Below the pieces are notes generated by a model. That model was not told the DNA's origin, ran no database searches, and was given only the letters and a program-made list of their open reading frames with translations. From an uncultured Arenicella sp. (lineage in GTDB: Bacteria; Pseudomonadota; Gammaproteobacteria; Arenicellales; Arenicellaceae): a stretch of DNA of 64,000 nt. A program made the translations under genes and the position numbers. Shown piece by piece: positions 1-64,000 of the stretch. The DNA lies in NCBI GenBank assembly GCA_937973905.1, contig CALJJR010000001.1:1-64000 (forward strand), written 5' to 3'. Within the stretch, counting starts at the first letter, position 1. Each line of letters opens with the position of its first letter.

Positions 1-1518
1 GCAATCAAGTTAATGCCGCTCAATTATGCAAATCTCGCCAGCAGCGTAGAAAGCGCCTTAACCAAATACGATCAGATGGTGTTCTCAAGGGGGCCGTTAC
101 GATTTAGTTTAATTTTGACCTTGAGCCTTATCTCGCTCGCCAGCCTGCTGTTTTCAATCCTTACTGCTGTGTACTTGTCGAAGCGCTTGGTCGCGCCAAT
201 ATCAAATTTGGCGGCTGGCACACAAAAGATTGCAGAAGGAAACTATGGCACGCACTTACCAGTGACCAGTGCCGATGAACTCGGAATTTTGACTGACTCG
301 TTCAACAATATGAGCAGCAAAATTGACGAGGCTCAGCGCGCCGCGCTCGATAGTCAGCTGGAAACCGAACGGCAAAAGAGTTACTTAGAAGCCGTGTTAA
401 CAAATTTGTCGTCGGGCGTTTTTTCCTTTGATACTGAGCAGCGCTTACAAGTCTGCAACAGTGCTGCCAGCGAAATATTGGGATTACCTCACTCAGAATT
501 GATTGGCCGAACGACCACTGAGTTGACCGACAACAATCCCTCTTTAGCGAAATTTATTGATGGTATTTCAAAGGGTCTACGTTCAGGCCGTGCTGAATGG
601 CAAGATGAAGCGACAATTCTCGGCACCCACGGCAGACAAATTTTGATCATGCGTGGCACGCAAATCAACACCCGTCCCTTGCTGGAACAAACATCGAAGA
701 CCCAGATGGACAATACGGTGGTTGTGTTTGACGATATGACCAACCTGATTCAAGCGCAACGCGATGCCGCTTGGGGTGAAGTTGCACGCCGACTCGCACA
801 TGAGATCAAAAACCCACTGACGCCGATTCAATTGTCCGCAGAGCGGATTCACAATAAGTTCGCATCCCAAGTAGACGAAGAAATGCGCGAAACACTCCAG
901 CGAAGCACGCGCACGATCGTACAACAAGTTGAATCCATGAAAGAGATGGTGAACGCGTTCTCGAGTTATGCACAACCCGTACGGGCAACGTTGAAACCCT
1001 TGAATGTCAATCAGCTCATCCGAGATGTTATTGAGCTCCATGCTAGCAGTTTAAGCAAAATCAAAGTCACCACAGAACTCGACGAGTCCTTGCCTGAAAT
1101 CAAAGCGAACGCATCGGCTTTGCGGCAAGTCCTCAATAACTTAATAATTAACGCGTGCCACGCGCTCGAAGACCAAACCGACGCCACTTTATTAATCAGC
1201 AGCGCAGCAGCGCCTTTGGTTACCGGCCATTACATCGACATCGTAGTAGCTGATAATGGCTCAGGAATACCGGACGATATACGCGATTCACTTTTTGACC
1301 CCTACGTGAGCAGCAAGGCGAAAGGTTCTGGTCTGGGCCTAGCCATCGTGAAGCGAATCGTGGAAGAGCATAGCGGCTCAGTCTGGAGTAGCGACAGTCT
1401 GCTGAGCAATGGAAAAACCATCTTTGGCACGGCCATGCATGTGCGGCTGCCGATCAATGCGCAGCAAACCTACCGTGGCAATCGCGCGCAAAATACATTA
1501 CATTCGGCGCAGAGTTAA
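1..1518 (+). CDS. ntrY: NtrY-like nitrogen-regulation sensor histidine kinase (5' truncated by window edge)
   Basis: Membrane sensor kinase that would phosphorylate the NtrX-type regulator encoded next. The frame is open from base 1, so the true start lies upstream; the ATG at 13 is internal. The visible part has one transmembrane helix (about residues 31-55), a HAMP linker (about 56-110), a PAS domain (about 120-240), a HisKA phosphoacceptor box with AHEIKNPLTP, and a HATPase domain with N box (LNNLIINACHAL), G1 (DNGSGIPDD) and G2 (GSGLGLAIVKRI). All catalytic boxes look intact. HAMP-PAS-HisKA order directly before an NtrX homologue is the NtrY arrangement. The usual multi-helix N-terminal sensor part is cut off. 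The signal sensed cannot be read from sequence. Confidence 0.9.
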   Translation, partial: AIKLMPLNYANLASSVESALTKYDQMVFSRGPLRFSLILTLSLISLASLLFSILTAVYLSKRLVAPISNLAAGTQKIAEGNYGTHLPVTSADELGILTDSFNNMSSKIDEAQRAALDSQLETERQKSYLEAVLTNLSSGVFSFDTEQRLQVCNSAASEILGLPHSELIGRTTTELTDNNPSLAKFIDGISKGLRSGRAEWQDEATILGTHGRQILIMRGTQINTRPLLEQTSKTQMDNTVVVFDDMTNLIQAQRDAAWGEVARRLAHEIKNPLTPIQLSAERIHNKFASQVDEEMRETLQRSTRTIVQQVESMKEMVNAFSSYAQPVRATLKPLNVNQLIRDVIELHASSLSKIKVTTELDESLPEIKANASALRQVLNNLIINACHALEDQTDATLLISSAAAPLVTGHYIDIVVADNGSGIPDDIRDSLFDPYVSSKAKGSGLGLAIVKRIVEEHSGSVWSSDSLLSNGKTIFGTAMHVRLPINAQQTYRGNRAQNTLHSAQS

Positions 1519-1569
1519 TAACTGAAGCAAGCGCTTTGATCCAGCAACCTATTTTATATTGGCTAAATA

Positions 1570-2946
1570 GTGGCTAAACCTCACATACTCGTTGTTGACG
1601 ACGAACCTGACATCCGCAACATCTTGCAAGATATATTGCAGGATGAGGGCTACGATGTGGCGCTCGCAGAGAATGCCGACCAAGCTCGTCGGCAGTTTAA
1701 GGCCAAACAACCAGATCTCGTTTTGCTGGATATCTGGATGCCTCAAGAAGATGGCATGTCGGTGCTCAAGAATTGGGTTGACCAACAATCGCTCGGAGAC
1801 ACTCCGGTGGTAATGATTTCAGGCCACGGCACAGTTGAAAACGCCGTTGAAGCGGTCAAACTCGGGGCTTACGATTTCCTCGAAAAACCATTGTCTACTG
1901 GCAAGTTGTTGTTGTGTGTGGAACGTGGGCTTGAGAACGCTTCGTTACGCGTTGAGAACAAACGCTTGAAAGACCGGCTGCTGTACGACTCGCCAATGAT
2001 TTCAAACAGCGATTCGAGTCGTGAGCTGTTACGTCACATTCAACTGCTGGGCCCAACTGATAGCTGGGTTTTTATTACCGGCGAATCAGGCACTGGCAAA
2101 CATTTGGTCGCGCGCAAAATTCACGAGAATAGCCCTCGTTCTGAGGCCGATTTCGTGGAGTTGAATTTGGCAGCGATGCCGAGCGAAAGTGTGTCACAAC
2201 AATTGTTTGGGATTGAGTCTGACGGCAAAATTATTCGCGGTAGCTTTGAGCAAGCGCAGGGCGGCACCTTGTTTATCAATGAAGTGTTGGGGCTCAATCA
2301 AGAAACGCAGAATAAATTACTGAGCGCCCTTCAAGAACACCAATTTTTGCGTATTGGCGGCTCTGAATACATCGACCTAGATGTACGTGTGATTGTCACC
2401 ACCAGCGGCAATCCACAAGAAGCCGTTAACGAAGGGCTGTTTAGCGAAGACCTTTATTACCGCTTGAATGTAATCCCCATTCAAGTGCCCGCATTGCGAC
2501 TGCGACGCAAAGATCTGCCAGAACTAGTGAAGATGTTTGTTGAAGATATTTCGCAGCGCAACCAGTTAGAGCCACCAGTGTTATCAAGTGGCGCCATGTC
2601 CACATTAAAGAACTACGATTGGCCCGGCAATGTTCGCCAATTACAAAACGTCATTCAACGTCTTATCGTGTTGAATGCAGGGCAGGCAGTAGAAACCAAT
2701 GATGTCGAAGCTGCACTGGGCGGGGACCTTGATATGAAGACCCGACGAGAGCAGCTGCCGGAATATTTCGATGGGAATATGCGCAATGCCAAGGAACAGT
2801 TTGAGCGTGCTTACTTGAGTCATCACCTGAACTTGGTTAATGGCAATGTGAGTAAACTGGCGAAGAAAGTCGGCTTAGAAAGAACCCACCTATACCGCAA
2901 GCTCAAGAGCCTTAACATCACAGCACGAGATGCTAAATCAGCGTAA
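1570..2946 (+). CDS. ntrX: NtrX-like response regulator with degenerate AAA+ motifs
   Basis: Response regulator partner of NtrY. Starts with GTG, 51 bp after ntrY. Residues 1-120 are a receiver domain (VVDDEPD, phospho-acceptor in LVLLDIWMP, Lys in FLEKPL). Residues about 150-370 are a sigma54-type AAA+ domain with Walker A GESGTGK and Arg finger region EDLYYRLNV. The C terminus is a Fis-type helix-turn-helix (LAKKVGLERTHLYRKLKSL). Two oddities: the sigma54-contact GAFTGA loop is absent (the sequence there is GIESDGKIIRGSFEQA) and the Walker B aspartate is Asn (GGTLFINEV instead of LFLDE). Loss of GAFTGA is known in several NtrX proteins, so it probably binds DNA without activating sigma54 polymerase. 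Its stop codon touches the trkA start, suggesting one transcript. Confidence 0.9.
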   Translation: MAKPHILVVDDEPDIRNILQDILQDEGYDVALAENADQARRQFKAKQPDLVLLDIWMPQEDGMSVLKNWVDQQSLGDTPVVMISGHGTVENAVEAVKLGAYDFLEKPLSTGKLLLCVERGLENASLRVENKRLKDRLLYDSPMISNSDSSRELLRHIQLLGPTDSWVFITGESGTGKHLVARKIHENSPRSEADFVELNLAAMPSESVSQQLFGIESDGKIIRGSFEQAQGGTLFINEVLGLNQETQNKLLSALQEHQFLRIGGSEYIDLDVRVIVTTSGNPQEAVNEGLFSEDLYYRLNVIPIQVPALRLRRKDLPELVKMFVEDISQRNQLEPPVLSSGAMSTLKNYDWPGNVRQLQNVIQRLIVLNAGQAVETNDVEAALGGDLDMKTRREQLPEYFDGNMRNAKEQFERAYLSHHLNLVNGNVSKLAKKVGLERTHLYRKLKSLNITARDAKSA

Positions 2947-4326
2947 ATGAAAATCCTGATCTTAGGTGCCAGTCAGGTTGGCATTTCCATCGCTGAAGTG
3001 TTGGTGGGCGAAGAAAACGATGTCACCATCGTCGACATTAATCGGCCCACGCTGCAGCAACTTCAAAACAGACTCGATATCCGCACCGTGCATGGCAATG
3101 CTGCATTTCCTTCAGTGCTGCGCGCCGCTGGCGCTGAAGACGCATCGCTAATCCTTGCTGTAACAAACAATGATGAAGTAAATCTGGTTGCCTGTCAGAT
3201 TGCCGAAACCGTTTTTTCTACACCCACAAAGATCGCTCGTATTCGATCTCGAGACTATTTAAAAACACCGGAGCTGTTCGGCTCTGGCGGCGCTTTCAGT
3301 GTAGACGTAGTCATTTCACCAGAAGTCATTGTTAAAGACCACATCACTCGGTTGATCGAATTTCCGGGCACTCTGCAGGTGTTAGATTTTGCCGATGGGC
3401 TGGTGCAGCTGGTTGGCGTAAAAGCCTTAGCAGGTGGTGCACTCATTAACTGCCAACTGGCCGAGCTCAAAGAACATATGCCGAACACGCAGGCGCGAGT
3501 TGCGGCAATCTACCGTGATGGCGAAGTAATCACCCCAACGTCAACGACTGTCATCAGAGAGCAAGACGAAGTATTTTTTGTTGCCGCACGCGAACATATC
3601 CGTGGCGTTATGCGCGAAATGCGCGGTCAAAGTGATAAGACAAAACGAATTTTTATTGCCGGTGGCGGCAATATTGGCTTAAGTCTCGCGAAAGAACTGG
3701 AGCGCAACGGCTACAGCGTCAAACTCATAGAATTCAACCCTGCTCGAGCAGAACTGATTGCAGACCGGGTAAGACATACCGTAGTCCTAAATGGCGATGC
3801 AGCCGATGCTAACCTTTTGCAGCAAGAGAACATCGAGGGCGCTGATGTATTTTGTGCGGTCACTGAGAAAGACGAAATAAACCTTTTGTCGGCCAAACTC
3901 GCCAAGCAACTGGGTGCCAAACGAGTCATGGCATTAGTTAATCGCCCGGCTTTTGTAGAGCACATGGAACACCCAGACATTAACGTGATCATCTCGCCAC
4001 GGATCGCCACCATGGGCAGTGTACTCGCTCACATTAGGCGAGGCGATGTTGTCGCTGTTCATTCACTTAGACGGGGCCGTGCCGAGGCATTAGAAGCAAT
4101 CGCACATGGGGATGAAAATTCTTCTAAAGTGGTGGGTCGTGGCGTGCGCGAAATTCAATTTCCACCAGGCGTAGGAGTCGGCGCGATTGTACGCAATGAA
4201 GAAGTCGTGATTCCAAGCAAATCTACCGTCATAGAAGCGGAAGATCACGTGATCATTTTCATGGATGACAAATCTTGCATCGCCGATGTGGAAGCCTTAT
4301 TCCAAGTCGACGTGACGTTCATCTAA
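2947..4326 (+). CDS. trkA: Trk potassium uptake protein TrkA (NAD-binding regulatory subunit)
   Basis: Cytosolic peripheral subunit that gates the TrkH K+ channel in response to nucleotides. 459 residues, close to the E. coli protein (458). It has the duplicated layout RCK_N-RCK_C-RCK_N-RCK_C: first Rossmann motif LGASQVGISIAE near residue 6, second IAGGGNIGLSLAKELE near 236. Each half ends in a TrkA_C domain with ...SKSTVIEAEDHVIIF-type strands. The ATG follows the ntrX stop with no gap, so translation is probably coupled, and trkH follows 21 bp later. In the first glycine motif, Ser replaces the usual middle Gly (GASQVG versus GAGQVG), a mild change. Confidence 0.95.
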   Translation: MKILILGASQVGISIAEVLVGEENDVTIVDINRPTLQQLQNRLDIRTVHGNAAFPSVLRAAGAEDASLILAVTNNDEVNLVACQIAETVFSTPTKIARIRSRDYLKTPELFGSGGAFSVDVVISPEVIVKDHITRLIEFPGTLQVLDFADGLVQLVGVKALAGGALINCQLAELKEHMPNTQARVAAIYRDGEVITPTSTTVIREQDEVFFVAAREHIRGVMREMRGQSDKTKRIFIAGGGNIGLSLAKELERNGYSVKLIEFNPARAELIADRVRHTVVLNGDAADANLLQQENIEGADVFCAVTEKDEINLLSAKLAKQLGAKRVMALVNRPAFVEHMEHPDINVIISPRIATMGSVLAHIRRGDVVAVHSLRRGRAEALEAIAHGDENSSKVVGRGVREIQFPPGVGVGAIVRNEEVVIPSKSTVIEAEDHVIIFMDDKSCIADVEALFQVDVTFI

Positions 4327-4347
4327 CAACCCGCGGCGACGAGCAGC

Positions 4348-5799
4348 ATGCACTATCAGATCGTGGCCAAAATTCTCGGTGTGTTGCTGATCATTTTCAG
4401 TGCCACACACCTTACGCCACTACTCATCTCCGCAATTTACCAAGACGGTAACGGCCTTCCGTTTGCGATTGCGTTTGCGGTCACGCTGCTTACCGGCATG
4501 CTGTTGTGGTTGCCACACCGCCAAGTGCGGCGTGATTTACGGTATCGAGATGGCTTTCTAGTTGTCGTGCTATTTTGGACCGTACTTGCCAGCTTTGGAG
4601 CGCTCCCATTTTGGCTCTCTCAATACCATGAACTTTCGATAACAGATTCGTTTTTTGAATCTATGTCTGGGCTCACCACAACCGGTGGTACGATTATTTC
4701 CGGGCTTGATGAGTTACCAAAGTCGACCCTGTTTTATCGTCAACAACTGCAATGGTTGGGCGGCATGGGGATTGTGGTACTGGCCGTAGCGATTATGCCG
4801 ATGTTGGGTATCGGTGGAATGCAGCTCTACCGCGCCGAAACGCCAGGGCCGATGAAGGACAGCAAACTCACGCCCCGCATCACCGAGAGTGCCAAGGCGC
4901 TGTGGTACATCTACTTGGGTTTGACGGGTCTTTGCGCGATTGCCTATCTGCTTGCCGGCATGAATCTGTTTGATGCGATCTGCCACGCCTTCTCAACCAT
5001 CGCAATTGGTGGCTTCTCAACCTATGACGCCAGTATTGGGCATTTTAACAGCGCGGCGATCGAATACGTGGCCATGTTCTTTATGCTCGCTGCTGCGGCG
5101 AATTTTTCATTGCACTTTCTCGCCTGGCGAAATCGTTCAATACGCCCCTATTTAAAAGACTCAGAGTATGGCTTTTTCTATGTCGCCTTAATCATTGGCG
5201 CGCTTGTGACCATCATCGGCCTATTCAACCACGGCGTTTACGACGATGCCCACACCGCAGTGCGCCAGGGTTTGTTTCATTTGATATCAGTAGTCACGAC
5301 CACAGGCTTTACTTCCGGAGGCTTTGCATGGTGGCCGGCGGCGTTGCCAGTATTGCTGATCATGATGAGCTTTATGGGCGGTTGTGCGGGCTCTACGGCC
5401 GGCGGCATGAAAGTGCTGCGAATCCAACTGATGTACAAACAGGGCAAAAAAGAAATTGTGCGCTTGGTTCACCCCAACGCGGTGTTGTCCGTCAAACTAG
5501 GGCGGCAGGTAATTAGTGATACGGTGATCGGAACGGTCACGGCGTTCATCACCATGTACCTTATGTGCTTCGGTATTATCGCGCTGGCATTGACTACCGT
5601 GGGTCTAGATTGGGTGACCGCGTTCTCTGCCGCCGCCGCTTGCCTGAATAATCTAGGGCCAGGGCTGGAAGGCGTCGCGCAAAACTATGCTGAGATCAAC
5701 GATGCGGCCAAGTGGATTCTCGCCTTTGCTATGTTGCTGGGCCGCTTAGAACTGTTTACCTTACTGGTGTTGTTTACTCGTACCTTCTGGCGAAACTAA
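4348..5799 (+). CDS. trkH: Trk/Ktr system potassium channel subunit TrkH
   Basis: Inner-membrane pore of the Trk K+ uptake system, working with TrkA encoded just upstream. 483 residues, hydrophobic throughout, with the four pseudo-repeated M1-P-M2 units. The selectivity-filter glycines are visible in LTTTGGTII, STIAIGGFST, VVTTTGFTSGG and CLNNLGPGLEG, one per repeat, as expected for the SKT superfamily. The sequence MGGCAGSTAGGMKVLR before the last repeat is typical of TrkH/TrkG. It is the last gene of the ntrY-ntrX-trkA-trkH run; the next gene is convergent, on the minus strand. Confidence 0.95.
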   Translation: MHYQIVAKILGVLLIIFSATHLTPLLISAIYQDGNGLPFAIAFAVTLLTGMLLWLPHRQVRRDLRYRDGFLVVVLFWTVLASFGALPFWLSQYHELSITDSFFESMSGLTTTGGTIISGLDELPKSTLFYRQQLQWLGGMGIVVLAVAIMPMLGIGGMQLYRAETPGPMKDSKLTPRITESAKALWYIYLGLTGLCAIAYLLAGMNLFDAICHAFSTIAIGGFSTYDASIGHFNSAAIEYVAMFFMLAAAANFSLHFLAWRNRSIRPYLKDSEYGFFYVALIIGALVTIIGLFNHGVYDDAHTAVRQGLFHLISVVTTTGFTSGGFAWWPAALPVLLIMMSFMGGCAGSTAGGMKVLRIQLMYKQGKKEIVRLVHPNAVLSVKLGRQVISDTVIGTVTAFITMYLMCFGIIALALTTVGLDWVTAFSAAAACLNNLGPGLEGVAQNYAEINDAAKWILAFAMLLGRLELFTLLVLFTRTFWRN

Positions 5800-5832
5800 T
5801 CGTTTGCAGCAAAAAACAGACGAAACCTTTGG

Positions 5833-6096
5833 CTACTCTTCGGTAGCTCTGCGCCGCTTGAATACCTGCCACAGGCCAACTAAGGATGCGGCAATCCAGA
5901 ACAACTCAATCACAAAACTCGCAAGATTGAAGTGCACCAACAAGCTCAGCAATAACAACAAAGCCCCTACCAAATTCCACAAATTGTAAGCAAGACCCTT
6001 AGCATCCATCTTATCCATTTGGAGTAAAAAGTAGGCGCCAACCACCATCGTGGTTCCTAACATGCCAACCACATTCGCAATCAAGCTCAGGGACAT
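5833..6096 (-). CDS. small CBU_0592-like membrane protein
   Basis: 87-residue protein with about three hydrophobic helices and a basic C-terminal tail (KRRRATEE). The conserved-looking core, AYFLLQMDKMDAKGLAYNLWN followed by a hydrophobic stretch with FNLASFVIELFW, resembles the small CBU_0592 family of bacterial membrane proteins of unknown function. The ORF track extends this frame to 6351, but that part overlaps the glyoxalase gene and is not protein-like; the ATG at 6096 lies 16 bp after the upstream gloA stop and gives a compact membrane protein. Probably the last gene of hemB-gloA-this gene. Function unknown. Confidence 0.75.
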   Translation of the reverse strand: MSLSLIANVVGMLGTTMVVGAYFLLQMDKMDAKGLAYNLWNLVGALLLLLSLLVHFNLASFVIELFWIAASLVGLWQVFKRRRATEE

Positions 6097-6112
6097 AGAA
6101 GAAGGTCCATCT

Positions 6113-6553
6113 TTACCATTCGCCGCTATTCTGCATTGATGCCCAAGGCTCCTGTGCAGGCAGTGATGGCCCCTTTTGCAGCAGCTCAATTGAAATTCCA
6201 TCTGGGGACCGAACGAAAGCCATGTGACCATCACGTGGCGGCCGATTGATAACCACTCCAGCATCATGTAGGCGCTGACACGTAGCGTAAATATCATCGA
6301 CACGATAAGCGAGATGACCAAAATTACGACCACCTGCGTATTCCTCGTCATCCCAATTATGAGTTAACTCAACCATTGGCGCCTTATCTCGTTTGGCGCG
6401 TTCTACATCATCGGGTGCGGCCAGAAAAACCAGGGTGAATCTACCCGCTTCGACATCTTGTCGCGACAACTCAACCAAGCCCAATTTATTTATATAAAAA
6501 TCCAGCGATGCATGCAGATCACGCACTCGAACCATGGTGTGTAAATACTGCAT
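6113..6553 (-). CDS. gloA: lactoylglutathione lyase (glyoxalase I, VOC family)
   Basis: Converts the methylglyoxal-glutathione hemithioacetal to S-lactoylglutathione in the cytosol. 146 residues with the four metal ligands of GloA in place: His in MQYLHTMVRV, Glu in VELTHNW, His in GHLAYRVDD and Glu in SIELLQKG. The VELTHNW...FGHLAYRVDDI block closely follows E. coli GloA. The ORF track starts six codons upstream, but the ATG at 6553 has an AGGAG Shine-Dalgarno about 9 nt before it and lies 2 nt after the hemB stop, so I take that start. Short length and ligand set suggest the Ni/Co-type bacterial enzyme. Confidence 0.9.
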   Translation of the reverse strand: MQYLHTMVRVRDLHASLDFYINKLGLVELSRQDVEAGRFTLVFLAAPDDVERAKRDKAPMVELTHNWDDEEYAGGRNFGHLAYRVDDIYATCQRLHDAGVVINRPPRDGHMAFVRSPDGISIELLQKGPSLPAQEPWASMQNSGEW

Positions 6554-6555
6554 CA

Positions 6556-7617
<1,062 letters not shown>

Positions 7618-7727
7618 CTAAAGTCTGCAAGAAATCGGAGGTTAAAGCCAAACTGCCATTGGGCGGTTGTCAGATAAAACTACAGAGCCACATGAACGGG
7701 GAAGGGTAAGTTCAAGCGAACGCTCTA

Positions 7728-8531
7728 TCAAAGTTCTGAAATCAATCGGCGACCACCAATTCGCGGCATTTGGTCTTCGATAAAAGCAGCTCTCTCGAGA
7801 AGGTATTCCGACGGCTTTGCTGGGTTTGAACGCGACGGCGTTGGCAGGGCAGCCGCAATCAATGCCGATTGTTTGGCTGAAAGCTCTGATGCGGGAATGC
7901 CAAAATAGTATTGGCTTGCAGCTCCAACACCGAATACTGAGGTTCCAAATTGAGCAAAGTTCACATAGAGTTCAAGAATTCTTTGCTTCGGCACAATCAG
8001 TTCCAACCAGAGCGTCAACCAAGCTTCTACGCCCTTGCGCAATAGGCTGCGTTCCGGCCATAAAAATAAATTCTTAACAGTTTGCTGGGAGAGCGTGCTG
8101 GCGCCGCGCTCAAAACCATCCTCGCTGTTTTCCAACACCAGTTGAATCTGTTTAATATCAAAACCCCAGTGATGCGGAAATTGTTGGTCCTCCGAAGCAA
8201 TCACCGCCACTGGAAAATACGCAGATATGTCCGCCAGATCCTTCCACTCTCGCTTTATATCCTTATTGTTTCGAGCTTTATTGAGCTCGATAAACATGCT
8301 GCTTGGTGGGTCGATAAAACGCAATGCCAACATCGGCAAGGCGGAAAGAAAACAAATCAGCAAAACCAATCGAAACAACCATCCAAACAATCCAGTTCGT
8401 TTCTTCTTTCGATTGCGAGCGTGTCGACCTCGACGTGGTCGCTCGTTCGGCGTTACTTTTTTAGCCACTCTGGCGCGCCGAGAGCCACCCGCTTTGCGGC
8501 CACTGCGCTGCGGCCGAATTAAGTCCGCCAT
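7728..8531 (-). CDS. mtgA: monofunctional biosynthetic peptidoglycan transglycosylase
   Basis: Polymerises lipid II into glycan strands at the outer face of the inner membrane. About 267 residues: a long, very basic cytosolic N-terminus (RKAGGSRRARVAKK, RNRKKKR), one transmembrane anchor (about 50-70), then a GT51 domain. GT51 motifs are visible: catalytic Glu in ASEDQQFPHH, RGASTLSQQTVKNLFL, and LELYVNFAQFG. The ORF track begins at a TTG at 8540, but the ATG at 8531, one base after the upstream gspE-like stop, is more likely. No transpeptidase domain follows, so it is the monofunctional type. The basic tail is longer than in E. coli MtgA. Confidence 0.93.
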   Translation of the reverse strand: MADLIRPQRSGRKAGGSRRARVAKKVTPNERPRRGRHARNRKKKRTGLFGWLFRLVLLICFLSALPMLALRFIDPPSSMFIELNKARNNKDIKREWKDLADISAYFPVAVIASEDQQFPHHWGFDIKQIQLVLENSEDGFERGASTLSQQTVKNLFLWPERSLLRKGVEAWLTLWLELIVPKQRILELYVNFAQFGTSVFGVGAASQYYFGIPASELSAKQSALIAAALPTPSRSNPAKPSEYLLERAAFIEDQMPRIGGRRLISEL

Positions 8532-8532
8532 C

Positions 8533-10287
8533 TCATCCAACTACGGGTGTCACCCGCAGCACCTCTTCTATTGTCGTTTCACCCGCAGCAACTTTTTTCG
8601 CACCGTTGATTCGAAGGCTCTGGAGCCCATCTTTGCTGGCTTGCGCGCGCAATGCTTGCAAGTCACTCTCAGGCCTAACCAAGGTTTTAAAATCGTGGGT
8701 CATTTCCAGCATTTCATACAAGCCAACGCGCCCTAAAAAGCCGGTTTGACGACACTCAAGACAGCCAACCGGTTGACATGGCTGGACAAGATCGATGTCC
8801 ACACCTTGCGTGAACTCAGTCCACTGCTGAGCATCCAAATCAACCGGCTCTTTACAATGCATACAGAGCGTTCTTACCAATCGTTGTGCCATGACACCTA
8901 GCACCGTGGCATTAATCAGATAGGCCGGTAAACCAAGCTCCATCAATCGGGTTACGGCCGAAGGTGAATCATTGGTGTGCAGGGTCGACAAGACTAAGTG
9001 CCCAGTCAATGCAGCCTGAATAGCCATTTCAGCAGTCGCAAGATCACGGATCTCGCCAATCATGATGATGTCCGGATCTTGCCGTAATAACGCGCGCACG
9101 CCGGCGGCAAACGTGAGATCGATGGCAGAATGAACCTGAATTTGATTGAACGAGGGTTCAACCATCTCGATTGGGTCTTCAATGGTACAGACGTTCACTT
9201 CGCTATCGGCTAGTGCGCGCAGAGTAGAATACAAAGTGGTGGTTTTACCCGACCCTGTTGGCCCAGTAACTAAGATAATCCCATGGGTATGGGTGGTGAG
9301 CTTATTCCAGAGGTCGAGTTCGCGATCCGTAAGGCCAAGTTCGCTAAAACTCCGTTGCAGCACGTCAGGATCAAAGATCCGCATCACCATTTTCTCACCC
9401 ATGGCAGTGGGTACAGTGGATAGGCGAAGTTCAATCTCTTTATCGTCAGGGGTACGAGTTTTTAGCCGCCCATCAAGAGGGCGCCGCTTCTCAGCGATAT
9501 CCATGCGTCCCAAGGTCTTAATACGGCCAATAATCGCCAGCAAAACATTGGGTGGTACTTGATAGGCGTAGTGCAAAACGCCATCAATTCGAAATCGAAT
9601 TTCTCCCCTTTCTTTACGCGGCTCCAAGTGAATATCACTGGCTCGCTGTTCAAATGCGTATTGTAGTAACCAGTCTACCACTTGCACAATGTGGTGATCT
9701 TCGGCGTCGAGTTGACCACGCCGCCCTAGATCCACAAGTTGTTCTAGGTTTTGCTGCAGACTGACACCAGTTTGCTCATTATTAATGTTCGATTGCTTAA
9801 TCGATCTTGCGAGACTGTAGAACTCATTGACATAGCGGTCGATGTCATTCGGGTTGGCCAAGACCACTTTAATATCTTTGCGCAATAGGCTCGACAAACT
9901 GTCGCGCCAGCCGAGGTTAAGTGGGTCCTTCACAGCGACGACTACGAAATCCTGATTGGCCTCGACCGCCAATAAACCATTTTTTCGCGCATATTCAGGC
10001 GCAACCACATTGGTGACCGACCCGATATCGATATTGAGAGGATCGATGTGGTAATAATCCATATCGAGGTACTCGGCGTACCACTCACATAACTGCTCTA
10101 AGGTTAGTTTTTGTTCGGTTTCGGCATGAGTCGGCAAGTTACGCGCAACGCTGACTAGCGGGTGAGTATCCGCGCCACCGCCGTTCTTCAGATTTGCATC
10201 GATTCGACGGGCTTCAGCCGCGCTTATTTCACGCTCTTTAAATAAAGCTTTGAGCACGACTTTGGCATTGAAGGCAACTTCACTCAT
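8533..10287 (-). CDS. GspE/PilB-family type II secretion/type IV pilus ATPase, stand-alone
   Basis: Hexameric ATPase of the GspE/PilB/PulE family. 584 residues: N-terminal T2SSE_N region (about 60-150), linker, then the RecA-like core with Walker A GPTGSGKTTT, Asp box, Walker B DPDIIMIGEIRD and His box STLHTNDSPSAVTRL. A tetracysteine zinc element follows (CMHC and CLEC pairs), typical of PilB/GspE. No secretin, pseudopilin or other Gsp/Pil gene is nearby; mtgA follows after one base. Such isolated GspE paralogues beside unrelated genes are common in gammaproteobacteria, so the substrate machine cannot be named from this window. Confidence 0.88.
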   Translation of the reverse strand: MSEVAFNAKVVLKALFKEREISAAEARRIDANLKNGGGADTHPLVSVARNLPTHAETEQKLTLEQLCEWYAEYLDMDYYHIDPLNIDIGSVTNVVAPEYARKNGLLAVEANQDFVVVAVKDPLNLGWRDSLSSLLRKDIKVVLANPNDIDRYVNEFYSLARSIKQSNINNEQTGVSLQQNLEQLVDLGRRGQLDAEDHHIVQVVDWLLQYAFEQRASDIHLEPRKERGEIRFRIDGVLHYAYQVPPNVLLAIIGRIKTLGRMDIAEKRRPLDGRLKTRTPDDKEIELRLSTVPTAMGEKMVMRIFDPDVLQRSFSELGLTDRELDLWNKLTTHTHGIILVTGPTGSGKTTTLYSTLRALADSEVNVCTIEDPIEMVEPSFNQIQVHSAIDLTFAAGVRALLRQDPDIIMIGEIRDLATAEMAIQAALTGHLVLSTLHTNDSPSAVTRLMELGLPAYLINATVLGVMAQRLVRTLCMHCKEPVDLDAQQWTEFTQGVDIDLVQPCQPVGCLECRQTGFLGRVGLYEMLEMTHDFKTLVRPESDLQALRAQASKDGLQSLRINGAKKVAAGETTIEEVLRVTPVVG

Positions 10288-10419
10288 GATGATTTATTTT
10301 GACGAAATGTTATTGGAAGTATGTCTTGCAAGAGCGGTGCACCACTGAGTTGCCATGCTAACGATGAGCAAGATGTTATCATGCCTAAGGTCTGTCAACG
10401 AACCCCGAAGCTTTTCTAA

Positions 10420-10899
10420 ATGGTTAGATTACTGATCCCCCTGGTCGCCATCTTCCTTATCTGGTTGTTGTTCTTTTCATCGCTAAGCAAACGCCTGCGG
10501 ATTGGCTTAAGTGCGGCCGTAGTACTGGCAACGATATTTGGGCTTTGGCTTGATACCAATGGGCGTGGAATTAATACCAAAAGAATCACGCCAGCCGAGG
10601 TCACTTCGTGTGGAATCAGCGGCGAGTACAGTTATCGAACCAATTACAATCTCACGGTTTGCCTACAAAATAACTCGGGAAGTGCCACAGTACAGCGATT
10701 GCGGGTGCGCTACGATATGCTGGAATGCGCAACGGGTGATTGCCAGATCATTGACAGCTCAGAGGCGATCTTGAATGTCGCAATTCCTGCTAACGACAAA
10801 ATCCAACACGTAGATAACGTTTCGTTCAAACGATCCCCAGGAATTGATGCACCCACAATTTTTGCGGCTGATGTGCTGGAAGTTTGGGCCTCTCGCTAA
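10420..10899 (+). CDS. uncharacterised two-helix membrane protein
   Basis: 159 residues. Two hydrophobic helices (about 2-20 and 28-46) lead into a roughly 110-residue periplasmic part with several cysteines (SCGISGEY, TVCLQNNSG, LECATGDCQII) that could form disulfides. The predicted beta-rich segment (NLTVCLQNNSGSATVQRLRVRYDML) looks like a small immunoglobulin-like or FxLYD-like domain, but I cannot name a family. It opposes the gspE-like gene with a 132-bp divergent gap and is followed 6 bp later by the next + strand ORF, so the two form a small pair inserted between minus-strand genes. Function unknown. Confidence 0.6.
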   Translation: MVRLLIPLVAIFLIWLLFFSSLSKRLRIGLSAAVVLATIFGLWLDTNGRGINTKRITPAEVTSCGISGEYSYRTNYNLTVCLQNNSGSATVQRLRVRYDMLECATGDCQIIDSSEAILNVAIPANDKIQHVDNVSFKRSPGIDAPTIFAADVLEVWASR

Positions 10900-10905
10900 G
10901 CTTCA

Positions 10906-11349
10906 ATGCAGCGCTCAATATTACTACGTGCCGTACTTATGGGCTTTGGTATTCTTGGCCTCGGCTTCGCCCTCGTTTTGTTTATGAGCTTAAGCAATCA
11001 AGCTCAGCATAAAGATCCGCAATTGTTTAGCGACTTGATATCAGGGCAAACCAGCAAACGACGTATAAATGGAGTTCGAGTTTGGGTGTCTCGGCTGGAC
11101 ACCCAACAGCATGAGTCGCTCGGCCCTAACCATCCCTGTAAAAGTCTAGAATTCTGCATTATTGCTGCCGAGGGCTCAGGGTCGGGGCTAGATCTGGTTT
11201 ACACCCTTGAACCGCCTCCACAATTAACGAGCGCTCAGCCGTGGGTCGGCGGCTTTGTTGATCCCAGCAGCGGAGACGTATTTGATTTGGCGGGCCGAGC
11301 ATATGGGTCAACAACCTCTGCCAACAGAAAAATTATCGCTCTTCCTTAA
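10906..11349 (+). CDS. membrane-anchored protein resembling a cluster-less Rieske subunit
   Basis: 147 residues with a single N-terminal membrane anchor (about 5-30) and a periplasmic domain. The order of elements recalls a ubiquinol-cytochrome c reductase Rieske subunit: a stretch like GQTSKRRINGVRVWVSRLD (compare GQ..tvkWrGkPVfVrrRt) and the ending GGFVDPSSGDVFDLAGRAY...IIALP (compare GF.CPCHGS.yDlsGRv..GPAP..L.VP). The Cys and His that bind the 2Fe-2S cluster are not present at these places. The resemblance is my reading by eye and has not been tested. It may be translated with the preceding ORF (6-bp gap). Confidence 0.55.
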   Translation: MQRSILLRAVLMGFGILGLGFALVLFMSLSNQAQHKDPQLFSDLISGQTSKRRINGVRVWVSRLDTQQHESLGPNHPCKSLEFCIIAAEGSGSGLDLVYTLEPPPQLTSAQPWVGGFVDPSSGDVFDLAGRAYGSTTSANRKIIALP

Positions 11350-11362
11350 GCTTAAAATTGCT

Positions 11363-12355
11363 TTACCCAAACCATTGCAATGGCTGCTCGTGGAGCAGTG
11401 CGGCTTGTTCGCGCAAGCTCAGGATGTGATCTTCCCAACAGCGCTGCGTATTAAACCAAGGGAATGCGCGCTTGAACGCCGGGTCATCCCAACGGCGCGC
11501 CAACCATCCATAATAGTGAATCAGGCGCAACGTGCGCAGCGCTTCAATAAGATGGAGCTGGCGAGCATCAAACTCACAAAACTCAGTGTAACCGGCTAAA
11601 ACGGCATCCAATCCTGCGGTCATTTCCGCGCGATCACCCGATAAGAACATCCATAAATCCTGCACAGCAGGAGCCATTCGCGCATCGTCAAAATCAACGA
11701 TATGAGGCCCCTCATCGGTCCACAGAACATTGCTGGGGTGGCAGTCACCATGACATCGAATCAAAGGCACATCTCCAGCTCGCCCATAACACTGAGCGGC
11801 CTCGCGCAGAAGCTGCTCGGTCAACGATGCGTATGCTTCAACGAGCTCAGCAGGAATAAACCCCTGCGCCAACACAAAGTCTCGCGGCCCGGTGCCAAAG
11901 GTCTCGATATTTAGTTCTGGACGGTGTTCGAATGGCGCACTCCCGCCAGCACGATGGATGCGCCCCATGAACCTTCCCATTTGTTCGAGTTGATCAAAAT
12001 CCTCAAGATCAGGGGCTCGGCCACCACGATTGGGAAACAATGAAAACCGAAAATCCGTGGTGGTGAGCAGCGTTTGCCCTTGAATTTCGAGTGGCGCAAC
12101 TACCGGTATCTCAATTTCGGCCATCTGCTGAGTAAACCGGTGCTCCTCTAAAATTTGCTGATCAGTCCAACGCAGGGGCCGGTAAAACTTGACCACCAGA
12201 CTCTCGCCACTTTCTAGGCCCACGCGATAGACACGGTTCTCGTAGCTATTCAGGGCCAAGAGCCTCCCATCGCATTCAAAACCAACCTGCTCGACACTAT
12301 TTAAAATATCATCAGGAGATAGATTGGCGTAAGCCTGGGGGGTTTCAGTGGTCAC
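11363..12355 (-). CDS. srkA: stress response kinase A (YihE/RdoA family Ser/Thr kinase)
   Basis: APH-fold protein kinase of the YihE/SrkA family, linked in E. coli to survival under stress and to counteracting MazF-type toxicity. 330 residues, near the family length. Motifs: VYRVGLESGESLVVKFYRP (nucleotide-binding Lys), catalytic loop IRCHGDCHPSNVLW and the metal-binding IVDFDDARMAP. GTG start at 12355 chosen because AGGAG lies six bases upstream. It is the next gene after the mscL terminator and is convergent with the + strand pair at 10.4-11.3 kb. Confidence 0.92.
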   Translation of the reverse strand: MTTETPQAYANLSPDDILNSVEQVGFECDGRLLALNSYENRVYRVGLESGESLVVKFYRPLRWTDQQILEEHRFTQQMAEIEIPVVAPLEIQGQTLLTTTDFRFSLFPNRGGRAPDLEDFDQLEQMGRFMGRIHRAGGSAPFEHRPELNIETFGTGPRDFVLAQGFIPAELVEAYASLTEQLLREAAQCYGRAGDVPLIRCHGDCHPSNVLWTDEGPHIVDFDDARMAPAVQDLWMFLSGDRAEMTAGLDAVLAGYTEFCEFDARQLHLIEALRTLRLIHYYGWLARRWDDPAFKRAFPWFNTQRCWEDHILSLREQAALLHEQPLQWFG

Positions 12356-12389
12356 TTATTACTCCTGATGCGAGAAAAAATTGTAGCGC

Positions 12390-12420
12390 AAAAAAAACCG
12401 CCGGGTTGTCCGGCGGTCTC
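12390..12420 (-). terminator. Rho-independent terminator after mscL
   Basis: Read on the minus strand: CCGCCGG, loop ACAAC, CCGGCGG, then a run of eight T. Seven perfect GC pairs. It lies 25-55 bp after the mscL stop and isolates mscL from srkA. Confidence 0.92.
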
Positions 12421-12444
12421 TTACTTAATACTAATTGGCAAGTG

Positions 12445-12876
12445 CTAGCTTTTGCCCAACGCATCTCTGATTTCGGTAAGTAGCTTAACTTCGTCAGATG
12501 GTTCTGCCGCAGCTTCCGCTTCTGCCTCTTCCTGCGCAGCTTTAGCAGCGTTCATGCCTTTAATCACCATGAACAAAGCAAACGCCACGATCAAAAATGT
12601 GATTATTGAGTTGATGAACAACCCGTAGTTAATTGTGATAGCGCCGGCTTCAGAGGCGGCAGCAACAGTCGCATACTGAGCGCCTTCTGCGCCGTCTTTG
12701 ATCACCATGAACATATTACTGAAATCAACGCCGCCAGTGAGCATACCCACAACCGGCATGATAATGTCATCGACGAACGATTTTACAATCGTACCGAATG
12801 CAGCACCGATTACGATACCCACAGCCATATCAACAAAATTGCCTTTCATGGCAAAGTCTTTAAATTCTTGCATCAT
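12445..12876 (-). CDS. mscL: large-conductance mechanosensitive channel MscL
   Basis: Homopentameric inner-membrane channel that opens on membrane tension during hypo-osmotic shock. About 143 residues. The N-terminal signature EFKDFAMKGNFVDMAVGIVIGAAFG runs into TM1, then a periplasmic loop, TM2 (INSIITFLIVAFALFMVIKGMN) and a cytoplasmic helical bundle (EVKLLTEIRDAL). The ORF track begins nine codons early; AGGAGatttct directly precedes the ATG-ATG pair at 12876/12873, matching the usual MscL start. The periplasmic loop and the Ala/Glu-rich linker before the C-terminal bundle are somewhat long. Confidence 0.97.
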   Translation of the reverse strand: MMQEFKDFAMKGNFVDMAVGIVIGAAFGTIVKSFVDDIIMPVVGMLTGGVDFSNMFMVIKDGAEGAQYATVAAASEAGAITINYGLFINSIITFLIVAFALFMVIKGMNAAKAAQEEAEAEAAAEPSDEVKLLTEIRDALGKS

Positions 12877-13047
12877 AGAAATCTCCTGCTCCAGGGAGCG
12901 CATGGTTTTTTGATCTAATTAGGTTATAGATCTTATTATTATTGAGTTTTATTTATTCATCTAAACTGACAGTAACCGGGTTGCTGTCCGCTCAGATTCA
13001 CCCATTTAAACCTTGGTGGTCTAGGAATGCAAGAACGGTGTCAGCTA

Positions 13048-13854
13048 TTAGCGTAGTTCGACCTCGTAGTAAGGGTGGTCAGACACACCTTTCGCTAATT
13101 CTCGGCCAGATTCAACCTCAAACCCGCGCGTCAAAATCCAATCTATCCGTTGATCACCTTCTTCTGTCAATCCGGCCTGTTTAATCGCATCAGTGACCGA
13201 AGGGTCCTCTATCGCTGCTTTCAGTGCGGGCTCGCTCAAATTACTATTAAAATCGCCGACTAAGATGGCTGCGTCGTGGCGCAAAAATTCATCCAAGACA
13301 GCATCAAGTTGTTCTGTACGGCCGCGGCCAGTATGCAGATGAGTGTTAATAAATACGGCTGTTTCTCCTTGCCATTCAAATTGAGCGATGGTCATATTGC
13401 GAGGGCTCTTGCGGCTTTTATCCGGCAGCATGCGAACTTCCCAACTATGGATCGGAAATTGTGAGAACGTTGCATTCCCGCGCTGCTCTCTAAACCAACG
13501 AAAACGTGTCGCTGCAAACAGATAAGAAAAATTAGCCGGTGCGGCTAGCACTTGAGTCTGCGGTAGTCCAAGGCCGAGCTTATTTAACCAACTTGCAGCG
13601 TACACTTCCTGAACGCCAGCGAGATCAACGTCCTTCAGCGTCATGGCCGCTCGGTTTATGTCTCGATCACCCTGTAGGCTTTTACCCGTCTGTACATTAA
13701 AGGTCGCCACTGTGAATGAATGCGAGTTTTTTACGTGGTCTGCCTGATTATTGAACTGTTCACCTTTTTGGTTTTTACCAGGTTGGACCCCGCGCGCAAA
13801 TAGAATAAGCGCGACAACAGCGATTGCCAGCAAGCCATAAACAAAGCTAGGCAT
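13048..13854 (-). CDS. membrane-anchored endonuclease/exonuclease/phosphatase (DNase I fold) protein
   Basis: 268 residues. One N-terminal hydrophobic helix (about 3-21) followed by an EEP-superfamily domain. The metal and phosphate site motifs are visible: ATFNVQTG, Glu in LAGVQEVYA, INTHLHTG, LVGDFNSN, and a terminal GVSDHPYYEVEL. QRIDWILTRG corresponds to the strand before the last His. The substrate (nucleic acid, lipid phosphate or inositol phosphate) is not determined by these motifs. It follows the methyltransferase gene by 3 bp and is probably in one operon with it. The anchor suggests action at the outer face of the inner membrane. Confidence 0.85.
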   Translation of the reverse strand: MPSFVYGLLAIAVVALILFARGVQPGKNQKGEQFNNQADHVKNSHSFTVATFNVQTGKSLQGDRDINRAAMTLKDVDLAGVQEVYAASWLNKLGLGLPQTQVLAAPANFSYLFAATRFRWFREQRGNATFSQFPIHSWEVRMLPDKSRKSPRNMTIAQFEWQGETAVFINTHLHTGRGRTEQLDAVLDEFLRHDAAILVGDFNSNLSEPALKAAIEDPSVTDAIKQAGLTEEGDQRIDWILTRGFEVESGRELAKGVSDHPYYEVELR

Positions 13855-13857
13855 GGA

Positions 13858-14664
13858 TTATTTTTGCCCAACTAAGTAAGCAACATAGGAAAGGCAGGCT
13901 TCTCCCTCGGTACTAATGGTGAATTCCCCATTACCGCTTTCTCCGTCGTCATCGGTCCCTTCCCAATAACAATCTACTTGTGAAAACCCAGCCTCGAGCA
14001 GAACTTCTCGTAGCTCCGGCAAACCCCAAAGGCGCCACTCATAGGTAAAAGCATCCTTCATTTCAGTGCCGTCAGGAAACCGGAAATGAATATGCAGCTT
14101 TGCCTCCCCAGTGATTGGATTGATTGCGTCTTGATCCCAGACATAGGTGAAGCTCTCATCATCCATTTCTGTTTCTTCTTCGAGCTCTTGAATACTCTCT
14201 GGGCCACCATGTAAGTCGACGACAAAAATCCCTTCCTCGCCTAAATCCTCATGAACACCTTTGAAATAGGCGAGCATCTCGGGGCGTGTTTTAAATATCC
14301 AATAGGAGAAGTTTTGCGCGCAGCGTACATCGGGAGAATGACGACTGGGGTTCCGAGCATCCTCTTCATATTGATGCACGCGCTCTGCAATTTTCCCTAA
14401 TGGCTTAAGATTGTTATCCCTGCCCCAAGCAAGCGGTTCTGGATCGATATCGTACGACTCTGTGGTGTAGTCATCACCAAGTTTGACCCATTCAGCAGAC
14501 AGAAGACATGTACCACAAAAGTCCTCCCTGAAGTGGTTGGGCGAGCGCCCGCGAATGGCTTTATAAGTATCTACAAGAAACTGCACATCTTGATCTGCCG
14601 ACTGCACAGCCCGTTGATATAACACATATTTATCGGCTGTTTTTGCGGTGAATTTTGGCGCCAT
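13858..14664 (-). CDS. class I SAM-dependent methyltransferase
   Basis: 268 residues. REDFCGTCLLSAEWVKLG forms the SAM-binding loop (a variant motif I with the FCGT signature of a distinct methyltransferase group), followed by TESYDIDPEPLAWG (acidic residue for the ribose). C-terminal strands (FTYEWRLWGLPELREVLLEAGFSQVDCYWEG) are typical of Rossmann-fold small-molecule methyltransferases. The second half is rich in Asp/Glu. Substrate unknown. First gene of the leftward pair; upstream is the AT-rich strand-switch region, where its promoter should lie. Confidence 0.8.
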   Translation of the reverse strand: MAPKFTAKTADKYVLYQRAVQSADQDVQFLVDTYKAIRGRSPNHFREDFCGTCLLSAEWVKLGDDYTTESYDIDPEPLAWGRDNNLKPLGKIAERVHQYEEDARNPSRHSPDVRCAQNFSYWIFKTRPEMLAYFKGVHEDLGEEGIFVVDLHGGPESIQELEEETEMDDESFTYVWDQDAINPITGEAKLHIHFRFPDGTEMKDAFTYEWRLWGLPELREVLLEAGFSQVDCYWEGTDDDGESGNGEFTISTEGEACLSYVAYLVGQK

Positions 14665-14959
14665 ACTGAGTTTGATTTCATGCTAGTCAAGAAGGTGCTA
14701 GAGTCTAAAGCATTCCTTGATTCTGAAACAGTAATTAAGACCAATCCAAGAACACATGCAAAGGTGTACACTTTGCCTCACCCGAAAAGTACTAAGCATT
14801 TCTAAATCATCGCAAAAGTAACCCTACTAGCGCAAAAATCTGCACTTAAGCACCGGCTTTCACGTCGTGTCTTTTGAGCGTGAGTGCCAATAATATTTGC
14901 TAACTCATTGATATTTTTAAAAAGACTCTAAAACTCGATTTTTAATAATATTTACACAC

Positions 14960-14968
14960 TTATACACA
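14960..14968 (+). promoter_or_regulatory. DnaA box TTATACACA
   Basis: Perfect match to the TTATNCACA DnaA-box consensus, placed inside the most AT-rich part of the intergenic region. Confidence 0.55.
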
Positions 14969-15133
14969 ATAAATTTTTGTCAAGACTTTTGTAAAAATTA
15001 TTTAGTGGAAATTGCACAAACACAGAAAAATTCTCTTAACTGTTTGTTTTTAATAGATAAACTTCATTACACAGAGGTTACAACCAAGATAACGTCGATG
15101 TTCCAAGTTACTTCGATTCAGAAAAGGGGCGTT

Positions 15134-15154
15134 TTATCAACAAAGTTATCCACA
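15134..15154 (+). promoter_or_regulatory. paired DnaA boxes TTATCAACA and TTATCCACA
   Basis: TTATCCACA at 15146-15154 is the strongest known DnaA-box form. TTATCAACA at 15134-15142 has one mismatch and lies in the same orientation with a 3-nt gap, so the two are 12 bp apart, about one helical turn. They sit 83 bp before the priA start. Confidence 0.6.
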
Positions 15155-15236
15155 GGCTGTTCACGCTAATAAAACGCGTATTTACGCTATTTGTGGTCGG
15201 TTTGTTAACAATGTTCCAACAACTCAGGTGTCTAGA

Positions 15237-17441
15237 ATGATTGCTAGCATTGCTCGAGTGGCAGTGCCAGTGCCGCTGCGACAAAGCTTTGACTTTTTAT
15301 TGCCTGCTGAACTCGATGATGCGCCAGTGGGAGCACGTGTGCGTGTGCCTTTTGGCCGCCGTGAGCTAATCGGCATTTTAGTATCAAAAGAAGCGAGTTC
15401 CGAGGTGCCGTTAGAAAAGCTAAAACCAATCAAAGAGGTCATCGACGAGGAGAGCGTTTTTGGACCAGAGCTGTGGTCAACTCTGCAGTGGTTAAGCAAC
15501 TATTATCTGGCCCCCATTGGAGAAGTCACCGACACCGCTCTGCCGGTATTGCTGCGCCAAGGGCACCCTTTAAAGCCTGCCAGCGAAACGCGCTGGCGTT
15601 TGAGCGAGCACGGCAGGTCTGCAGCATCCGACGAGCTCGCTAGAGCGCCTTTGCAGCTGGCGATTGTAAAACGGTTTGTCGCTTCACAATCTCTGGGAGC
15701 CGAAGATTTTGCTCAGGAATCACGCGGCTGGCGGGCAGCGATTCGAAGCTTGGTAAAGAAAGGTTGGCTGGAAGAGTTATCAAGCATTCCGCAGATTCAG
15801 CCAGAAGCAGGCAGTAATCAACACGTCGAACTCAATGGCGAACAGCAACACGCCGCTCAGGACCTCCTCGCCAGAATCAGCGCAGAAGCTTTTAGCTGCA
15901 CTTTACTGCATGGCGTAACTGGCAGCGGTAAAACTGAAGTCTATTTCACCGCTATGCGGGCGGCTTTGGCGTTGGAAAAACAGGTCCTTTTGCTGGTACC
16001 TGAGATAGGCCTTACGCCGCAGCTAATTCAGCGTGTAAAGCAATCGTTTGATTGTCCGGTTGTGGTGCTGCACTCCGGTCTCACTGATCAGGCTAGGCAT
16101 ACTGCATGGTGGCACGCTCGCCAAGGCAACGCCGGCATTGTAATAGGTACGCGCTCAGCGGTATTCGTACCGCTCAAAAGCCCCGGTCTCGTTGTGGTTG
16201 ACGAAGAACACGACAACTCATTAAAGCAGCAAGATGGCGTACGCTATCAAGCGCGTGACGTTGCCATCTATCGCGCAAATCGCATGCAGGTCCCTATCGT
16301 TCTTGGCTCGGCAACACCATCAATTGAATCTCTACACAACGCCCAAAATGGGCGCTACCACCTGGCAAAATTATCGAAACGTGCAACCAAAGCAGCACTG
16401 CCAAAAATTGAGCTGATTAACCTTAGAAATCAACCTGCTCGCGATGGCTTGTCGCCGGCCCTGGTGAACGCGATTAAAACCACGCTGGCCGCCACTCAAC
16501 AAGTGATGATATTTCTCAATCGGCGGGGCTATGCACCTGTACTGTATTGCGCAGCCTGCGGGACCACCAGCCAATGCCATCGCTGCGATTCGAATTTAAC
16601 CTTTCATCAAACTACCAATCGCTTACGTTGTCACCATTGTGGCTTTGAAGGCCGAGCAACGGGTGCATGCAGTGCCTGTAAGCAGCAGGAAATGGTGGAA
16701 ATCGGGGAGGGCACACAACGGGTTGAAGACGCTCTAAACGAGCTTTTCCCTACCGCCAGAATACTGCGAATAGATCGCGACTCAACCACACGCAAAGGTG
16801 AACTCGAAGCCAAGCTGGCTATGGTAATGAATCAAGACGTTGATATCGTGCTTGGAACGCAGCTACTCGCCAAAGGGCATGATTTTCCGGGTGTAAAAAC
16901 GGTCGGGATACTGGGGGCAGACCAGGGCTTGTACTCCACTGACTTTAGAGCGCGCGAAAATCTATTTCAGCAGTTGCTACAGGTGGCCGGAAGAGCCGGC
17001 AGACACGGGGAAGCGGGTACCGTATACGTCCAAACAGCGTTTCCAAATGAGGAATTTTTTGCTTTTGCGCAGGCACACGACTTTGATGGTTTTGCAGCAG
17101 CGCTTTTGCAAGAACGGGAAGCCACACACTTCCCACCATTTGGTTATTTCGCTGTACTCAGAGCAGAGTCAACACACCAAACCAAAGCGATGCAGTTTTT
17201 GCGACGAGTACGCCAAAACCTGGCTCAGTATGATGATGTCTTAGTCATGGACGCGGTGGCGGCACCCATGGAACGACGAGCGGGCCGCTATCGAGCTCAG
17301 CTCTTGTTTAACGGTCGGGGAAGGCGCCAATTAAATACGTGTTTGCAAGAATGTTTACGGCTTATCCAAGCGCCAGAACTAAAACAATTGTCTAACTCGG
17401 TTCGATGGTCTTTGGATGTCGATCCGAGTGATCTCTTCTAA
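15237..17441 (+). CDS. priA: primosomal protein N' (replication restart helicase PriA)
   Basis: 3'-5' helicase that recognises stalled forks and reloads the replisome. About 734 residues, as in E. coli (732). Seen: N-terminal DNA-binding domain, Walker A GVTGSGKTEVY, Walker B VVDEEHDNS, and a zinc-binding insert with paired cysteines (YCAACG, CHRC, CHHCG, CSACK). Helicase motifs V/VI appear as GTQLLAKGHDFP and QVAGRAGRHG. The ORF track starts at a GTG at 15228; the ATG at 15237 is preferred because CAGGTG precedes it at Shine-Dalgarno distance. It lies just right of the DnaA-box region and before argS, as in Pseudomonas. Confidence 0.96.
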   Translation: MIASIARVAVPVPLRQSFDFLLPAELDDAPVGARVRVPFGRRELIGILVSKEASSEVPLEKLKPIKEVIDEESVFGPELWSTLQWLSNYYLAPIGEVTDTALPVLLRQGHPLKPASETRWRLSEHGRSAASDELARAPLQLAIVKRFVASQSLGAEDFAQESRGWRAAIRSLVKKGWLEELSSIPQIQPEAGSNQHVELNGEQQHAAQDLLARISAEAFSCTLLHGVTGSGKTEVYFTAMRAALALEKQVLLLVPEIGLTPQLIQRVKQSFDCPVVVLHSGLTDQARHTAWWHARQGNAGIVIGTRSAVFVPLKSPGLVVVDEEHDNSLKQQDGVRYQARDVAIYRANRMQVPIVLGSATPSIESLHNAQNGRYHLAKLSKRATKAALPKIELINLRNQPARDGLSPALVNAIKTTLAATQQVMIFLNRRGYAPVLYCAACGTTSQCHRCDSNLTFHQTTNRLRCHHCGFEGRATGACSACKQQEMVEIGEGTQRVEDALNELFPTARILRIDRDSTTRKGELEAKLAMVMNQDVDIVLGTQLLAKGHDFPGVKTVGILGADQGLYSTDFRARENLFQQLLQVAGRAGRHGEAGTVYVQTAFPNEEFFAFAQAHDFDGFAAALLQEREATHFPPFGYFAVLRAESTHQTKAMQFLRRVRQNLAQYDDVLVMDAVAAPMERRAGRYRAQLLFNGRGRRQLNTCLQECLRLIQAPELKQLSNSVRWSLDVDPSDLF

Positions 17442-17477
17442 GCAGGGTGGAATGCAAGCTTAATTAATCGACAAAAC

Positions 17478-17507
17478 TTACCTAGCAGCTAGGGAAAGCG
17501 GTAGAAT
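17478..17507 (+). promoter_or_regulatory. possible argS promoter with internal palindrome
   Basis: TTACCT, 18-bp spacer, TAGAAT. The -35 end and spacer contain CCTAGcagCTAGG, a perfect 5-bp inverted repeat that could be an operator. It lies 33 bp before the argS start. Read by eye only. Confidence 0.4.
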
Positions 17508-17539
17508 CTGCGCATTGCTGAATCACGCTCAATACTTCA

Positions 17540-19282
17540 TTGAAACAACTTCTTGACGACCTGTTTCTGCAGGCTATTAGCACCCTCAAATCCAATGGAA
17601 TCGTACCTTCAGATCATGAAGTAGTACTGAGATTTGATCGTGCGCGCCAAAAAGAACACGGCGATTTCGCATGCAATGTTGCTATGACTCTGGCCAAACC
17701 AGCCAAGCGTAGTCCGCGTGAACTGGCCGAGCTAATCATTGAACATCTTCCCGACAATCATGCGGTTGCTAAGGTAGAGCTCGCTGGCCCTGGGTTTATT
17801 AATATTTTCCTAAATAGTGATTTGCGCCAAAGGGCTATTTCAGATGCCTTAGAACAAGGGACCAATTACGGCTACGCGGAACCCGGCAGTGGTCGAAAAA
17901 TCATGGTCGAATTCGTTTCCGCGAACCCCACTGGGCCGCTGCATGTTGGCCATGGACGCGGTGCGGCCTATGGTGATACCTTGGCGAGATTGTTAGCGGC
18001 TGCTGGCCACACAGTTGAACGGGAGTACTACGTCAATGACGCTGGTCGACAAATGGATATTTTGGCTGTAAGCGTATGGCTTCGATATCTGCAGGAGAAA
18101 GATACCAAGGTGTCACTCCCCGCAAATGCTTATCAAGGCGACTATATTGTCGCGATGGCCAACGAACTAAGAGAAGAGCACGCCGATCAATATTGTGTCT
18201 CCGCGGATACAATCACTTCGGCACAGCAAGATCTTGACGAAGAAAGCGCCATTGACAGTTTAATCGACTTAGCGAAATCCGAACTCGGCGAAGCCGGCTA
18301 TGCGGTGTTTTTTGATCGGGCACTGACATCTATCTTGGACGATATTAAGCAGGACCTGCACGAGTTTGGTGTCGATTTTGATACTTGGTTTTCTGAGCGA
18401 TCACTATTCACTGACGGCAAAATTGCCACGGCGGTCGAGCACCTTAAAAATAATAATTATGTCTACGAAAAAGGCGGCGCTCTATGGTTTCGTTCCACCC
18501 AATTCGGTGATGAGAAAGATCGAGTTGTAGTTAGAGACAACGGCCAACCCACGTATTTCGCGTCAGATATCGCCTATCACAAAGACAAACTCGATCGTGG
18601 CTTTGACGAGTGCATAAACATTTGGGGCGCTGATCATCATGGCTATATCGCGCGAGTCAAAGCGTCACTTTCGGCTCTCAATCTCGACCCAGAGCGATTA
18701 AAAATCTTGCTGGTGCAGTTCGCCGTGCTTTGGCGCAGCGGTGCGAAGGTAAAGATGTCCACACGCAGCGGCAAATTCGTTACCTTGCGCGAATTACGAG
18801 ACGAAGTTGGCGTTGAGGCGGCCCGGTTCTTTTACGCACAAAGAAAGTCTGAGCAACATATGGACTTTGATCTGGATTTGGCCAAATCTCAGAGTAACGA
18901 CAATCCGGTGTACTACGTTCAATACGCACACGCGAGAATATGTAGTATTTTTCGACAAGCCCAAGAGCGCGGTATAGGCACGGACAATCTCGAAACAGCA
19001 GACTTAAGCCAATTGCAAAGCGATCATGAACAAGCGCTGCTCACCTTGATCGAACGTTTTCCAGAAGCCGTAACCTTAGCTGCGGCAAATTATGAGCCAC
19101 ATCAGATTAGCTATTTTCTTAAAGACGTGGCCACCGCATTTCATTCTTGGTACAACTCCACGAAGTTTCTCGACGCAGACGACGCATCCCGAGCAGGCAT
19201 GCTAGCTCTCTGCTCAGCCATTCGATTGGTACTTGCAAACGGCCTACAGATACTCGGTGTGCAGGCCACGGAGAAGATGTAA
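17540..19282 (+). CDS. argS: arginyl-tRNA synthetase
   Basis: Class I aminoacyl-tRNA synthetase charging tRNA-Arg. 580 residues (E. coli 577). N-terminal tRNA-contact domain, then the HIGH-type motif in ANPTGPLHVGHGRGAAYGD, the catalytic Rossmann fold, the KMSK equivalent KVKMSTRSGKF, and the helical anticodon domain ending LQILGVQATEKM. The first codon is TTG; there is no in-frame ATG or GTG close by and homologues begin at this position, so I accept it. The stop overlaps the start of the SPOR gene (TAATG), which indicates translational coupling. Confidence 0.96.
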   Translation: MKQLLDDLFLQAISTLKSNGIVPSDHEVVLRFDRARQKEHGDFACNVAMTLAKPAKRSPRELAELIIEHLPDNHAVAKVELAGPGFINIFLNSDLRQRAISDALEQGTNYGYAEPGSGRKIMVEFVSANPTGPLHVGHGRGAAYGDTLARLLAAAGHTVEREYYVNDAGRQMDILAVSVWLRYLQEKDTKVSLPANAYQGDYIVAMANELREEHADQYCVSADTITSAQQDLDEESAIDSLIDLAKSELGEAGYAVFFDRALTSILDDIKQDLHEFGVDFDTWFSERSLFTDGKIATAVEHLKNNNYVYEKGGALWFRSTQFGDEKDRVVVRDNGQPTYFASDIAYHKDKLDRGFDECINIWGADHHGYIARVKASLSALNLDPERLKILLVQFAVLWRSGAKVKMSTRSGKFVTLRELRDEVGVEAARFFYAQRKSEQHMDFDLDLAKSQSNDNPVYYVQYAHARICSIFRQAQERGIGTDNLETADLSQLQSDHEQALLTLIERFPEAVTLAAANYEPHQISYFLKDVATAFHSWYNSTKFLDADDASRAGMLALCSAIRLVLANGLQILGVQATEKM

Positions 19283-19869
19283 TGGCACAAGCTCGGCGAA
19301 TTAAAAACAAACCGAGAAAAACAGCCGAAAAGAAGAAATCCCCAAGCTGGGATCTTCCATGGGGCTTGGTCGTGGTAATTCTGATTTGCGGTATCGTAAT
19401 TGGGATGCTGATCAATGGCGTGCAAAACGACAATCCTCGTTTTGGTGCAGGATTAAAACAACTGCTGAACAGTACACCCAAAACCGAAGACCAAGACCCT
19501 GAGATAGCGGCGCTGTTGGAAAACCAAAGCACGGAGAAAGATTTCGAATTTTACGAACTCTTACCCGATATCGACAAAGTAATGCCCGACGATTTGCCGG
19601 ATGCAGAACCCACCAGACCGCCAGAAAATGTCGACTATTTTTTACAAGCTGCGTCATTTCGCGCCTACGCCGATGCGGAAAAATTACGCGCCAGGCTAGC
19701 ATTAAAAGGATTCAAGTCGGTAACCCAGGCCCGCGACGTAAAAGGCGACGGCACCTACTATCGCGTACGACTTGGCCCTTATCCAGACAAACGCAAAGCT
19801 AAAACGGCAAAAAACAAATTACAAAGGCTGGGTGTAAGGCCTTTCGTGTATAGCGTAAAGAAGTCTTAG
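19282..19869 (+). CDS. ftsN: SPOR-domain protein, FtsN-like
   Basis: Predicted bitopic division protein that binds denuded septal glycan. 195 residues: basic cytoplasmic N-terminus (MAQARRIKNKPRKTAEKKK), one transmembrane helix (about 31-50), an acidic linker, and a C-terminal SPOR domain (YFLQAASFRAYADAEKLRARL...YYRVRLGPYPDKRKAKTAK). The ORF track runs the frame back to 19147 inside argS; the real start is the ATG overlapping the argS stop. argS followed by a SPOR/FtsN gene is the Pseudomonas order. The FtsN name rests on position and layout, not on the poorly conserved essential region. Confidence 0.82.
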   Translation: MAQARRIKNKPRKTAEKKKSPSWDLPWGLVVVILICGIVIGMLINGVQNDNPRFGAGLKQLLNSTPKTEDQDPEIAALLENQSTEKDFEFYELLPDIDKVMPDDLPDAEPTRPPENVDYFLQAASFRAYADAEKLRARLALKGFKSVTQARDVKGDGTYYRVRLGPYPDKRKAKTAKNKLQRLGVRPFVYSVKKS

Positions 19870-19916
19870 AGAATTTGTGTAAATCGCTTTTAACTAGTCT
19901 CGAACACTCGAAGCCG

Positions 19917-20375
19917 CTAATTATAAATAAAGATATACGCATTGAGGCTGGTTGCCAGCGCTATCCAGACTAGGTACGGCAATAGCAAAAACCCTGGCAA
20001 GGTTTTTTTCTTTCGCATACACATAGCCACCATTACCCCAATCAGGATCAACAAGATCACGATATCGAGCAATGCCAAACCTACCCAGTGTTGCCCAAAG
20101 AACAACCAGGACCACGCAGCGTTTAAGACGAGTTGCGCCGACCAAAGTAATTTCAACTGACCATCATTCGAGGCGAAGATTAACCATCCAGCGATGGCAA
20201 TCATTGCGTAGAGAATAGTCCATACAATAGGGAACGCAATATTGGGCGGGTTCCATGGCGCCCGTTCTAAGCCTTCATACCAAACACCCGGCTCAAATTG
20301 GGCGCCAAAGGCGGCAACGGCGTAACAAAGAATCACAAAGATCGCCAAGTGCCACCATTTTGCATTGGTCTGCAT
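19917..20375 (-). CDS. tspO: TspO/MBR family tryptophan-rich sensory protein
   Basis: Five-helix membrane protein of the TspO/peripheral benzodiazepine receptor family, which binds porphyrins and related ligands. 152 residues from the ATG at 20375, chosen for the TTGGAG Shine-Dalgarno seven bases upstream (the ORF track starts 12 codons earlier). Family signatures: WYEGLERAPWNPPNIAFPIVW after TM1, LNAAWSWLFFG, and a Trp-rich composition. Stands alone between the SPOR gene and zapE on the opposite strand. Whether it senses tetrapyrroles here is unknown. Confidence 0.92.
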   Translation of the reverse strand: MQTNAKWWHLAIFVILCYAVAAFGAQFEPGVWYEGLERAPWNPPNIAFPIVWTILYAMIAIAGWLIFASNDGQLKLLWSAQLVLNAAWSWLFFGQHWVGLALLDIVILLILIGVMVAMCMRKKKTLPGFLLLPYLVWIALATSLNAYIFIYN

Positions 20376-20468
20376 ATAGAACTCCAATTTGGTTTTGGCT
20401 ACAACAGCCAAGACAATGAGTTAAACTTTGGCGCCATAATAACACTCGCCGCAATTTCCTTCGTCCAC

Positions 20469-21569
20469 ATGGATTCAACACCAATCGGTCGTTATGAGAA
20501 CGATCTCAACAAACCCGATTTTTTGGAAGACGCTGCCCAACGCATGGCGGTTGAGCATTTGCAGCGGCTGTTCGAAGAACTTGTAGCTCATACGCCGCCA
20601 CCACTGACCTTCTTACAAAAATTAGGTTTGCAGAAAACAGAGAATCCAAAACCAGTTAAAGGCCTGTACTTTTGGGGTGGCGTGGGGCGCGGTAAAACTT
20701 ACTTGGTCGATACATTTTTTGAATGTCTGCCGTTTGAGAACAAATTGCGTATGCATTTTCATCGCTTTATGCAACGGGTGCACACTGAACGCAAAGCGCT
20801 GAGCCAACAACAAGACCCCCTAAAGATCGTAGCAGATCAGCTGGCTTCCGAAGCGCGGGTACTTTGTTTTGATGAATTCGTTGTGAACGACGTTGCTGAT
20901 GCCGTTATTTTGGTGAAGCTGATGGAACGACTGTTTGACCATGGCGTGAGTCTTGTGGCGACCTCGAACGTTGAGCCAAAAGAACTGTATCTTGGCGGGC
21001 TGCAGCGGGACTTGTTTTTACCCGCTATTGATATGATTTACGACCACACAGAGGTTGTAAATATAGATTCTGGTATTGATTACCGGCTGCGATTTTTAGA
21101 TAAAGCGGAAATCTATTTCTGCCCGCTTGGAGACGACGCGCATCATGGCATGACCTACAATTTCGAACATTTGGCACCAGAACATGGCACGCAGCAAGGG
21201 GTAATCAATATTGAGGGTAGAGATTTAGAATATATCCGCCGGGCAGACGGCGTAATTTGGTTCACCTTTGACGAACTGTGTGATGGGCCTCGTTCGCAAA
21301 ATGACTATATTGAGCTGGCCCGCTGTTTTCAGTCCATGCTTATTTCAGAAGTCCCTGTTCTTGATAAGCTCAAAGAAGATCAAGCACGTCGATTTATAAA
21401 TCTCGTTGACGTACTTTACGACCACAGCGTTAAGCTGATTATTTCGGCCGCGGCGCCCGTATTGGATTTGTACACCGGCAGCAAAGTAGAGTTTGAATTC
21501 CAACGCACGGTAAGCCGACTACAAGAGATGCAATCTCATGATTATCTTGCGCTAAGGCACAAACCCTGA
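20469..21569 (+). CDS. zapE: cell division ATPase ZapE (AFG1 family)
   Basis: AFG1-type P-loop ATPase that in E. coli associates with the Z-ring under stress. 366 residues (E. coli 375). Walker A GLYFWGGVGRGKTYLVD, then LRMHFHRFMQRVH, Walker B VLCFDEFVVNDVADAVIL, and sensor segment LVATSNVEPKELYLGGLQRDLFLPAI. The C-terminal FDELCDGPRSQNDYIELA is characteristic of the family. The ORF track begins at 20298 in the tspO promoter region; the ATG at 20469 gives the standard ENDLNKPDFLEDAAQ start. Divergent from tspO. Confidence 0.95.
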   Translation: MDSTPIGRYENDLNKPDFLEDAAQRMAVEHLQRLFEELVAHTPPPLTFLQKLGLQKTENPKPVKGLYFWGGVGRGKTYLVDTFFECLPFENKLRMHFHRFMQRVHTERKALSQQQDPLKIVADQLASEARVLCFDEFVVNDVADAVILVKLMERLFDHGVSLVATSNVEPKELYLGGLQRDLFLPAIDMIYDHTEVVNIDSGIDYRLRFLDKAEIYFCPLGDDAHHGMTYNFEHLAPEHGTQQGVINIEGRDLEYIRRADGVIWFTFDELCDGPRSQNDYIELARCFQSMLISEVPVLDKLKEDQARRFINLVDVLYDHSVKLIISAAAPVLDLYTGSKVEFEFQRTVSRLQEMQSHDYLALRHKP

Positions 21570-21618
21570 ACACAAAAACAACGATTAAAGCAACACACGC
21601 CCTTTACAGGAACCAGAG

Positions 21619-22341
21619 CTATTCTTGATTTGACTCGTCTCCCTCATCGTCTTTTTCTTCGTCGCTCTCATCACCCTCTTCGTCTTCAGGCTCTGGATCA
21701 GGGTCAATTACCCCCATTTTAATTGCTTCGGCTTTCACCTTTTCGGCATAGGTGAGAGATTTTTCTGATGCTTTCTCGGCCTCGGAGAATTCAGCTTGGG
21801 CTTTTGCGAGCGCCTCTTCAGCCTCCCGTTTCTCGCGATTCAACCGACCAACCTCTCGACGTGATTGTTTAACTTCGAAACGCATCACGCCTTCATCCAA
21901 TTCTGAACCGCAGGACCAAGATGCTATTTTAACCCCTTGCTCATCGTCACCCTGCGGAAACCAAGCCACGCCTTCAGTTAAAAAATAGGTGCCATGCAGT
22001 TGACGCTCACTTTCAGCCGGCACCAGAGTAGCGACGTCGCAATTTTTCTTAGTATAGAGCTGACACACAGGAAAGCCGATCTGCAACATTTTAAATACGC
22101 GGGTCTTCTTAAGCAGATTGTGACAACCCTCTCCTTTGGATTCACCGCCGGTAAGTGCGATGCGATCGGCTTGAAGCTGCTTATTCGCTTTGTAGAAACG
22201 CACGCTTTGTTTTGGGCTGACGGCCTTTGCCAAAAAGGGCTTTTGATTTTTCTTATCTTGCGCGACCGCAGATTGCAAGACACTCACACCGAGCATCATC
22301 AATGCCAACAATAGGGCATTGCGACAAATTCTCTTATTCAT
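21619..22341 (-). CDS. exported coiled-coil protein with acidic tail, function unknown
   Basis: 240 residues. A signal peptide (MNKRICRNALLLALMMLGVSVLQSAVAQ) directs it to the periplasm. The central part has four to five cysteines (GCHNLL, VCQLYTKKNCDVATLV, SWSCGSE) that could pair as disulfides. Residues about 160-215 form a charged Ala/Glu coiled coil (LNREKREAEEALAKAQAEFSE), and the last 25 residues are nearly all Asp/Glu/Ser. I do not recognise a family. It lies 39 bp after the DUF2782 gene on the same strand and may be cotranscribed with it. Confidence 0.7.
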   Translation of the reverse strand: MNKRICRNALLLALMMLGVSVLQSAVAQDKKNQKPFLAKAVSPKQSVRFYKANKQLQADRIALTGGESKGEGCHNLLKKTRVFKMLQIGFPVCQLYTKKNCDVATLVPAESERQLHGTYFLTEGVAWFPQGDDEQGVKIASWSCGSELDEGVMRFEVKQSRREVGRLNREKREAEEALAKAQAEFSEAEKASEKSLTYAEKVKAEAIKMGVIDPDPEPEDEEGDESDEEKDDEGDESNQE

Positions 22342-22380
22342 TCTATTTTTGTTTTTACTGTAAGGAAATTGACGAAGAGT

Positions 22381-22827
22381 CTACCAAGACCCGAGTTTCC
22401 ATTTGGGTAGGTTAGGTGTTTCTTCAATGTCATTGGAGGTTGACTCAAGCTTGCCGTCGGAATCCGTTTCTTCAATGTATTGTTTCGCACCCGACGAATG
22501 CTCCAACTCAATGCGATAAACCTGCCCATTTTCGCGTTTTGATTCAACTATCTCAGCTTCGCCAAGCAACCCGTCGATACCAGAAGTTTCGTTACTTTCT
22601 TCACTTTCTTCAGACTCCGTTGAGTTTTTGATAGCCGACTCAGTTTGTTCTGCCACTTCGGCCACAGCCGGTTGCCCCTTGGTTTCCTGTCCCAATTCTG
22701 GAGGCGCTTGTTGTGCATCCACCGCCCCTGCAGTCACTACACTCATCATAATAAGTTTTAAAAACAGAGTTTTCAGGCCATGAACGTGCTTATTCATGGG
22801 TAGCAAAAAGTAGCGCGAATTTGGCAT
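22381..22827 (-). CDS. DUF2782 exported protein, divergent from polA
   Basis: 148 residues. N-terminal signal sequence (hydrophobic around 18-36, ending GAVDAQQ), a Glu/Ser-rich linker, and a C-terminal DUF2782 domain: GQVYRIELEHSSGAKQYIEETDSDGKLE... ending in PNLPKWKLGSW, where the final W.l.SW is the family hallmark. The domain in Pseudomonas sits in the same place, divergent from polA. The 22827 start is kept because GGAGGG lies eight bases upstream; the next ATG at 22797 has none. The linker is longer than in short family members. Function unknown; a periplasmic partner is possible. Confidence 0.8.
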   Translation of the reverse strand: MPNSRYFLLPMNKHVHGLKTLFLKLIMMSVVTAGAVDAQQAPPELGQETKGQPAVAEVAEQTESAIKNSTESEESEESNETSGIDGLLGEAEIVESKRENGQVYRIELEHSSGAKQYIEETDSDGKLESTSNDIEETPNLPKWKLGSW

Positions 22828-22952
22828 GGTGGGTACCCTCCAAGGGTCTGTTGCAAGACAGCAAAAGCGTCACTGCATGGTATCATAACCGCTTTCCGCT
22901 CTAGGCAATACCAGCATGGCTTTAATGTGGCGATGTTGAACCCTGCAACTTG

Positions 22953-22958
22953 TAAAAT
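22953..22958 (+). promoter_or_regulatory. -10-like hexamer directly before polA
   Basis: TAAAAT, then six bases (CAGCCC), then the polA ATG. No Shine-Dalgarno is present. Same geometry as before hemB and engB. The -35 region is not recognisable, so confidence is low. Confidence 0.35.
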
Positions 22959-22964
22959 CAGCCC

Positions 22965-25667
22965 ATGCAAAAGCCACAACTCATTCTGGTAGACGGTTCC
23001 TCTTATCTCTACCGTGCGTTTTATGTTCCGCAACTTAAGCGCATGATGACAGCTTCTGGGCAGCCAACGGGTGCCGTATTTGGTACGATCAATATGCTCA
23101 AGAGCTTGGCCTCAGAGTACCCAGAAGCGCAAATCGTGACGATATTTGATGCCAAAGGCAAAATTTTTCGGCATGAGATGTACGGGGATTACAAGGCCAA
23201 CCGACCGCCCATGCCTGACGAGCTGCGCAGTCAAATCGATTATTTACACAGATCGATAAAAGCGCTCGGATTGCCGTTGATCGCTATGCCAGGAGTCGAG
23301 GCTGATGATGTCATCGGCACCTACGCAAAACTGGCTTGCGAGGCAGGCAAGACCGTACTCGTTGCGACTGGCGACAAAGATTTAGCACAAATCGTAAACG
23401 CTAGCGTGCATTTGATCGACACCATGAAGAAAGTCATCTATGACGAGGCTGGGGTGGTGAAAAAGTATGGCGTTAAACCTGAGCAAATTATCGACTATTT
23501 AACGCTGATGGGAGACTCGTCGGACAATATCCCCGGCGTGCCGAAAGTTGGCCCAAAAACGGCAGTGAAGTGGTTAAACGAGTACCAAACTCTGGACAAC
23601 TTAATCGAACATGCCGATGAAATCGGCGGCAAAGTGGGCGAGTATTTTCGCGAATTCATTCCACAACTTCCACTGAGCAAAGATCTAGTGACAATCAGGT
23701 GTGAACTCGACGTCGATCCACCACTAAAGGATTTGCAAAGCACGGAACCAGACCAAGCCACCTTGATCGAAATCTACGGCGAGCTGCAGTTTAAAAAATG
23801 GCTGGCCGAGATGGGGGAATCACTACCTGCGGCATCCGCAACAACGGCCGAATTCACCAAAGGTGAATATGAAATCATCTTCGCGCAAGAACGCTTACTC
23901 GAGTGGGTTGAAGAACTCGCAAACAGCCAAGGCTTCGCTTTCGATACCGAGACTACCTCGGTGCTGGCACAAGAAGCAGAATTGGTTGGCGTATCTTTTG
24001 CTATTGAAGCCGGGCGAGCCGCCTATGTGCCGGTGGCACACAAGTACTCAGACGCACCTACGCAACTGCAACGAGAGTGGGTTCTTGCGCAACTGCAACC
24101 CCTGTTAGAGAACTCTGAGCTGCCTAAGATTGGGCAAAACTTAAAGTACGACCAGAGCGTACTGAGCAATTACGACATCGAACTGCGCGGCGTCCGCTTT
24201 GATACCATGCTTGAGTCCTATGTTCTTAACAGTGTTAACTCCAGGCACGATATGGACACTCTGTCTGAGCTCCATCTTGGCCATACACCAGTGGCATTTA
24301 CCGAAGTCGCTGGGAAAGGTAAGGCTCAACTCACTTTTGATCAGATTGAAATTGAAAAAGCCGGCCATTACGCAGCAGAAGATGCGGATGTCACTTTGCA
24401 GCTGCATAACACCTTAATGCCACAACTGACGAATCAGCCAGCCCTGCATCGCATTTTTAACGAAATAGAAATGCCTTTGATTGGCGTTCTTTCTAGGATT
24501 GAGAGCAATGGTGTGTTAATCGATGACACATTGCTGATGCAACAAAGCCAGGAACTCGCACAGGGCATGCAAGAAACCGAAATTAAGGCATACGATTTAG
24601 CAGGTGGGGAGTTCAACTTAGCATCGCCAAAGCAAATTCAAGAAATTTTGTACGACAAGATGGGCCTCCCAGTGCTCAAGAAAACGCCTAAAGGAGCGCC
24701 CTCTACGGCTGAAGACGTATTACAAGATTTGGCGCTTGAACACGAGCTGCCACGCCTTATTCTCGAACACCGCAGTCTCGGCAAGTTAAAATCGACGTAC
24801 ACAGATAAGCTCCCAACGATGATAAGCAGCCGAACCGGCCGCGTTCATACCTCCTACCATCAAGCGGTGGCCGCCACAGGTCGTTTGTCATCGAGTGACC
24901 CTAATCTGCAAAACATCCCAATTCGAACCGAACAAGGGCGTCGTATTCGCGAAGCATTTGTTCCCGCTTCAGGCAATACCATCATTGCGGCAGATTATTC
25001 GCAAATTGAACTGCGCATCATGGCGCATTTATCTGGCGACGATACGCTTGTCGCAGCGTTTAGCGACGGCTTGGATATTCATCGTGCCACAGCGGCAGAA
25101 ATTTTTGATACCGCGTTGAGCGAAGTCACGGATGAACAGCGCAGACACTCAAAAGCGGTCAATTTCGGTCTAATTTATGGGATGTCTGCCTTCGGTTTGG
25201 CTAAACAATTGCATGTGGAACGCAAGCAGGCCCAAGCCTATATCGACCAGTATTTCGCTCGCTATCCAGGTGTGGCTGAGTATATGGAGCGGACTCGGGA
25301 ACAAGCGCGCGAGCAAGGCTTTGTTGAGACAGTATTTGGGCGACGTTTGTACCTCCCCGACATCAATGCGCGCAACCACAACGTTCGACAATACGCCGAG
25401 AGGACGGCCATTAATGCCCCAATGCAAGGTACCGCGGCCGATATAATCAAGCTCGCCATGATTGAAACTGACCACTGGTTACAACAAGCAGACAATGGCT
25501 GCAAAATGATTATGCAGGTACACGATGAGCTGGTTCTAGAAGCACCCCAAGAGACCGCGAGCGAAATACAAGCGGCTGTGATCTCACTCATGCAACAAGT
25601 TGTTGATCTGGCAATACCTTTAGTTGTTGATGCTGCTCAGGGCCAAAACTGGTCAGCGGCACATTAA
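22965..25667 (+). CDS. polA: DNA polymerase I
   Basis: Gap-filling and Okazaki-primer-removing polymerase. 900 residues (E. coli 928), with all three domains. 5'-3' exonuclease (about 1-290): VDGSSYLYRAFY, GVEADDVIGTYA, DSSDNIPGVPKVGPKTA. 3'-5' exonuclease (about 300-490): FAFDTETTS, GQNLKYDQSVL and YAAEDADVTLQLH keep the proofreading acidic residues. Polymerase: ADYSQIELRIMAHLSGD (motif A), RRHSKAVNFGLIYGM (motif B) and MQVHDELVLE (motif C). Divergent from the DUF2782 gene as in Pseudomonas. No obvious defect. Confidence 0.98.
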   Translation: MQKPQLILVDGSSYLYRAFYVPQLKRMMTASGQPTGAVFGTINMLKSLASEYPEAQIVTIFDAKGKIFRHEMYGDYKANRPPMPDELRSQIDYLHRSIKALGLPLIAMPGVEADDVIGTYAKLACEAGKTVLVATGDKDLAQIVNASVHLIDTMKKVIYDEAGVVKKYGVKPEQIIDYLTLMGDSSDNIPGVPKVGPKTAVKWLNEYQTLDNLIEHADEIGGKVGEYFREFIPQLPLSKDLVTIRCELDVDPPLKDLQSTEPDQATLIEIYGELQFKKWLAEMGESLPAASATTAEFTKGEYEIIFAQERLLEWVEELANSQGFAFDTETTSVLAQEAELVGVSFAIEAGRAAYVPVAHKYSDAPTQLQREWVLAQLQPLLENSELPKIGQNLKYDQSVLSNYDIELRGVRFDTMLESYVLNSVNSRHDMDTLSELHLGHTPVAFTEVAGKGKAQLTFDQIEIEKAGHYAAEDADVTLQLHNTLMPQLTNQPALHRIFNEIEMPLIGVLSRIESNGVLIDDTLLMQQSQELAQGMQETEIKAYDLAGGEFNLASPKQIQEILYDKMGLPVLKKTPKGAPSTAEDVLQDLALEHELPRLILEHRSLGKLKSTYTDKLPTMISSRTGRVHTSYHQAVAATGRLSSSDPNLQNIPIRTEQGRRIREAFVPASGNTIIAADYSQIELRIMAHLSGDDTLVAAFSDGLDIHRATAAEIFDTALSEVTDEQRRHSKAVNFGLIYGMSAFGLAKQLHVERKQAQAYIDQYFARYPGVAEYMERTREQAREQGFVETVFGRRLYLPDINARNHNVRQYAERTAINAPMQGTAADIIKLAMIETDHWLQQADNGCKMIMQVHDELVLEAPQETASEIQAAVISLMQQVVDLAIPLVVDAAQGQNWSAAH

Positions 25668-25829
25668 CTCGGGTGCAGGCGGCAAGGTTTTGGTTTAAAA
25701 TCAGGCAATTGGGTGGAAAATTAAAACGGTCATCGGGCTCGTGTCCGTCGTTTCCGCAACATTAGTTGCACGACGAAGGTGGGTCGAAGTGTTGGGTTAC
25801 ACTGAAAGAAGCGCCGTAATTTCAGGGTT

Positions 25830-27263
25830 ATGCAGAATAAAAATTTGATTAAATGGGCTGGGTTGTCGATTGTTTTTGTAACGATCATTTGGTGGTTGTG
25901 GCCATCGGAATCTGATGATCTCAACGCACAACTCGATAGTGCATCGGGCGGTCAAAGCTTGGTCTCTGCAATTCAACCAATCAATAATGCCGACGCCTTG
26001 ACGGGTTCGGAAAAACTACCCGAAAAATTAACTCAAGCCTTGGTATACACGCCGAATGCGCGCGATCTAAACGATTTTACCAGCGCGAATGAGGCCATCC
26101 AGTCAGGCAGTTATGAGGCTGCAATCACGCTGCTGAAAGGCATAATCGAGCGCCAGCCAGGCTTGTTGGAACCGTATATTAACTTAGCGTCGGCACAAGC
26201 AGCATCGGGCAATTTAGACGATGCGCGCAAGACCCTCATGCAAGGCCTAAGTGCCAACGAAAACTACGGCGCCCTGTTCAGCAATCTGCAAGACGTACAT
26301 GCGGCTCTCGCCGCGGACGCCTACCAACTTGCATTGGCTGAAAATGCAGGCGCACAAGTAAGTCCTCCAAAAAAATCCCTTAGACTGCCATTAGTGACTG
26401 CTCTGAATGCCAGCGTAAGTTCAAATGACGATGTTGCTCTACAGAAAGCGCGCTCACAAATAAAAAACCTGGAAGCCGCGTTAGCCGATAAACAAAAGGA
26501 ATTTGCTGCCGAACAAGCCTTGTTAGCGCAAGCAAGAACCGAACTCGCATCGAATCAAACATCGCTAACATCAACCCAAGAGCAATTAAAAGTTGCCGAA
26601 TCAGCGGCCTCTCTCAGTAACGAAGCGTCTTCCACGGCCAGCAGCAAAATTATCGCTTTGGAAACACGACTCACCGCGGCGCAACAAGAAATCGCGCAAA
26701 TGTCGAGCAACCATCAGGCTGAGATAGCGTCACTTAACCAGCAACTCCAGCAACAAAAGCTCGCTCTTTCAGAACAACAACTGTTAGCTAAACAGGCGCA
26801 AGAAAGGCAAGCTCAAGAGCTTGCAGCTAAGCAGGTCGCCGCTGCAACCGTTCAGCCTGAAGCCGCTCTGCAGACCGCACCTAAACCAGTAGCTTCAGAC
26901 ACTGCTCGAGACGTGAGCACGAATGGCATTGCGCATGTACGGAGCTGGGCAAAGGCGTGGTCGGCGCAAAATGTGTCTGATTACATTGCTCACTATTTAG
27001 ACGACTACTCTCCATCAGGCAGCGGATTGAGCAATGCGGATTGGCGTGCGCAACGACAGGTTCGACTGACCAATAAAGACTTTATCGAAGTGACGCTCAC
27101 TGACTTTGAAACTGAGCGTAAGGGCGATCAACTCCAAGTAAGATTTGTGCAGCGTTACCGCTCGAACACCATGGATGACACGATCCGCAAACAGATCAGT
27201 CTAGTGGCTCCAAATGGCGATTGGAACTCACCGCGGATTGTTGCAGAACAAGTTGTTCGCTAG
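25830..27263 (+). CDS. TPR/coiled-coil envelope protein with Cds6-type C-terminal domain
   Basis: 477 residues. An N-terminal membrane anchor (about 9-24) places the rest in the periplasm. Then a TPR-like pair (SGSYEAAITLLKGIIERQPG, LLEPYINLASAQAASGNLDDARKTLMQG), a long coiled coil rich in Gln/Ala/Glu (about 200-345), and a C-terminal NTF2-like domain (VRSWAKAWSAQNVSDYIAHYLDDYSP...). That C-terminal domain matches by eye the end of the following L,D-transpeptidase (IQAWQKDWESLNTQAYLDHYS), so the genes share a module of the type found at the end of Cds6-like proteins. It lacks the catalytic YkuD domain and may be a partner or scaffold. 9 bp before the LDT gene. Confidence 0.75.
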   Translation: MQNKNLIKWAGLSIVFVTIIWWLWPSESDDLNAQLDSASGGQSLVSAIQPINNADALTGSEKLPEKLTQALVYTPNARDLNDFTSANEAIQSGSYEAAITLLKGIIERQPGLLEPYINLASAQAASGNLDDARKTLMQGLSANENYGALFSNLQDVHAALAADAYQLALAENAGAQVSPPKKSLRLPLVTALNASVSSNDDVALQKARSQIKNLEAALADKQKEFAAEQALLAQARTELASNQTSLTSTQEQLKVAESAASLSNEASSTASSKIIALETRLTAAQQEIAQMSSNHQAEIASLNQQLQQQKLALSEQQLLAKQAQERQAQELAAKQVAAATVQPEAALQTAPKPVASDTARDVSTNGIAHVRSWAKAWSAQNVSDYIAHYLDDYSPSGSGLSNADWRAQRQVRLTNKDFIEVTLTDFETERKGDQLQVRFVQRYRSNTMDDTIRKQISLVAPNGDWNSPRIVAEQVVR

Positions 27264-27272
27264 ACAAATAAC

Positions 27273-28496
27273 ATGCAGCAAAGCAACGTGAAAAAGTTTG
27301 CCCCATTGCTAGCAACTATTAGCCTGCTAATGGCCGGTATTTTGCCCTCCAGCGCGAACAACCATGGCGACTACAATACGTACGAGCCAGCCATCCTAAA
27401 AATTATTGAAACGATCAAAAATGGTGAGCTCAACAACGCGTTAGTGCTAACTGAAACTCACTTGCAAGAGTTTCCAAAGAGTCGCGTGGGCCACTTGCTC
27501 AAAGCCGACATATTACAAGCACTGGTCTTTAACCCGACTTCTTTCACTAGCTCTTCTTACCAGAGGACTAAGGAAATCCCAATCAGCTCAGAAACAACAC
27601 TGGGTTTACGCCATCAAATCCGCAATCGATGGTTACATCACAATCGCGATCAATTAACACACTCAAAATTACCTGCCAGCTTGGTCGACATGGGTCGTCA
27701 CAAACATGTGATGGTCAGTGATATGAGTGCTGGCAGGCTCTACCTCTATAGAAATAGAAATGGCGAACCTGAACTCGTCAAAGATTATTATCTCACCGTC
27801 GGCTCGGCGGGTTATGGAAAAGAATACGAAGGAGATAACAAGACTCCGATTGGCGTGTACTCCATTTATCAACACATTCCCGGTGCTGAGCTACCTGATC
27901 TTTACGGCAAGGGCGCGTATCCGGTGGACTATCCAAACCGTTACGATCGGGCACTAAAACGTACCGGTTACGGAATCTGGCTGCACGGCACCCCGTCAAA
28001 TACGTATGCACGTTCTCCTTGGGCCAGCGAGGGCTGCTTTGTTCTCAGCAATGATGATTTGCTGGACATTGAAAAGTACATTGATGTCGAAGGTCGAACC
28101 CCAGTTATCTTGGCGGATGAAATAGAGTGGGTGTCTCCTGCAGAACTTGATCAACGACGTGAACGGCTAAATCGTACCATTCAAGCTTGGCAAAAAGATT
28201 GGGAGAGCCTGAATACACAAGCCTATCTTGATCATTACTCGCGCGAGAACTTTAATTTCGGCACTGAGAACTTCAACCCTTGGGCACGCCGTAAAGAACA
28301 AGTGAATGCAGCAAAAACTTTTATTCAAGTGGATCTCGCCGTGGAAAGTCTATTTCTCTATCCGGGTGAGACAGACATGTTTGTGGTGCAATACCAACAA
28401 AAGTATCTCTCGAATAACTATGCGGGAGCGACCACTAAAGAACAGTACTGGCGGCGAGAAAGTGACGGCCGCTGGAGAATCGTTTACGAGAGCTAG
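27273..28496 (+). CDS. L,D-transpeptidase (YkuD domain) with C-terminal NTF2-like domain
   Basis: Periplasmic peptidoglycan cross-linking or anchoring enzyme. 407 residues: signal peptide (MQQSNVKKFAPLLATISLLMAGILPSSA), a short TPR-like segment (IKNGELNNALVLTETHLQEFPKSRVGHLLKADILQ), the YkuD domain (about 150-285) with catalytic motif WLHGTPSNTYARSPWASEGC containing the nucleophile Cys and its His, then an NTF2-like domain (about 300-407) shared with the upstream protein. TPR-YkuD-NTF2 is the layout of Cds6/LD-transpeptidase proteins. Together with the TPR partner and the M14 gene it makes a murein-processing group. Confidence 0.9.
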   Translation: MQQSNVKKFAPLLATISLLMAGILPSSANNHGDYNTYEPAILKIIETIKNGELNNALVLTETHLQEFPKSRVGHLLKADILQALVFNPTSFTSSSYQRTKEIPISSETTLGLRHQIRNRWLHHNRDQLTHSKLPASLVDMGRHKHVMVSDMSAGRLYLYRNRNGEPELVKDYYLTVGSAGYGKEYEGDNKTPIGVYSIYQHIPGAELPDLYGKGAYPVDYPNRYDRALKRTGYGIWLHGTPSNTYARSPWASEGCFVLSNDDLLDIEKYIDVEGRTPVILADEIEWVSPAELDQRRERLNRTIQAWQKDWESLNTQAYLDHYSRENFNFGTENFNPWARRKEQVNAAKTFIQVDLAVESLFLYPGETDMFVVQYQQKYLSNNYAGATTKEQYWRRESDGRWRIVYES

Positions 28497-28514
28497 TGCA
28501 ATTGACGTGCCACA

Positions 28515-29684
28515 CTAATCTCCCGACTGAGCAACATCCTGATTCACGTTTTTTCGTAACCAAGAGACAATATCTTCCCAGATCTGGGTTGTCTCTTGTT
28601 CACTGGGCATGTCCCATGCATGCGGTAACTCCAATGTTATAACCGGAATATCGCGGTTGATCCCAGCGTAATTTCCCAGTGATCCTGGGTAGGTCCCTAA
28701 TAAATTTAAATGTAACTTACCCAAGCTCTTAGGCGCGCTGTTTAATACCAGCGCATCGAAATCCACTACTCCATATGGAGCATGGACGCTGATGATTGCA
28801 TCAGGTTTGAACTCATTGATCACATCAATAAGCCACTGGGTCTCTGGCTCACTGGCTGGCTTCTCACCTGGATAGCGACGCGGGTTCTCGCCCTGTTTAT
28901 TGCGCCAATACTTAAGCGCATTTTCTTCCCAATCGTCTGATGGTAGGTTGCGGTTCAAGTCAACGCCATTCTTATTGGTGCGCTGCGCCGATCTTGGCAA
29001 AACCCCATCTGGATTCATCATCGGCACCACGTGCCAATGAAACAAACCGGAGTGAAACCTGTTCAGCTTCTCGATCCATTTAAAGACAATACTCACAGAG
29101 GTAAGTTCATCCCCATGGATGCCACCAATAACCAATATCTTACCTTGCGCCTCTCGTCCAGGCAGAGGAGCATATTCTCTAAACAAGATTGGAAAACCGT
29201 CGACTGAAAGGCAATGACTTTCTTGCAAGCGTGCCGCATTGCAACTTTTCTCACTGACGCTCGCCAATCGTCTCGATATCCTTTTACACGCTTGTTCTGC
29301 ACTTATGGAGCTCGATTCCTGCTTCTGATTAAGACAAAACAATGCTGCCTCCGATCCAACGACGGGTTCCTCAACAGTCAGCTGTTCGGGAGTTGAAAAA
29401 CCCATATCCTCAATTAATATCTGCCCTGCAGTAGACGTCTGCGCTTCAACTTCATCATCACTAGGGAGTTGAACTGCGCCATCGGTGACTGCACCAGTAT
29501 TTTGCGCTGCTTCTGGCACTGAGGTTTGGGGTTCGAGACCCTCACGCTCTTCGATATTGAGCACATCTGACTGTTGAGCTGTCTCGTCAGGTCGTTCCTG
29601 ACAAGCAGCCAAAATAAATGCCAGAAATATCCAGAGATGGGGCTTTTTGCTCGAGACGTTGAATACGGAAATTGGATGCTTCAT
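28515..29684 (-). CDS. M14-family zinc carboxypeptidase/murein peptide amidase-like lipoprotein
   Basis: 389 residues. Lipoprotein signal (WIFLAFILAACQERPDE, lipobox LAAC). An acidic, low-complexity linker (about 30-110) precedes an M14 domain: zinc ligands in GGIHGDELTS (HxxE) and SVHAPYGVVDFD, substrate-binding Arg/Asn in GVDLNRNLPSDDW, catalytic Glu in VITLELPHAW. The domain resembles MpaA, which cleaves the gamma-D-Glu-diaminopimelate bond in murein peptides; MpaA itself is cytosolic, while this one should be membrane-tethered outside the cytoplasm. It is convergent with the L,D-transpeptidase (18-bp gap), consistent with a joint role in the wall. Confidence 0.85.
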   Translation of the reverse strand: MKHPISVFNVSSKKPHLWIFLAFILAACQERPDETAQQSDVLNIEEREGLEPQTSVPEAAQNTGAVTDGAVQLPSDDEVEAQTSTAGQILIEDMGFSTPEQLTVEEPVVGSEAALFCLNQKQESSSISAEQACKRISRRLASVSEKSCNAARLQESHCLSVDGFPILFREYAPLPGREAQGKILVIGGIHGDELTSVSIVFKWIEKLNRFHSGLFHWHVVPMMNPDGVLPRSAQRTNKNGVDLNRNLPSDDWEENALKYWRNKQGENPRRYPGEKPASEPETQWLIDVINEFKPDAIISVHAPYGVVDFDALVLNSAPKSLGKLHLNLLGTYPGSLGNYAGINRDIPVITLELPHAWDMPSEQETTQIWEDIVSWLRKNVNQDVAQSGD

Positions 29685-30217
29685 TTGTATACTGCTCTGC
29701 TCGCACTCAATGCTCGCCGGTTAGGTAGACAGAGTATAAACGCCGGATGGATTCTTGTGCTAATCGCTTAGCTGGAATGTAACTTAAATGAGATCAAAAG
29801 AGGGCGAATTGCTGGAGTTCCAAGCTTAAGAATCAAGATTTCCAGTCGCACAACCACCGAGCAATGAATACTGGTCAACGGCAGAACGCACAAGCATCAA
29901 GAAATAGAAAAGATGACCGACTTAGCCGTCAAGAAAGAAGGCATCTATACGTCAGTGAGAACGCAAGATGCCCAGGGCAGGCGAGAAATACCGTTTAAAA
30001 GGTATTCCAAGGGGATGTCGTTTGGGGGGGACTGCCTGCCCTGGACAATTTTTTCACCGCCCCATTTTACTAACAAAATGACAACGGCCGTAAAGCTTGA
30101 GTCCGATCGTACTATAAAGCAAAAGTGTAGCCAATCCAAGACACTTTTTCGAATGTAACAAAAGCCTCACATCGACTGTTAGATATTAGTAGGCTTGGTC
30201 GAATGTTGGGCGCGGCG
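29685..30217. other. gene-free interval between the M14 gene and engB
   Basis: 530 bp flanked by the divergent M14 start and the engB stop. The only ORF on the track here (29913-30158) has no family likeness, no good ribosome-binding site and overlaps a strong hairpin. The position, beside engB and downstream of polA, corresponds to where E. coli carries Spot 42 RNA and Pseudomonas carries ErsA, so a small RNA is a reasonable expectation. Nothing else recognisable. Confidence 0.5.
29971..30054 (+). ncRNA. candidate small-RNA structure / terminator hairpin
   Basis: CCAGGGCAGGC (29972-29982) pairs perfectly with GCCTGCCCTGG (30034-30044), 11 bp, followed after ACAA by six T. Inside the 51-nt loop a second stem AATACC/GGTATT (29987-29992 with 30001-30006) closes an 8-nt loop, and a G7 run follows. 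The outer stem plus T-run could terminate a + strand transcript. The long loop and the 4-nt gap before the T-run are atypical, so this is only a candidate. Confidence 0.35.
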
Positions 30218-30877
30218 TTAGCCATTATCGCCTGCCAGAGCGTCGCTCACCCACTCATCGATTTGAGCACGCATAATACTGACGCCCAAGCCATTGACTG
30301 AGGAAAAAGGCTCAACGCCAAACTGTCCACCAAGCTGCTCTAGTTCGCGTTCCACGCTCAGGCAGGTTGCAGCTGCCTTGCCCTTGGTTAGTTTGTCAGC
30401 TTTGGTCAGTAATACTTGAGTAGGAAGGTTTGAGTCTCTGGCCCATTCCGCCATTTGCCTATCGAGCTCGGTCAGCGGATGACGAATGTCCATCAATAGT
30501 ACGAGAACCACCAGATTTGACCGTTCCGCGAGATACTTATGGATGGTTTTTTGCCACTTTTCCTTAACCGCCAGCGGCACTTGTGCAAAGCCATAACCCG
30601 GCAGGTCCACCAAGCGTGCATTGTCACCCATGGTAAAAAAATTGATTTGCTGCGTACGGCCCGGGGTTTTACTGGTGCGAGCTAATTTACGCCGCTGCGT
30701 AATCGCGTTAATCGCGCTCGATTTTCCCACATTGGAACGCCCTGCAAAGGCAATTTCGACGGATTTATCATCTGGAAATTGCGCGACTTCAGCGGCGCCC
30801 AGGATGAACTCACAGTCACGCAAAATGGCCGGCAGAGCATTGTCGTTCTGCGGAGGCTTGTTGGTATTATTTGGCAT
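30218..30877 (-). CDS. engB: ribosome biogenesis GTP-binding protein YihA/YsxC
   Basis: Essential GTPase assisting large-subunit assembly. 219 residues from the ATG at 30877. G-motifs: G1 AGRSNVGKSS, G2 around TSKTPGRTQQ, G3 VDLPGYGFA, G4 LLTKADKL, G5 SSVNGLG. The ORF track extends 16 codons upstream into the promoter region; those residues are not conserved-looking. A TACAAT hexamer lies exactly six bases before this ATG and no Shine-Dalgarno is visible. Divergent from cytochrome c4, as in Pseudomonas. Confidence 0.95.
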   Translation of the reverse strand: MPNNTNKPPQNDNALPAILRDCEFILGAAEVAQFPDDKSVEIAFAGRSNVGKSSAINAITQRRKLARTSKTPGRTQQINFFTMGDNARLVDLPGYGFAQVPLAVKEKWQKTIHKYLAERSNLVVLVLLMDIRHPLTELDRQMAEWARDSNLPTQVLLTKADKLTKGKAAATCLSVERELEQLGGQFGVEPFSSVNGLGVSIMRAQIDEWVSDALAGDNG

Positions 30878-30883
30878 CGCGCG

Positions 30884-30889
30884 ATTGTA
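30884..30889 (-). promoter_or_regulatory. -10-like hexamer directly before engB
   Basis: TACAAT, six bases (CGCGCG), then ATG, read on the minus strand. No ribosome-binding site. No good -35 element at 16-18 nt. Confidence 0.35.
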
Positions 30890-30944
30890 ACAAGAACCAC
30901 GACCGATGCGGGCTTGTTGTCTCAATGCAAACGCCCTTATTTGC

Positions 30945-30973
30945 TTGTGACCTGCACTATGGCATGCTATAAA
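30945..30973 (+). promoter_or_regulatory. promoter of the cytochrome c4 gene
   Basis: TTGTGA, 17-bp spacer, TATAAA (4/6 and 5/6 matches to the sigma70 consensus). The predicted start near 30980 gives a leader of about 45 nt containing CCGGAG before the ATG. Confidence 0.55.
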
Positions 30974-31023
30974 CCACAGCCGTAAATCTGATCGTAATTT
31001 GAGCTCTTTCCGGAGACGTTTTA

Positions 31024-31644
31024 ATGTTCAATAAAGCTCTTCTTTGCACCGCTTTTACCGTGCTTTCGGTTTTCACTTGGGGCAACGCATTTGCCGCGGG
31101 CGATGCCGCTGCGGGTGAGGCAAAATCTGCTGTCTGTGCCGCCTGTCATGGACCAACGGGCATAAGTAGCATCCCGATTAATCCTAATATTGCCGGCCAG
31201 GTACCTGGCTACATAGCAGCCCAGCTAAAGGCGTTCAAAACCGGTGAGCGGGTTAACCCCGTAATGGCTGGTCAAGCTGCAATCTTGTCCGACGAGGACA
31301 TGGCTGATCTCGACGCGTTTTACGCAGCTCAAGACGCCCAAACCAGTACTAGCATGACTGATGAAGACAAAGCATTGGCTGAAGAAGGTGGCAAGATATA
31401 TCGAGGTGGGTACGCCAAGCGGGGTATTGCAGCCTGCATGAGCTGTCATGGACCCAGTGGCCACGGCATACCGAAGAATTACCCGCGTGTTTCTGCACAG
31501 CACAAAGAATACCTTGAGCAACAGTTGCTAGCCTATAAGAAGGGAGAACGACGCGGATACAACGGGATAATGGCCGATATTTCCTTTGGACTAAGCGAAC
31601 TGCAGATCAAACAATTATCGGCTTATATGGCCGGTTTGCAGTAG
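31024..31644 (+). CDS. diheme cytochrome c4
   Basis: Periplasmic electron carrier, commonly donating to terminal oxidases. 206 residues: signal peptide ([26 protein letters not shown]), then two similar class I cytochrome c domains. Each has a heme-attachment motif, CAACHGPTG (about residue 37) and CMSCHGPSG (about 138), and a distal Met ligand (VNPVMAG and YNGIMAD). The two-domain architecture and length fit cytochrome c4. Divergent from engB, as in Pseudomonas. GGAG Shine-Dalgarno nine bases before the ATG; followed by a strong terminator. Confidence 0.95.
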
Positions 31645-31672
31645 TAAGTTGCCACCATCGTATAAGCAAAAA

Positions 31673-31697
31673 AGCGGCCTTCTAGGCCGCTTTTTTT
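31673..31697 (+). terminator. Rho-independent terminator after cytochrome c4
   Basis: AGCGGCCT, loop TCT, AGGCCGCT, then seven T; A-run on the left side. Lies about 30 bp after the stop codon. Confidence 0.93.
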
Positions 31698-31756
31698 ATG
31701 GCATCTTTCTGCTCCCATCTTTCCGCTCCATCCCAGCCCAATGGTAGACTCAAAAC

Positions 31757-34468
31757 ATGGATGAAAGCTGGCTACAAAACCTCAAACAAACACACTGTGT
31801 TTTGGTTCCGACACGCAGCTTGCAAACCGAACTTCACTCGCAAAGCGCAGCGGCTCAGATCACCGCTGGCAATACCGTGTGGGTAACCCCCTCTATCTTA
31901 ACTTGGCGCGATTATCTTGGCGTTTTGTGGGCCGCAAATCAATTTCAGCTGCCTAACTCTAACTTGCTGATCGACTCCGTCCAAAGTCAGTTGCTTTGGG
32001 AGCGAGTAATAGAGCAAACCAAACGACAAGAAGAAGAACTAGCGCTACTCAATGTTAAACAAACGGCACGGGCAGCGCAGCGAAGCTGGCAGCTCGCGCA
32101 TGAATGGCGTATCGACCTTAAGACACTCAAGCAAAGCCCTATTGTCGATGTCAGGCAGTTTTCATTGTGGTCTGATGACTATGACGGGATGTTGCGGAAG
32201 TTTTCGGTACTCGATGAGGCAACTCTGCTCCGCGAGCTTCTCAGGCTGTTGTCAGAGAGCCGCATTCGCCAACCTTTTGAACAGGTAATCTGGTACGGGT
32301 TCGATCTGATAAATGCAGCCCAAGGTGAGTGGCAAGCACGCACCTTAGAATCGGGACTATCGCACCAAGTAAAGACTCCTTCCGCGCAAAATACTAAGCT
32401 TTGTTACCATGCATACGCCAGCGAGCATGACGAGCTTTCAAATGTGCTCGCGCAGGCAAAAAGCCTGATCGAATCTAAACCTGATTCAAAAGTCAATATT
32501 GTCGTTCCTAAGCTGCAGCATGTGAAAGAAAGCCTAGAGGTCTTGGCAGGTCAAATTTTCTACCCAGGAAAATCACCACTTGAGTTAATGAATAACGATC
32601 TCGCCTATCGATTCAGCCTCGGCAAACCCTTACCAGAGTGGGCAGCCGTGACGAGCGCGTTAGCGTTAATCAAACTGCTCAATGGCCGCTGCAGCACGAG
32701 CGATTTCACCTGGCTGCTGCGTAATCAGTTTTTGCGGCTATGCCGTAACTGTGAACTTGAATCGAATATTTTCGAGCAGTGGTTACAAGAACGAAAACTC
32801 TCGCAGATATATCTACTTCGATTACCCGAAATGGTGCTTGAGGCTGATATTGCTAGAGAGTCGAAGCTCTACAAGTTAGCCACGGAGCTTGGTACTTTTG
32901 TAAGCGCCTTACAAACTGAGTTAGATTCCGCCGCAGCGGCGCACAAATACAAAACTCTGTCGCTCTCTCGCTGGCGAGCGTTATTTAGCGAATGGTTAGA
33001 GTTGTGGGGCTGGAGCACTGCGGTCGGCTCCGCAAGCATGAGCACAGTTGAATTTCAATTACATGAGCGCTGGCAACAACTACTTGCTCAATATGAGCAA
33101 CTCTCCTCAGTACAACCTCGTACGGGCTTAGGACGTGCTATCGAACTGTTTGCCTCATTAGCACGCGAGCAAGTGTTTTTACCCAAAGCTGGAACTTCAC
33201 CCATTTTTATCTCAGGCTTATACGAAGCCGTTGGCATGCCCTGTGATTACTGTTTTTTAACCGGGATGTCTGAGGATTATCCGGCACCGGCTCGCTCAGA
33301 TCCGTTTCTCGGTAATGTACTTAGAGAAAGTACTGAGTATCCATCTGCGACCCCCGCACAACATCTCATCCAAGCGGATAAAGTGATCGGCAATCTCATT
33401 AGTAGTGCCCGCGATTGTCGGATCAGCTACAGCAAGGCCAGCGCTGAGCGCCCCGACATCATCAAATCTGTTGCAAGCCTATTTCGACTGAAAACGTTCG
33501 AAGCAGTCGAGACAGTGTCTAAGAAAATTGAGACAACCGGTCTGGAATACTATACGGATTCAAAAGGGCTCAGTGTGTCCGACTCAGATTCTTTACGTGG
33601 CGGAACCAGTATCTTTACCGACCAATCAAACTGCGCCTTCAGGGCCTATGCGCGACACCGCCTGCAGTGCCGAGATGATGCAGAGCCTGAGTTCGGCTTA
33701 GATCCCATGGACCGGGGCAGCCTTGTCCACTCTTTGTTGGAAAACTGTTGGCAAGAATTACAGAGCAGACAAGCACTTGAAGATTTATGCCGAAAGGATG
33801 AGCTTAAGACGTTTATCAAGAATATCGTCAACATCACTATTAGCAATTACCAAGAACAGTTTTACGAACAGCAAGCGCTTTTGATGCAACTCGAAGCACC
33901 CAGACTGTGCGACCTCCTTGCAGAATGGCTGAATCTCGAATTAAACAGACCGGCCCAGTTTGGCATTGCTGCTTTGGAGGAACAGGGCGAACATAGCCTG
34001 GGCGGCATTCCTTTTCGTTACAAGATTGATCGTCTCGATTTACTTGAAGATGGTCGTACTGTGATCATCGACTATAAAACCGGGATGACTTCTCGCAGCG
34101 ATTTCGATGGTGATCGAATCAGGCAGCCGCAGCTACCGCTCTATGTGCAAGCGATCACAGCTAAAAAAAACCGAGCCCCTAGCGGCGTCGCTTTCGCACA
34201 GGTTAAGCGGCAAGAAAACAAATTCGAAGAATTAAGCGAAACCAATATTTTTCGAGCTGAGACCAGATACGGTAGGGATTATGCAGAGCGCTGGGAACGG
34301 GCATTGGCGCAATGGCCAGAGCAACTAACAAGTCTTGCACAGGATTTTTTAGCCGGCGAGGCCAGCGTAAACCCAATTGACGAAAAAACCTGCCAGTACT
34401 GCGATTTGCACTCCTTGTGTCGTATAAACCAACTTAAAACGCCAGAAGAAGATGACCATGTTAAGTGA
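31757..34468 (+). CDS. AddB-like recombination/repair nuclease subunit with iron-sulfur cluster
   Basis: Predicted partner of the downstream helicase in processing double-strand breaks. 903 residues. The N-terminal part is an inactivated helicase-like region without a Walker A motif, as in AddB. The C-terminal third is a PD-(D/E)XK nuclease: RGSLVHSLLENCW (His), RYKIDRLDLL and VIIDYKTGMTS (catalytic D...D-Y-K). One Cys upstream (SNCAFRAYARHRL) and three at the end (CQYCDLHSLC) match the 4Fe-4S cysteine pattern of AddB and Cas4 nucleases. Overlaps the addA-like start by 17 bp. It belongs to the proteobacterial DNA-repair-protein type rather than Bacillus AddB. Confidence 0.85.
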   Translation: MDESWLQNLKQTHCVLVPTRSLQTELHSQSAAAQITAGNTVWVTPSILTWRDYLGVLWAANQFQLPNSNLLIDSVQSQLLWERVIEQTKRQEEELALLNVKQTARAAQRSWQLAHEWRIDLKTLKQSPIVDVRQFSLWSDDYDGMLRKFSVLDEATLLRELLRLLSESRIRQPFEQVIWYGFDLINAAQGEWQARTLESGLSHQVKTPSAQNTKLCYHAYASEHDELSNVLAQAKSLIESKPDSKVNIVVPKLQHVKESLEVLAGQIFYPGKSPLELMNNDLAYRFSLGKPLPEWAAVTSALALIKLLNGRCSTSDFTWLLRNQFLRLCRNCELESNIFEQWLQERKLSQIYLLRLPEMVLEADIARESKLYKLATELGTFVSALQTELDSAAAAHKYKTLSLSRWRALFSEWLELWGWSTAVGSASMSTVEFQLHERWQQLLAQYEQLSSVQPRTGLGRAIELFASLAREQVFLPKAGTSPIFISGLYEAVGMPCDYCFLTGMSEDYPAPARSDPFLGNVLRESTEYPSATPAQHLIQADKVIGNLISSARDCRISYSKASAERPDIIKSVASLFRLKTFEAVETVSKKIETTGLEYYTDSKGLSVSDSDSLRGGTSIFTDQSNCAFRAYARHRLQCRDDAEPEFGLDPMDRGSLVHSLLENCWQELQSRQALEDLCRKDELKTFIKNIVNITISNYQEQFYEQQALLMQLEAPRLCDLLAEWLNLELNRPAQFGIAALEEQGEHSLGGIPFRYKIDRLDLLEDGRTVIIDYKTGMTSRSDFDGDRIRQPQLPLYVQAITAKKNRAPSGVAFAQVKRQENKFEELSETNIFRAETRYGRDYAERWERALAQWPEQLTSLAQDFLAGEASVNPIDEKTCQYCDLHSLCRINQLKTPEEDDHVK

Positions 34469-37400
34469 TCATCAGGCACGTCAAGCCGCACTCAACCCGC
34501 GTCAGTCGTATATCGTTCAAGCACCGGCAGGCTCAGGAAAAACAGCCTTATTGGTTTATCGCATGCTCGCTGCGTTGGCGACCGTGGAACGCCCAGAACA
34601 AGTACTCGCCATTACGTTCACTCGCAAAGCCACTGCCGAGATGCGCGAGCGGGTTTTGGAACTGCTGCAGGCAGCGGAGAGTAATACCAAGAGCGCTAAC
34701 CACTTTGAGCAACAAGGCATCGACCTTGCTACAAAGGTTCTAAAACAGGATCAGCAACGAGAATGGCGCTTACTAGACGCACCGGAACAACTTCAGTTAC
34801 ATACGATTGATGCGTTTTGTGCCCGCCTCAGTGGCGATATGCCTTGGCTTAGCCGCTTGGGTGATAAGCCAGGGATAACAGAAAACGCCAGCGGCCACTA
34901 CAGTAATGCCATAGACGCGTTATTTGCCAATCTACTGAGCGACCCTAACAGCGAACTAAGCACAGCCTTGAGTACGGTCTTGATGGAGCTAGACTTTAAT
35001 TACTCTCGCGCTCGGCGCTTATTTTCGGCAATGTTAAGTAAACGCGATCAATGGTTGCGTCACCTAGTGCAGAATGACCTGACTAAACTGCGGTCTACTC
35101 TGACAACAGCCTGGGAGGATCTAGCGCGAGAGGCTGAGTCGGAACTCCGAATTCAAATCCCGTCAGATACACTTAGTCAGTTGTGCCAAATAGCTAATAA
35201 GGCAGCCAACCATATACCGCCCGGCAAACGACCGCTTACCGCTTTCATATCCCAACCAGCGGCCAACGCCGAGCAGTTAAGCCCAGCACACTGGCACGAC
35301 TTAGTGCATCTTCTTACCACTGCAAAAGCTAAGAGTTTTCGAACCCGAGTTGATAAGAATCTGGGCTTTCCTACATCCGAGCCTGACCTCAAAAAGGCGT
35401 TTCAAAGCGTGTTAAAAAGCTTTGATGGTCAGGAGGGCCTTCTCCTTGCTTTACAGCACCTTGATGCTCTTCCAGTTCCACATTACAGCGAACAAGACTG
35501 GCGACTGCTCTTAGCTCAAGAAACAGTTTTGTTGCATCTCGCTGCACTATTACAGCTTGAATTTCGAAGCAGCGGTGAGTGCGACCACAGTGAAGTGTCA
35601 CAACGCGCTCTGCGCGCTTTGTCCGAATTGGATTCACCAACGGATCTTGCACTTAAAATCGACTATCAGTTGTCTCATGTATTAGTCGATGAATTTCAAG
35701 ATACATCACGTAGTCAATTGGAGCTTCTTCGTCAACTGGTTGCCGGTTGGCAGCTAGACGATGGTAGGAGCTTGTTTCTCGTGGGTGACCCAATGCAGTC
35801 AATTTATCGGTTTCGGGAAGCCGACGTCAGCTTGTACTTGCAGGTTACCGATAACGACCATACCCGCGTGTTTGACAATATTCGTATTGAGGCCTTACAG
35901 CTAAGTGAAAACTTTCGCTCATGTGACGACTTGGTCGGTTGGTTTAACGACACTTTCACCGCCAGCTTTCCAGCTCATGCCAATGTTCTAAAGGGTTCGA
36001 TTGCCTACGCGCCTTCTACGTCAAATAAGACCGGCTCAACTAATATACGCGCGGAACTTGCTGTCACTCCCGAGCAAGAAGCTGAACGAGTGGTTGCTCA
36101 TGTTAAAGATTTTTTACGTGGTGCCGACCCGCAAGGGCGCATTGCAATTCTGGTGCGCTCTCGCAATCATCTGAACGAAATTATCCCAGGTTTGGAACAA
36201 AACGAAATCCCGTTTACTGGGCTCGATATCAAGCCTTTAGTTGAGGTTGCCGCTGTACAGGACATCATCACTTTGTGCAAAGCCATTGCTCATCCGCACA
36301 ATCGCCTAGCATGGTTGGCGCTGTTGAGGTCACCGCTATTAGGCTTGTCATTAACAGAGTTACAGCAATTGGGGGCTGACCCGTGGCACGCCCTAGAGCA
36401 AGCCACCTTTGACCCAACTACGAAAACTCGCTTGCAGCGCTTCGTGCCTATTATGCGCAATGCCTTGGCGCAACGACAGCAGGTTCCTTTACACGCGTTG
36501 ACGCGGTGGACATGGCGCGCTTTAGGCGGCGTGCAGCTACAACAAGGCTTAAGCTCTAGCGACCTTGAACGAATTTTCACAATCATCGCGCGCAATGAGC
36601 ATGGCGGAGATCTTTTATCACTGACTCAATTCGAACAGGATTTCGTGGATCTGTATGCGCAGCCTGACAACACTGAGATCGCGCGAGTGATTCTTTCAAC
36701 CATCCACAAAGCCAAGGGCTTGCAATACGATACCGTTATCTTGCCGGGCTTGGATCGTAAGTCACCGAGCGATGAGAAAAACGTAATGATGTGGGCTGAA
36801 CGAAATAGCGACCAAGGAGAGGCACAACTGCTGCTCGCGCCAATACGACTCGCGAAAGAAGAAGGCAGCCATTTCGATTATTTACGTCGCCTCGAAGCAG
36901 AACGCGCACAGCAAGAGAGAATTCGCCTCATGTATGTTGCGTGCACGCGGGCCGAACGTGGCTTGATCTTGCTGGCGCGCCCCAAATTTAATAAGGACGG
37001 CGATCTCGTTGCGCCCTTAAGTAGCAGTCTTCTGGCGGCCATTTGGGAGCAGACCGAAGATCAATTTTCTCTTTTACAAGAGCGAGGATCTAAGGACGTT
37101 GAGGATCAACCAACCGTGCAAGGACTGAACCGGCTACCAGCAAAATTTAGACAAAACTTTCCTGCCTCTGTGAACTGGCAAGCAAACGAACGCATTGCGC
37201 CTCAACAGACAGATCAAGAACTTGAATTTGAGTGGGCTACCGAGTTAGCCACCGGGGTAGGATTGGTTTTGCACAGCTGGCTTGAAAATCATGCTGAAGA
37301 TCTTTTCAATCTAGAGGTAGATGAAGAACAACGTCGTCGTTGGCGCGAGCAGCTGCGTACATTGCGGGTTCCTGAAGAACGTTTATCGATGGGCGTTAAA

Positions 37401-37763
37401 CGTTTGCAATCGGCGGTTGAGCGAATGCAAAACGACAATCATGCGCAATTCATTTTTGACCGCCACCGAGAAGCCCACAATGAATTCGCCATAACCAGTT
37501 TCAACGAAGGTAAGCTCGCAAGTTTTAAAATCGATCGAACCTTTATTGACCAACACGATACGCGCTGGGTTGTAGACTATAAGACAACCACCACAAAACA
37601 GGCCGATGTTGCTGCGTTTGTGGACACGCAAGTCAGCGAGCGACATAAACCACAACTGGAAAACTATGGTCGCCTAATGAGCCAGCTTGATTCAAGACCG
37701 ATAAAACTGGCCGTCTACTTCCCTATGCTTGGTGAACTACGAAGCTGGGACTTTCAAACCTAA
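34452..37763 (+). CDS. AddA-like UvrD-family helicase-nuclease
   Basis: 1103-residue superfamily 1A helicase fused to a nuclease. Helicase motifs: Walker A QAPAGSGKTALL, Ia ITFTRKATAEMRERV, II VDEFQDTSRSQLELL, III LVGDPMQSIYRFREADV, IV/V STIHKAKGLQYDTVI, VI YVACTRAERGLILL. The C-terminal PD-(D/E)XK domain shows ASFKIDRTFID and WVVDYKTTTTK. With the AddB-like gene immediately upstream and overlapping, the pair should act as a heterodimeric AddAB-type end-resection enzyme. No RecBCD gene is in the window. Start could be 34452 or the ATG six bases on. Confidence 0.9.
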   Translation: MTMLSDHQARQAALNPRQSYIVQAPAGSGKTALLVYRMLAALATVERPEQVLAITFTRKATAEMRERVLELLQAAESNTKSANHFEQQGIDLATKVLKQDQQREWRLLDAPEQLQLHTIDAFCARLSGDMPWLSRLGDKPGITENASGHYSNAIDALFANLLSDPNSELSTALSTVLMELDFNYSRARRLFSAMLSKRDQWLRHLVQNDLTKLRSTLTTAWEDLAREAESELRIQIPSDTLSQLCQIANKAANHIPPGKRPLTAFISQPAANAEQLSPAHWHDLVHLLTTAKAKSFRTRVDKNLGFPTSEPDLKKAFQSVLKSFDGQEGLLLALQHLDALPVPHYSEQDWRLLLAQETVLLHLAALLQLEFRSSGECDHSEVSQRALRALSELDSPTDLALKIDYQLSHVLVDEFQDTSRSQLELLRQLVAGWQLDDGRSLFLVGDPMQSIYRFREADVSLYLQVTDNDHTRVFDNIRIEALQLSENFRSCDDLVGWFNDTFTASFPAHANVLKGSIAYAPSTSNKTGSTNIRAELAVTPEQEAERVVAHVKDFLRGADPQGRIAILVRSRNHLNEIIPGLEQNEIPFTGLDIKPLVEVAAVQDIITLCKAIAHPHNRLAWLALLRSPLLGLSLTELQQLGADPWHALEQATFDPTTKTRLQRFVPIMRNALAQRQQVPLHALTRWTWRALGGVQLQQGLSSSDLERIFTIIARNEHGGDLLSLTQFEQDFVDLYAQPDNTEIARVILSTIHKAKGLQYDTVILPGLDRKSPSDEKNVMMWAERNSDQGEAQLLLAPIRLAKEEGSHFDYLRRLEAERAQQERIRLMYVACTRAERGLILLARPKFNKDGDLVAPLSSSLLAAIWEQTEDQFSLLQERGSKDVEDQPTVQGLNRLPAKFRQNFPASVNWQANERIAPQQTDQELEFEWATELATGVGLVLHSWLENHAEDLFNLEVDEEQRRRWREQLRTLRVPEERLSMGVKRLQSAVERMQNDNHAQFIFDRHREAHNEFAITSFNEGKLASFKIDRTFIDQHDTRWVVDYKTTTTKQADVAAFVDTQVSERHKPQLENYGRLMSQLDSRPIKLAVYFPMLGELRSWDFQT

Positions 37764-37788
37764 AGAACCTATCGATTGAGGATCAACA

Positions 37789-38841
37789 ATGAAGAATGTA
37801 ACGCTGGGTAGCTCAGGCCTGCAAGTGTCTGAAGTATGTCTTGGCACCATGACGTGGGGATTACAAAACACGGAATCAGAAGCACACCAACAAATCGACT
37901 ACGCTTTAGAGCGGGGCGTTAACTTTTTGGATACCGCCGAAATGTATCCCGTTCCTCCTAGCTCAGAAAAGTACGGTTTGACAGAACAATACATCGGAAC
38001 TTGGCTGCAAAAAAATCCACATAAACGCACCGATATCATTTTGGCCAGCAAGATTGCCGGCATTGGTGTGCCGTGGGTACGTAACGGCGAGGGAATATCT
38101 GGCAAGGAAGTCATTCTTGCCGTGGACCGCTCTCTACAACGTCTACAAACTGACTATTTGGATTTATTTCAACTGCATTGGATCAATCGCAGTTCACCAC
38201 ACTTTTCCAGGCACTGGCCGGGCATGATCAATTACGCCAGCTTTGATGTTGAGCGTGAAAAAGCCGAACATCTAGACATCCTGAGTGGATTAGATCAATG
38301 CGTAAAAGCCGGAAAAATTAGACATTGCGGCTTATCAAATGAAACACCTTGGGGCATCAATCAATACCTTCAGCTCGCTAAAGATAACGGCTTGCCGCGC
38401 ATGGTATCTGTGCAGAATGAATTCAACTTGCTGCATCTCACGGATCTTCCGCATGTGATGGAAACCTGTGTGCTAGAAGACATTGCTTATCTGCCTTGGT
38501 CTCCTTTAGCTGGCGGTGCTCTGTCGGGCAAATACCGCAATGGCGCAAAGCCGGAAGGTTGCCGTTGGACCATGCAGCAACGCAACGGCATCTTTCGAGA
38601 TACAACACTCTCACATCTTGCCATAGAGGAGTACTACCAGGTTGCCAAAGCCAACAACCTTAGTTTGGCGCAACTATCATTGGCTTGGGTAAACCAATAT
38701 CATGGGGTTACGTCCACAATAATCGGCGCAACTTCGATGCAACAATTGGCTGAAAACATTGACGCATTCGAGTTATCCCTAGATAGCGATATGCTCGCCG
38801 CAGTAGAGCGCGTCTATCGCCAATACCCAGTGCCGTTTTAG
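37789..38841 (+). CDS. tas: aldo/keto reductase, Tas family
   Basis: NADPH-dependent carbonyl reductase. 350 residues, aligning along its whole length with E. coli Tas (346) by recognisable blocks: CLGTMTWGLQNTESEAHQQIDYA, TAEMYPVPP, QTDYLDLFQLHW, AGKIRHCGLSNETPWG, LAYLPWSPLAGGALSGKY. The AKR tetrad is present: Asp (FLDTAEMY), Tyr (EMYP), Lys (ILASKIAG), His (QLHWIN). GAGG lies eight bases before the ATG. Substrate unknown. Follows the AddA-like gene by 25 bp and may be cotranscribed. Confidence 0.92.
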   Translation: MKNVTLGSSGLQVSEVCLGTMTWGLQNTESEAHQQIDYALERGVNFLDTAEMYPVPPSSEKYGLTEQYIGTWLQKNPHKRTDIILASKIAGIGVPWVRNGEGISGKEVILAVDRSLQRLQTDYLDLFQLHWINRSSPHFSRHWPGMINYASFDVEREKAEHLDILSGLDQCVKAGKIRHCGLSNETPWGINQYLQLAKDNGLPRMVSVQNEFNLLHLTDLPHVMETCVLEDIAYLPWSPLAGGALSGKYRNGAKPEGCRWTMQQRNGIFRDTTLSHLAIEEYYQVAKANNLSLAQLSLAWVNQYHGVTSTIIGATSMQQLAENIDAFELSLDSDMLAAVERVYRQYPVPF

Positions 38842-38882
38842 GCTCATTCCCCTTAAATCATCAATCTGAGAAAGCCCTTGTT

Positions 38883-41102
38883 ATGAAGCGTAATTATTAT
38901 TTGATTAGCCTCCTAGTTTGTATCGCTGCTTGCACGCCAAATTCCGAACCGTCTCAGAATAGTTCAACACCTAATGCTGAAGAAGAACCATCGCAATTAT
39001 CAATGACATCGTATCCAAGACTCAAACAACTCGCTCGTTCTGCACCCGTGGCCGACACCAAACCACACCAAGAAGAACATCATGGAATCACGCTATCCGA
39101 TCCTTACCACTGGCTTAAAGACCAGGGTTATCCAGAAGTTGACGACAAGGAAGTGCTCAACTATTTGAAAGCTGAGAATGAGTATTACTACGAATTTCTG
39201 AAGCCGCATCAACCATTGGCTGATGCGGTTTTCGAGGAATTTAAAGGCCGTACCGATGAGACAGAAGAATCGGTGCCTTATCAAGACAACGGTTATGAGT
39301 ACCGTTGGTTTTATCGTGAAGGGGAAGAGTACCGAACGCGGAGCCGTAAAAATTTAGCCACTGGCGAAGAACAAGTTTTCCTCGATGAAACCGAGCTTGC
39401 CAAGGGGCATGATTACTTTGTTCTAGGCGGCTGGTCGATAAGCCCAGACAATCAGCTGTTGGCGTACTCATTCGATACATCTGGTGATGAGCGTTACCAA
39501 GTAAAAATCAAAAACTTAGCGACCGGTGAGCACCTCCAAGATGAACTCGCAGACGTGCAAGGGTCTGTCGAATTTAGTGCCGATGGCACATCCTTGGTGT
39601 ATGCGCTGCTGGAGCCAAATCGATGGCTGTCGAAAAATATCAAGGCCCACAAAATTGGTTCATCACAAGACCAAGACTCAACGCTGTACTACGAAAAAGA
39701 TGATGGCTTCTTTATTGGCTTTGGTTTAACCAGTAGCAAAGAGTACTTTTTGTTTGTCTCCACACAAGGAGAAGTGCAAGAAAGTTACGCCCAGCGCGCT
39801 GATTTGAGCGGCGAGCCTGTGCAACTGGTACCTCGCAGCGCCGGCTTTCAGCAAACCATTGATCATGCACATGGGCACTTTTACATCCTCGCGAATGATA
39901 CCCATAAAAACTCGCGTTTGATTCGAGTTAGCGATAAAGCGCCGACGATGGATCGCTGGCAAACATTGCAAGAAGGATCTGATGAGAACTATCTTCTGAA
40001 CATTCAAACCTTTGACTCTTTCTTCGTCCTCGAATCCAGAGTAAATGGCTTGGAGCAAATGGAAATCCTCGAATACCCAGGCGGTGCTGATGAGTTGACC
40101 CGCCGTTCAATCAAGTTTCCAGAAACGGTTTTTTCAGTGGGTTTAGGCGTCAACCCGGAATTCAATCAGAAGCACCTGCGCTTGAGCTACGAGTCGATGA
40201 TTACCCCTGACACGGTGTTTGATTACGATATTGTCAACCAAACACTCGAGAATCGAAAAGTGCAGAAGGTGCCATCCGGCTATAACAAGAACGATTACGA
40301 AACCGAACGGATCATGGTTACTGCTCGTGATGGCGCTAGCGTTCCGGTGACCTTGGTTTATCGGAAAGGTTTTAAACGTGATGGCTCACAGCCAATGTGG
40401 CTGTACGGCTATGGCGCGTACGCCGCTACGATTTCTCCTAGCTTCTCAACACTTCGCTTAAGCGCACTTGATCGAGGATTCTCATACGCCGTAGCACATG
40501 TTCGTGGTGGCGCAATGATGGGCTATCAATGGTATCTCGATGGCAAGCTAGAAAAGCGTGAGAATACGTTCAACGATTTTGTAGACGTGGCTAATGGATT
40601 GATAAAAATGAACTACGCTCGCGCGGGAAACATTTCAATCTCAGGCCGCAGTGCAGGTGGCGAACTTATGGGGGCAGCCGTACTGCAAGCTCCAGAGCTT
40701 TGGCGCTCGGTCAATCTAGGTGTCCCTTTTGTGGATGTGCTCAACACCATGCTCGACGCATCGCTTCCGTTAACTCCGCCTGAATGGAAAGAATGGGGGA
40801 ATCCAATCGAAAGCGCTGACGACTTTAAATTGATTCAAAGCTACTCGCCGTACGACAACATCGGCGCGCGCGAATATCCACCGATGTTTGTCTCTGGGGG
40901 CCTCAACGACCCTCGAGTCACCTACTGGGAGCCGGCAAAATGGACCGCTAAAATGCGCGCTCTAAAGACGGATGAGAACCTGCTAGTAATGCGAATCAAT
41001 ATGGGCGCCGGGCACTTTGCAAACAGCGGCCGCTATGGCCGATTAAAAGACTATGCCGAAGAATATGCTTTTATGTTTCTGGCACACGGAATCGATAAAT
41101 AG
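38883..41102 (+). CDS. ptrB: oligopeptidase B-like S9 family serine peptidase, lipoprotein
   Basis: Prolyl-oligopeptidase-fold peptidase. 739 residues. The N-terminus is a lipoprotein signal (LISLLVCIAACTPNSE), unusual because classical OpdB is cytosolic. A seven-bladed propeller (about 80-440) precedes the alpha/beta-hydrolase domain with nucleophile ISGRSAGGELMGAA, Asp in GGLNDPRVTYWEP and His in GAGHFANSGR. The GxSAGG form and VRGGAMMGYQWYLDGKLEKRENTFNDF are typical of oligopeptidase B (cleaves after Arg/Lys in short peptides). A repeat array lies beyond its stop codon. Confidence 0.9.
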   Translation: MKRNYYLISLLVCIAACTPNSEPSQNSSTPNAEEEPSQLSMTSYPRLKQLARSAPVADTKPHQEEHHGITLSDPYHWLKDQGYPEVDDKEVLNYLKAENEYYYEFLKPHQPLADAVFEEFKGRTDETEESVPYQDNGYEYRWFYREGEEYRTRSRKNLATGEEQVFLDETELAKGHDYFVLGGWSISPDNQLLAYSFDTSGDERYQVKIKNLATGEHLQDELADVQGSVEFSADGTSLVYALLEPNRWLSKNIKAHKIGSSQDQDSTLYYEKDDGFFIGFGLTSSKEYFLFVSTQGEVQESYAQRADLSGEPVQLVPRSAGFQQTIDHAHGHFYILANDTHKNSRLIRVSDKAPTMDRWQTLQEGSDENYLLNIQTFDSFFVLESRVNGLEQMEILEYPGGADELTRRSIKFPETVFSVGLGVNPEFNQKHLRLSYESMITPDTVFDYDIVNQTLENRKVQKVPSGYNKNDYETERIMVTARDGASVPVTLVYRKGFKRDGSQPMWLYGYGAYAATISPSFSTLRLSALDRGFSYAVAHVRGGAMMGYQWYLDGKLEKRENTFNDFVDVANGLIKMNYARAGNISISGRSAGGELMGAAVLQAPELWRSVNLGVPFVDVLNTMLDASLPLTPPEWKEWGNPIESADDFKLIQSYSPYDNIGAREYPPMFVSGGLNDPRVTYWEPAKWTAKMRALKTDENLLVMRINMGAGHFANSGRYGRLKDYAEEYAFMFLAHGIDK

Positions 41103-41146
41103 CTAAGTTCGCCAGTTACACCATATCCATATGATGAAGGCATAAA

Positions 41147-41176
41147 GATTCGCCGCTTAAAAAAATGCGGCGAATC
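41147..41176. terminator. perfect hairpin after ptrB, possible bidirectional terminator
   Basis: GATTCGCCGC, loop TTAAAAAAAT, GCGGCGAATC: ten perfect pairs. It lies 45 bp after the ptrB stop. No T-run follows on the + strand, so it may be a structural or Rho-type end rather than a classical intrinsic terminator. Confidence 0.45.
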
Positions 41177-41183
41177 AGTTCCT

Positions 41184-41350
41184 TTAGCTCGGACGGCCTA
41201 GGCCGTCGTGAGCGCTAGCGAACGTAGCGAACAAAAGCCCTTAGCCCGAACGGCATGGGCCGTTGTGAGCGCTAGCGAACGTAGCGAATTAAAGCCTTAG
41301 CCCGGGTGGCCTAGGCCGCCGTGAGCGCTAGCGAACGTAGCGAATCAAAG
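41184..41350. repeat. three tandem ~57-bp palindromic repeats
   Basis: Three head-to-tail units beginning at 41184, 41241 and 41297. Shared core: TGAGCGCTAGCGAACGTAGCGAA, identical in all three, followed by an A-rich link (CAAAAGCC, TTAAAGCC, TCAAAGC) and preceded by TTAGCYCG plus a variable hairpin. The hairpin arms are GACGGCC/GGCCGTC, AACGGC/GCCGTT and GGTGGCC/GGCCGCC, so paired bases change together. The core carries a second small stem CGCTA/TAGCG. The third unit runs over the stop codon of the peroxiredoxin gene. No copy was seen elsewhere in the window. Looks like a REP/BIME-type element. Confidence 0.85.
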
Positions 41351-41818
41351 CTGTTCTAAAACCGTCTCTGCACCGCTAACTTTAAAATCACCGCCCTCTT
41401 CGAGATTGATGTGCGTTACCTTACCATCATCAACAATCATCGAGTAACGTCGTGAACGAACACCACCAAAATCACCGGTGTCCAGCACTAGATCCATGGC
41501 CTTGGTTAGCGCGGCGCCACCATCGGCAATCATTACGATATGCTCTGCATTTTGAGCCGCTTGCCACGACTTCATAACAAATGCATCGTTAACAGACAAA
41601 CACGCAATAAAATCTACACCCTTATCCTTAATAGCATCGTGGTGGACGACGTAGCCAGGCAAATGAGTCTCTGAGCAGGTTGGTGTAAATGCCCCTGGCA
41701 GCGCCATCAAAACGGCTTTTTTACCAACAAAGTAGTCACTCGCAGTCACGTTACTTTGCCCTTCTTTATCAATCACTGTAATAGTCGCTGCCGGAATGGC
41801 ATCACCCACTTGAATCAT
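41345..41818 (-). CDS. peroxiredoxin (Prx5-like, AhpC/TSA superfamily)
   Basis: Thiol peroxidase reducing H2O2 and organic peroxides. 157 residues from the ATG at 41818, which has GGAG six bases upstream; the ORF track starts four codons earlier. The peroxidatic Cys is in PGAFTPTCSETHLPGY (about residue 47), with the conserved Pro/Thr and an Arg in GGVRSRRYSMIV. Only two Cys are visible (one is in FIACLSVND), fitting the 1-Cys or atypical Prx5 type probably recycled by glutathione/glutaredoxin; no fused glutaredoxin domain. The stop codon lies inside the third repeat unit. Confidence 0.93.
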   Translation of the reverse strand: MIQVGDAIPAATITVIDKEGQSNVTASDYFVGKKAVLMALPGAFTPTCSETHLPGYVVHHDAIKDKGVDFIACLSVNDAFVMKSWQAAQNAEHIVMIADGGAALTKAMDLVLDTGDFGGVRSRRYSMIVDDGKVTHINLEEGGDFKVSGAETVLEQL

Positions 41819-41888
41819 GTTGGTCTCCAATAGTTTGGTTGGGGTGGAGATTATATAGCACTGGGGCGAAACTCGAAGTATTGTCCGC

Positions 41889-42605
41889 TCAAATCCAATC
41901 AGCTTTTCTTAAATCTTCGATTCGGCTTCGCGCAACTGGAACAGTCCCACCCGACTTTAAATGCAAGACATAGTCTCTCCCTTGACGCGTTACCTTTGCA
42001 ACAGCTTGTTCGGCCACCCACCATGAACGATGCACTTGTAATCCGGCGACCTCTGCTAAAGTCTGGGTATAGTCTCGCATCCGTGCCCGCTTAAGCTCTT
42101 GTCCGTCCTCAGTGGTGACAATTAAATAGTGCTCCTGCGCTTGAACTAGCAATACGTTGGAATGTTTCTTTGCGGCAGGTCCCCGCTCCCGGTTTGCATC
42201 TAAAGCGAGTAACACTAAGCCCACGCCGCCAACGGCAGCGACTGGAGGAACGAGAAACAGCCAAAAATCAAAAAACGGATCGCGCGCTTTTGGCAGAAAA
42301 CCAATCATTTTTAGTAAATCAAGCTGTAATGCAAGAACCAAGCTACAAATCAGCAAAGAGCTGATTATCGCTCCCCATCTACGCAGATTGAGATCAAGCA
42401 ACTTTGCGTGAACAATCGCGACTTGAGAAACGATTAAGCCGCATATCGTTAACCATAAGCAAAGGCGATGCAAAAACGCTACTTCTTGCATTTGATAGGC
42501 TCGCCCTAAGCTCAGAACCAAAGCCAAAGCAACGACATAGGCGATGAGCAACAAGGTGGGTTTAGTAATTTGCGGCCTAAGACTATTCACGACAAATACG
42601 GACAC
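41889..42605 (-). CDS. membrane-bound LytTR-domain transcription regulator
   Basis: 238 residues. Four predicted transmembrane helices in the first 135 residues (LLLIAYVVALALVLSLG, LWLTICGLIVSQVAIV, IISSLLICSLVLALQL, FWLFLVPPVAAVGGVGLVLLAL), then a cytosolic LytTR DNA-binding domain (about 148-238): LLVQAQEHYLIVTTEDG, YTQTLAEVAGLQVHRSWWVAEQAV, GGTVPVARSRIEDLRKA. No receiver domain or sensor kinase is nearby, so it is a one-component membrane regulator. The start is GTG with no clear Shine-Dalgarno; a start a few codons later is possible. Target genes unknown. Confidence 0.82.
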   Translation of the reverse strand: MSVFVVNSLRPQITKPTLLLIAYVVALALVLSLGRAYQMQEVAFLHRLCLWLTICGLIVSQVAIVHAKLLDLNLRRWGAIISSLLICSLVLALQLDLLKMIGFLPKARDPFFDFWLFLVPPVAAVGGVGLVLLALDANRERGPAAKKHSNVLLVQAQEHYLIVTTEDGQELKRARMRDYTQTLAEVAGLQVHRSWWVAEQAVAKVTRQGRDYVLHLKSGGTVPVARSRIEDLRKADWI

Positions 42606-42675
42606 TTCATGACTTAAACATTGTGATTACGCATCAAAATCATAGCATTACCAAAAACCATATTTGAGAGATACC

Positions 42676-43176
42676 ATGAAATACCTTAGCTCGATTATCT
42701 TTGTCATCGCGGTTACTGCTAGTTTTCACTCCGGGGCACAAGACCGCAGGGAGATTCCACCTTTTAAAGCAACAGGTGAACCAGCCGACCAACAAGTTGA
42801 AGAAATTCAGCTCGTGCTCGAAGAATACCGCCGCGCGTGGAATCAGCTCGACGCCGATGCACTCAGCGCATTGCATAGCCAAGATACCGAGTGGATTAAT
42901 GCCTACGCACGAATGTTTCGAGGCAGAGAGTCGTTACAAAAATTTTTAAGCGCACGCTTGTTTCCGCAATTCTCTCAACAACTCGCAAGTGGTCTAAATC
43001 TGGATATCCAAGCAATCTCAATACGCTACTTAAGTGAGAAAATTGTTGTCGCGCATCTTTTTACCGATTTCCAATTAGCAGGAGAAACAGCGCGACGCAC
43101 ACACTTCCATTTAGTGCTTGAAGATCAAGAGCATGGATGGAAGATTGTACATACCGCGATTATGGATGCGTTGTAA
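42676..43176 (+). CDS. exported SnoaL/NTF2-like protein (SgcJ/EcaC type)
   Basis: 166 residues. Signal peptide MKYLSSIIFVIAVTASFHSGAQ, then an NTF2-like domain: VEEIQLVLEEYRRAWNQLDADALSALHSQDTEWINAYARMFRGRESL is the typical two-helix start of DUF4440/SgcJ proteins, followed by the beta sheet with RRTHFHLVLEDQEHGWKIVHTAIMDA. Such domains bind small hydrophobic ligands or act as enzymes of many kinds; the function here is unknown. The ORF track uses a TTG four codons upstream; the ATG at 42676 gives a normal signal peptide. Divergent from the LytTR gene, 70 bp apart. Confidence 0.75.
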   Translation: MKYLSSIIFVIAVTASFHSGAQDRREIPPFKATGEPADQQVEEIQLVLEEYRRAWNQLDADALSALHSQDTEWINAYARMFRGRESLQKFLSARLFPQFSQQLASGLNLDIQAISIRYLSEKIVVAHLFTDFQLAGETARRTHFHLVLEDQEHGWKIVHTAIMDAL

Positions 43177-43262
43177 AACTACCCAGTAGGGTGATTTTCG
43201 TTGCCTAGAAAATCGCCTAAGCTCTTCACAAGAACAACACGAAACTGATCGAGGGACATCAG

Positions 43263-43664
43263 ATGAAGTTACTTTTGAAAATAATTGCAGTAATTTTCGT
43301 TCTTGGCGCACTAGGTGGCGGGGTTGCCTTTTACATGACGGCCGAGCTGCCTAAAGTTGCTAATGCCTTCTTTACGGCTGCTAAGAACGGCGATGACACC
43401 ACCGCCCAATCATTGTTGTCGAACGGCTTTAAACTCTCAACACCTTATCCTGAGTTAAAGGCTTACCTTAGTTCTCATGGGCTCGATACGGTTACCGACT
43501 CATCATGGAACAATCGTTCGTTCAGCGGTAGCAATGGTAAGTTAGAAGGCAAGGTGACTACCGCCAAGGGAGATATGCCGTTATCAGTGAGCTTTCTCAA
43601 AAGTGATGGTAAATGGCAGATCCATGGTTTGAGTATTCCCGCAGCTGGATTGAGTACAGGATAG
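43263..43664 (+). CDS. uncharacterised membrane-anchored protein
   Basis: 133 residues. One N-terminal helix (LKIIAVIFVLGALGGGVAFYM) followed by a periplasmic domain beginning LPKVANAFFTAAKNGDDTTAQSLLSNGFK. The helix pair followed by beta strands (NGKLEGKVTTAKGDMPLSVSFLKSDGKWQIHGLSI) resembles DUF4878/NTF2-like periplasmic domains. A GAGG-like ribosome site (cGAGGGacatcag) precedes the ATG. It ends before a shared terminator. Function unknown. Confidence 0.65.
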   Translation: MKLLLKIIAVIFVLGALGGGVAFYMTAELPKVANAFFTAAKNGDDTTAQSLLSNGFKLSTPYPELKAYLSSHGLDTVTDSSWNNRSFSGSNGKLEGKVTTAKGDMPLSVSFLKSDGKWQIHGLSIPAAGLSTG

Positions 43665-43717
43665 AAAAACTCATGTCTTGAGTACTCTACAAATCATCGT
43701 AATTTTGACAATAAAAA

Positions 43718-43741
43718 AGCCCGGCTAAGCCGAGCTTTTTT
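43718..43741. terminator. bidirectional intrinsic terminator
   Basis: AGCCCGGC, loop TAA, GCCGAGCT, one C/A mismatch, followed by TTTTTT on the + strand and flanked by AAAAAA on the left, so it can serve both the + gene ending at 43664 and the minus gene ending at 43762. Confidence 0.85.
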
Positions 43742-43761
43742 GTTCCAAAAAATACTTCCGA

Positions 43762-44064
43762 TTATTCAGGCGCTACTTCTTCTGCAGCAGCCTCAACATC
43801 GTCTTGCAACTTCTTCATATCTGCTTCAGCTTGCGCCGCATCAATTTTTGCTTTGAGATCATCGCCGCTAACATCTGCCTGCATTGCCTTTACTTTGGCT
43901 TTGGCCGCTTCAACCTCGTCGGCGGCCATTTCAGCCATTTCGCTACTCTTGCCTTCGGCCATCTCCATGGCTTCTTCAGCTTTTTCATGGTGACCGGCAA
44001 GTGCTGAAAAACTGAATGCGGTGATCGCCGCACCGATAAGTGATCTACTAATTAATTTTTGCAT
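43762..44064 (-). CDS. small exported Ala/Glu-rich coiled-coil protein
   Basis: 100 residues. Signal peptide MQKLISRSLIGAAITAFSFSALAG, mature part almost entirely helical and highly charged: runs of Ala, Glu, Lys and Met with heptad-like spacing (AEEAMEMAEGKSSEMAEMAADEVEAAKAKVKAMQ). No cysteine and no aromatic residue apart from the signal. Possibly a periplasmic or surface coiled coil; I do not recognise a family. Low sequence complexity makes homology hard to judge. Preceded by a long spacer toward ung. Confidence 0.6.
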   Translation of the reverse strand: MQKLISRSLIGAAITAFSFSALAGHHEKAEEAMEMAEGKSSEMAEMAADEVEAAKAKVKAMQADVSGDDLKAKIDAAQAEADMKKLQDDVEAAAEEVAPE

Positions 44065-44252
44065 GATTTTCCTCAGCTCATTAAAGAGCGAACTGTCTGT
44101 GATTTAGGTAGGGCTTTCAAACAATGATAGAAAGCTCAAAGAGTGTAAATTTGTCGTTCCGCAGTGTGCATTGTGTTAAGCATCGTTAATCTATCAGTAA
44201 CAATTAAACACCGCTCGGCTTGAACACAATTAGTACGATAAACTCCTCACCT

Positions 44253-44945
44253 ATGAAGAATCGCACGATTGAACTCGATACCGCCTGGCTAGATCACTTG
44301 CGAGCAGAGTTTGAACAAGAATATATGCGAGCACTATCCAAATTCCTGCGCGATGAAAAAAGCCTCGGTAAACCCATATATCCACCTGGACCTGATATCT
44401 TTGCCGCATTGAATGCAACCCCATTGGACCAGGTAAAAGTGGTTGTTCTAGGCCAGGACCCTTACCACGGCCCTGGGCAAGCACATGGCTTGAGTTTTTC
44501 TGTTCCTCGTGGCGTTAAGATCCCTCCATCTTTACAAAACATCTACAAAGAACTCGAATCTGATCTAGGGATGCCCAGACCGAATCACGGGCATTTACGG
44601 GCTTGGGCAAAACAAGGCGTGCTGCTTCTTAATAGCGTATTGACGGTTCAGGCAGGGAATGCCGGCAGTCACCAAGGTAAAGGATGGGAGCGTTTTACTG
44701 ATGCAGTGGTCAATGTTATCAATCAAAACGCGCAATCCAGTGTATTTTTATTGTGGGGCGCGTATGCGCAGAAAAAAGGCGCCAACATAAACCAAAACAA
44801 ACACTTGGTACTTCAAGCGCCGCATCCCTCACCCTTGTCTGCGCACCGTGGTTTTCTTGGTTGCCGACATTTCTCGCAGGCTAATGCTTGGCTTCAAGAA
44901 CGCGGGAGGTCAACGATTGACTGGCAGCAGCTCGACGAATCTTGA
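44253..44945 (+). CDS. ung: uracil-DNA glycosylase
   Basis: Removes uracil from DNA at the start of base excision repair. 230 residues (E. coli 229). Family 1 motifs: [21 protein letters not shown] with the catalytic Asp (about 69), [10 protein letters not shown], and the leucine-loop region [19 protein letters not shown]. The ORF track begins at a TTG 33 bp upstream; the ATG at 44253 fits homologues. Its stop overlaps the dinB start by four bases (TTGA), coupling glycosylase and lesion-bypass polymerase. Confidence 0.95.
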
Positions 44946-46048
44946 GAAAAATTCTCCACATAGATATGGATGCATTCTATGCATCCGTCGAACAACGCGA
45001 TGACCCAAGTCTGCGCGGCCAGCCAGTAATTGTTGGGGGCAGACCGGAACAACGTGGCGTAGTTGCGGCCTGTAGTTATGAAGCGCGTGCTTTTGGAGTG
45101 CACTCTGCCATGCCCTCATCACGCGCGCTGAAATTATGCCCTAACGCTGTTTTTCTACGGCCGCGTTTCGATGCTTACAATGAAGCCTCTCAACGTATTC
45201 ATGAGATTTTCAAGGAATTTACTCGGGCTATTGAACCTTTATCATTGGATGAAGCCTACCTTGATGTAACTGAGCTGGCACAGCGGGCCAAATCAGCGAC
45301 AGAAATTGCACTCGAGATTAAAAGACTGATTCAGGAGCGAGTCAATTTGACCGCTTCAGCAGGTGTTTCATACAACAAATTTTTGGCTAAGATTGCGTCG
45401 GATATGGACAAACCCGATGGGATATTCGTGATCCGGCCAGAACAGGCTGGCGCATTTATCGAAGACCTTCCCATACGCAAATTTCACGGCATCGGTAAAG
45501 TGACTGAAAAAAAGATGCAATCTTTAGGAATCTTCAAAGGCGCAGATCTGAAAAAACTGAGCAAGATACAACTGCAAACACAGTTCGGCCAAATTGGGTC
45601 GTACTATTACAATATTGCGCGCGGTATAGATGACCGACCCGTGAGCCCAGATAGAAAACGCAAATCCATTGGTAATGAAACAACGTTTGTTGAAAACGTT
45701 GTGGATAAAAAAGAGATCTGGGACACACTCAAGCGATTGGCGGGAAAAGTCGCCGAGTCACTTGGCAAAAAAGAAATGACGGCGCGTACAATTACACTAA
45801 AAGTACGTTATGCAAATTTTCAGTCCATCACTCGCAGCAAAACGCCACTCGAACCGATATCTCAGCTGAGTGACATGCTTGATGAACTTCCAGAACTATT
45901 ACGCAAAACCGAAGTTGGTCACAAACCAATCCGACTGATTGGCGTCACGCTGGCGAACTTACAATCAACTAAGGCCGAGATCAAAAGTGAAAATGAGCAA
46001 CAGGTCAAGGAGGAGCAGTTAGGATTGTTCTCGAATTCGCCACGGTGA
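44942..46048 (+). CDS. dinB: DNA polymerase IV
   Basis: Y-family translesion polymerase. 368 residues. Start is TTG inside the ung stop; the N-terminus [21 protein letters not shown] matches E. coli DinB exactly in position, so the start is well supported. Catalytic acids: Asp in HIDMDAF and Asp-Glu in [14 protein letters not shown]. The thumb HhH ([19 protein letters not shown]) and little finger are present. Near the C-terminus, QLGLF is a beta-clamp binding motif. No LexA box was recognised upstream; expression is probably driven from ung. Confidence 0.95.
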
Positions 46049-46165
46049 GAATGTTACCCTCACGGTAGGTGCATTATGATGAATGAAGATTTGAACGATC
46101 CTAAACACAATGGTTGAGCACCGGCGTAAAACGCGCCAATAGAGACAAAACAACGGAACACAATA

Positions 46166-46714
46166 ATGATAAATCGTTTTTGTCGGCTGGTATTTTTTAA
46201 ATGGCTAGGCTGGCGTCAAATTGGGGAATTACCAACAGAGAAAAAATATCTGTTCGTAGCTCTACCTCACACCAGCAATTGGGATTTCATCTATGGGTGG
46301 TTAGCCGTGCGTTCAATGGGGCTAGACGTCACGATATTCGTCAAAGATGTCTTCTTTTTTTGGCCAATTACTTATTTCTGTCGGTTTTTCGGATTGGCGC
46401 CAGTCAATCGACGCGAAAGATCAAATTTTGTCGATGCAATTGCGGCTGAATTTGATCAACATGAGGAGCTTGCAGCACTGATTGCGCCCGAAGGCACACG
46501 CGCCTTCAAGCCAATGCTCAAAAGCGGGTACTACTATATCGCCAAAAAAGCGAACATCCCAATTGTCGTAGCTGGCCCTGATTACGAAAAAAAGACTTTT
46601 ACTTTAATGCCCGCACGCAAAGCACTAGCGACATTCGAAGAGGATGCGGCGCAAGTTATCGAATTTTGTAAGTCTATGACGGCAATCAAGCCAAACAAGA
46701 CCTTTACCAATTGA
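46166..46714 (+). CDS. PlsC-family 1-acyl-sn-glycerol-3-phosphate acyltransferase-like protein
   Basis: 182 residues. Short member of the PlsC/LPLAT superfamily. Block I HTSNWD (HX4D, with H and D catalytic), block II around GLAPVNRRERSNFVDA, block III APEGTRAFKPMLKSGYYYIA, block IV IPIVVAGPDY. One membrane-facing hydrophobic segment (VKDVFFFWPITYFCRFFGL). Substrate could be lysophosphatidate or another acyl acceptor; the short length and APEGTR variant suggest a side group rather than the housekeeping PlsC. Stands alone between dinB and the nucleotidase. Confidence 0.82.
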   Translation: MINRFCRLVFFKWLGWRQIGELPTEKKYLFVALPHTSNWDFIYGWLAVRSMGLDVTIFVKDVFFFWPITYFCRFFGLAPVNRRERSNFVDAIAAEFDQHEELAALIAPEGTRAFKPMLKSGYYYIAKKANIPIVVAGPDYEKKTFTLMPARKALATFEEDAAQVIEFCKSMTAIKPNKTFTN

Positions 46715-46854
46715 GTATCAAGGGGCTTGCTTTAGCCGAAATAGCCGGCAAAACCATCGATCTTCTAAACTAAATACTTTGTTAGAGTTTTACCCCTACC
46801 ACGTGGGCGCGTTACACTTCCGCGGCTGGGCTGAAAATATGGGTTGGCTAATCA

Positions 46855-47760
46855 ATGAACACAACTGACAATCAAAAACTGGTCGTCGCGATATCCTCGC
46901 GCGCTTTGTTTGATCTGCAAGAAAGCCATCGCATCTTTACTGAGCGTGGTGTAGAAGCCTACTACCAATATCAAATAGATCATGAAAACGAAAAGTTGCT
47001 GCCTGGAGTCGCTTTTCCGCGGGTCGAGAAGCTGCTAAAACTAAATGATATCGAGCCTGCTCGTGAGCGAGTGGAAGTCATTTTGCTGTCTCGCAACAGC
47101 GCCGATACCGGTCTCAGGGTATTCAACTCAATTCAAGACTATGGCCTACCAATTACACGTGCCGCATTCACCAGCGGCAATAGTCCCTTTCGGTATGTTG
47201 AACCCTTTGGCGCGGATGTGTTTCTTTCCAGTGATCCGCAAGACGTCTCCAGCACATTAGCAGCGGGCGTAGCTGCAGCGACGATGCTGCCAGGCAATGA
47301 ACGCAGCAGCACTATCAATCAAGACAAGCTATGCATCGCCTTTGATGGCGATGCGGTGGTGTTTTCAGATGAAGCTGAGAAAGTGTACAAACAAAAAGGC
47401 TTAATCGAGTTCGCCAAACACGAAGTGGCAGCTGCGAAGAAACCGCTGCCCGGCGGACCATTTCGCAACATGCTCGCTGCGTTACACCGTATTCAGGCTG
47501 AATTTCCAGCCGCAGAATCACCAATTCGCACCGCCATAGTAACCGCGCGTGCTGCCCCAGCTCACGAGCGCGTGATTCGCACTCTGCGCGCTTGGAACAT
47601 TCGTATTGATGAGGCGGTGTTTTTAGGTGGGCTTGAAAAAGGTGAGTTTCTAAAAACCTTTGGTGCCGATATATTTTTCGATGATCAAGAAGGTCATTGC
47701 GATTCCGCTCGTCAACATGTACCTACGGGCCACGTTCCACACGGCGTCGCAAACAATTGA
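46855..47760 (+). CDS. 5'-nucleotidase, cytosolic type I-like
   Basis: 301 residues. Recognised by the NT5C1 family pattern: KLVVAISSRALFDLQESHRIFTERGVEAYYQYQ at the start, LSRNSADTGLRVFNSIQDYGLPITRAAFTSG, the HAD-type phosphatase site CIAFDGDAVVFSDEAE (nucleophile Asp and general acid), Lys/Thr in IVTARAAPAHERVI, and GADIFFDDQEGHCD for the metal. Hydrolyses nucleoside 5'-monophosphates such as AMP or IMP in this family. Precedes degQ by 27 bp but probably with unrelated function. Confidence 0.87.
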   Translation: MNTTDNQKLVVAISSRALFDLQESHRIFTERGVEAYYQYQIDHENEKLLPGVAFPRVEKLLKLNDIEPARERVEVILLSRNSADTGLRVFNSIQDYGLPITRAAFTSGNSPFRYVEPFGADVFLSSDPQDVSSTLAAGVAAATMLPGNERSSTINQDKLCIAFDGDAVVFSDEAEKVYKQKGLIEFAKHEVAAAKKPLPGGPFRNMLAALHRIQAEFPAAESPIRTAIVTARAAPAHERVIRTLRAWNIRIDEAVFLGGLEKGEFLKTFGADIFFDDQEGHCDSARQHVPTGHVPHGVANN

Positions 47761-47787
47761 TAATTAGTAAGAAGTAGAGAATCTGAT

Positions 47788-49152
47788 ATGAAGTTAGGCG
47801 TTGTGAAGCTGGTATTTGCCGTGCTACTGATGTTCAGTAGCGCCTCAAATGCTGCCTTACCGGCTGCCGTTGATGGACAGCCATTACCCTCATTGGCACC
47901 TATGTTGGAAAACGTGCGAGATGCGGTCGTCAACATTGCTACTGAAGCTGAGATCACTGTGCGGCGCCGACGAGACCCATTTTTCGATGATCCTTTTTTT
48001 CGTCGTTTTTTTGAACAAGGGCGGTCTCAAAAACGCAAGCGGCAAGGCTTGGGTTCAGGCGTGGTTTTTGACGCTGACCAGGGCTTGATACTGACCAATG
48101 CTCACGTTATCCAAGGTGCCGACAAAATCACCGTCAACCTAAAAGACGGCCGTGAGGCACAAGCTGAGGTTATTGGTACTGATAAGGACTCCGATGTTGC
48201 GGTGATTCAGGTCAAACTTAATGGCCTCAGAGCAATACCTCTGGGTAACTCAGACCATTTGCGTGTGGGTGACTTTGTGGTGGCAATTGGAAATCCATTT
48301 GGATTGCGGCAAACGGTCACATCTGGAATTGTCAGCGCCCTGGGTCGCAGCGGCCTAGGTATTGAGAACTATGAAGACTTTATTCAAACTGACGCGTCTA
48401 TTAATCCCGGCAATTCCGGTGGCGCCTTGGTCAACCTGCGCGGTGAGTTGGTTGGCATTAATACGGCCATTGTTGCCCCGAGCGGAGGCAACGTGGGCAT
48501 TGGTTTCTCAATCCCCATCAATATGGCGATACAGATCAAGAACCAACTACTTGAATTTGGCGAAGTACAAAGAGGCCGACTTGGGGTTCGAATCCAAGAC
48601 CTTACCGCTGACCTAGCCGAAGCGTTCGAGATTGAACAAGCGCGCGGCGCAATCATCACCAAAGTGGAAAAAGGCTCGATGGCCGAATCCGCCGGCATTG
48701 AAGCCGGTGACGTCGTGGTAAAAGCCAATAACCGTTCGATCACTAAAGGCGCCGACTTACATAACGCGATTGGCTTATTAAGAGTTGGTGACACCTTGCA
48801 ACTGGAAATATTACGGGGCGGCGAGCGACAACTTATTTCTACCACTGTGGGCGATCTCTCGGTCGACAGCACAATTGGTGAAAACCTAAACCCGCGACTT
48901 GAAGGCGCAAGCTTTAGCGAATTAGATGACCAGCAATTAAGCCAAGGTGTTGAGGGTGGCGTATTAGTCGCAACTGTCGATCAAGGCAGCCCCGCTTGGT
49001 ACAACGGTGTGCGGCCTAACGACATTATCGTTTCAGCAAACCGCAAAGCGGTTAGCGATCTGAATAGTTTTCGGCTCGCGATTGCGCGCCAAGATGTCCT
49101 CCTATTAAACATAGTTCGCGGCAACGGCGCGTTGTTTTTGCTGCTGCAATAG
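47788..49152 (+). CDS. degQ: Do/DegQ-type periplasmic serine endoprotease
   Basis: Periplasmic quality-control protease and chaperone. 454 residues: signal peptide (to about residue 22), trypsin-like domain with catalytic His106 (LTNAHVI), Asp136 (DSDVAVI) and Ser210 ([14 protein letters not shown]), then two PDZ domains (about 255-345 and 360-450). The LA loop ([18 protein letters not shown]) is short, as in DegQ rather than DegP. The second PDZ carries [31 protein letters not shown]. No sigmaE-type promoter was identified by eye. Confidence 0.94.
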
Positions 49153-49249
49153 ACAGGTTCGGTTTATCTCACCAGAGGTGCCGAGTTTGGTACGCTTTTG
49201 CTCGAACTAACCGCTATAATCGAGTCAGTCTCAACATGCGGAAAACAAC

Positions 49250-49924
49250 ATGACTGACTTCGTAATCGCTCCTTCAATTTTATCGGCCGACTTTGCGCGT
49301 TTAGGTGAAGAAGTTGATGCCGTGATCGCTGCCGGAGCGGACTGGGTGCATTTCGATGTGATGGACAATCACTATGTCCCAAACCTCACCATCGGGCCAA
49401 TGATTTGCAAGGCCTTACGAGATCACGGGGTAAGCGCGCCGATTGACGTTCACCTGATGGTGGAACCTGTCGATCGAATAATTCCAGACTTCGCCGCCGC
49501 CGGTGCCAGCATGATCACCTTCCATCCAGAAGCGAGCAAGCACATCGATCGCAGCCTCCAATTGATTAAAGATGAAGGCTGCCAAGCCGGTCTGGTGTTC
49601 AATCCTGCCACGCCTTTGCACGTGCTCGAATGGGCGATCGAAAAAATTGACATGGTTTTGTTAATGTCGGTTAACCCAGGCTTTGGTGGACAGTCCTTTA
49701 TCCCGCATGTAAAACAAAAAATTGCGCAGGCTCGGGCCTTAATTGATGCCAGCGGCCGTGATATCAGGCTTGAGGTTGATGGCGGTGTAAAGGCGAATAA
49801 CATTGGCGAACTCGCCGCATTGGGCGCTGATACATTCGTTGCTGGTTCCGCAATATTTGGTGCGCAGGATTATCAAACAGTGATTCAAGAGATGCGCAGC
49901 AATATCCAAGCAAGTCTCGCTTAG
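49250..49924 (+). CDS. rpe: ribulose-phosphate 3-epimerase
   Basis: Interconverts ribulose-5-phosphate and xylulose-5-phosphate in the pentose phosphate pathway. 224 residues. TIM-barrel with [13 protein letters not shown], the metal-binding [57 protein letters not shown] and the phosphate-binding [14 protein letters not shown] hexamer at 49215-49220 is a likely -10 element, giving a leader of about 25 nt. In Pseudomonas rpe also lies just before trpE, with gph between; here a methyltransferase gene takes that place. Confidence 0.97.
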
Positions 49925-49953
49925 TCACCACTGTTAGCCGGTCTTAAAGCCTA

Positions 49954-50574
49954 GTGTCATTGATTATCCCTTTCTCTGAGGCCTGCGAACGCAATAAAGA
50001 CCCAATTCTTGACACCATTGCACCGTATTTGAGGGATGCCAAGCATGCCCTCGAGATCGGCACAGGAACAGCGCAACACGTTATTCACTTTGCAGCGGCC
50101 TCCCCCAATGTGCAATGGCAACCAAGCGACCAGAAGCACAATCTTGATGGCATTATTGCGCAACTGCGAACTCGGCCAACAACCAACATCCTCGCGCCGG
50201 TCGAGTTGGACGTTACCCGTCAACCATGGTTTGAAGATCAGAGAAAATTTGATTTGATCTACACCGCCAACACCCTGCATATCATGAGCTGGCCCGTCGT
50301 GGAGTCACTATTCGATGGATTGAGTAGCGCTATCACATCGTTAACCAAGGTGATCATTTATGGTCCCTTCAAGTTCGCGGGCAAACACACTAGCCCGAGT
50401 AATGCAGCTTTTGACGAGTCTCTCCGTTCTCGGGGTGTGGGTAGCGGCATTCGAGATTTTGAGGCCGTTGATCAGTTGGCTACCAACGCTGGCCTAGAAC
50501 TCGTTGCAACCGAACCTATGCCCGCCAACAACTTCTGCATCATCTGGAGAGCAAAGGTTGGTCAAACTGCTTGA
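49954..50574 (+). CDS. DUF938 (UPF0585) SAM-dependent methyltransferase-like protein
   Basis: 206 residues. MSLIIPFSEACERNKDPILDTIAPYL leads into a SAM-binding fold: motif I ALEIGTGTAQHVIHFA, WQPSDQKHNLDGI, and FDLIYTANTLHIMSW. This combination, with the later YGPFKFAGKHTSPSNAAFDESLRSR, is the DUF938 family, conserved from bacteria to animals and of unknown function. GTG start. The trp leader and its likely promoter (TTGACC at 50571) begin at the very end of this gene. Confidence 0.88.
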   Translation: MSLIIPFSEACERNKDPILDTIAPYLRDAKHALEIGTGTAQHVIHFAAASPNVQWQPSDQKHNLDGIIAQLRTRPTTNILAPVELDVTRQPWFEDQRKFDLIYTANTLHIMSWPVVESLFDGLSSAITSLTKVIIYGPFKFAGKHTSPSNAAFDESLRSRGVGSGIRDFEAVDQLATNAGLELVATEPMPANNFCIIWRAKVGQTA

Positions 50575-50605
50575 CCTAGAGAGCTTCTAACGAGATCATT
50601 CCGTC

Positions 50606-50671
50606 ATGCATGACTTAACACACAACTGCCGGCTTAATTCACGTGGCCTTTGGCGTCGCTGGCGTCGCTAA
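50606..50671 (+). CDS. trpL: trp operon leader peptide (21 aa, two Trp codons)
   Basis: Reads MHDLTHNCRLNSRGLWRRWRR and stops at TAA. The two Trp codons come from a perfect tandem repeat TGGCGTCGC TGGCGTCGC just before the stop. Length, position 100 bp before trpE and the downstream alternative hairpins are those of an attenuation leader. Too short for the ORF track. The Shine-Dalgarno is weak (cgagat). A possible promoter is TTGACC (50571) with GATCAT 17 bp later. Confidence 0.75.
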   Translation: MHDLTHNCRLNSRGLWRRWRR

Positions 50672-50678
50672 TCCGTGC

Positions 50679-50758
50679 GGGCAGCTTTGCCCATCCAATT
50701 TGTGTTAACGCAGCGATCTTTGTTTCCCTTGCTGCAGCGTTCTAAACAACGCTTTTAT
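50679..50758 (+). promoter_or_regulatory. trp attenuator with alternative hairpins
   Basis: A pause-type hairpin GGGCA-GCTT-TGCCC (50679-50692) follows the leader stop. Region 2, AACGCAGCGA (50707-50716), can pair with the Trp-codon segment TCGCTGGCGT (50656-50665; one bulge) or with region 3, GCTGCAGCGTT (50731-50741). Region 3 also pairs with region 4: AGCGTT-CTAAAC-AACGCT (50736-50753) followed by TTTT, a terminator. Stalling at the Trp codons would free region 2 to hold region 3 and allow read-through to trpE at 50772. The terminator is modest and the T-run short. Confidence 0.65.
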
Positions 50759-50771
50759 CTTCGCCAGCATT

Positions 50772-52289
50772 ATGACCTCATCTTTTTCTCCAGCACCTTT
50801 TACTGATCAGCACAGTTTTGAGCAGTACGCCGATTCAGTTCGGCCACAGGGCATTACTCACATTCCCGTTGTTCGCGAAACTCTCGCAGATTTAGACACG
50901 CCCGTAAGCACCTATTTGAAGCTGGCGGACAAACCCTACAGCTATCTATTCGAATCAGTCCAGGGCGGTAACAAGTGGGGGCGCTATTCGATCATTGGCT
51001 TGCCATGCCGAAAGGTCTATCGGTATGAAAACGGGCAATTGAGCGTAGAAATCAGCGGCGAAATATCCGAAACGATAAAATCTGATGCGCCTCTAGAGCT
51101 CATCACCGAACTGCGAGATCAGTATCAGGTTGCTGAGTATCCTGGGCTCCCAGAAATGACCGGCGGCTTGGTCGGTTATTTTGGCTACGAGACAATAGGT
51201 CATATGGAACCCCGTCTGGCCAAGGAGAGTAAGGTCGACACGCTTGGCACTCCAGACATTATGCTCTTGCTGTCAGAAGAGGTTTTAGTATTCGATAACT
51301 TATCTGGGCGAATTTACATTGTGTGTTTAGCGGCAATCAACGCTCCAGATGCCTATCAAACCGCTCAGGCCCGATTGTCAGAGATTGAGACATCTCTTGC
51401 GCACACTCAGCTGAATCATCAGAACCCAGCAAGCTCTGCGCCAAGCGAATACAAAGTGCATTTTTCCCAAACGGATTTTGAAGCAGCGGTAGAGCGATGT
51501 CGCGATTACATTCGAGATGGCGATATTATGCAGGTGGTACTGTCGCAACGCTTGAGCACGGAATTCGATGGTAAAGCCTTAGATGTCTATCGTGCCTTAC
51601 GCACCATCAACCCATCACCCTATATGTACTTTCTAAATATGGGTGAGTTCGAGATAGTGGGTTCGTCGCCCGAGATTTTGGTTCGGTTGGAAAACAGTAA
51701 GGTCACCGTAAGGCCGATCGCCGGTACTAGAAAGCGCGGCGCGACCGAGCTTCGCGATCAGGAGCTTGAACACGAATTACTCAACGATCAAAAAGAAATC
51801 GCCGAGCACGTTATGCTGATAGATCTTGGGCGCAATGATGTAGGTCGAATTGCCAACACAGGCACAGTCGAATTAACTGAGCGCATGTTGATCGAACGAT
51901 ACTCGCACGTCATGCATATTGTCTCGAATGTAGAAGGTCAACTCAGAGAAGGCCTTGATGCTATGGACGTACTAAAAGCCACCTTCCCAGCCGGGACGGT
52001 AAGCGGCGCACCGAAAATCAGAGCCATGGAGATCATCCATGAACTGGAGCCAATTAAGCGTGGCGTGTATTCAGGCGCGGTAGGGTATTTAGGATGGCAC
52101 GGGAACATGGATACGGCGATCGCTATTAGAACGGCCGTAATTAAGGATGGTCAACTGAGCATTCAAGCCGGTGCAGGAATCGTCGCAGATTCGGTTCCCG
52201 AGTATGAATGGAACGAAACAATGAGTAAGGCGCGAGTAATGCTCAAGGCCGTGGAAATTGCGCAAAATAAAATGGGGGTATCTCGCTAA
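50772..52289 (+). CDS. trpE: anthranilate synthase component I
   Basis: Converts chorismate plus ammonia to anthranilate; first step of tryptophan synthesis. 505 residues. The N-terminal half carries the tryptophan feedback site ([21 protein letters not shown], the LLES-type motif with Ser). The C-terminal chorismate-binding domain has [52 protein letters not shown], and [17 protein letters not shown]. Stop overlaps the trpG start by one base (TAATG). Controlled by the leader upstream. Confidence 0.97.
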
Positions 52290-52852
52290 TGTTAGTGATG
52301 ATTGATAACTACGACTCTTTTACCTATAACCTCGTGCAGTATTTGGGCGAGTTGGGTGAAGAAGTAAAAACATTTCGCAACGATGAAATCGATGTGGATG
52401 AAATAGCCGCCTTAAACCCCGATAAATTAATGGTCTCGCCGGGGCCATGTACGCCTAAGGAAGCTGGCATTTCGGTTGCAGCAATCGAGAAGTTTGCTGG
52501 TGTCATCCCCGTACTCGGTGTTTGCTTAGGACATCAATGCATAGGTCAACATTTTGGTGGCGATGTCATTCATGCCAAACAAATCATGCATGGTAAAACT
52601 TCGGTGATGAATCACACCGGAGTCGGTGTGTTTGCCGGCCTACCGGACCCTTATACGATCACCCGCTATCATTCGCTGGTGGTTGATCGATCAACACTGC
52701 CAGATTGCTTGGAGATCACCGCTTGGACGGACGATGGAGAGATCATGGGCTTACGTCACAAAGAGCTTGCTATTGAGGGCGTACAATTTCACCCTGAATC
52801 CATTCTCACTGAGCACGGCCACGCACTCCTGAAAAATTTCTTAACACAATGA
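52289..52852 (+). CDS. trpG: anthranilate synthase component II (glutamine amidotransferase)
   Basis: Provides ammonia from glutamine to TrpE. 187 residues, a class I amidotransferase: [33 protein letters not shown], the nucleophile Cys in [13 protein letters not shown], and the His-Glu pair in [13 protein letters not shown]. It is a stand-alone TrpG, not fused to TrpD as in E. coli. It may also serve PabB. Overlaps trpE by one base and trpD by four (ATGA). Confidence 0.96.
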
Positions 52853-53874
52853 ATATTCAACAAGCTATCGCAACGGTTATTGATGGTCAAAACCTTAGCC
52901 GTGAACAAATGCAAACGGTAATGCAGCAACTAATGACCGGTGAGTGCACACCAGCACAGATCGGCGGCTTGCTGATCGGTTTGCGCATGAAAGGCGAAAC
53001 AGTGGATGAAATAACTGCCGCCGCTGAAGTGATGTCGCAACTTGCCGACCGTGTATCGGTTTCAACCCAACCGTTGATCGATATTGTTGGTACCGGTGGC
53101 GATGGCACGAGCACCTTCAATGTATCTACGGCCGCAGCGTTTGTCGCAGCGGGAGCCGGAGCTAAAGTTGCAAAACACGGCAACCGATCAGTGTCATCCA
53201 AATCTGGCAGCGCAGATTTATTGGAATGCGCAGGCGCTAATTTGAACCTGAAAGCGGACGATGTGGCTCAAGTGATAGAGCAGGCAGGGGTTGGTTTTAT
53301 GTTCGCCCCGATGCACCATAGCGCCATGAAGCACGCAATTGGGCCACGCAAGGAAATGGCGGTGCGCACTATCTTTAATGTGTTAGGGCCGTTGACCAAT
53401 CCAGCTGGTGTGCAACGCCAGGTTATTGGCGTATTTGCCGAACCCCTCCTAGAGCCCTTAGCCGCTGTACTCGGTAATCTTGGCAGCAAACACGCTTTAG
53501 TTGTTCGCGGTGAAGATGGCATGGATGAGCTCAGTGTTTGCGCCCCCTCGCAAATTGCCGAGTTTCAAGATGGCAAGGTAAAACGCTACTCGGTTACACC
53601 TGCTGAGGTGGGTTTGAGCACTTGGGCAATAGAAGAATTAGTTGCCGACGGCCCGCAGGAATCTTTACAACTCATCAATTCGGTGCTGGACGGCGAACAG
53701 GGCGCGCCCAGAGACATTGTGGCACTGAATGCAGGAGCTGGAATTTACGTGGCTGGCCTAGCTGAAAACCTTGCCGCCGGTGTTGAGAAAGCGCAAGAGT
53801 CAATCGATAGCGGGGCAGCAAAGTTGGCACGCGATAAATATGTTGCGGCAACAAAGAGGATCGGCGATGCATAA
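52849..53874 (+). CDS. trpD: anthranilate phosphoribosyltransferase
   Basis: Transfers phosphoribose from PRPP to anthranilate. 341 residues. The PRPP/anthranilate site motifs are present: [66 protein letters not shown] and [15 protein letters not shown], plus [10 protein letters not shown]. Start overlaps the trpG stop; its own stop overlaps the trpC start by eight bases. Monofunctional. Confidence 0.97.
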
Positions 53875-54685
53875 GGTCGTTGCCACAGGGTCTAATGCGC
53901 TTGATCAAATCATGCAACACAAAGCGCAAGAGGTCGCGCATGCGAAGTCGAAAGTCCCGATCAATGAAGTGCGGGCTATAGCTGACGATACCGAAGCAAC
54001 CCGTGGGTTTTCTGCAGCCTTAGCAAATAAGGCGAGACAAGCCAAGAGCGCAGTCATCGCCGAAATCAAAAAGGCCTCGCCCAGCAAAGGCGTTATTCGA
54101 GCGCAATTTGACCCAGTGGAAATTACCGAAAGCTATTCAGAATATGGCGCGACGTGTCTATCCGTGCTTACTGATCACGAGTTTTTTCAAGGGTCAGCTG
54201 ACTTCTTTAAAGCCTCCAGAGCAGTTACCCCTCTGCCAATGTTGCGCAAAGATTTTATGCTTGATGATTATCAAGTATTCGAAGCAAGAGCCATGGGAGC
54301 AGATGCCATTTTGCTGATCGTTGCGGCACTGGAAGACAGTTTAATGTTCGACCTAGCAGGGCGTGCACAAGAACTGAAGATGGACGTACTGGTAGAAGTG
54401 CACAATGCTGATGAGCTCGAACGCGGGTTGCAAATAGGCGCACCGCTGATTGGTGTTAATAATCGCAATCTGCAAACGTTTGAGACCGACCTAGCAACAA
54501 CGTTATCGTTGCTACCGTCGATCCCTGCTGACGTAACCGTGGTGACCGAAAGCGGAATACATACGCAAGATGATATTGCGCGGATGCAAGCGCATGGTAT
54601 TCATACTTTTTTGGTTGGCGAAGCGTTTATGCGCGCCGACAATCCCGGCAAGAAAATGGCCGAACTGTTTATAAACCTTAGCTAA
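53867..54685 (+). CDS. trpC: indole-3-glycerol phosphate synthase
   Basis: Ring-closing step of tryptophan synthesis. 272 residues, monofunctional (no TrpF domain). TIM barrel: SAVIAEIKKASPSKGVIRAQFDP (catalytic Lys), GATCLSVLTDHEFFQGS, PMLRKDFMLDDYQVFEARAMGADAILLIVA, GVNNRNLQTFETDL, VTESGIHTQDDI. The ORF track starts at 53771 inside trpD; the ATG at 53867 has AGAGGA seven bases upstream and overlaps the trpD stop. trpF, trpB and trpA are not in the window, so the pathway is split as in Pseudomonas. Confidence 0.96.
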   Translation: MHKVVATGSNALDQIMQHKAQEVAHAKSKVPINEVRAIADDTEATRGFSAALANKARQAKSAVIAEIKKASPSKGVIRAQFDPVEITESYSEYGATCLSVLTDHEFFQGSADFFKASRAVTPLPMLRKDFMLDDYQVFEARAMGADAILLIVAALEDSLMFDLAGRAQELKMDVLVEVHNADELERGLQIGAPLIGVNNRNLQTFETDLATTLSLLPSIPADVTVVTESGIHTQDDIARMQAHGIHTFLVGEAFMRADNPGKKMAELFINLS

Positions 54686-54712
54686 GTAAAGAAGGCTGAC
54701 GAGAGAACTTAG

Positions 54713-55129
54713 ATGAAAGCAACTGTAGAGCTACAAAAGAATGTGCATTTTCGAGCAACCGCAGGCAGTGGCGCCGTTATCGATATGGACGGCCCAGCTG
54801 AATATGGCGGTGAGGGCAAGGGCGCAAGACCGATGGAAACCTTGCTAATTGGCATGGGAGGCTGTGCGTCATTCGACGTCGTGCACATATTACGCAAACG
54901 ACGCCTGGAGGTGCACTCCTGTGTGGCCGAGTTAGAGGCAGAACGCGCCGAGACTGACCCCAAAGTATTTACCAAAATCCACCTCCACTTCAAAGTAAGT
55001 GGCGACGGATTGAGTGACAAGGCGGTAGGCAAGGCAGTTGAACTCTCAGCTGAGAAATATTGTTCAGCATCCATCATGTTGGGTAAAACAGCCGAAATCA
55101 CTCACTCTTTTGAAATAGTAACGCCATGA
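54713..55129 (+). CDS. OsmC/Ohr family protein, YhfA-like
   Basis: 138 residues. OsmC fold with the two active-site cysteines: GMGGCASFDVVHILRKRRLEVHS and SAEKYCSASIMLG. The start VELQKNVHFRATAGSGAVIDMDGPAEYGG and the GAVIDMDG loop are typical of the YhfA subgroup, whose function is unclear, rather than Ohr, which reduces organic hydroperoxides. In Pseudomonas the same gene follows trpC but with vfr in between; here it lies 27 bp after trpC with no crp/vfr gene. Overlaps the next gene by four bases. Confidence 0.88.
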   Translation: MKATVELQKNVHFRATAGSGAVIDMDGPAEYGGEGKGARPMETLLIGMGGCASFDVVHILRKRRLEVHSCVAELEAERAETDPKVFTKIHLHFKVSGDGLSDKAVGKAVELSAEKYCSASIMLGKTAEITHSFEIVTP

Positions 55130-55527
55130 CAGAAAAACTGACGCGCCCCGAACATGCTGGGCTGCGGCATGTTGCGCTAAACGTGGTCGATTTGGCTGCG
55201 ATGGAGTATTTTTATTCAGAACTGCTTGGGTTTGAGGAAGAGTGGCGGCCTGATGACGAGAATGTTTACTTGTGTAGCGGCAATGACAATCTTGCCTTAC
55301 ATAGAGTCCGTGATACTGGTCAAAAGGCGCAAAAGTTGGACCACATCGGGATTATTATCGACACGTTGGACGGTGTTGATCAGTGGTACGCATTCCTCGT
55401 AGAGAATAATGTTCGGATGGTGAATGAGCCTAAAACTCATCGCGATGGCGCGCGCAGTTTTTATTGCTATGACCCGGAGGGAACTGTGGTCCAGGTGATA
55501 TTTCACCCGCCAATTTCTGGCCGCTGA
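55126..55527 (+). CDS. VOC-family (glyoxalase/dioxygenase-like) protein
   Basis: 133 residues, one vicinal-oxygen-chelate domain. Predicted metal ligands: His in GLRHVALNVVDL, His in LDHIGIIIDTLDGV and Glu or equivalent in DPEGTVVQVIFHP (Gln replaces the common Glu: VVQV). LAAMEYFYSELLGFEEEWRPDD is the typical first helix. Substrate unknown. Start overlaps the osmC stop (ATGA), so these two, and probably the transporter gene behind, are in the trp transcript or a linked one. Confidence 0.82.
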   Translation: MTEKLTRPEHAGLRHVALNVVDLAAMEYFYSELLGFEEEWRPDDENVYLCSGNDNLALHRVRDTGQKAQKLDHIGIIIDTLDGVDQWYAFLVENNVRMVNEPKTHRDGARSFYCYDPEGTVVQVIFHPPISGR

Positions 55528-55542
55528 ACATCAAGCCTCATC

Positions 55543-56490
55543 ATGACTACTGAGCCACAGGAGAACACCTTAGGTAAAGGTTTGGCTTATGCTTTATTCG
55601 GCTTTGCGATTTACTCTACCCACGATGCGGTAGTTAAATTGCTAGGGGGCTACAGTGTCTTTCAAATTGTATTTTTCGCAATGCTGTTTGCTTATGTGCC
55701 TTTCTCAATTGCACGCATTATCGAAGCAAAGCCTCAATCGCTGTCACCCAGTAACCCCGGCCTTCTAACATTTCGAGCACTGTTGCATGTTGGCGCACTT
55801 TGTTTGGCCTTCTATGCTTTTTCAACGTTACCGCTAGTCGAAGCCTACGTGCTATTTTTCTGCACGCCCATATTAATTTCGATATTGGCGATTTGGTTCC
55901 TTGGCGAACAAATCGCCTTGGTACGCTGGTTTGCAATTGCGCTGGGCTTAGTTGGTGTTGTTATCGTATTGCGACCCAGCATCGAGAGCGTGCACGCTGG
56001 CCATATTGCTGCTTTAGGAAGTGCTTTCTGTGGGGCGATCTCGGCAATTATTTCACGCAAGATTGGCGGCCAAGAGAACATGGCTACAATGATCGTGTTT
56101 CCAATGCTGGCAACCATCTTTGTGTCCGGAGCAGCCTTAGTATTTGTCTACCAACCCATGCCATTAAGTGATCTCGGACTCATGTTCTTGGTCGGCGCGC
56201 TGGGTCTACTCGGGCAATTTACAATTTTAACCGGTTATCGAATAGCACCAGCCGCATACATCGCCCCCATGCAGTACAGCCAGATTATTTGGGCTATTTT
56301 ATTTGGCTATTTATTTTTCAATGAAACGATAGATCGCTATGTCATCATTGGTTCAGTTGTGACGATTCTGTCTGGAGTCATCATTATATGGCGTGAACGC
56401 GTAGTATCAAAAGTGCAGGCCAATTTGAAAACTCGCAATACGCGCTCAGTGGGTGCGCCCATGATCAAACAAAGAGAAATAGACCATTAA
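55543..56490 (+). CDS. EamA/DMT-family transporter
   Basis: 315 residues with about ten transmembrane helices in two EamA repeats (about 10-145 and 155-290). Repeat hallmarks: FRALLHVGALCLAFYAFSTLPLVEAYVLFFCTPILISILAIWFLGEQI and YRIAPAAYIAPMQYSQIIWAILFGYLFFNETIDRYVIIGSVVTILSGVIII. Basic cytosolic C-terminus. Drug/metabolite transporters of this type move amino acids, nucleosides or unknown metabolites; the substrate is unknown here. Fifteen bases after the VOC gene. Confidence 0.9.
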   Translation: MTTEPQENTLGKGLAYALFGFAIYSTHDAVVKLLGGYSVFQIVFFAMLFAYVPFSIARIIEAKPQSLSPSNPGLLTFRALLHVGALCLAFYAFSTLPLVEAYVLFFCTPILISILAIWFLGEQIALVRWFAIALGLVGVVIVLRPSIESVHAGHIAALGSAFCGAISAIISRKIGGQENMATMIVFPMLATIFVSGAALVFVYQPMPLSDLGLMFLVGALGLLGQFTILTGYRIAPAAYIAPMQYSQIIWAILFGYLFFNETIDRYVIIGSVVTILSGVIIIWRERVVSKVQANLKTRNTRSVGAPMIKQREIDH

Positions 56491-56496
56491 GCCGAT

Positions 56497-56525
56497 TTGC
56501 GACAGTCCCTTGTTGACAATACAAT
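56497..56525 (+). promoter_or_regulatory. likely promoter of the tetR gene
   Basis: TTGCGA, 17-bp spacer, TACAAT (4/6 and 5/6 matches). It starts six bases after the transporter stop and would give a leader of about 45 nt before the GTG start. Confidence 0.45.
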
Positions 56526-56575
56526 CATCCGCGCAGCAACTTCACCTCTAGCAACTCTCAATCCAACACAATAAC

Positions 56576-57202
56576 GTGAGCACACCGCCTAATAAAGATC
56601 GCCGTCGATTCAGCCCGGAAGTTCGACGCGCAATGATTCTCGATCATGCGGCCGATTTAATTTCGGCGGACGGAGTGTCTGGCGTTTCTCTAGAGAGAAT
56701 CGGTATCAGTGCCGGCATCAGCAAATCGCTGATGTACAAATATTTCGAGGGCCCAACAGAGTTGTTGCGTGAGTTGTTGGTGCGTGAAATGGATGCACTG
56801 CGTAAATTGCAATTTGAAGCGGCTGAGAGTGCCACAACCTTCGAAGAACTCGTGCGGAACATCACCCATGTTTACCTTTCTCATATTGAAAAGCGGGGCT
56901 TGATATTAGAACGACTGCAAAGGGAGCCCAGTATTTCTGAAGGGCATGACCCAACCCAATATGGACGTGATTCAGCGGTCGCTTATATCGCTAATATTGT
57001 GGCCGAACAATTTTCGCTTCCTGCCGATGTTGCCCGCGCCGCAACTGATATCTCATTCGGCCTCCCAGCTGCTGCCGGAGAGTATCTACTAAAGGGGAAT
57101 ATGCCGTTAGAAGAAATCGAAGATATCACGGTCACGATGATCCTCGGCTCTATCAATCAAATGCACAGCGAGTTTTTAACTCGTAAGCAAATAATTAAAT
57201 AG
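56576..57202 (+). CDS. TetR/AcrR-family transcriptional repressor
   Basis: 208 residues. N-terminal helix-turn-helix: FSPEVRRAMILDHAADLISADGVSGVSLERIGISAGISKSLMYKYFEGPTELLRELL matches the TetR_N pattern. The remaining residues form the helical ligand and dimer domain. GTG start. The next genes in the same direction (VOC lipoprotein, SDR, PQQ dehydrogenase) are preceded by a 27-bp perfect palindrome, the probable operator, so a catabolic or detoxification substrate is the likely inducer. No palindrome was seen before the tetR gene itself. Confidence 0.9.
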   Translation: MSTPPNKDRRRFSPEVRRAMILDHAADLISADGVSGVSLERIGISAGISKSLMYKYFEGPTELLRELLVREMDALRKLQFEAAESATTFEELVRNITHVYLSHIEKRGLILERLQREPSISEGHDPTQYGRDSAVAYIANIVAEQFSLPADVARAATDISFGLPAAAGEYLLKGNMPLEEIEDITVTMILGSINQMHSEFLTRKQIIK

Positions 57203-57357
57203 TTCTGACGGGCGCTCGTCCGGCGGCTGCAATTCTCTACAGATCGCGTGTTCACCCACAAACGGAGCAACTAAGAGTTTTCGTCCTCGATAATCTTTAA
57301 GTAAACCATAAGTATAATAATTTAAGACTAAATATAGAATAAAGTCTCGTAAATAGA

Positions 57358-57384
57358 TTTAATTGCACTTTAAGTGCAATTAAA
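57358..57384. promoter_or_regulatory. 27-bp palindromic operator, probable TetR-family binding site
   Basis: TTTAATTGCACTT, one central T, AAGTGCAATTAAA: 13-bp perfect arms. It includes TTGCAC (57364-57369), a plausible -35 element, with TACTCT 16 bp later as a weak -10. A repressor there would block the VOC-SDR-dehydrogenase operon starting at 57424. Confidence 0.7.
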
Positions 57385-57423
57385 GTACTCTAAAAGGGTT
57401 ATAGCAACTTCTCGAGACCCATC

Positions 57424-58494
57424 ATGCGTCAATATCGACTCGTCAATCGACGTTTTTACCCAACACTGCGTGCTTTTGCGAGCGTAGTTGCTTGCTGCGT
57501 ACTTCTGAGTTCTTGCGCGAGAGAACCTGAAGAAGTGTTGGTCGAAGGGGTCAGCTTTGTCGGGGTCTCAGTCTCTGATCTTCAGAAGAGCTCAGATTTG
57601 TATACCCATGCAGCCGGCATGGACTCTATTCAGCAAGCTCCGTTGATGGCTGGCCAAATTATTCAATCGATGCACACATCGGCAACTGCCCCAACAACAA
57701 ATTTGTTGCGCAGCTCTAACGCGCAGTTATTGCTCTTGGATTTCAGCCCTAGCGGTGAAGCCGTGAGCAGCGCAGCGCCGATCGACGTGTACGGACCAGG
57801 AATCGCTCATGTTTGTTTTCAAGTGGCTAGCAAAACTCAAACATACCAACGCTTTTTATCTGCTGGCGCACAAACTGTGGGCGACCCTGAGATGGTTCAT
57901 TTAGACCCCAAAAATCCGGTCTACTACGCCTATGCCCGCGATCATGATGGAATCATTTTTGAGGTTGAGCATGTTGATGTCGACAAACTCGACTTACCTA
58001 AGCCACCAAAAAACGAATATCGTATCCGTCACGTCTCGCTGGCGACTCCAGACATGTCGAGAATAGTAGACTTCTATGCAAAGCTGCTGAGCCAACCTAA
58101 ACCGCGACGCGCAGGCCGTTGGCTCAAGCTATCCGGGGAAAAACTCGATAAAGTTTCCGGTCAACCCGATAGCAAAATCGAAATGGCTTGGTTCCAGACA
58201 CGCAACCTAGAACTGGAAATCATCGAATACGTGAGCCATCCCACCGATAAGAATGCACCACCACGGGCACTCAGCGATACTGGCTACAATATGATCGTGT
58301 TTGATGTCACTGATATCGACAAGGCCACTGAAAGATTTACTGAAGCGGGTGGAACAATTTTGGGACAACCGGAAGACTTTTTCGGAACCCCAACAACTTT
58401 CGGCAGAGACCCTGATGGAAACCTTATCGGTTTGCAAGTTTCTGCACCGAACCAACCTTATTCATCAAAACATTTCGCCGACAACGGCATTTAG
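57424..58494 (+). CDS. lipoprotein with two VOC domains
   Basis: 356 residues. Lipoprotein signal (VACCVLLSSCAREPEE, lipobox LSSC), so it is anchored outside the cytoplasm, unusual for VOC proteins. Two glyoxalase/extradiol-dioxygenase-like domains follow (about 40-195 and 200-345): VSFVGVSVSDLQKSSDLYTHAAGMD, GIAHVCFQVASKT, GIIFEVEHVDVD; then IRHVSLATPDMSRIVDFYAKLL, YNMIVFDVTDIDKATERF, FGRDPDGNLIGLQVS. Some metal-ligand positions are kept (His, Glu) and others not, so enzyme activity is uncertain. First gene after the palindrome, 8 bp before the SDR gene. Confidence 0.83.
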   Translation: MRQYRLVNRRFYPTLRAFASVVACCVLLSSCAREPEEVLVEGVSFVGVSVSDLQKSSDLYTHAAGMDSIQQAPLMAGQIIQSMHTSATAPTTNLLRSSNAQLLLLDFSPSGEAVSSAAPIDVYGPGIAHVCFQVASKTQTYQRFLSAGAQTVGDPEMVHLDPKNPVYYAYARDHDGIIFEVEHVDVDKLDLPKPPKNEYRIRHVSLATPDMSRIVDFYAKLLSQPKPRRAGRWLKLSGEKLDKVSGQPDSKIEMAWFQTRNLELEIIEYVSHPTDKNAPPRALSDTGYNMIVFDVTDIDKATERFTEAGGTILGQPEDFFGTPTTFGRDPDGNLIGLQVSAPNQPYSSKHFADNGI

Positions 58495-58502
58495 GAGTAC
58501 TC

Positions 58503-59261
58503 ATGTTTGACCTTTCAGAATGCGTATCGATCGTCACTGGCGGCAATGGCGGCCTTGGGCTCGCGTACGCCAGAGGCCTAGTTAAATGCAACGGCAAAGT
58601 CGCTATTTGGGGGCGCAATCCAGAGAAGAACGATGCGGCTATTGAAGAACTTCGATCACTTGGTGGCGATGTTGAAACATTCAGCTGCGATGTCACAAGC
58701 GAAGAACAAGTTGCCACAGCTTTTGAGAAAACCATCGACCGTTTCGGTCAGGTAGATGTTTGCTTTGCCAATGCAGGCGGCGGTGGTTTTCGCGGCATGT
58801 CACACACCACCAGTCGACAAGATTGGTTGGCGACCATTGACCTCAACCTGATGAGCGTTGTGCAAACTTGGGCACCGGTTACCGAACATTTATTGGCGCG
58901 AAAATCTGGTGGCAAACTTATTGTGACTTCATCGGTAGCATCAATACTCGGTACCGGTGGCGCCGCCGGTTACTCAACCACCAAAGCTGCTGTTAATGGA
59001 TTGGTGCAAGCACTGGCCATAGAACTTGGACGTGCTCGCATTCAGGTCAACGCAATATTGCCTGGGTTTATCGAGACTGAAATGTCGCTGAATACCAGCA
59101 CTGAGTTTCAACAAGCAGCGCGGCGACGATCTGCGAGTGGCCAAATCGGCAAGCTCGAGGATATGGAAGGGATCGCGGTCTACATGGCCTCGGAGCACAG
59201 CAACTTCATGACTGGGCAGAGCGTTATTATTGATGGTGGCCACACTATCCACCCTATGTAG
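58503..59261 (+). CDS. short-chain dehydrogenase/reductase
   Basis: 252 residues, classical SDR: cofactor motif TGGNGGLGLAYARGL, NAG motif CFANAGGGGFRGM, catalytic Ser in IVTSSVASILGTG and Tyr-x3-Lys in GYSTTKAAVNG, then PGFIETEM. An Arg in IWGRNPEK at the end of strand 2 suggests NADP(H) preference. A GGAG site lies before the ATG. Together with the VOC lipoprotein and the quinoprotein dehydrogenase it suggests oxidation of an alcohol, polyol or sugar-derived substrate, but the substrate is unknown. Confidence 0.92.
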   Translation: MFDLSECVSIVTGGNGGLGLAYARGLVKCNGKVAIWGRNPEKNDAAIEELRSLGGDVETFSCDVTSEEQVATAFEKTIDRFGQVDVCFANAGGGGFRGMSHTTSRQDWLATIDLNLMSVVQTWAPVTEHLLARKSGGKLIVTSSVASILGTGGAAGYSTTKAAVNGLVQALAIELGRARIQVNAILPGFIETEMSLNTSTEFQQAARRRSASGQIGKLEDMEGIAVYMASEHSNFMTGQSVIIDGGHTIHPM

Positions 59262-59313
59262 TACTGACGCACCCTAGTCGGCTAAGAAATCAGTTATTAA
59301 AGAGAACAACGTT

Positions 59314-61754
59314 ATGGCGTTACTGCTTCACTGGGTACTTATCGTTTTTTTAGGTCTGGCGGGTATTTACTCACTGCTGCTCGGTGGATTTTATTCTACC
59401 TCGGTGGCAGCTCATATTATCTGCTCGCTGGGATCGCACTAACCACGATCACGGTATATCTCTACAAGCGTAACCCACGAGCTATGATGTTGTTCGGCCT
59501 GCTTTTAGCGGTGTCGATTCCATGGACATGGTACGAATCAGATCTGCAGTTTTTAGCTGCCCTCCCACGCCTCGCTATGTGGATGGTGCTCGGCTTATAT
59601 TTTTTGACGCCTTGGTATAAAAGTCTGATTACCGACCGTCAGACTCTGTCGAGTAGTTGGATTGTCGTTCCTCTCGTGGCCGCAATCGCGCTGCTTGTGG
59701 TGACTGCTGCACAACCTTATAAGCAACTCGCTACCGGCACAGAGAAATCGATATCATCTGCGCCATCAACGCCGGACTGGCGCCACTATGGCAATGATGT
59801 AGGCGGCTCTCGCTTTGCTGAACTCGATGACATCAGTGCCGATAACGTTGCGCAACTGCAAGAAGCGTGGCGCTTTCGCACCGGCGTTGAAGAAGACTTT
59901 AAAATGACCCCGTTACAGGTAAACGGCTTGTTGTATATCTGTGGCGCCTTAAACGAACTCATCGCAGTGCGCGATCATGACGGCAGTGAAGTTTGGCGTT
60001 TCAAAGCCAATGCAGTGGCGCCTGGTGAACATCAGTATGCGCGCACTTGTCGAGGCTTAAGCTATTTTGAAGTACCAGAGCCGGACCAACAGCTGTGCGA
60101 TAAGCGTATTATTACCGCCACTGTCGATGCCAGAATGATCGCGGTGGACGCCTTAAATGGCGAACTCTGCCAGGACTTTGGCAACAACGGCGAAATTGAT
60201 TTGCGCACAGGAATGGGGCCGCATCTCCCAAACCAGTATTACAACACGTCACCGCCCTTAGTCGCAGATGACGTGTTGGTGATTGGTGGATTGGTCTTAG
60301 ATTCACAAGATCTAGGTTTACCCTCAGGTGTGGTACGCGCCTTTGATGCCATCACTGGTGATTTCGTATGGGCCTGGGATGTCGGGCGGCCAGGCGATAA
60401 CACAGAGCCTGGACCAGGCGAAGTCTATACACCAGGCACGCCCAACGTTTGGACTATCATGAGCTATGACCCAGAGCTCGATCTGATCTACGCTCCCACC
60501 GGCAATGCGAATCCCGATTACTGGGGCGGCGAACGCCGAAGCTTTGATGACGAATGGTCAAGCGCCCTCGTTGCTCTATCCGGTGCAACTGGCGAACCAG
60601 CATGGAAATTCCAAACCGTGCACCACGATGTTTGGGACTTTGATCTACCCGCGCAACCGGTGCTCGTGGATATTGATCGAGACGGCCAAACAATTCCGAG
60701 TGTAGTTGTACCAACAAAACGCGGTGACGTTTTTGTCCTAGATCGTCGCGACGGCTCCCCTGCACAACCGATCGAAGAACGTCCCGTGCCGCAGGGCGCT
60801 GCCGAGGGTGAATATTTATCACCAACCCAACCCTTTAGCTCCTTGCCCAATTTTCATCCTTTCCGGCACGAGAAAGACATGTGGGGACTCACGCCACTCG
60901 ACCAGCTGTTGTGCCGTGTCGAATACAAAATGATGCGCTACGAAGGTTTGTTCACGCCTCCAACAGAAAAAGGCAGCTTTTTTTATCCCGCAAATTTCGG
61001 CGGCTTTAACTGGGGAAGTGTTTCAGTTGATGCTGATCATGGCTTGATGATTGCCGCGCCGATGATGCTAGGCAATCGTCATTTGTTGGTTTCGCCAGAA
61101 CAGGTTGCTGAAGCGGGTCCGCGCGCGGCGCTACTATTAGGAGAGGATCACCCAGCTGTAAGAATGGACCCTGACGCGCCGCTCTCTGACGAGCAGCAAG
61201 CGAATCCAAGCGACCCTTACGATCACACAAAAATCAAATTCTACGGCCTGACCTTGCCTTTCATGTCGCGCTTCTATGTACCGTTATTGGGTGGCACACA
61301 AGTTCCTTGTTTTGAACCACCATGGTCACAAATCGCCGCAATTGATCTAAATACTGGAGAGCTTATGTGGAGTCGTGCACCGGGTAGCATGAAGCTGTCT
61401 GGTCCGTTTGGCTTACGCAGCGGCCTATCGTTTCAAGTTGGCACTCCAATTAGAGCAGGTACGCTAACAACCAGAGGTGGGCTCACCTTTCTAAGCTCAA
61501 CCATGGACAGCTCGGTGCGCGCCTTTGATGTCAGAACTGGCGAAGTGAGATGGCACCAAGACTTGCCTGGTAGTAGCCAATCCACACCAATGACTTATCG
61601 ATCAGAAGCCAATGGCAAGCAGTATCTGGTCGTGACCGTACCCAATCCCAGTTGGCGCTATCCAAGAGACCCAGATACGGGCAAATACATCGACAGCAAA
61701 TCTGCAAAAGATGGCAAGGGCGGCTATGTCATCGCCTATGCTTTAGGCAATTAG
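59314..61754 (+). pseudogene. gcd: membrane-bound PQQ-dependent glucose dehydrogenase-type quinoprotein, frameshifted near codon 27
   Basis: Quinoprotein that would oxidise a sugar or alcohol on the periplasmic side and pass electrons to ubiquinone. The ATG at 59314 has an upstream AAAGAGA and begins MALLLHWVLIVFLGLAGIYSLLLGGFY, matching the first helix of Gcd-type enzymes. That frame stops at 59440. The next frame continues the homology: YLGGSSYYLLAGIALTTITVYLYKRN, then ATG 59484 onwards (756 residues, the ORF on the track) with the rest of the membrane domain and the eight-bladed propeller (DWRHYGNDVGGSRFAELDDI at about 157, repeated W docking motifs). A one-base deletion around 59389-59396 explains this. 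Full length would be about 813 residues, like E. coli Gcd (796). It could be a sequencing error, a recent mutation or a functional shorter start. Confidence 0.75.
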
Positions 61755-61978
61755 CACGGAATTATTTGTCAGATTTTTATGCAAAAACAGGTCTAGAGGA
61801 GTAAGAAATAAAGAGTGGTATTGAACAATGCATCGCTGTCTGGTTTTAACGCAGATCAAAACAAGCGTGAAATTAAGTTAAATTCTCATTAATTATTAAG
61901 AAATCACTTTAACATTGTTCATACGCCCTTAATTACAGAGTAATAGAATTACAAAGAAGCACACAATTGGAGAATGAA

Positions 61979-62194
61979 ATGACTGAAATACATTCGTTTG
62001 CCAGCCTTCAAGGTACTCATGATCATGATTGGGTTACCGTAGTTAACCCGACTAATCGCAGAATGTTGCTGCAAGCCTGCGACAATTGCGGTGTTGTTAA
62101 ATCTGAAAACACAGTTGTTCAAGCCTGTCGACAACCCAGCGGTCAAGCTCTGATTACCAGTACCCTATACAAAGACTTACGACTAACGGCCTAA
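61979..62194 (+). CDS. small soluble protein with a CxxC pair, function unknown
   Basis: 71 residues from the ATG at 61979, chosen because TTGGAG lies about six bases before it (the ORF track uses a TTG four codons upstream). Sequence contains THDHDWVTVVNPTNRRMLLQ, then ACDNCGVVK and a third Cys (VQACRQ), which could bind a metal. It is preceded by about 220 bp of AT-rich DNA without a visible terminator after the dehydrogenase, and faces convergent argF. I do not recognise a family; the good ribosome site makes a real gene likely. Confidence 0.55.
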   Translation: MTEIHSFASLQGTHDHDWVTVVNPTNRRMLLQACDNCGVVKSENTVVQACRQPSGQALITSTLYKDLRLTA

Positions 62195-62239
62195 TTTCGC
62201 AGCAGTTCGTCAGCGATTCAGGTTTAGTTTTCTAACTGT

Positions 62240-63139
62240 TCACAACAGATATTCGAGCAGCGCTTTTTGCGCATGCAAACGATTTTCTGCTTCTTGAAAC
62301 ACCACGCTTTGCGCGCCTTCAATAACTGAAGTCGTCACTTCCATTTCGCGATAGGCCGGTAGGCAATGCATAAATAATGCGTCGGCCTTAGCGAGGCCCA
62401 TTACTTCATCATCGACACAATAGTCTTTGAACGCGGCCTCGCGCTGCGCTTTCTCAGACTCCTGCCCCATGCTTGCCCAAGTGTCCGTCACCACCACGTC
62501 GGCATGCTCTGCTGCTGCCCGAGGGTCGTGGTTCAGTTCAATCGCATTCTGATTAAGTGTTATGAATTCTGGTGCTGGCGCGAACTCTGGCGGCGTAGCA
62601 ATAATGAGTTTGAAATCCAGCAAGCGCGCTGCATTCATCCAAGAATGGCAGACATTATTGCCATCACCGATCCAAGCCACACGACCACCTTTAAAATCAC
62701 CACGCAATTCCTGCCAAGTCATTAAATCCGCGAGCAATTGGCAGGGGTGAACATCATCCGTTAGGCCGTTGATAACTGGTACTTTCGAATATTCGGCAAA
62801 CAACTCCACCTTGGAGTGAGCATCGGTACGAATCATGACTCCGTCCGCCATACTTGAAATGACTCGAGCGGTGTCTTCGATCGGTTCACCACGTCCGATC
62901 TGAGTGTCATTGGGCGTAAGATTAATCGCACCCCCCCCCAATTGCCGCATTCCAACTTCAAAAGAAACCCGTGTTCGAGTTGAAGACTTGCTGAAAATCA
63001 TTGCCAAAGTCTTGTGCTTGAGTGGCGTGTGTTCCACACCCTGATTGAGCATGGCTTTGAGTTCAATTGCACGATCAACCAAATTTCTGATTGTGTTGGC
63101 GTCGAGATCATTCAGACTTAAAAAATGTTGGGAAGACAT
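62240..63139 (-). CDS. argF: ornithine carbamoyltransferase
   Basis: Forms citrulline from ornithine and carbamoyl phosphate in arginine synthesis. 299 residues. Carbamoyl-phosphate site SKSSTRTRVSFEVGM, HPCQLLADLMTWQE, and the ornithine-site motifs DTWASMGQE and FMHCLPAYREMEV. On the coding strand the codons for LGGGA contain a run of nine G (C9 on the + strand, 62931-62939); the frame is intact here, but the tract is slip-prone. Follows argD by 52 bp on the same strand, so argD-argF is probably one unit. Confidence 0.96.
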   Translation of the reverse strand: MSSQHFLSLNDLDANTIRNLVDRAIELKAMLNQGVEHTPLKHKTLAMIFSKSSTRTRVSFEVGMRQLGGGAINLTPNDTQIGRGEPIEDTARVISSMADGVMIRTDAHSKVELFAEYSKVPVINGLTDDVHPCQLLADLMTWQELRGDFKGGRVAWIGDGNNVCHSWMNAARLLDFKLIIATPPEFAPAPEFITLNQNAIELNHDPRAAAEHADVVVTDTWASMGQESEKAQREAAFKDYCVDDEVMGLAKADALFMHCLPAYREMEVTTSVIEGAQSVVFQEAENRLHAQKALLEYLL

Positions 63140-63191
63140 AGAAAATAAAGTGGGTTTAGAAAGTTGGAGGCACTAAGACTAGTGCGTGTGG

Positions 63192-64000
63192 CTAAAGCTC
63201 GATTAAAACGTCATGAATCAGCGTGGCTATTTCTACGGCTTCATCGCGCGTTAAATTTATCGCCGGTAGCAAACGAATGATACGCCCACCACCGGTTACA
63301 TTAACAACCAAGCCCTTAAGCAAAAATTTAGTTGCTAAATTTGCTGGCGACGAATCCAGTTCAATAGCCAACATCATTCCTTTGCCGCGAATATCAACCA
63401 CGCCCGATAGGGTTCCTACACGGTGCTGAATTTGGCGTTTCAGGTACTCACCGACATCCTCTGCCGCCAGGACTAGCCCATCTGACTCTATCGTGTTGAT
63501 CACAGTGAGTGCAACGCTGCTGGAGAACGGGTTCCCGCCAAAGGTGCTTGCGTGATCGCCGGGCGAGAATAAATCAGCCGCCTTGCCCCGAGCAGCGCAG
63601 GCGCCAATCGGAATTCCGTTTCCCAGCCCTTTAGCGCTGGTCACAATGTCCGGCAAAATATCTTCATGTTGATAGGCAAACCATTTACCAGTGCGGCCCA
63701 AACCAGACTGCACTTCATCGACAATCATTAACCAGTCGTGTTCAGCACATAAATCTCGTACGGCCCGAAGATAACCCTCATCAGGAATGACAATGCCGGC
63801 TTCACCTTGGATTGGCTCCAGAATAACCGCTACCACATTGTTGTTTGCTGCCAAGGCGCCCAAGGCATCGATATCATTAAATTTAATATGTTCGAAATCA
63901 TCTACCAGAGGCACAAAACCTTGTTGCACTCGCTTGTTTCCTGAAGCCGACAGCGTAGCTAAACTTCGGCCATGAAACGAGCCTTGCATGGCAACCACAA
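63192..64000 (-). CDS. argD: acetylornithine aminotransferase (5' part beyond the window)
   Basis: PLP enzyme of arginine synthesis, possibly also succinyldiaminopimelate aminotransferase. The frame stays open to the window edge, so about a third of the N-terminus is missing. Visible: FHGRSLATLSASGN, AVILEPIQGEAGI, IVDEVQSGLGRTGKWFAYQ (PLP-ring Asp), the Schiff-base Lys in VTSAKGLGNGIPIGA, and HASTFGGNPFSSSVAL. The end GGRIIRLLPAINLTRDE is typical of ArgD. Upstream of argF on the same strand. Confidence 0.94.
   Translation of the reverse strand, partial: VVAMQGSFHGRSLATLSASGNKRVQQGFVPLVDDFEHIKFNDIDALGALAANNNVVAVILEPIQGEAGIVIPDEGYLRAVRDLCAEHDWLMIVDEVQSGLGRTGKWFAYQHEDILPDIVTSAKGLGNGIPIGACAARGKAADLFSPGDHASTFGGNPFSSSVALTVINTIESDGLVLAAEDVGEYLKRQIQHRVGTLSGVVDIRGKGMMLAIELDSSPANLATKFLLKGLVVNVTGGGRIIRLLPAINLTRDEAVEIATLIHDVLIEL

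Follow-up and report, generated by a model that had tools for sequence, protein, structure and literature searches.

Transcription attenuation is commonly taught with the trp leader as its standard example, and the locus studied here raises the question of how a short, tryptophan-containing open reading frame (ORF) in front of trpE acts in an uncultured Arenicella sp., and whether its output is termination of transcription. Within the window, by which we mean the whole stretch of 64,000 nucleotides that was analysed, we found a short ORF with clustered Trp codons directly 5' of the tryptophan biosynthesis genes. Its stop codon lies 100 nt from the trpE ATG (50772), and the genes follow in the order trpE, trpG, trpD, trpC as assigned by NCBIfam, with rpe and a gene for a DUF938 protein upstream. 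The features are these:

50606 to 50671, forward strand: trp leader ORF of 21 codons encoding MHDLTHNCRLNSRGLWRRWRR and a stop, read from the sequence.
50651 to 50668, forward strand: two tandem TGGCGTCGC units with Trp codons 16 and 19 (50651-50653 and 50660-50662), from the sequence.
50772 to 52289, forward strand: trpE, anthranilate synthase component I (NCBIfam TIGR00564, 563.8 bits, over the cut-off).
52289 to 54685, forward strand: trpG (TIGR00566), trpD (TIGR01245) and trpC (NF001373), all NCBIfam matches over the cut-off.

The tandem units are exact 9-nt repeats, one around each Trp codon, and the original prediction, made from the letters of this stretch, was right about the leader ORF and its distance from trpE, the duplication that carries both Trp codons and the order of the four genes.

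We next compared the leader among relatives, sampling 18 genomes for the genus, 21 for the family and 109 for the order. A leader with a C-terminal W-R-x-W-R or a close variant (WRSWRR, WRRWQG, WWRWRS, WHSWRS, WRGWPS) was found 5' of trpE in 16 of the 17 same-genus genomes, and the 17th, L037 (G016), has a shortened leader, with a premature TGA after SWRS and one Trp codon kept. Since the motif is present in 16 of 17 genomes and a shortened version in the last, the period-9 W-R-x-W-R is ancestral in the genus. Beyond the genus, leaders with W-rich C-termini also stand 5' of trpE in both other genera of the family, and families f2 and f9 have them too. The conservation of the leader and its Trp codons across genus, family and order strongly supports its identity as a trp leader peptide, and we hold its tryptophan-sensing role with high confidence. 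The codon duplication and the C-terminal position, which had been called unusual, are ordinary for the lineage, as seen in the 16 genus leaders and in E. coli trpL, whose Trp codons likewise lie near its stop. In the TrpE tree, the long branch of the window leaves from the base of its genus, which is unresolved, and the closest TrpE sequence shares about 70% identity. An Arg codon (CGN) directly follows Trp in nearly all leaders of the order, as WRxWR here and as WWR in E. coli trpL, for which the context of stalling or base pairing of TGGCG may be the reason. Elsewhere in the order, short ORFs with Trp codons occur in other families (e.g. L052, L057, L085), but these are far from trpE or within the upstream gene and were dropped as chance occurrences. 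The repressor TrpR (PF01371) was not found in the 21 genomes searched, with controls detected and the window's genome being 89% complete.

Upon scanning for promoter patterns, we identified one element:

50571 to 50599, forward strand: promoter TTGACC-N17-GATCAT, from a pattern scan and recurring in relatives.

This is likely to be the promoter, because the element TTGAC-N17-[AG]AT[CT]AT recurs at the equivalent place 5' of the leader ORF in most same-genus relatives. The predicted transcript start falls at about 50605-50607, approximately 6-7 nt past the -10 element, and about 50606 is the A of the leader AUG. The leader ORF of the window is therefore probably leaderless, with a transcript beginning at the AUG, as predicted from the promoter spacing only. 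In L037 the gap from the -10 element to the ATG is 6 nt, as in the window; in most other genus members the leader AUG is separated from the -10 element by 15-50 nt. The window and L037, in which the promoter abuts the AUG, also lack a small hairpin (GAGG...CCTC or GGGG...CCCC type) that most genus relatives (L024-L031) carry about 10-30 nt 5' of the leader ATG, followed by a U-rich stretch directly before the AUG.

Among the explanations of how this sensor is read out, the strongest rival to the one that we favour below is classical transcription attenuation, which the original prediction had assumed. In it, a stalled ribosome would lead to an antiterminator and otherwise the hairpin at 50736-50757 would terminate transcription. 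In its favour, a Trp leader ORF stands at a suitable distance, mutually complementary segments are present, and a hairpin precedes TTTATCTT. Two structures bear on it:

50736 to 50757, forward strand: weak terminator-like hairpin AGCGTT-CTAAAC-AACGCT (stem-loop 50736-50753) followed by TTTA (TTTATC), private to this genome and at chance level.
50710 to 50735, forward strand: helix B, GCAGCGA (50710-50716) with TTGCTGC (50729-50735), forming in all simulated ribosome positions.

The letters of the proposed terminator are present, but the structure does not behave as one. It has 6 bp and −5.2 kcal/mol, one terminator-like hairpin was found versus 0.6 ± 0.7 expected from shuffles, and its terminator score (d'Aubenton-Carafa's) is −30 to −26 compared with +38 for the E. 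coli trp attenuator, whose hairpin is present in NC_000913. None of the 36 leaders of the order scores above zero as an intrinsic terminator, and the hairpin of the window has no counterpart in relatives. Folding of the leader region, which had been suggested as a check, gave an unremarkable total energy (z = −1.04). The proposed antiterminator segments, AACGCAGC and GCTGCAGCGTT, do exist, but their pairing has near-zero probability in the folded window leader; GCAGCGA pairs with TTGCTGC instead, so that helix B takes the place of the AACGCAGC:GCTGCAGCGTT pairing, and it abuts the hairpin without overlap or competition. A GCAGC/GCTGC-type stem stands at the place of helix B in most genus relatives.

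At equilibrium the window hairpin forms with P of about 0.998 in all states, and the same is true of E. coli trpL, with P near 1 in every state; equilibrium folding therefore does not count against transcription attenuation. Being uninformative as a test of a terminator switch, it was replaced by a nascent-RNA test, in which the RNA is truncated before the 3' arm of the hairpin and E. coli trpL serves as positive control. The control switches fully: its terminator arm is occupied to about 1.0 as long as the ribosome sits on one or the other Trp codon, and to 0.05 once the stop has been reached. In the window there is no clean ribosome switch (about 0.87 and 0.73 at the Trp codons and 0.65 at the stop), and hence no stall-dependent antiterminator by this test. 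Additionally, Rfam searches matched no leader family, either across the window at the gathering threshold or within 50300-50900 with E <= 5 allowed. Overall, we regard transcription attenuation at this locus as unlikely, and the classical logic that had been proposed is not upheld. We also considered whether the U-rich tract preceding helix B in relatives of the genus is a terminator tail, and rejected this because the tract is the 3' arm of the covarying helix A described below.

The lineage instead displays complementarity between the leader and the trpE ribosome-binding site (RBS). In the genus, leader codons 1-5 (ATGCAATATTACTT) are complementary to the trpE RBS (GAGTAATTATTGCC-ATG), in f2 the leader start TCATCATTGGG pairs with the RBS CCCGGTGATGA, and in f9 (L078) the leader start GAATTCATCAT pairs with the RBS ATGATGAATTC. 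The first 33 nt of the leader match the trpE RBS at p <= 0.05 in 20 of 36 leaders (dinucleotide shuffles; Fisher 1e-15, a combined p that is too small because the sequences are related), and three control regions were null in the same test. When cognate arms were compared with swapped arms across 23 leaders, 0 of 20,000 permutations were as good. Furthermore, in a 10-bp leader-start:RBS helix followed through 12 divergent leaders, with arms registered by hand, 94% of cells are paired, and five pairs and 13 cells are changed on both sides (0 of 500 shuffles for the doubly changed cells), and the signal is lost on sliding the arms. MAFFT alignments of whole leaders misregistered the pairing arms and were therefore left out of the counting. 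A conserved, covarying pairing between leader and downstream RBS is thus found for the lineage. In L037, strong leader-start:trpE pairing persists (GCAAAATTAC with GTAATTTTTGC) despite the premature stop.

A second helix is shared by the window:

50615 to 50622, forward strand: helix A 5' arm TTAACACA, inside the leader ORF, 8 bp with 50701-50708.
50701 to 50708, forward strand: helix A 3' arm TGTGTTAA, from folding and an arm-swap test.

Helix A joins mid-leader codons with the U-rich tract before helix B, and cognate arms surpass swapped ones among 10 genus members including the window (p = 0.0005). The comparison with relatives that the original prediction called for thus sustains the leader and a covarying stem, helix A, and not the terminator-like hairpin.

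We then modelled a ribosome with a footprint of about 31 nt and the first Trp codon in its A site, and calculated the cost of opening the trpE start region. For about half of the 24 leaders examined, mainly outside the genus, the model predicts that a stall there makes the RBS 4-12 kcal/mol cheaper to open. In nine leaders (L042, L045, L046, L047, L049, L060, L074, L078, L079) the opening cost is predicted to fall from 12-18 to 4.6-8.7 kcal/mol, for example from 15.7 to 4.6 in L046, 17.9 to 6.0 in L060, 14.4 to 6.5 in L079 and 13.1 to 5.2 in L042, and with the ribosome at the stop codon the trpE start of these nine stays mostly closed (10-18 kcal/mol). The effect differs from that of shuffled intergenic sequence (combined p 1e-8, related sequences being combined). 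Opening by a stall and not by completion is thus predicted in many f2, f9 and g3 leaders, and is weak or lacking among most members of the window's genus, where one ribosome stalled at Trp fails to open the RBS in the model and a second, queued or initiating ribosome is predicted to open it. For E. coli trpL the cost is 3.0 kcal/mol in all states, with no stall effect.

These results point to translational attenuation. Across the order, the trpE RBS would be held closed by pairing with the opening codons of the leader. With charged tRNA-Trp plentiful, the ribosome would complete the leader and depart, and the pairing would form; a ribosome stalled at the first Trp codon would open the RBS. The conservation of the leader, the covarying complementarity, the Trp codon position and the predicted opening on stall in many relatives come from computation; that the ribosome stalls, that translation is lost in the paired state and that a physiological effect follows is inferred. 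The predicted translational output has good support in the lineage and moderate support for this genome.

The window departs from its relatives in several respects. Its leader-start:trpE RBS pairing is absent (p = 0.31, shuffle test), its trpE start lacks the GAGTAATTATTGCC ribosome-binding context of relatives, and the whole leader ORF against the trpE start is not significant in duplex-energy shuffles (p about 0.2). A different pair of segments was found here by folding and the opening-cost model:

50658 to 50664, forward strand: GCTGGCG around the second Trp codon, candidate sequestering arm, 7 bp with 50762-50768.
50762 to 50768, forward strand: CGCCAGC, 3 nt before the trpE start codon, partner of GCTGGCG.

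GCTGGCG:CGCCAGC has P = 0.91 in the free leader RNA, with a chance p of 0.10 for a 7-base run. The trpE start is fairly open even when the leader is free, at a cost of 3.8 kcal/mol, which falls to 2.2 and 1.9 with stalled ribosomes, on paper a change of about 13- to 22-fold (opening effect of the stall, p = 0.07). With the ribosome at the stop codon the cost is 1.8, as low as in the stalled states, and therefore only the ribosome-free leader of the window is closed. It is thus suggestive only, and for this genome only, that the segment of the second Trp codon may pair with the trpE start region, in which case a stalled ribosome would free the pairing near the trpE ATG. The window is a diverged member of the lineage that has kept the leader and the covarying helix A and lost the start-region pairing.

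A divergence of this kind could also mean that the attenuator is decaying or has been replaced in this genome: the leader peptide would still be conserved, with neither a good terminator nor good sequestration left, and trpE would be regulated weakly or otherwise, e.g. by Rho or RNA decay. Both switch tests, of nascent RNA and of RBS opening, are weak for the window, the GAGTAATTATTGCC context has been lost at its trpE, and the long branch at the base of the genus fits as well; against drift, however, the exact Trp repeat, the conserved promoter and the covarying helix A have all been kept, and we consider decay or replacement improbable, still more so than transcription attenuation. Another reading of the leader-start:RBS complementarity, very hard to believe, is that RNA pairing plays no part in it and that it reflects a need for codons resembling an anti-Shine-Dalgarno sequence, or for a conserved peptide. 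Many leaders do open with Ile-Ile/Thr codons (ATCATCAC) that match the trpE Shine-Dalgarno sequence and also the 3' end of 16S rRNA, but the pairing runs past the Shine-Dalgarno sequence with compensatory changes (L075, L065, L078, L040) and the sequences of the window's genus are wholly different yet complementary.

We therefore favour, with somewhat better than even confidence, a Trp-sensing leader ORF that belongs to a family found throughout the lineage and acts mainly on translation, the window being a diverged member in which the arm may have moved. A more far-reaching version remains tentative and is probably too strong: order-wide translational attenuation of trpE would use the leader ORF's own 5' end as the anti-RBS arm, kept by compensatory change, and in the window this arm would have moved onto the Trp codons, so that the sensor would be the sequestering bases.

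When set beside known systems, the leader shares with E. coli and enterobacterial trpL a short Trp-codon ORF directly 5' of trpE and the position of the ribosome as sensor, whereas E. coli trpL has a strong terminator, a clean nascent switch and no leader-start:trpE RBS pairing, and the lineage studied here is the reverse. Translational attenuation by leader peptides is established for ermC-type macrolide resistance leaders. In mycobacteria, cysteine-responsive, poly-Cys leaderless leader ORFs are described (Canestrari et al. 2020, as cited in PMC13236596). Both resemble the proposed mechanism in that a stalled leader ribosome opens a downstream RBS closed by RNA pairing; here, in contrast, the signal would be Trp-tRNA in a trp operon, and the sequestering arm would be the 5' end of the leader ORF with the sensing codons directly after it. 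Leaderless trpL is reported in Sinorhizobium meliloti (PMC7298713) and Streptomyces lividans (PMC8079986), with a transcript start at or near the leader AUG as predicted for the window, but these are described as transcription attenuators with terminators. The translational T-box 5' of ileS in Actinobacteria (PMC1262725) likewise has amino-acid-dependent Shine-Dalgarno sequestration, but there a tRNA-binding RNA does the sensing and no leader ORF takes part, and the window locus has no Rfam match.

In a literature search for which most subscription papers were beyond reach, we found no report of sequestration of the trpE RBS by the start region of the trp leader itself. Leader-start sequestration in the lineage would be a new variation on ribosome-mediated attenuation, of which the window would be a divergent case. 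If the trp sensor is coupled to a translational output in this lineage, sensor and output would be separable modules, and a Trp-rich leader with any hairpin 5' of trpE should not be taken as a terminator-type attenuator. Four outgroup leaders (L046, L060, L078, L079), whose leader:RBS helices are long and covary, bring the model within direct reach of simple reporters.

Two minor observations concern the neighbouring genes. The trpC ORF as listed (53771-54685) has a TTG start inside trpD, and the true trpC start probably lies further downstream, at the onset of the family match (residue about 42). The gene for the DUF938 protein (window 49954-50574) lies between rpe and trp, apparently likewise in L036 and L037; the upstream neighbour in other relatives is rpe (L024) or a Gph-like phosphatase gene (f2), and in f2 the trp promoter sits within the 3' end of that gene.
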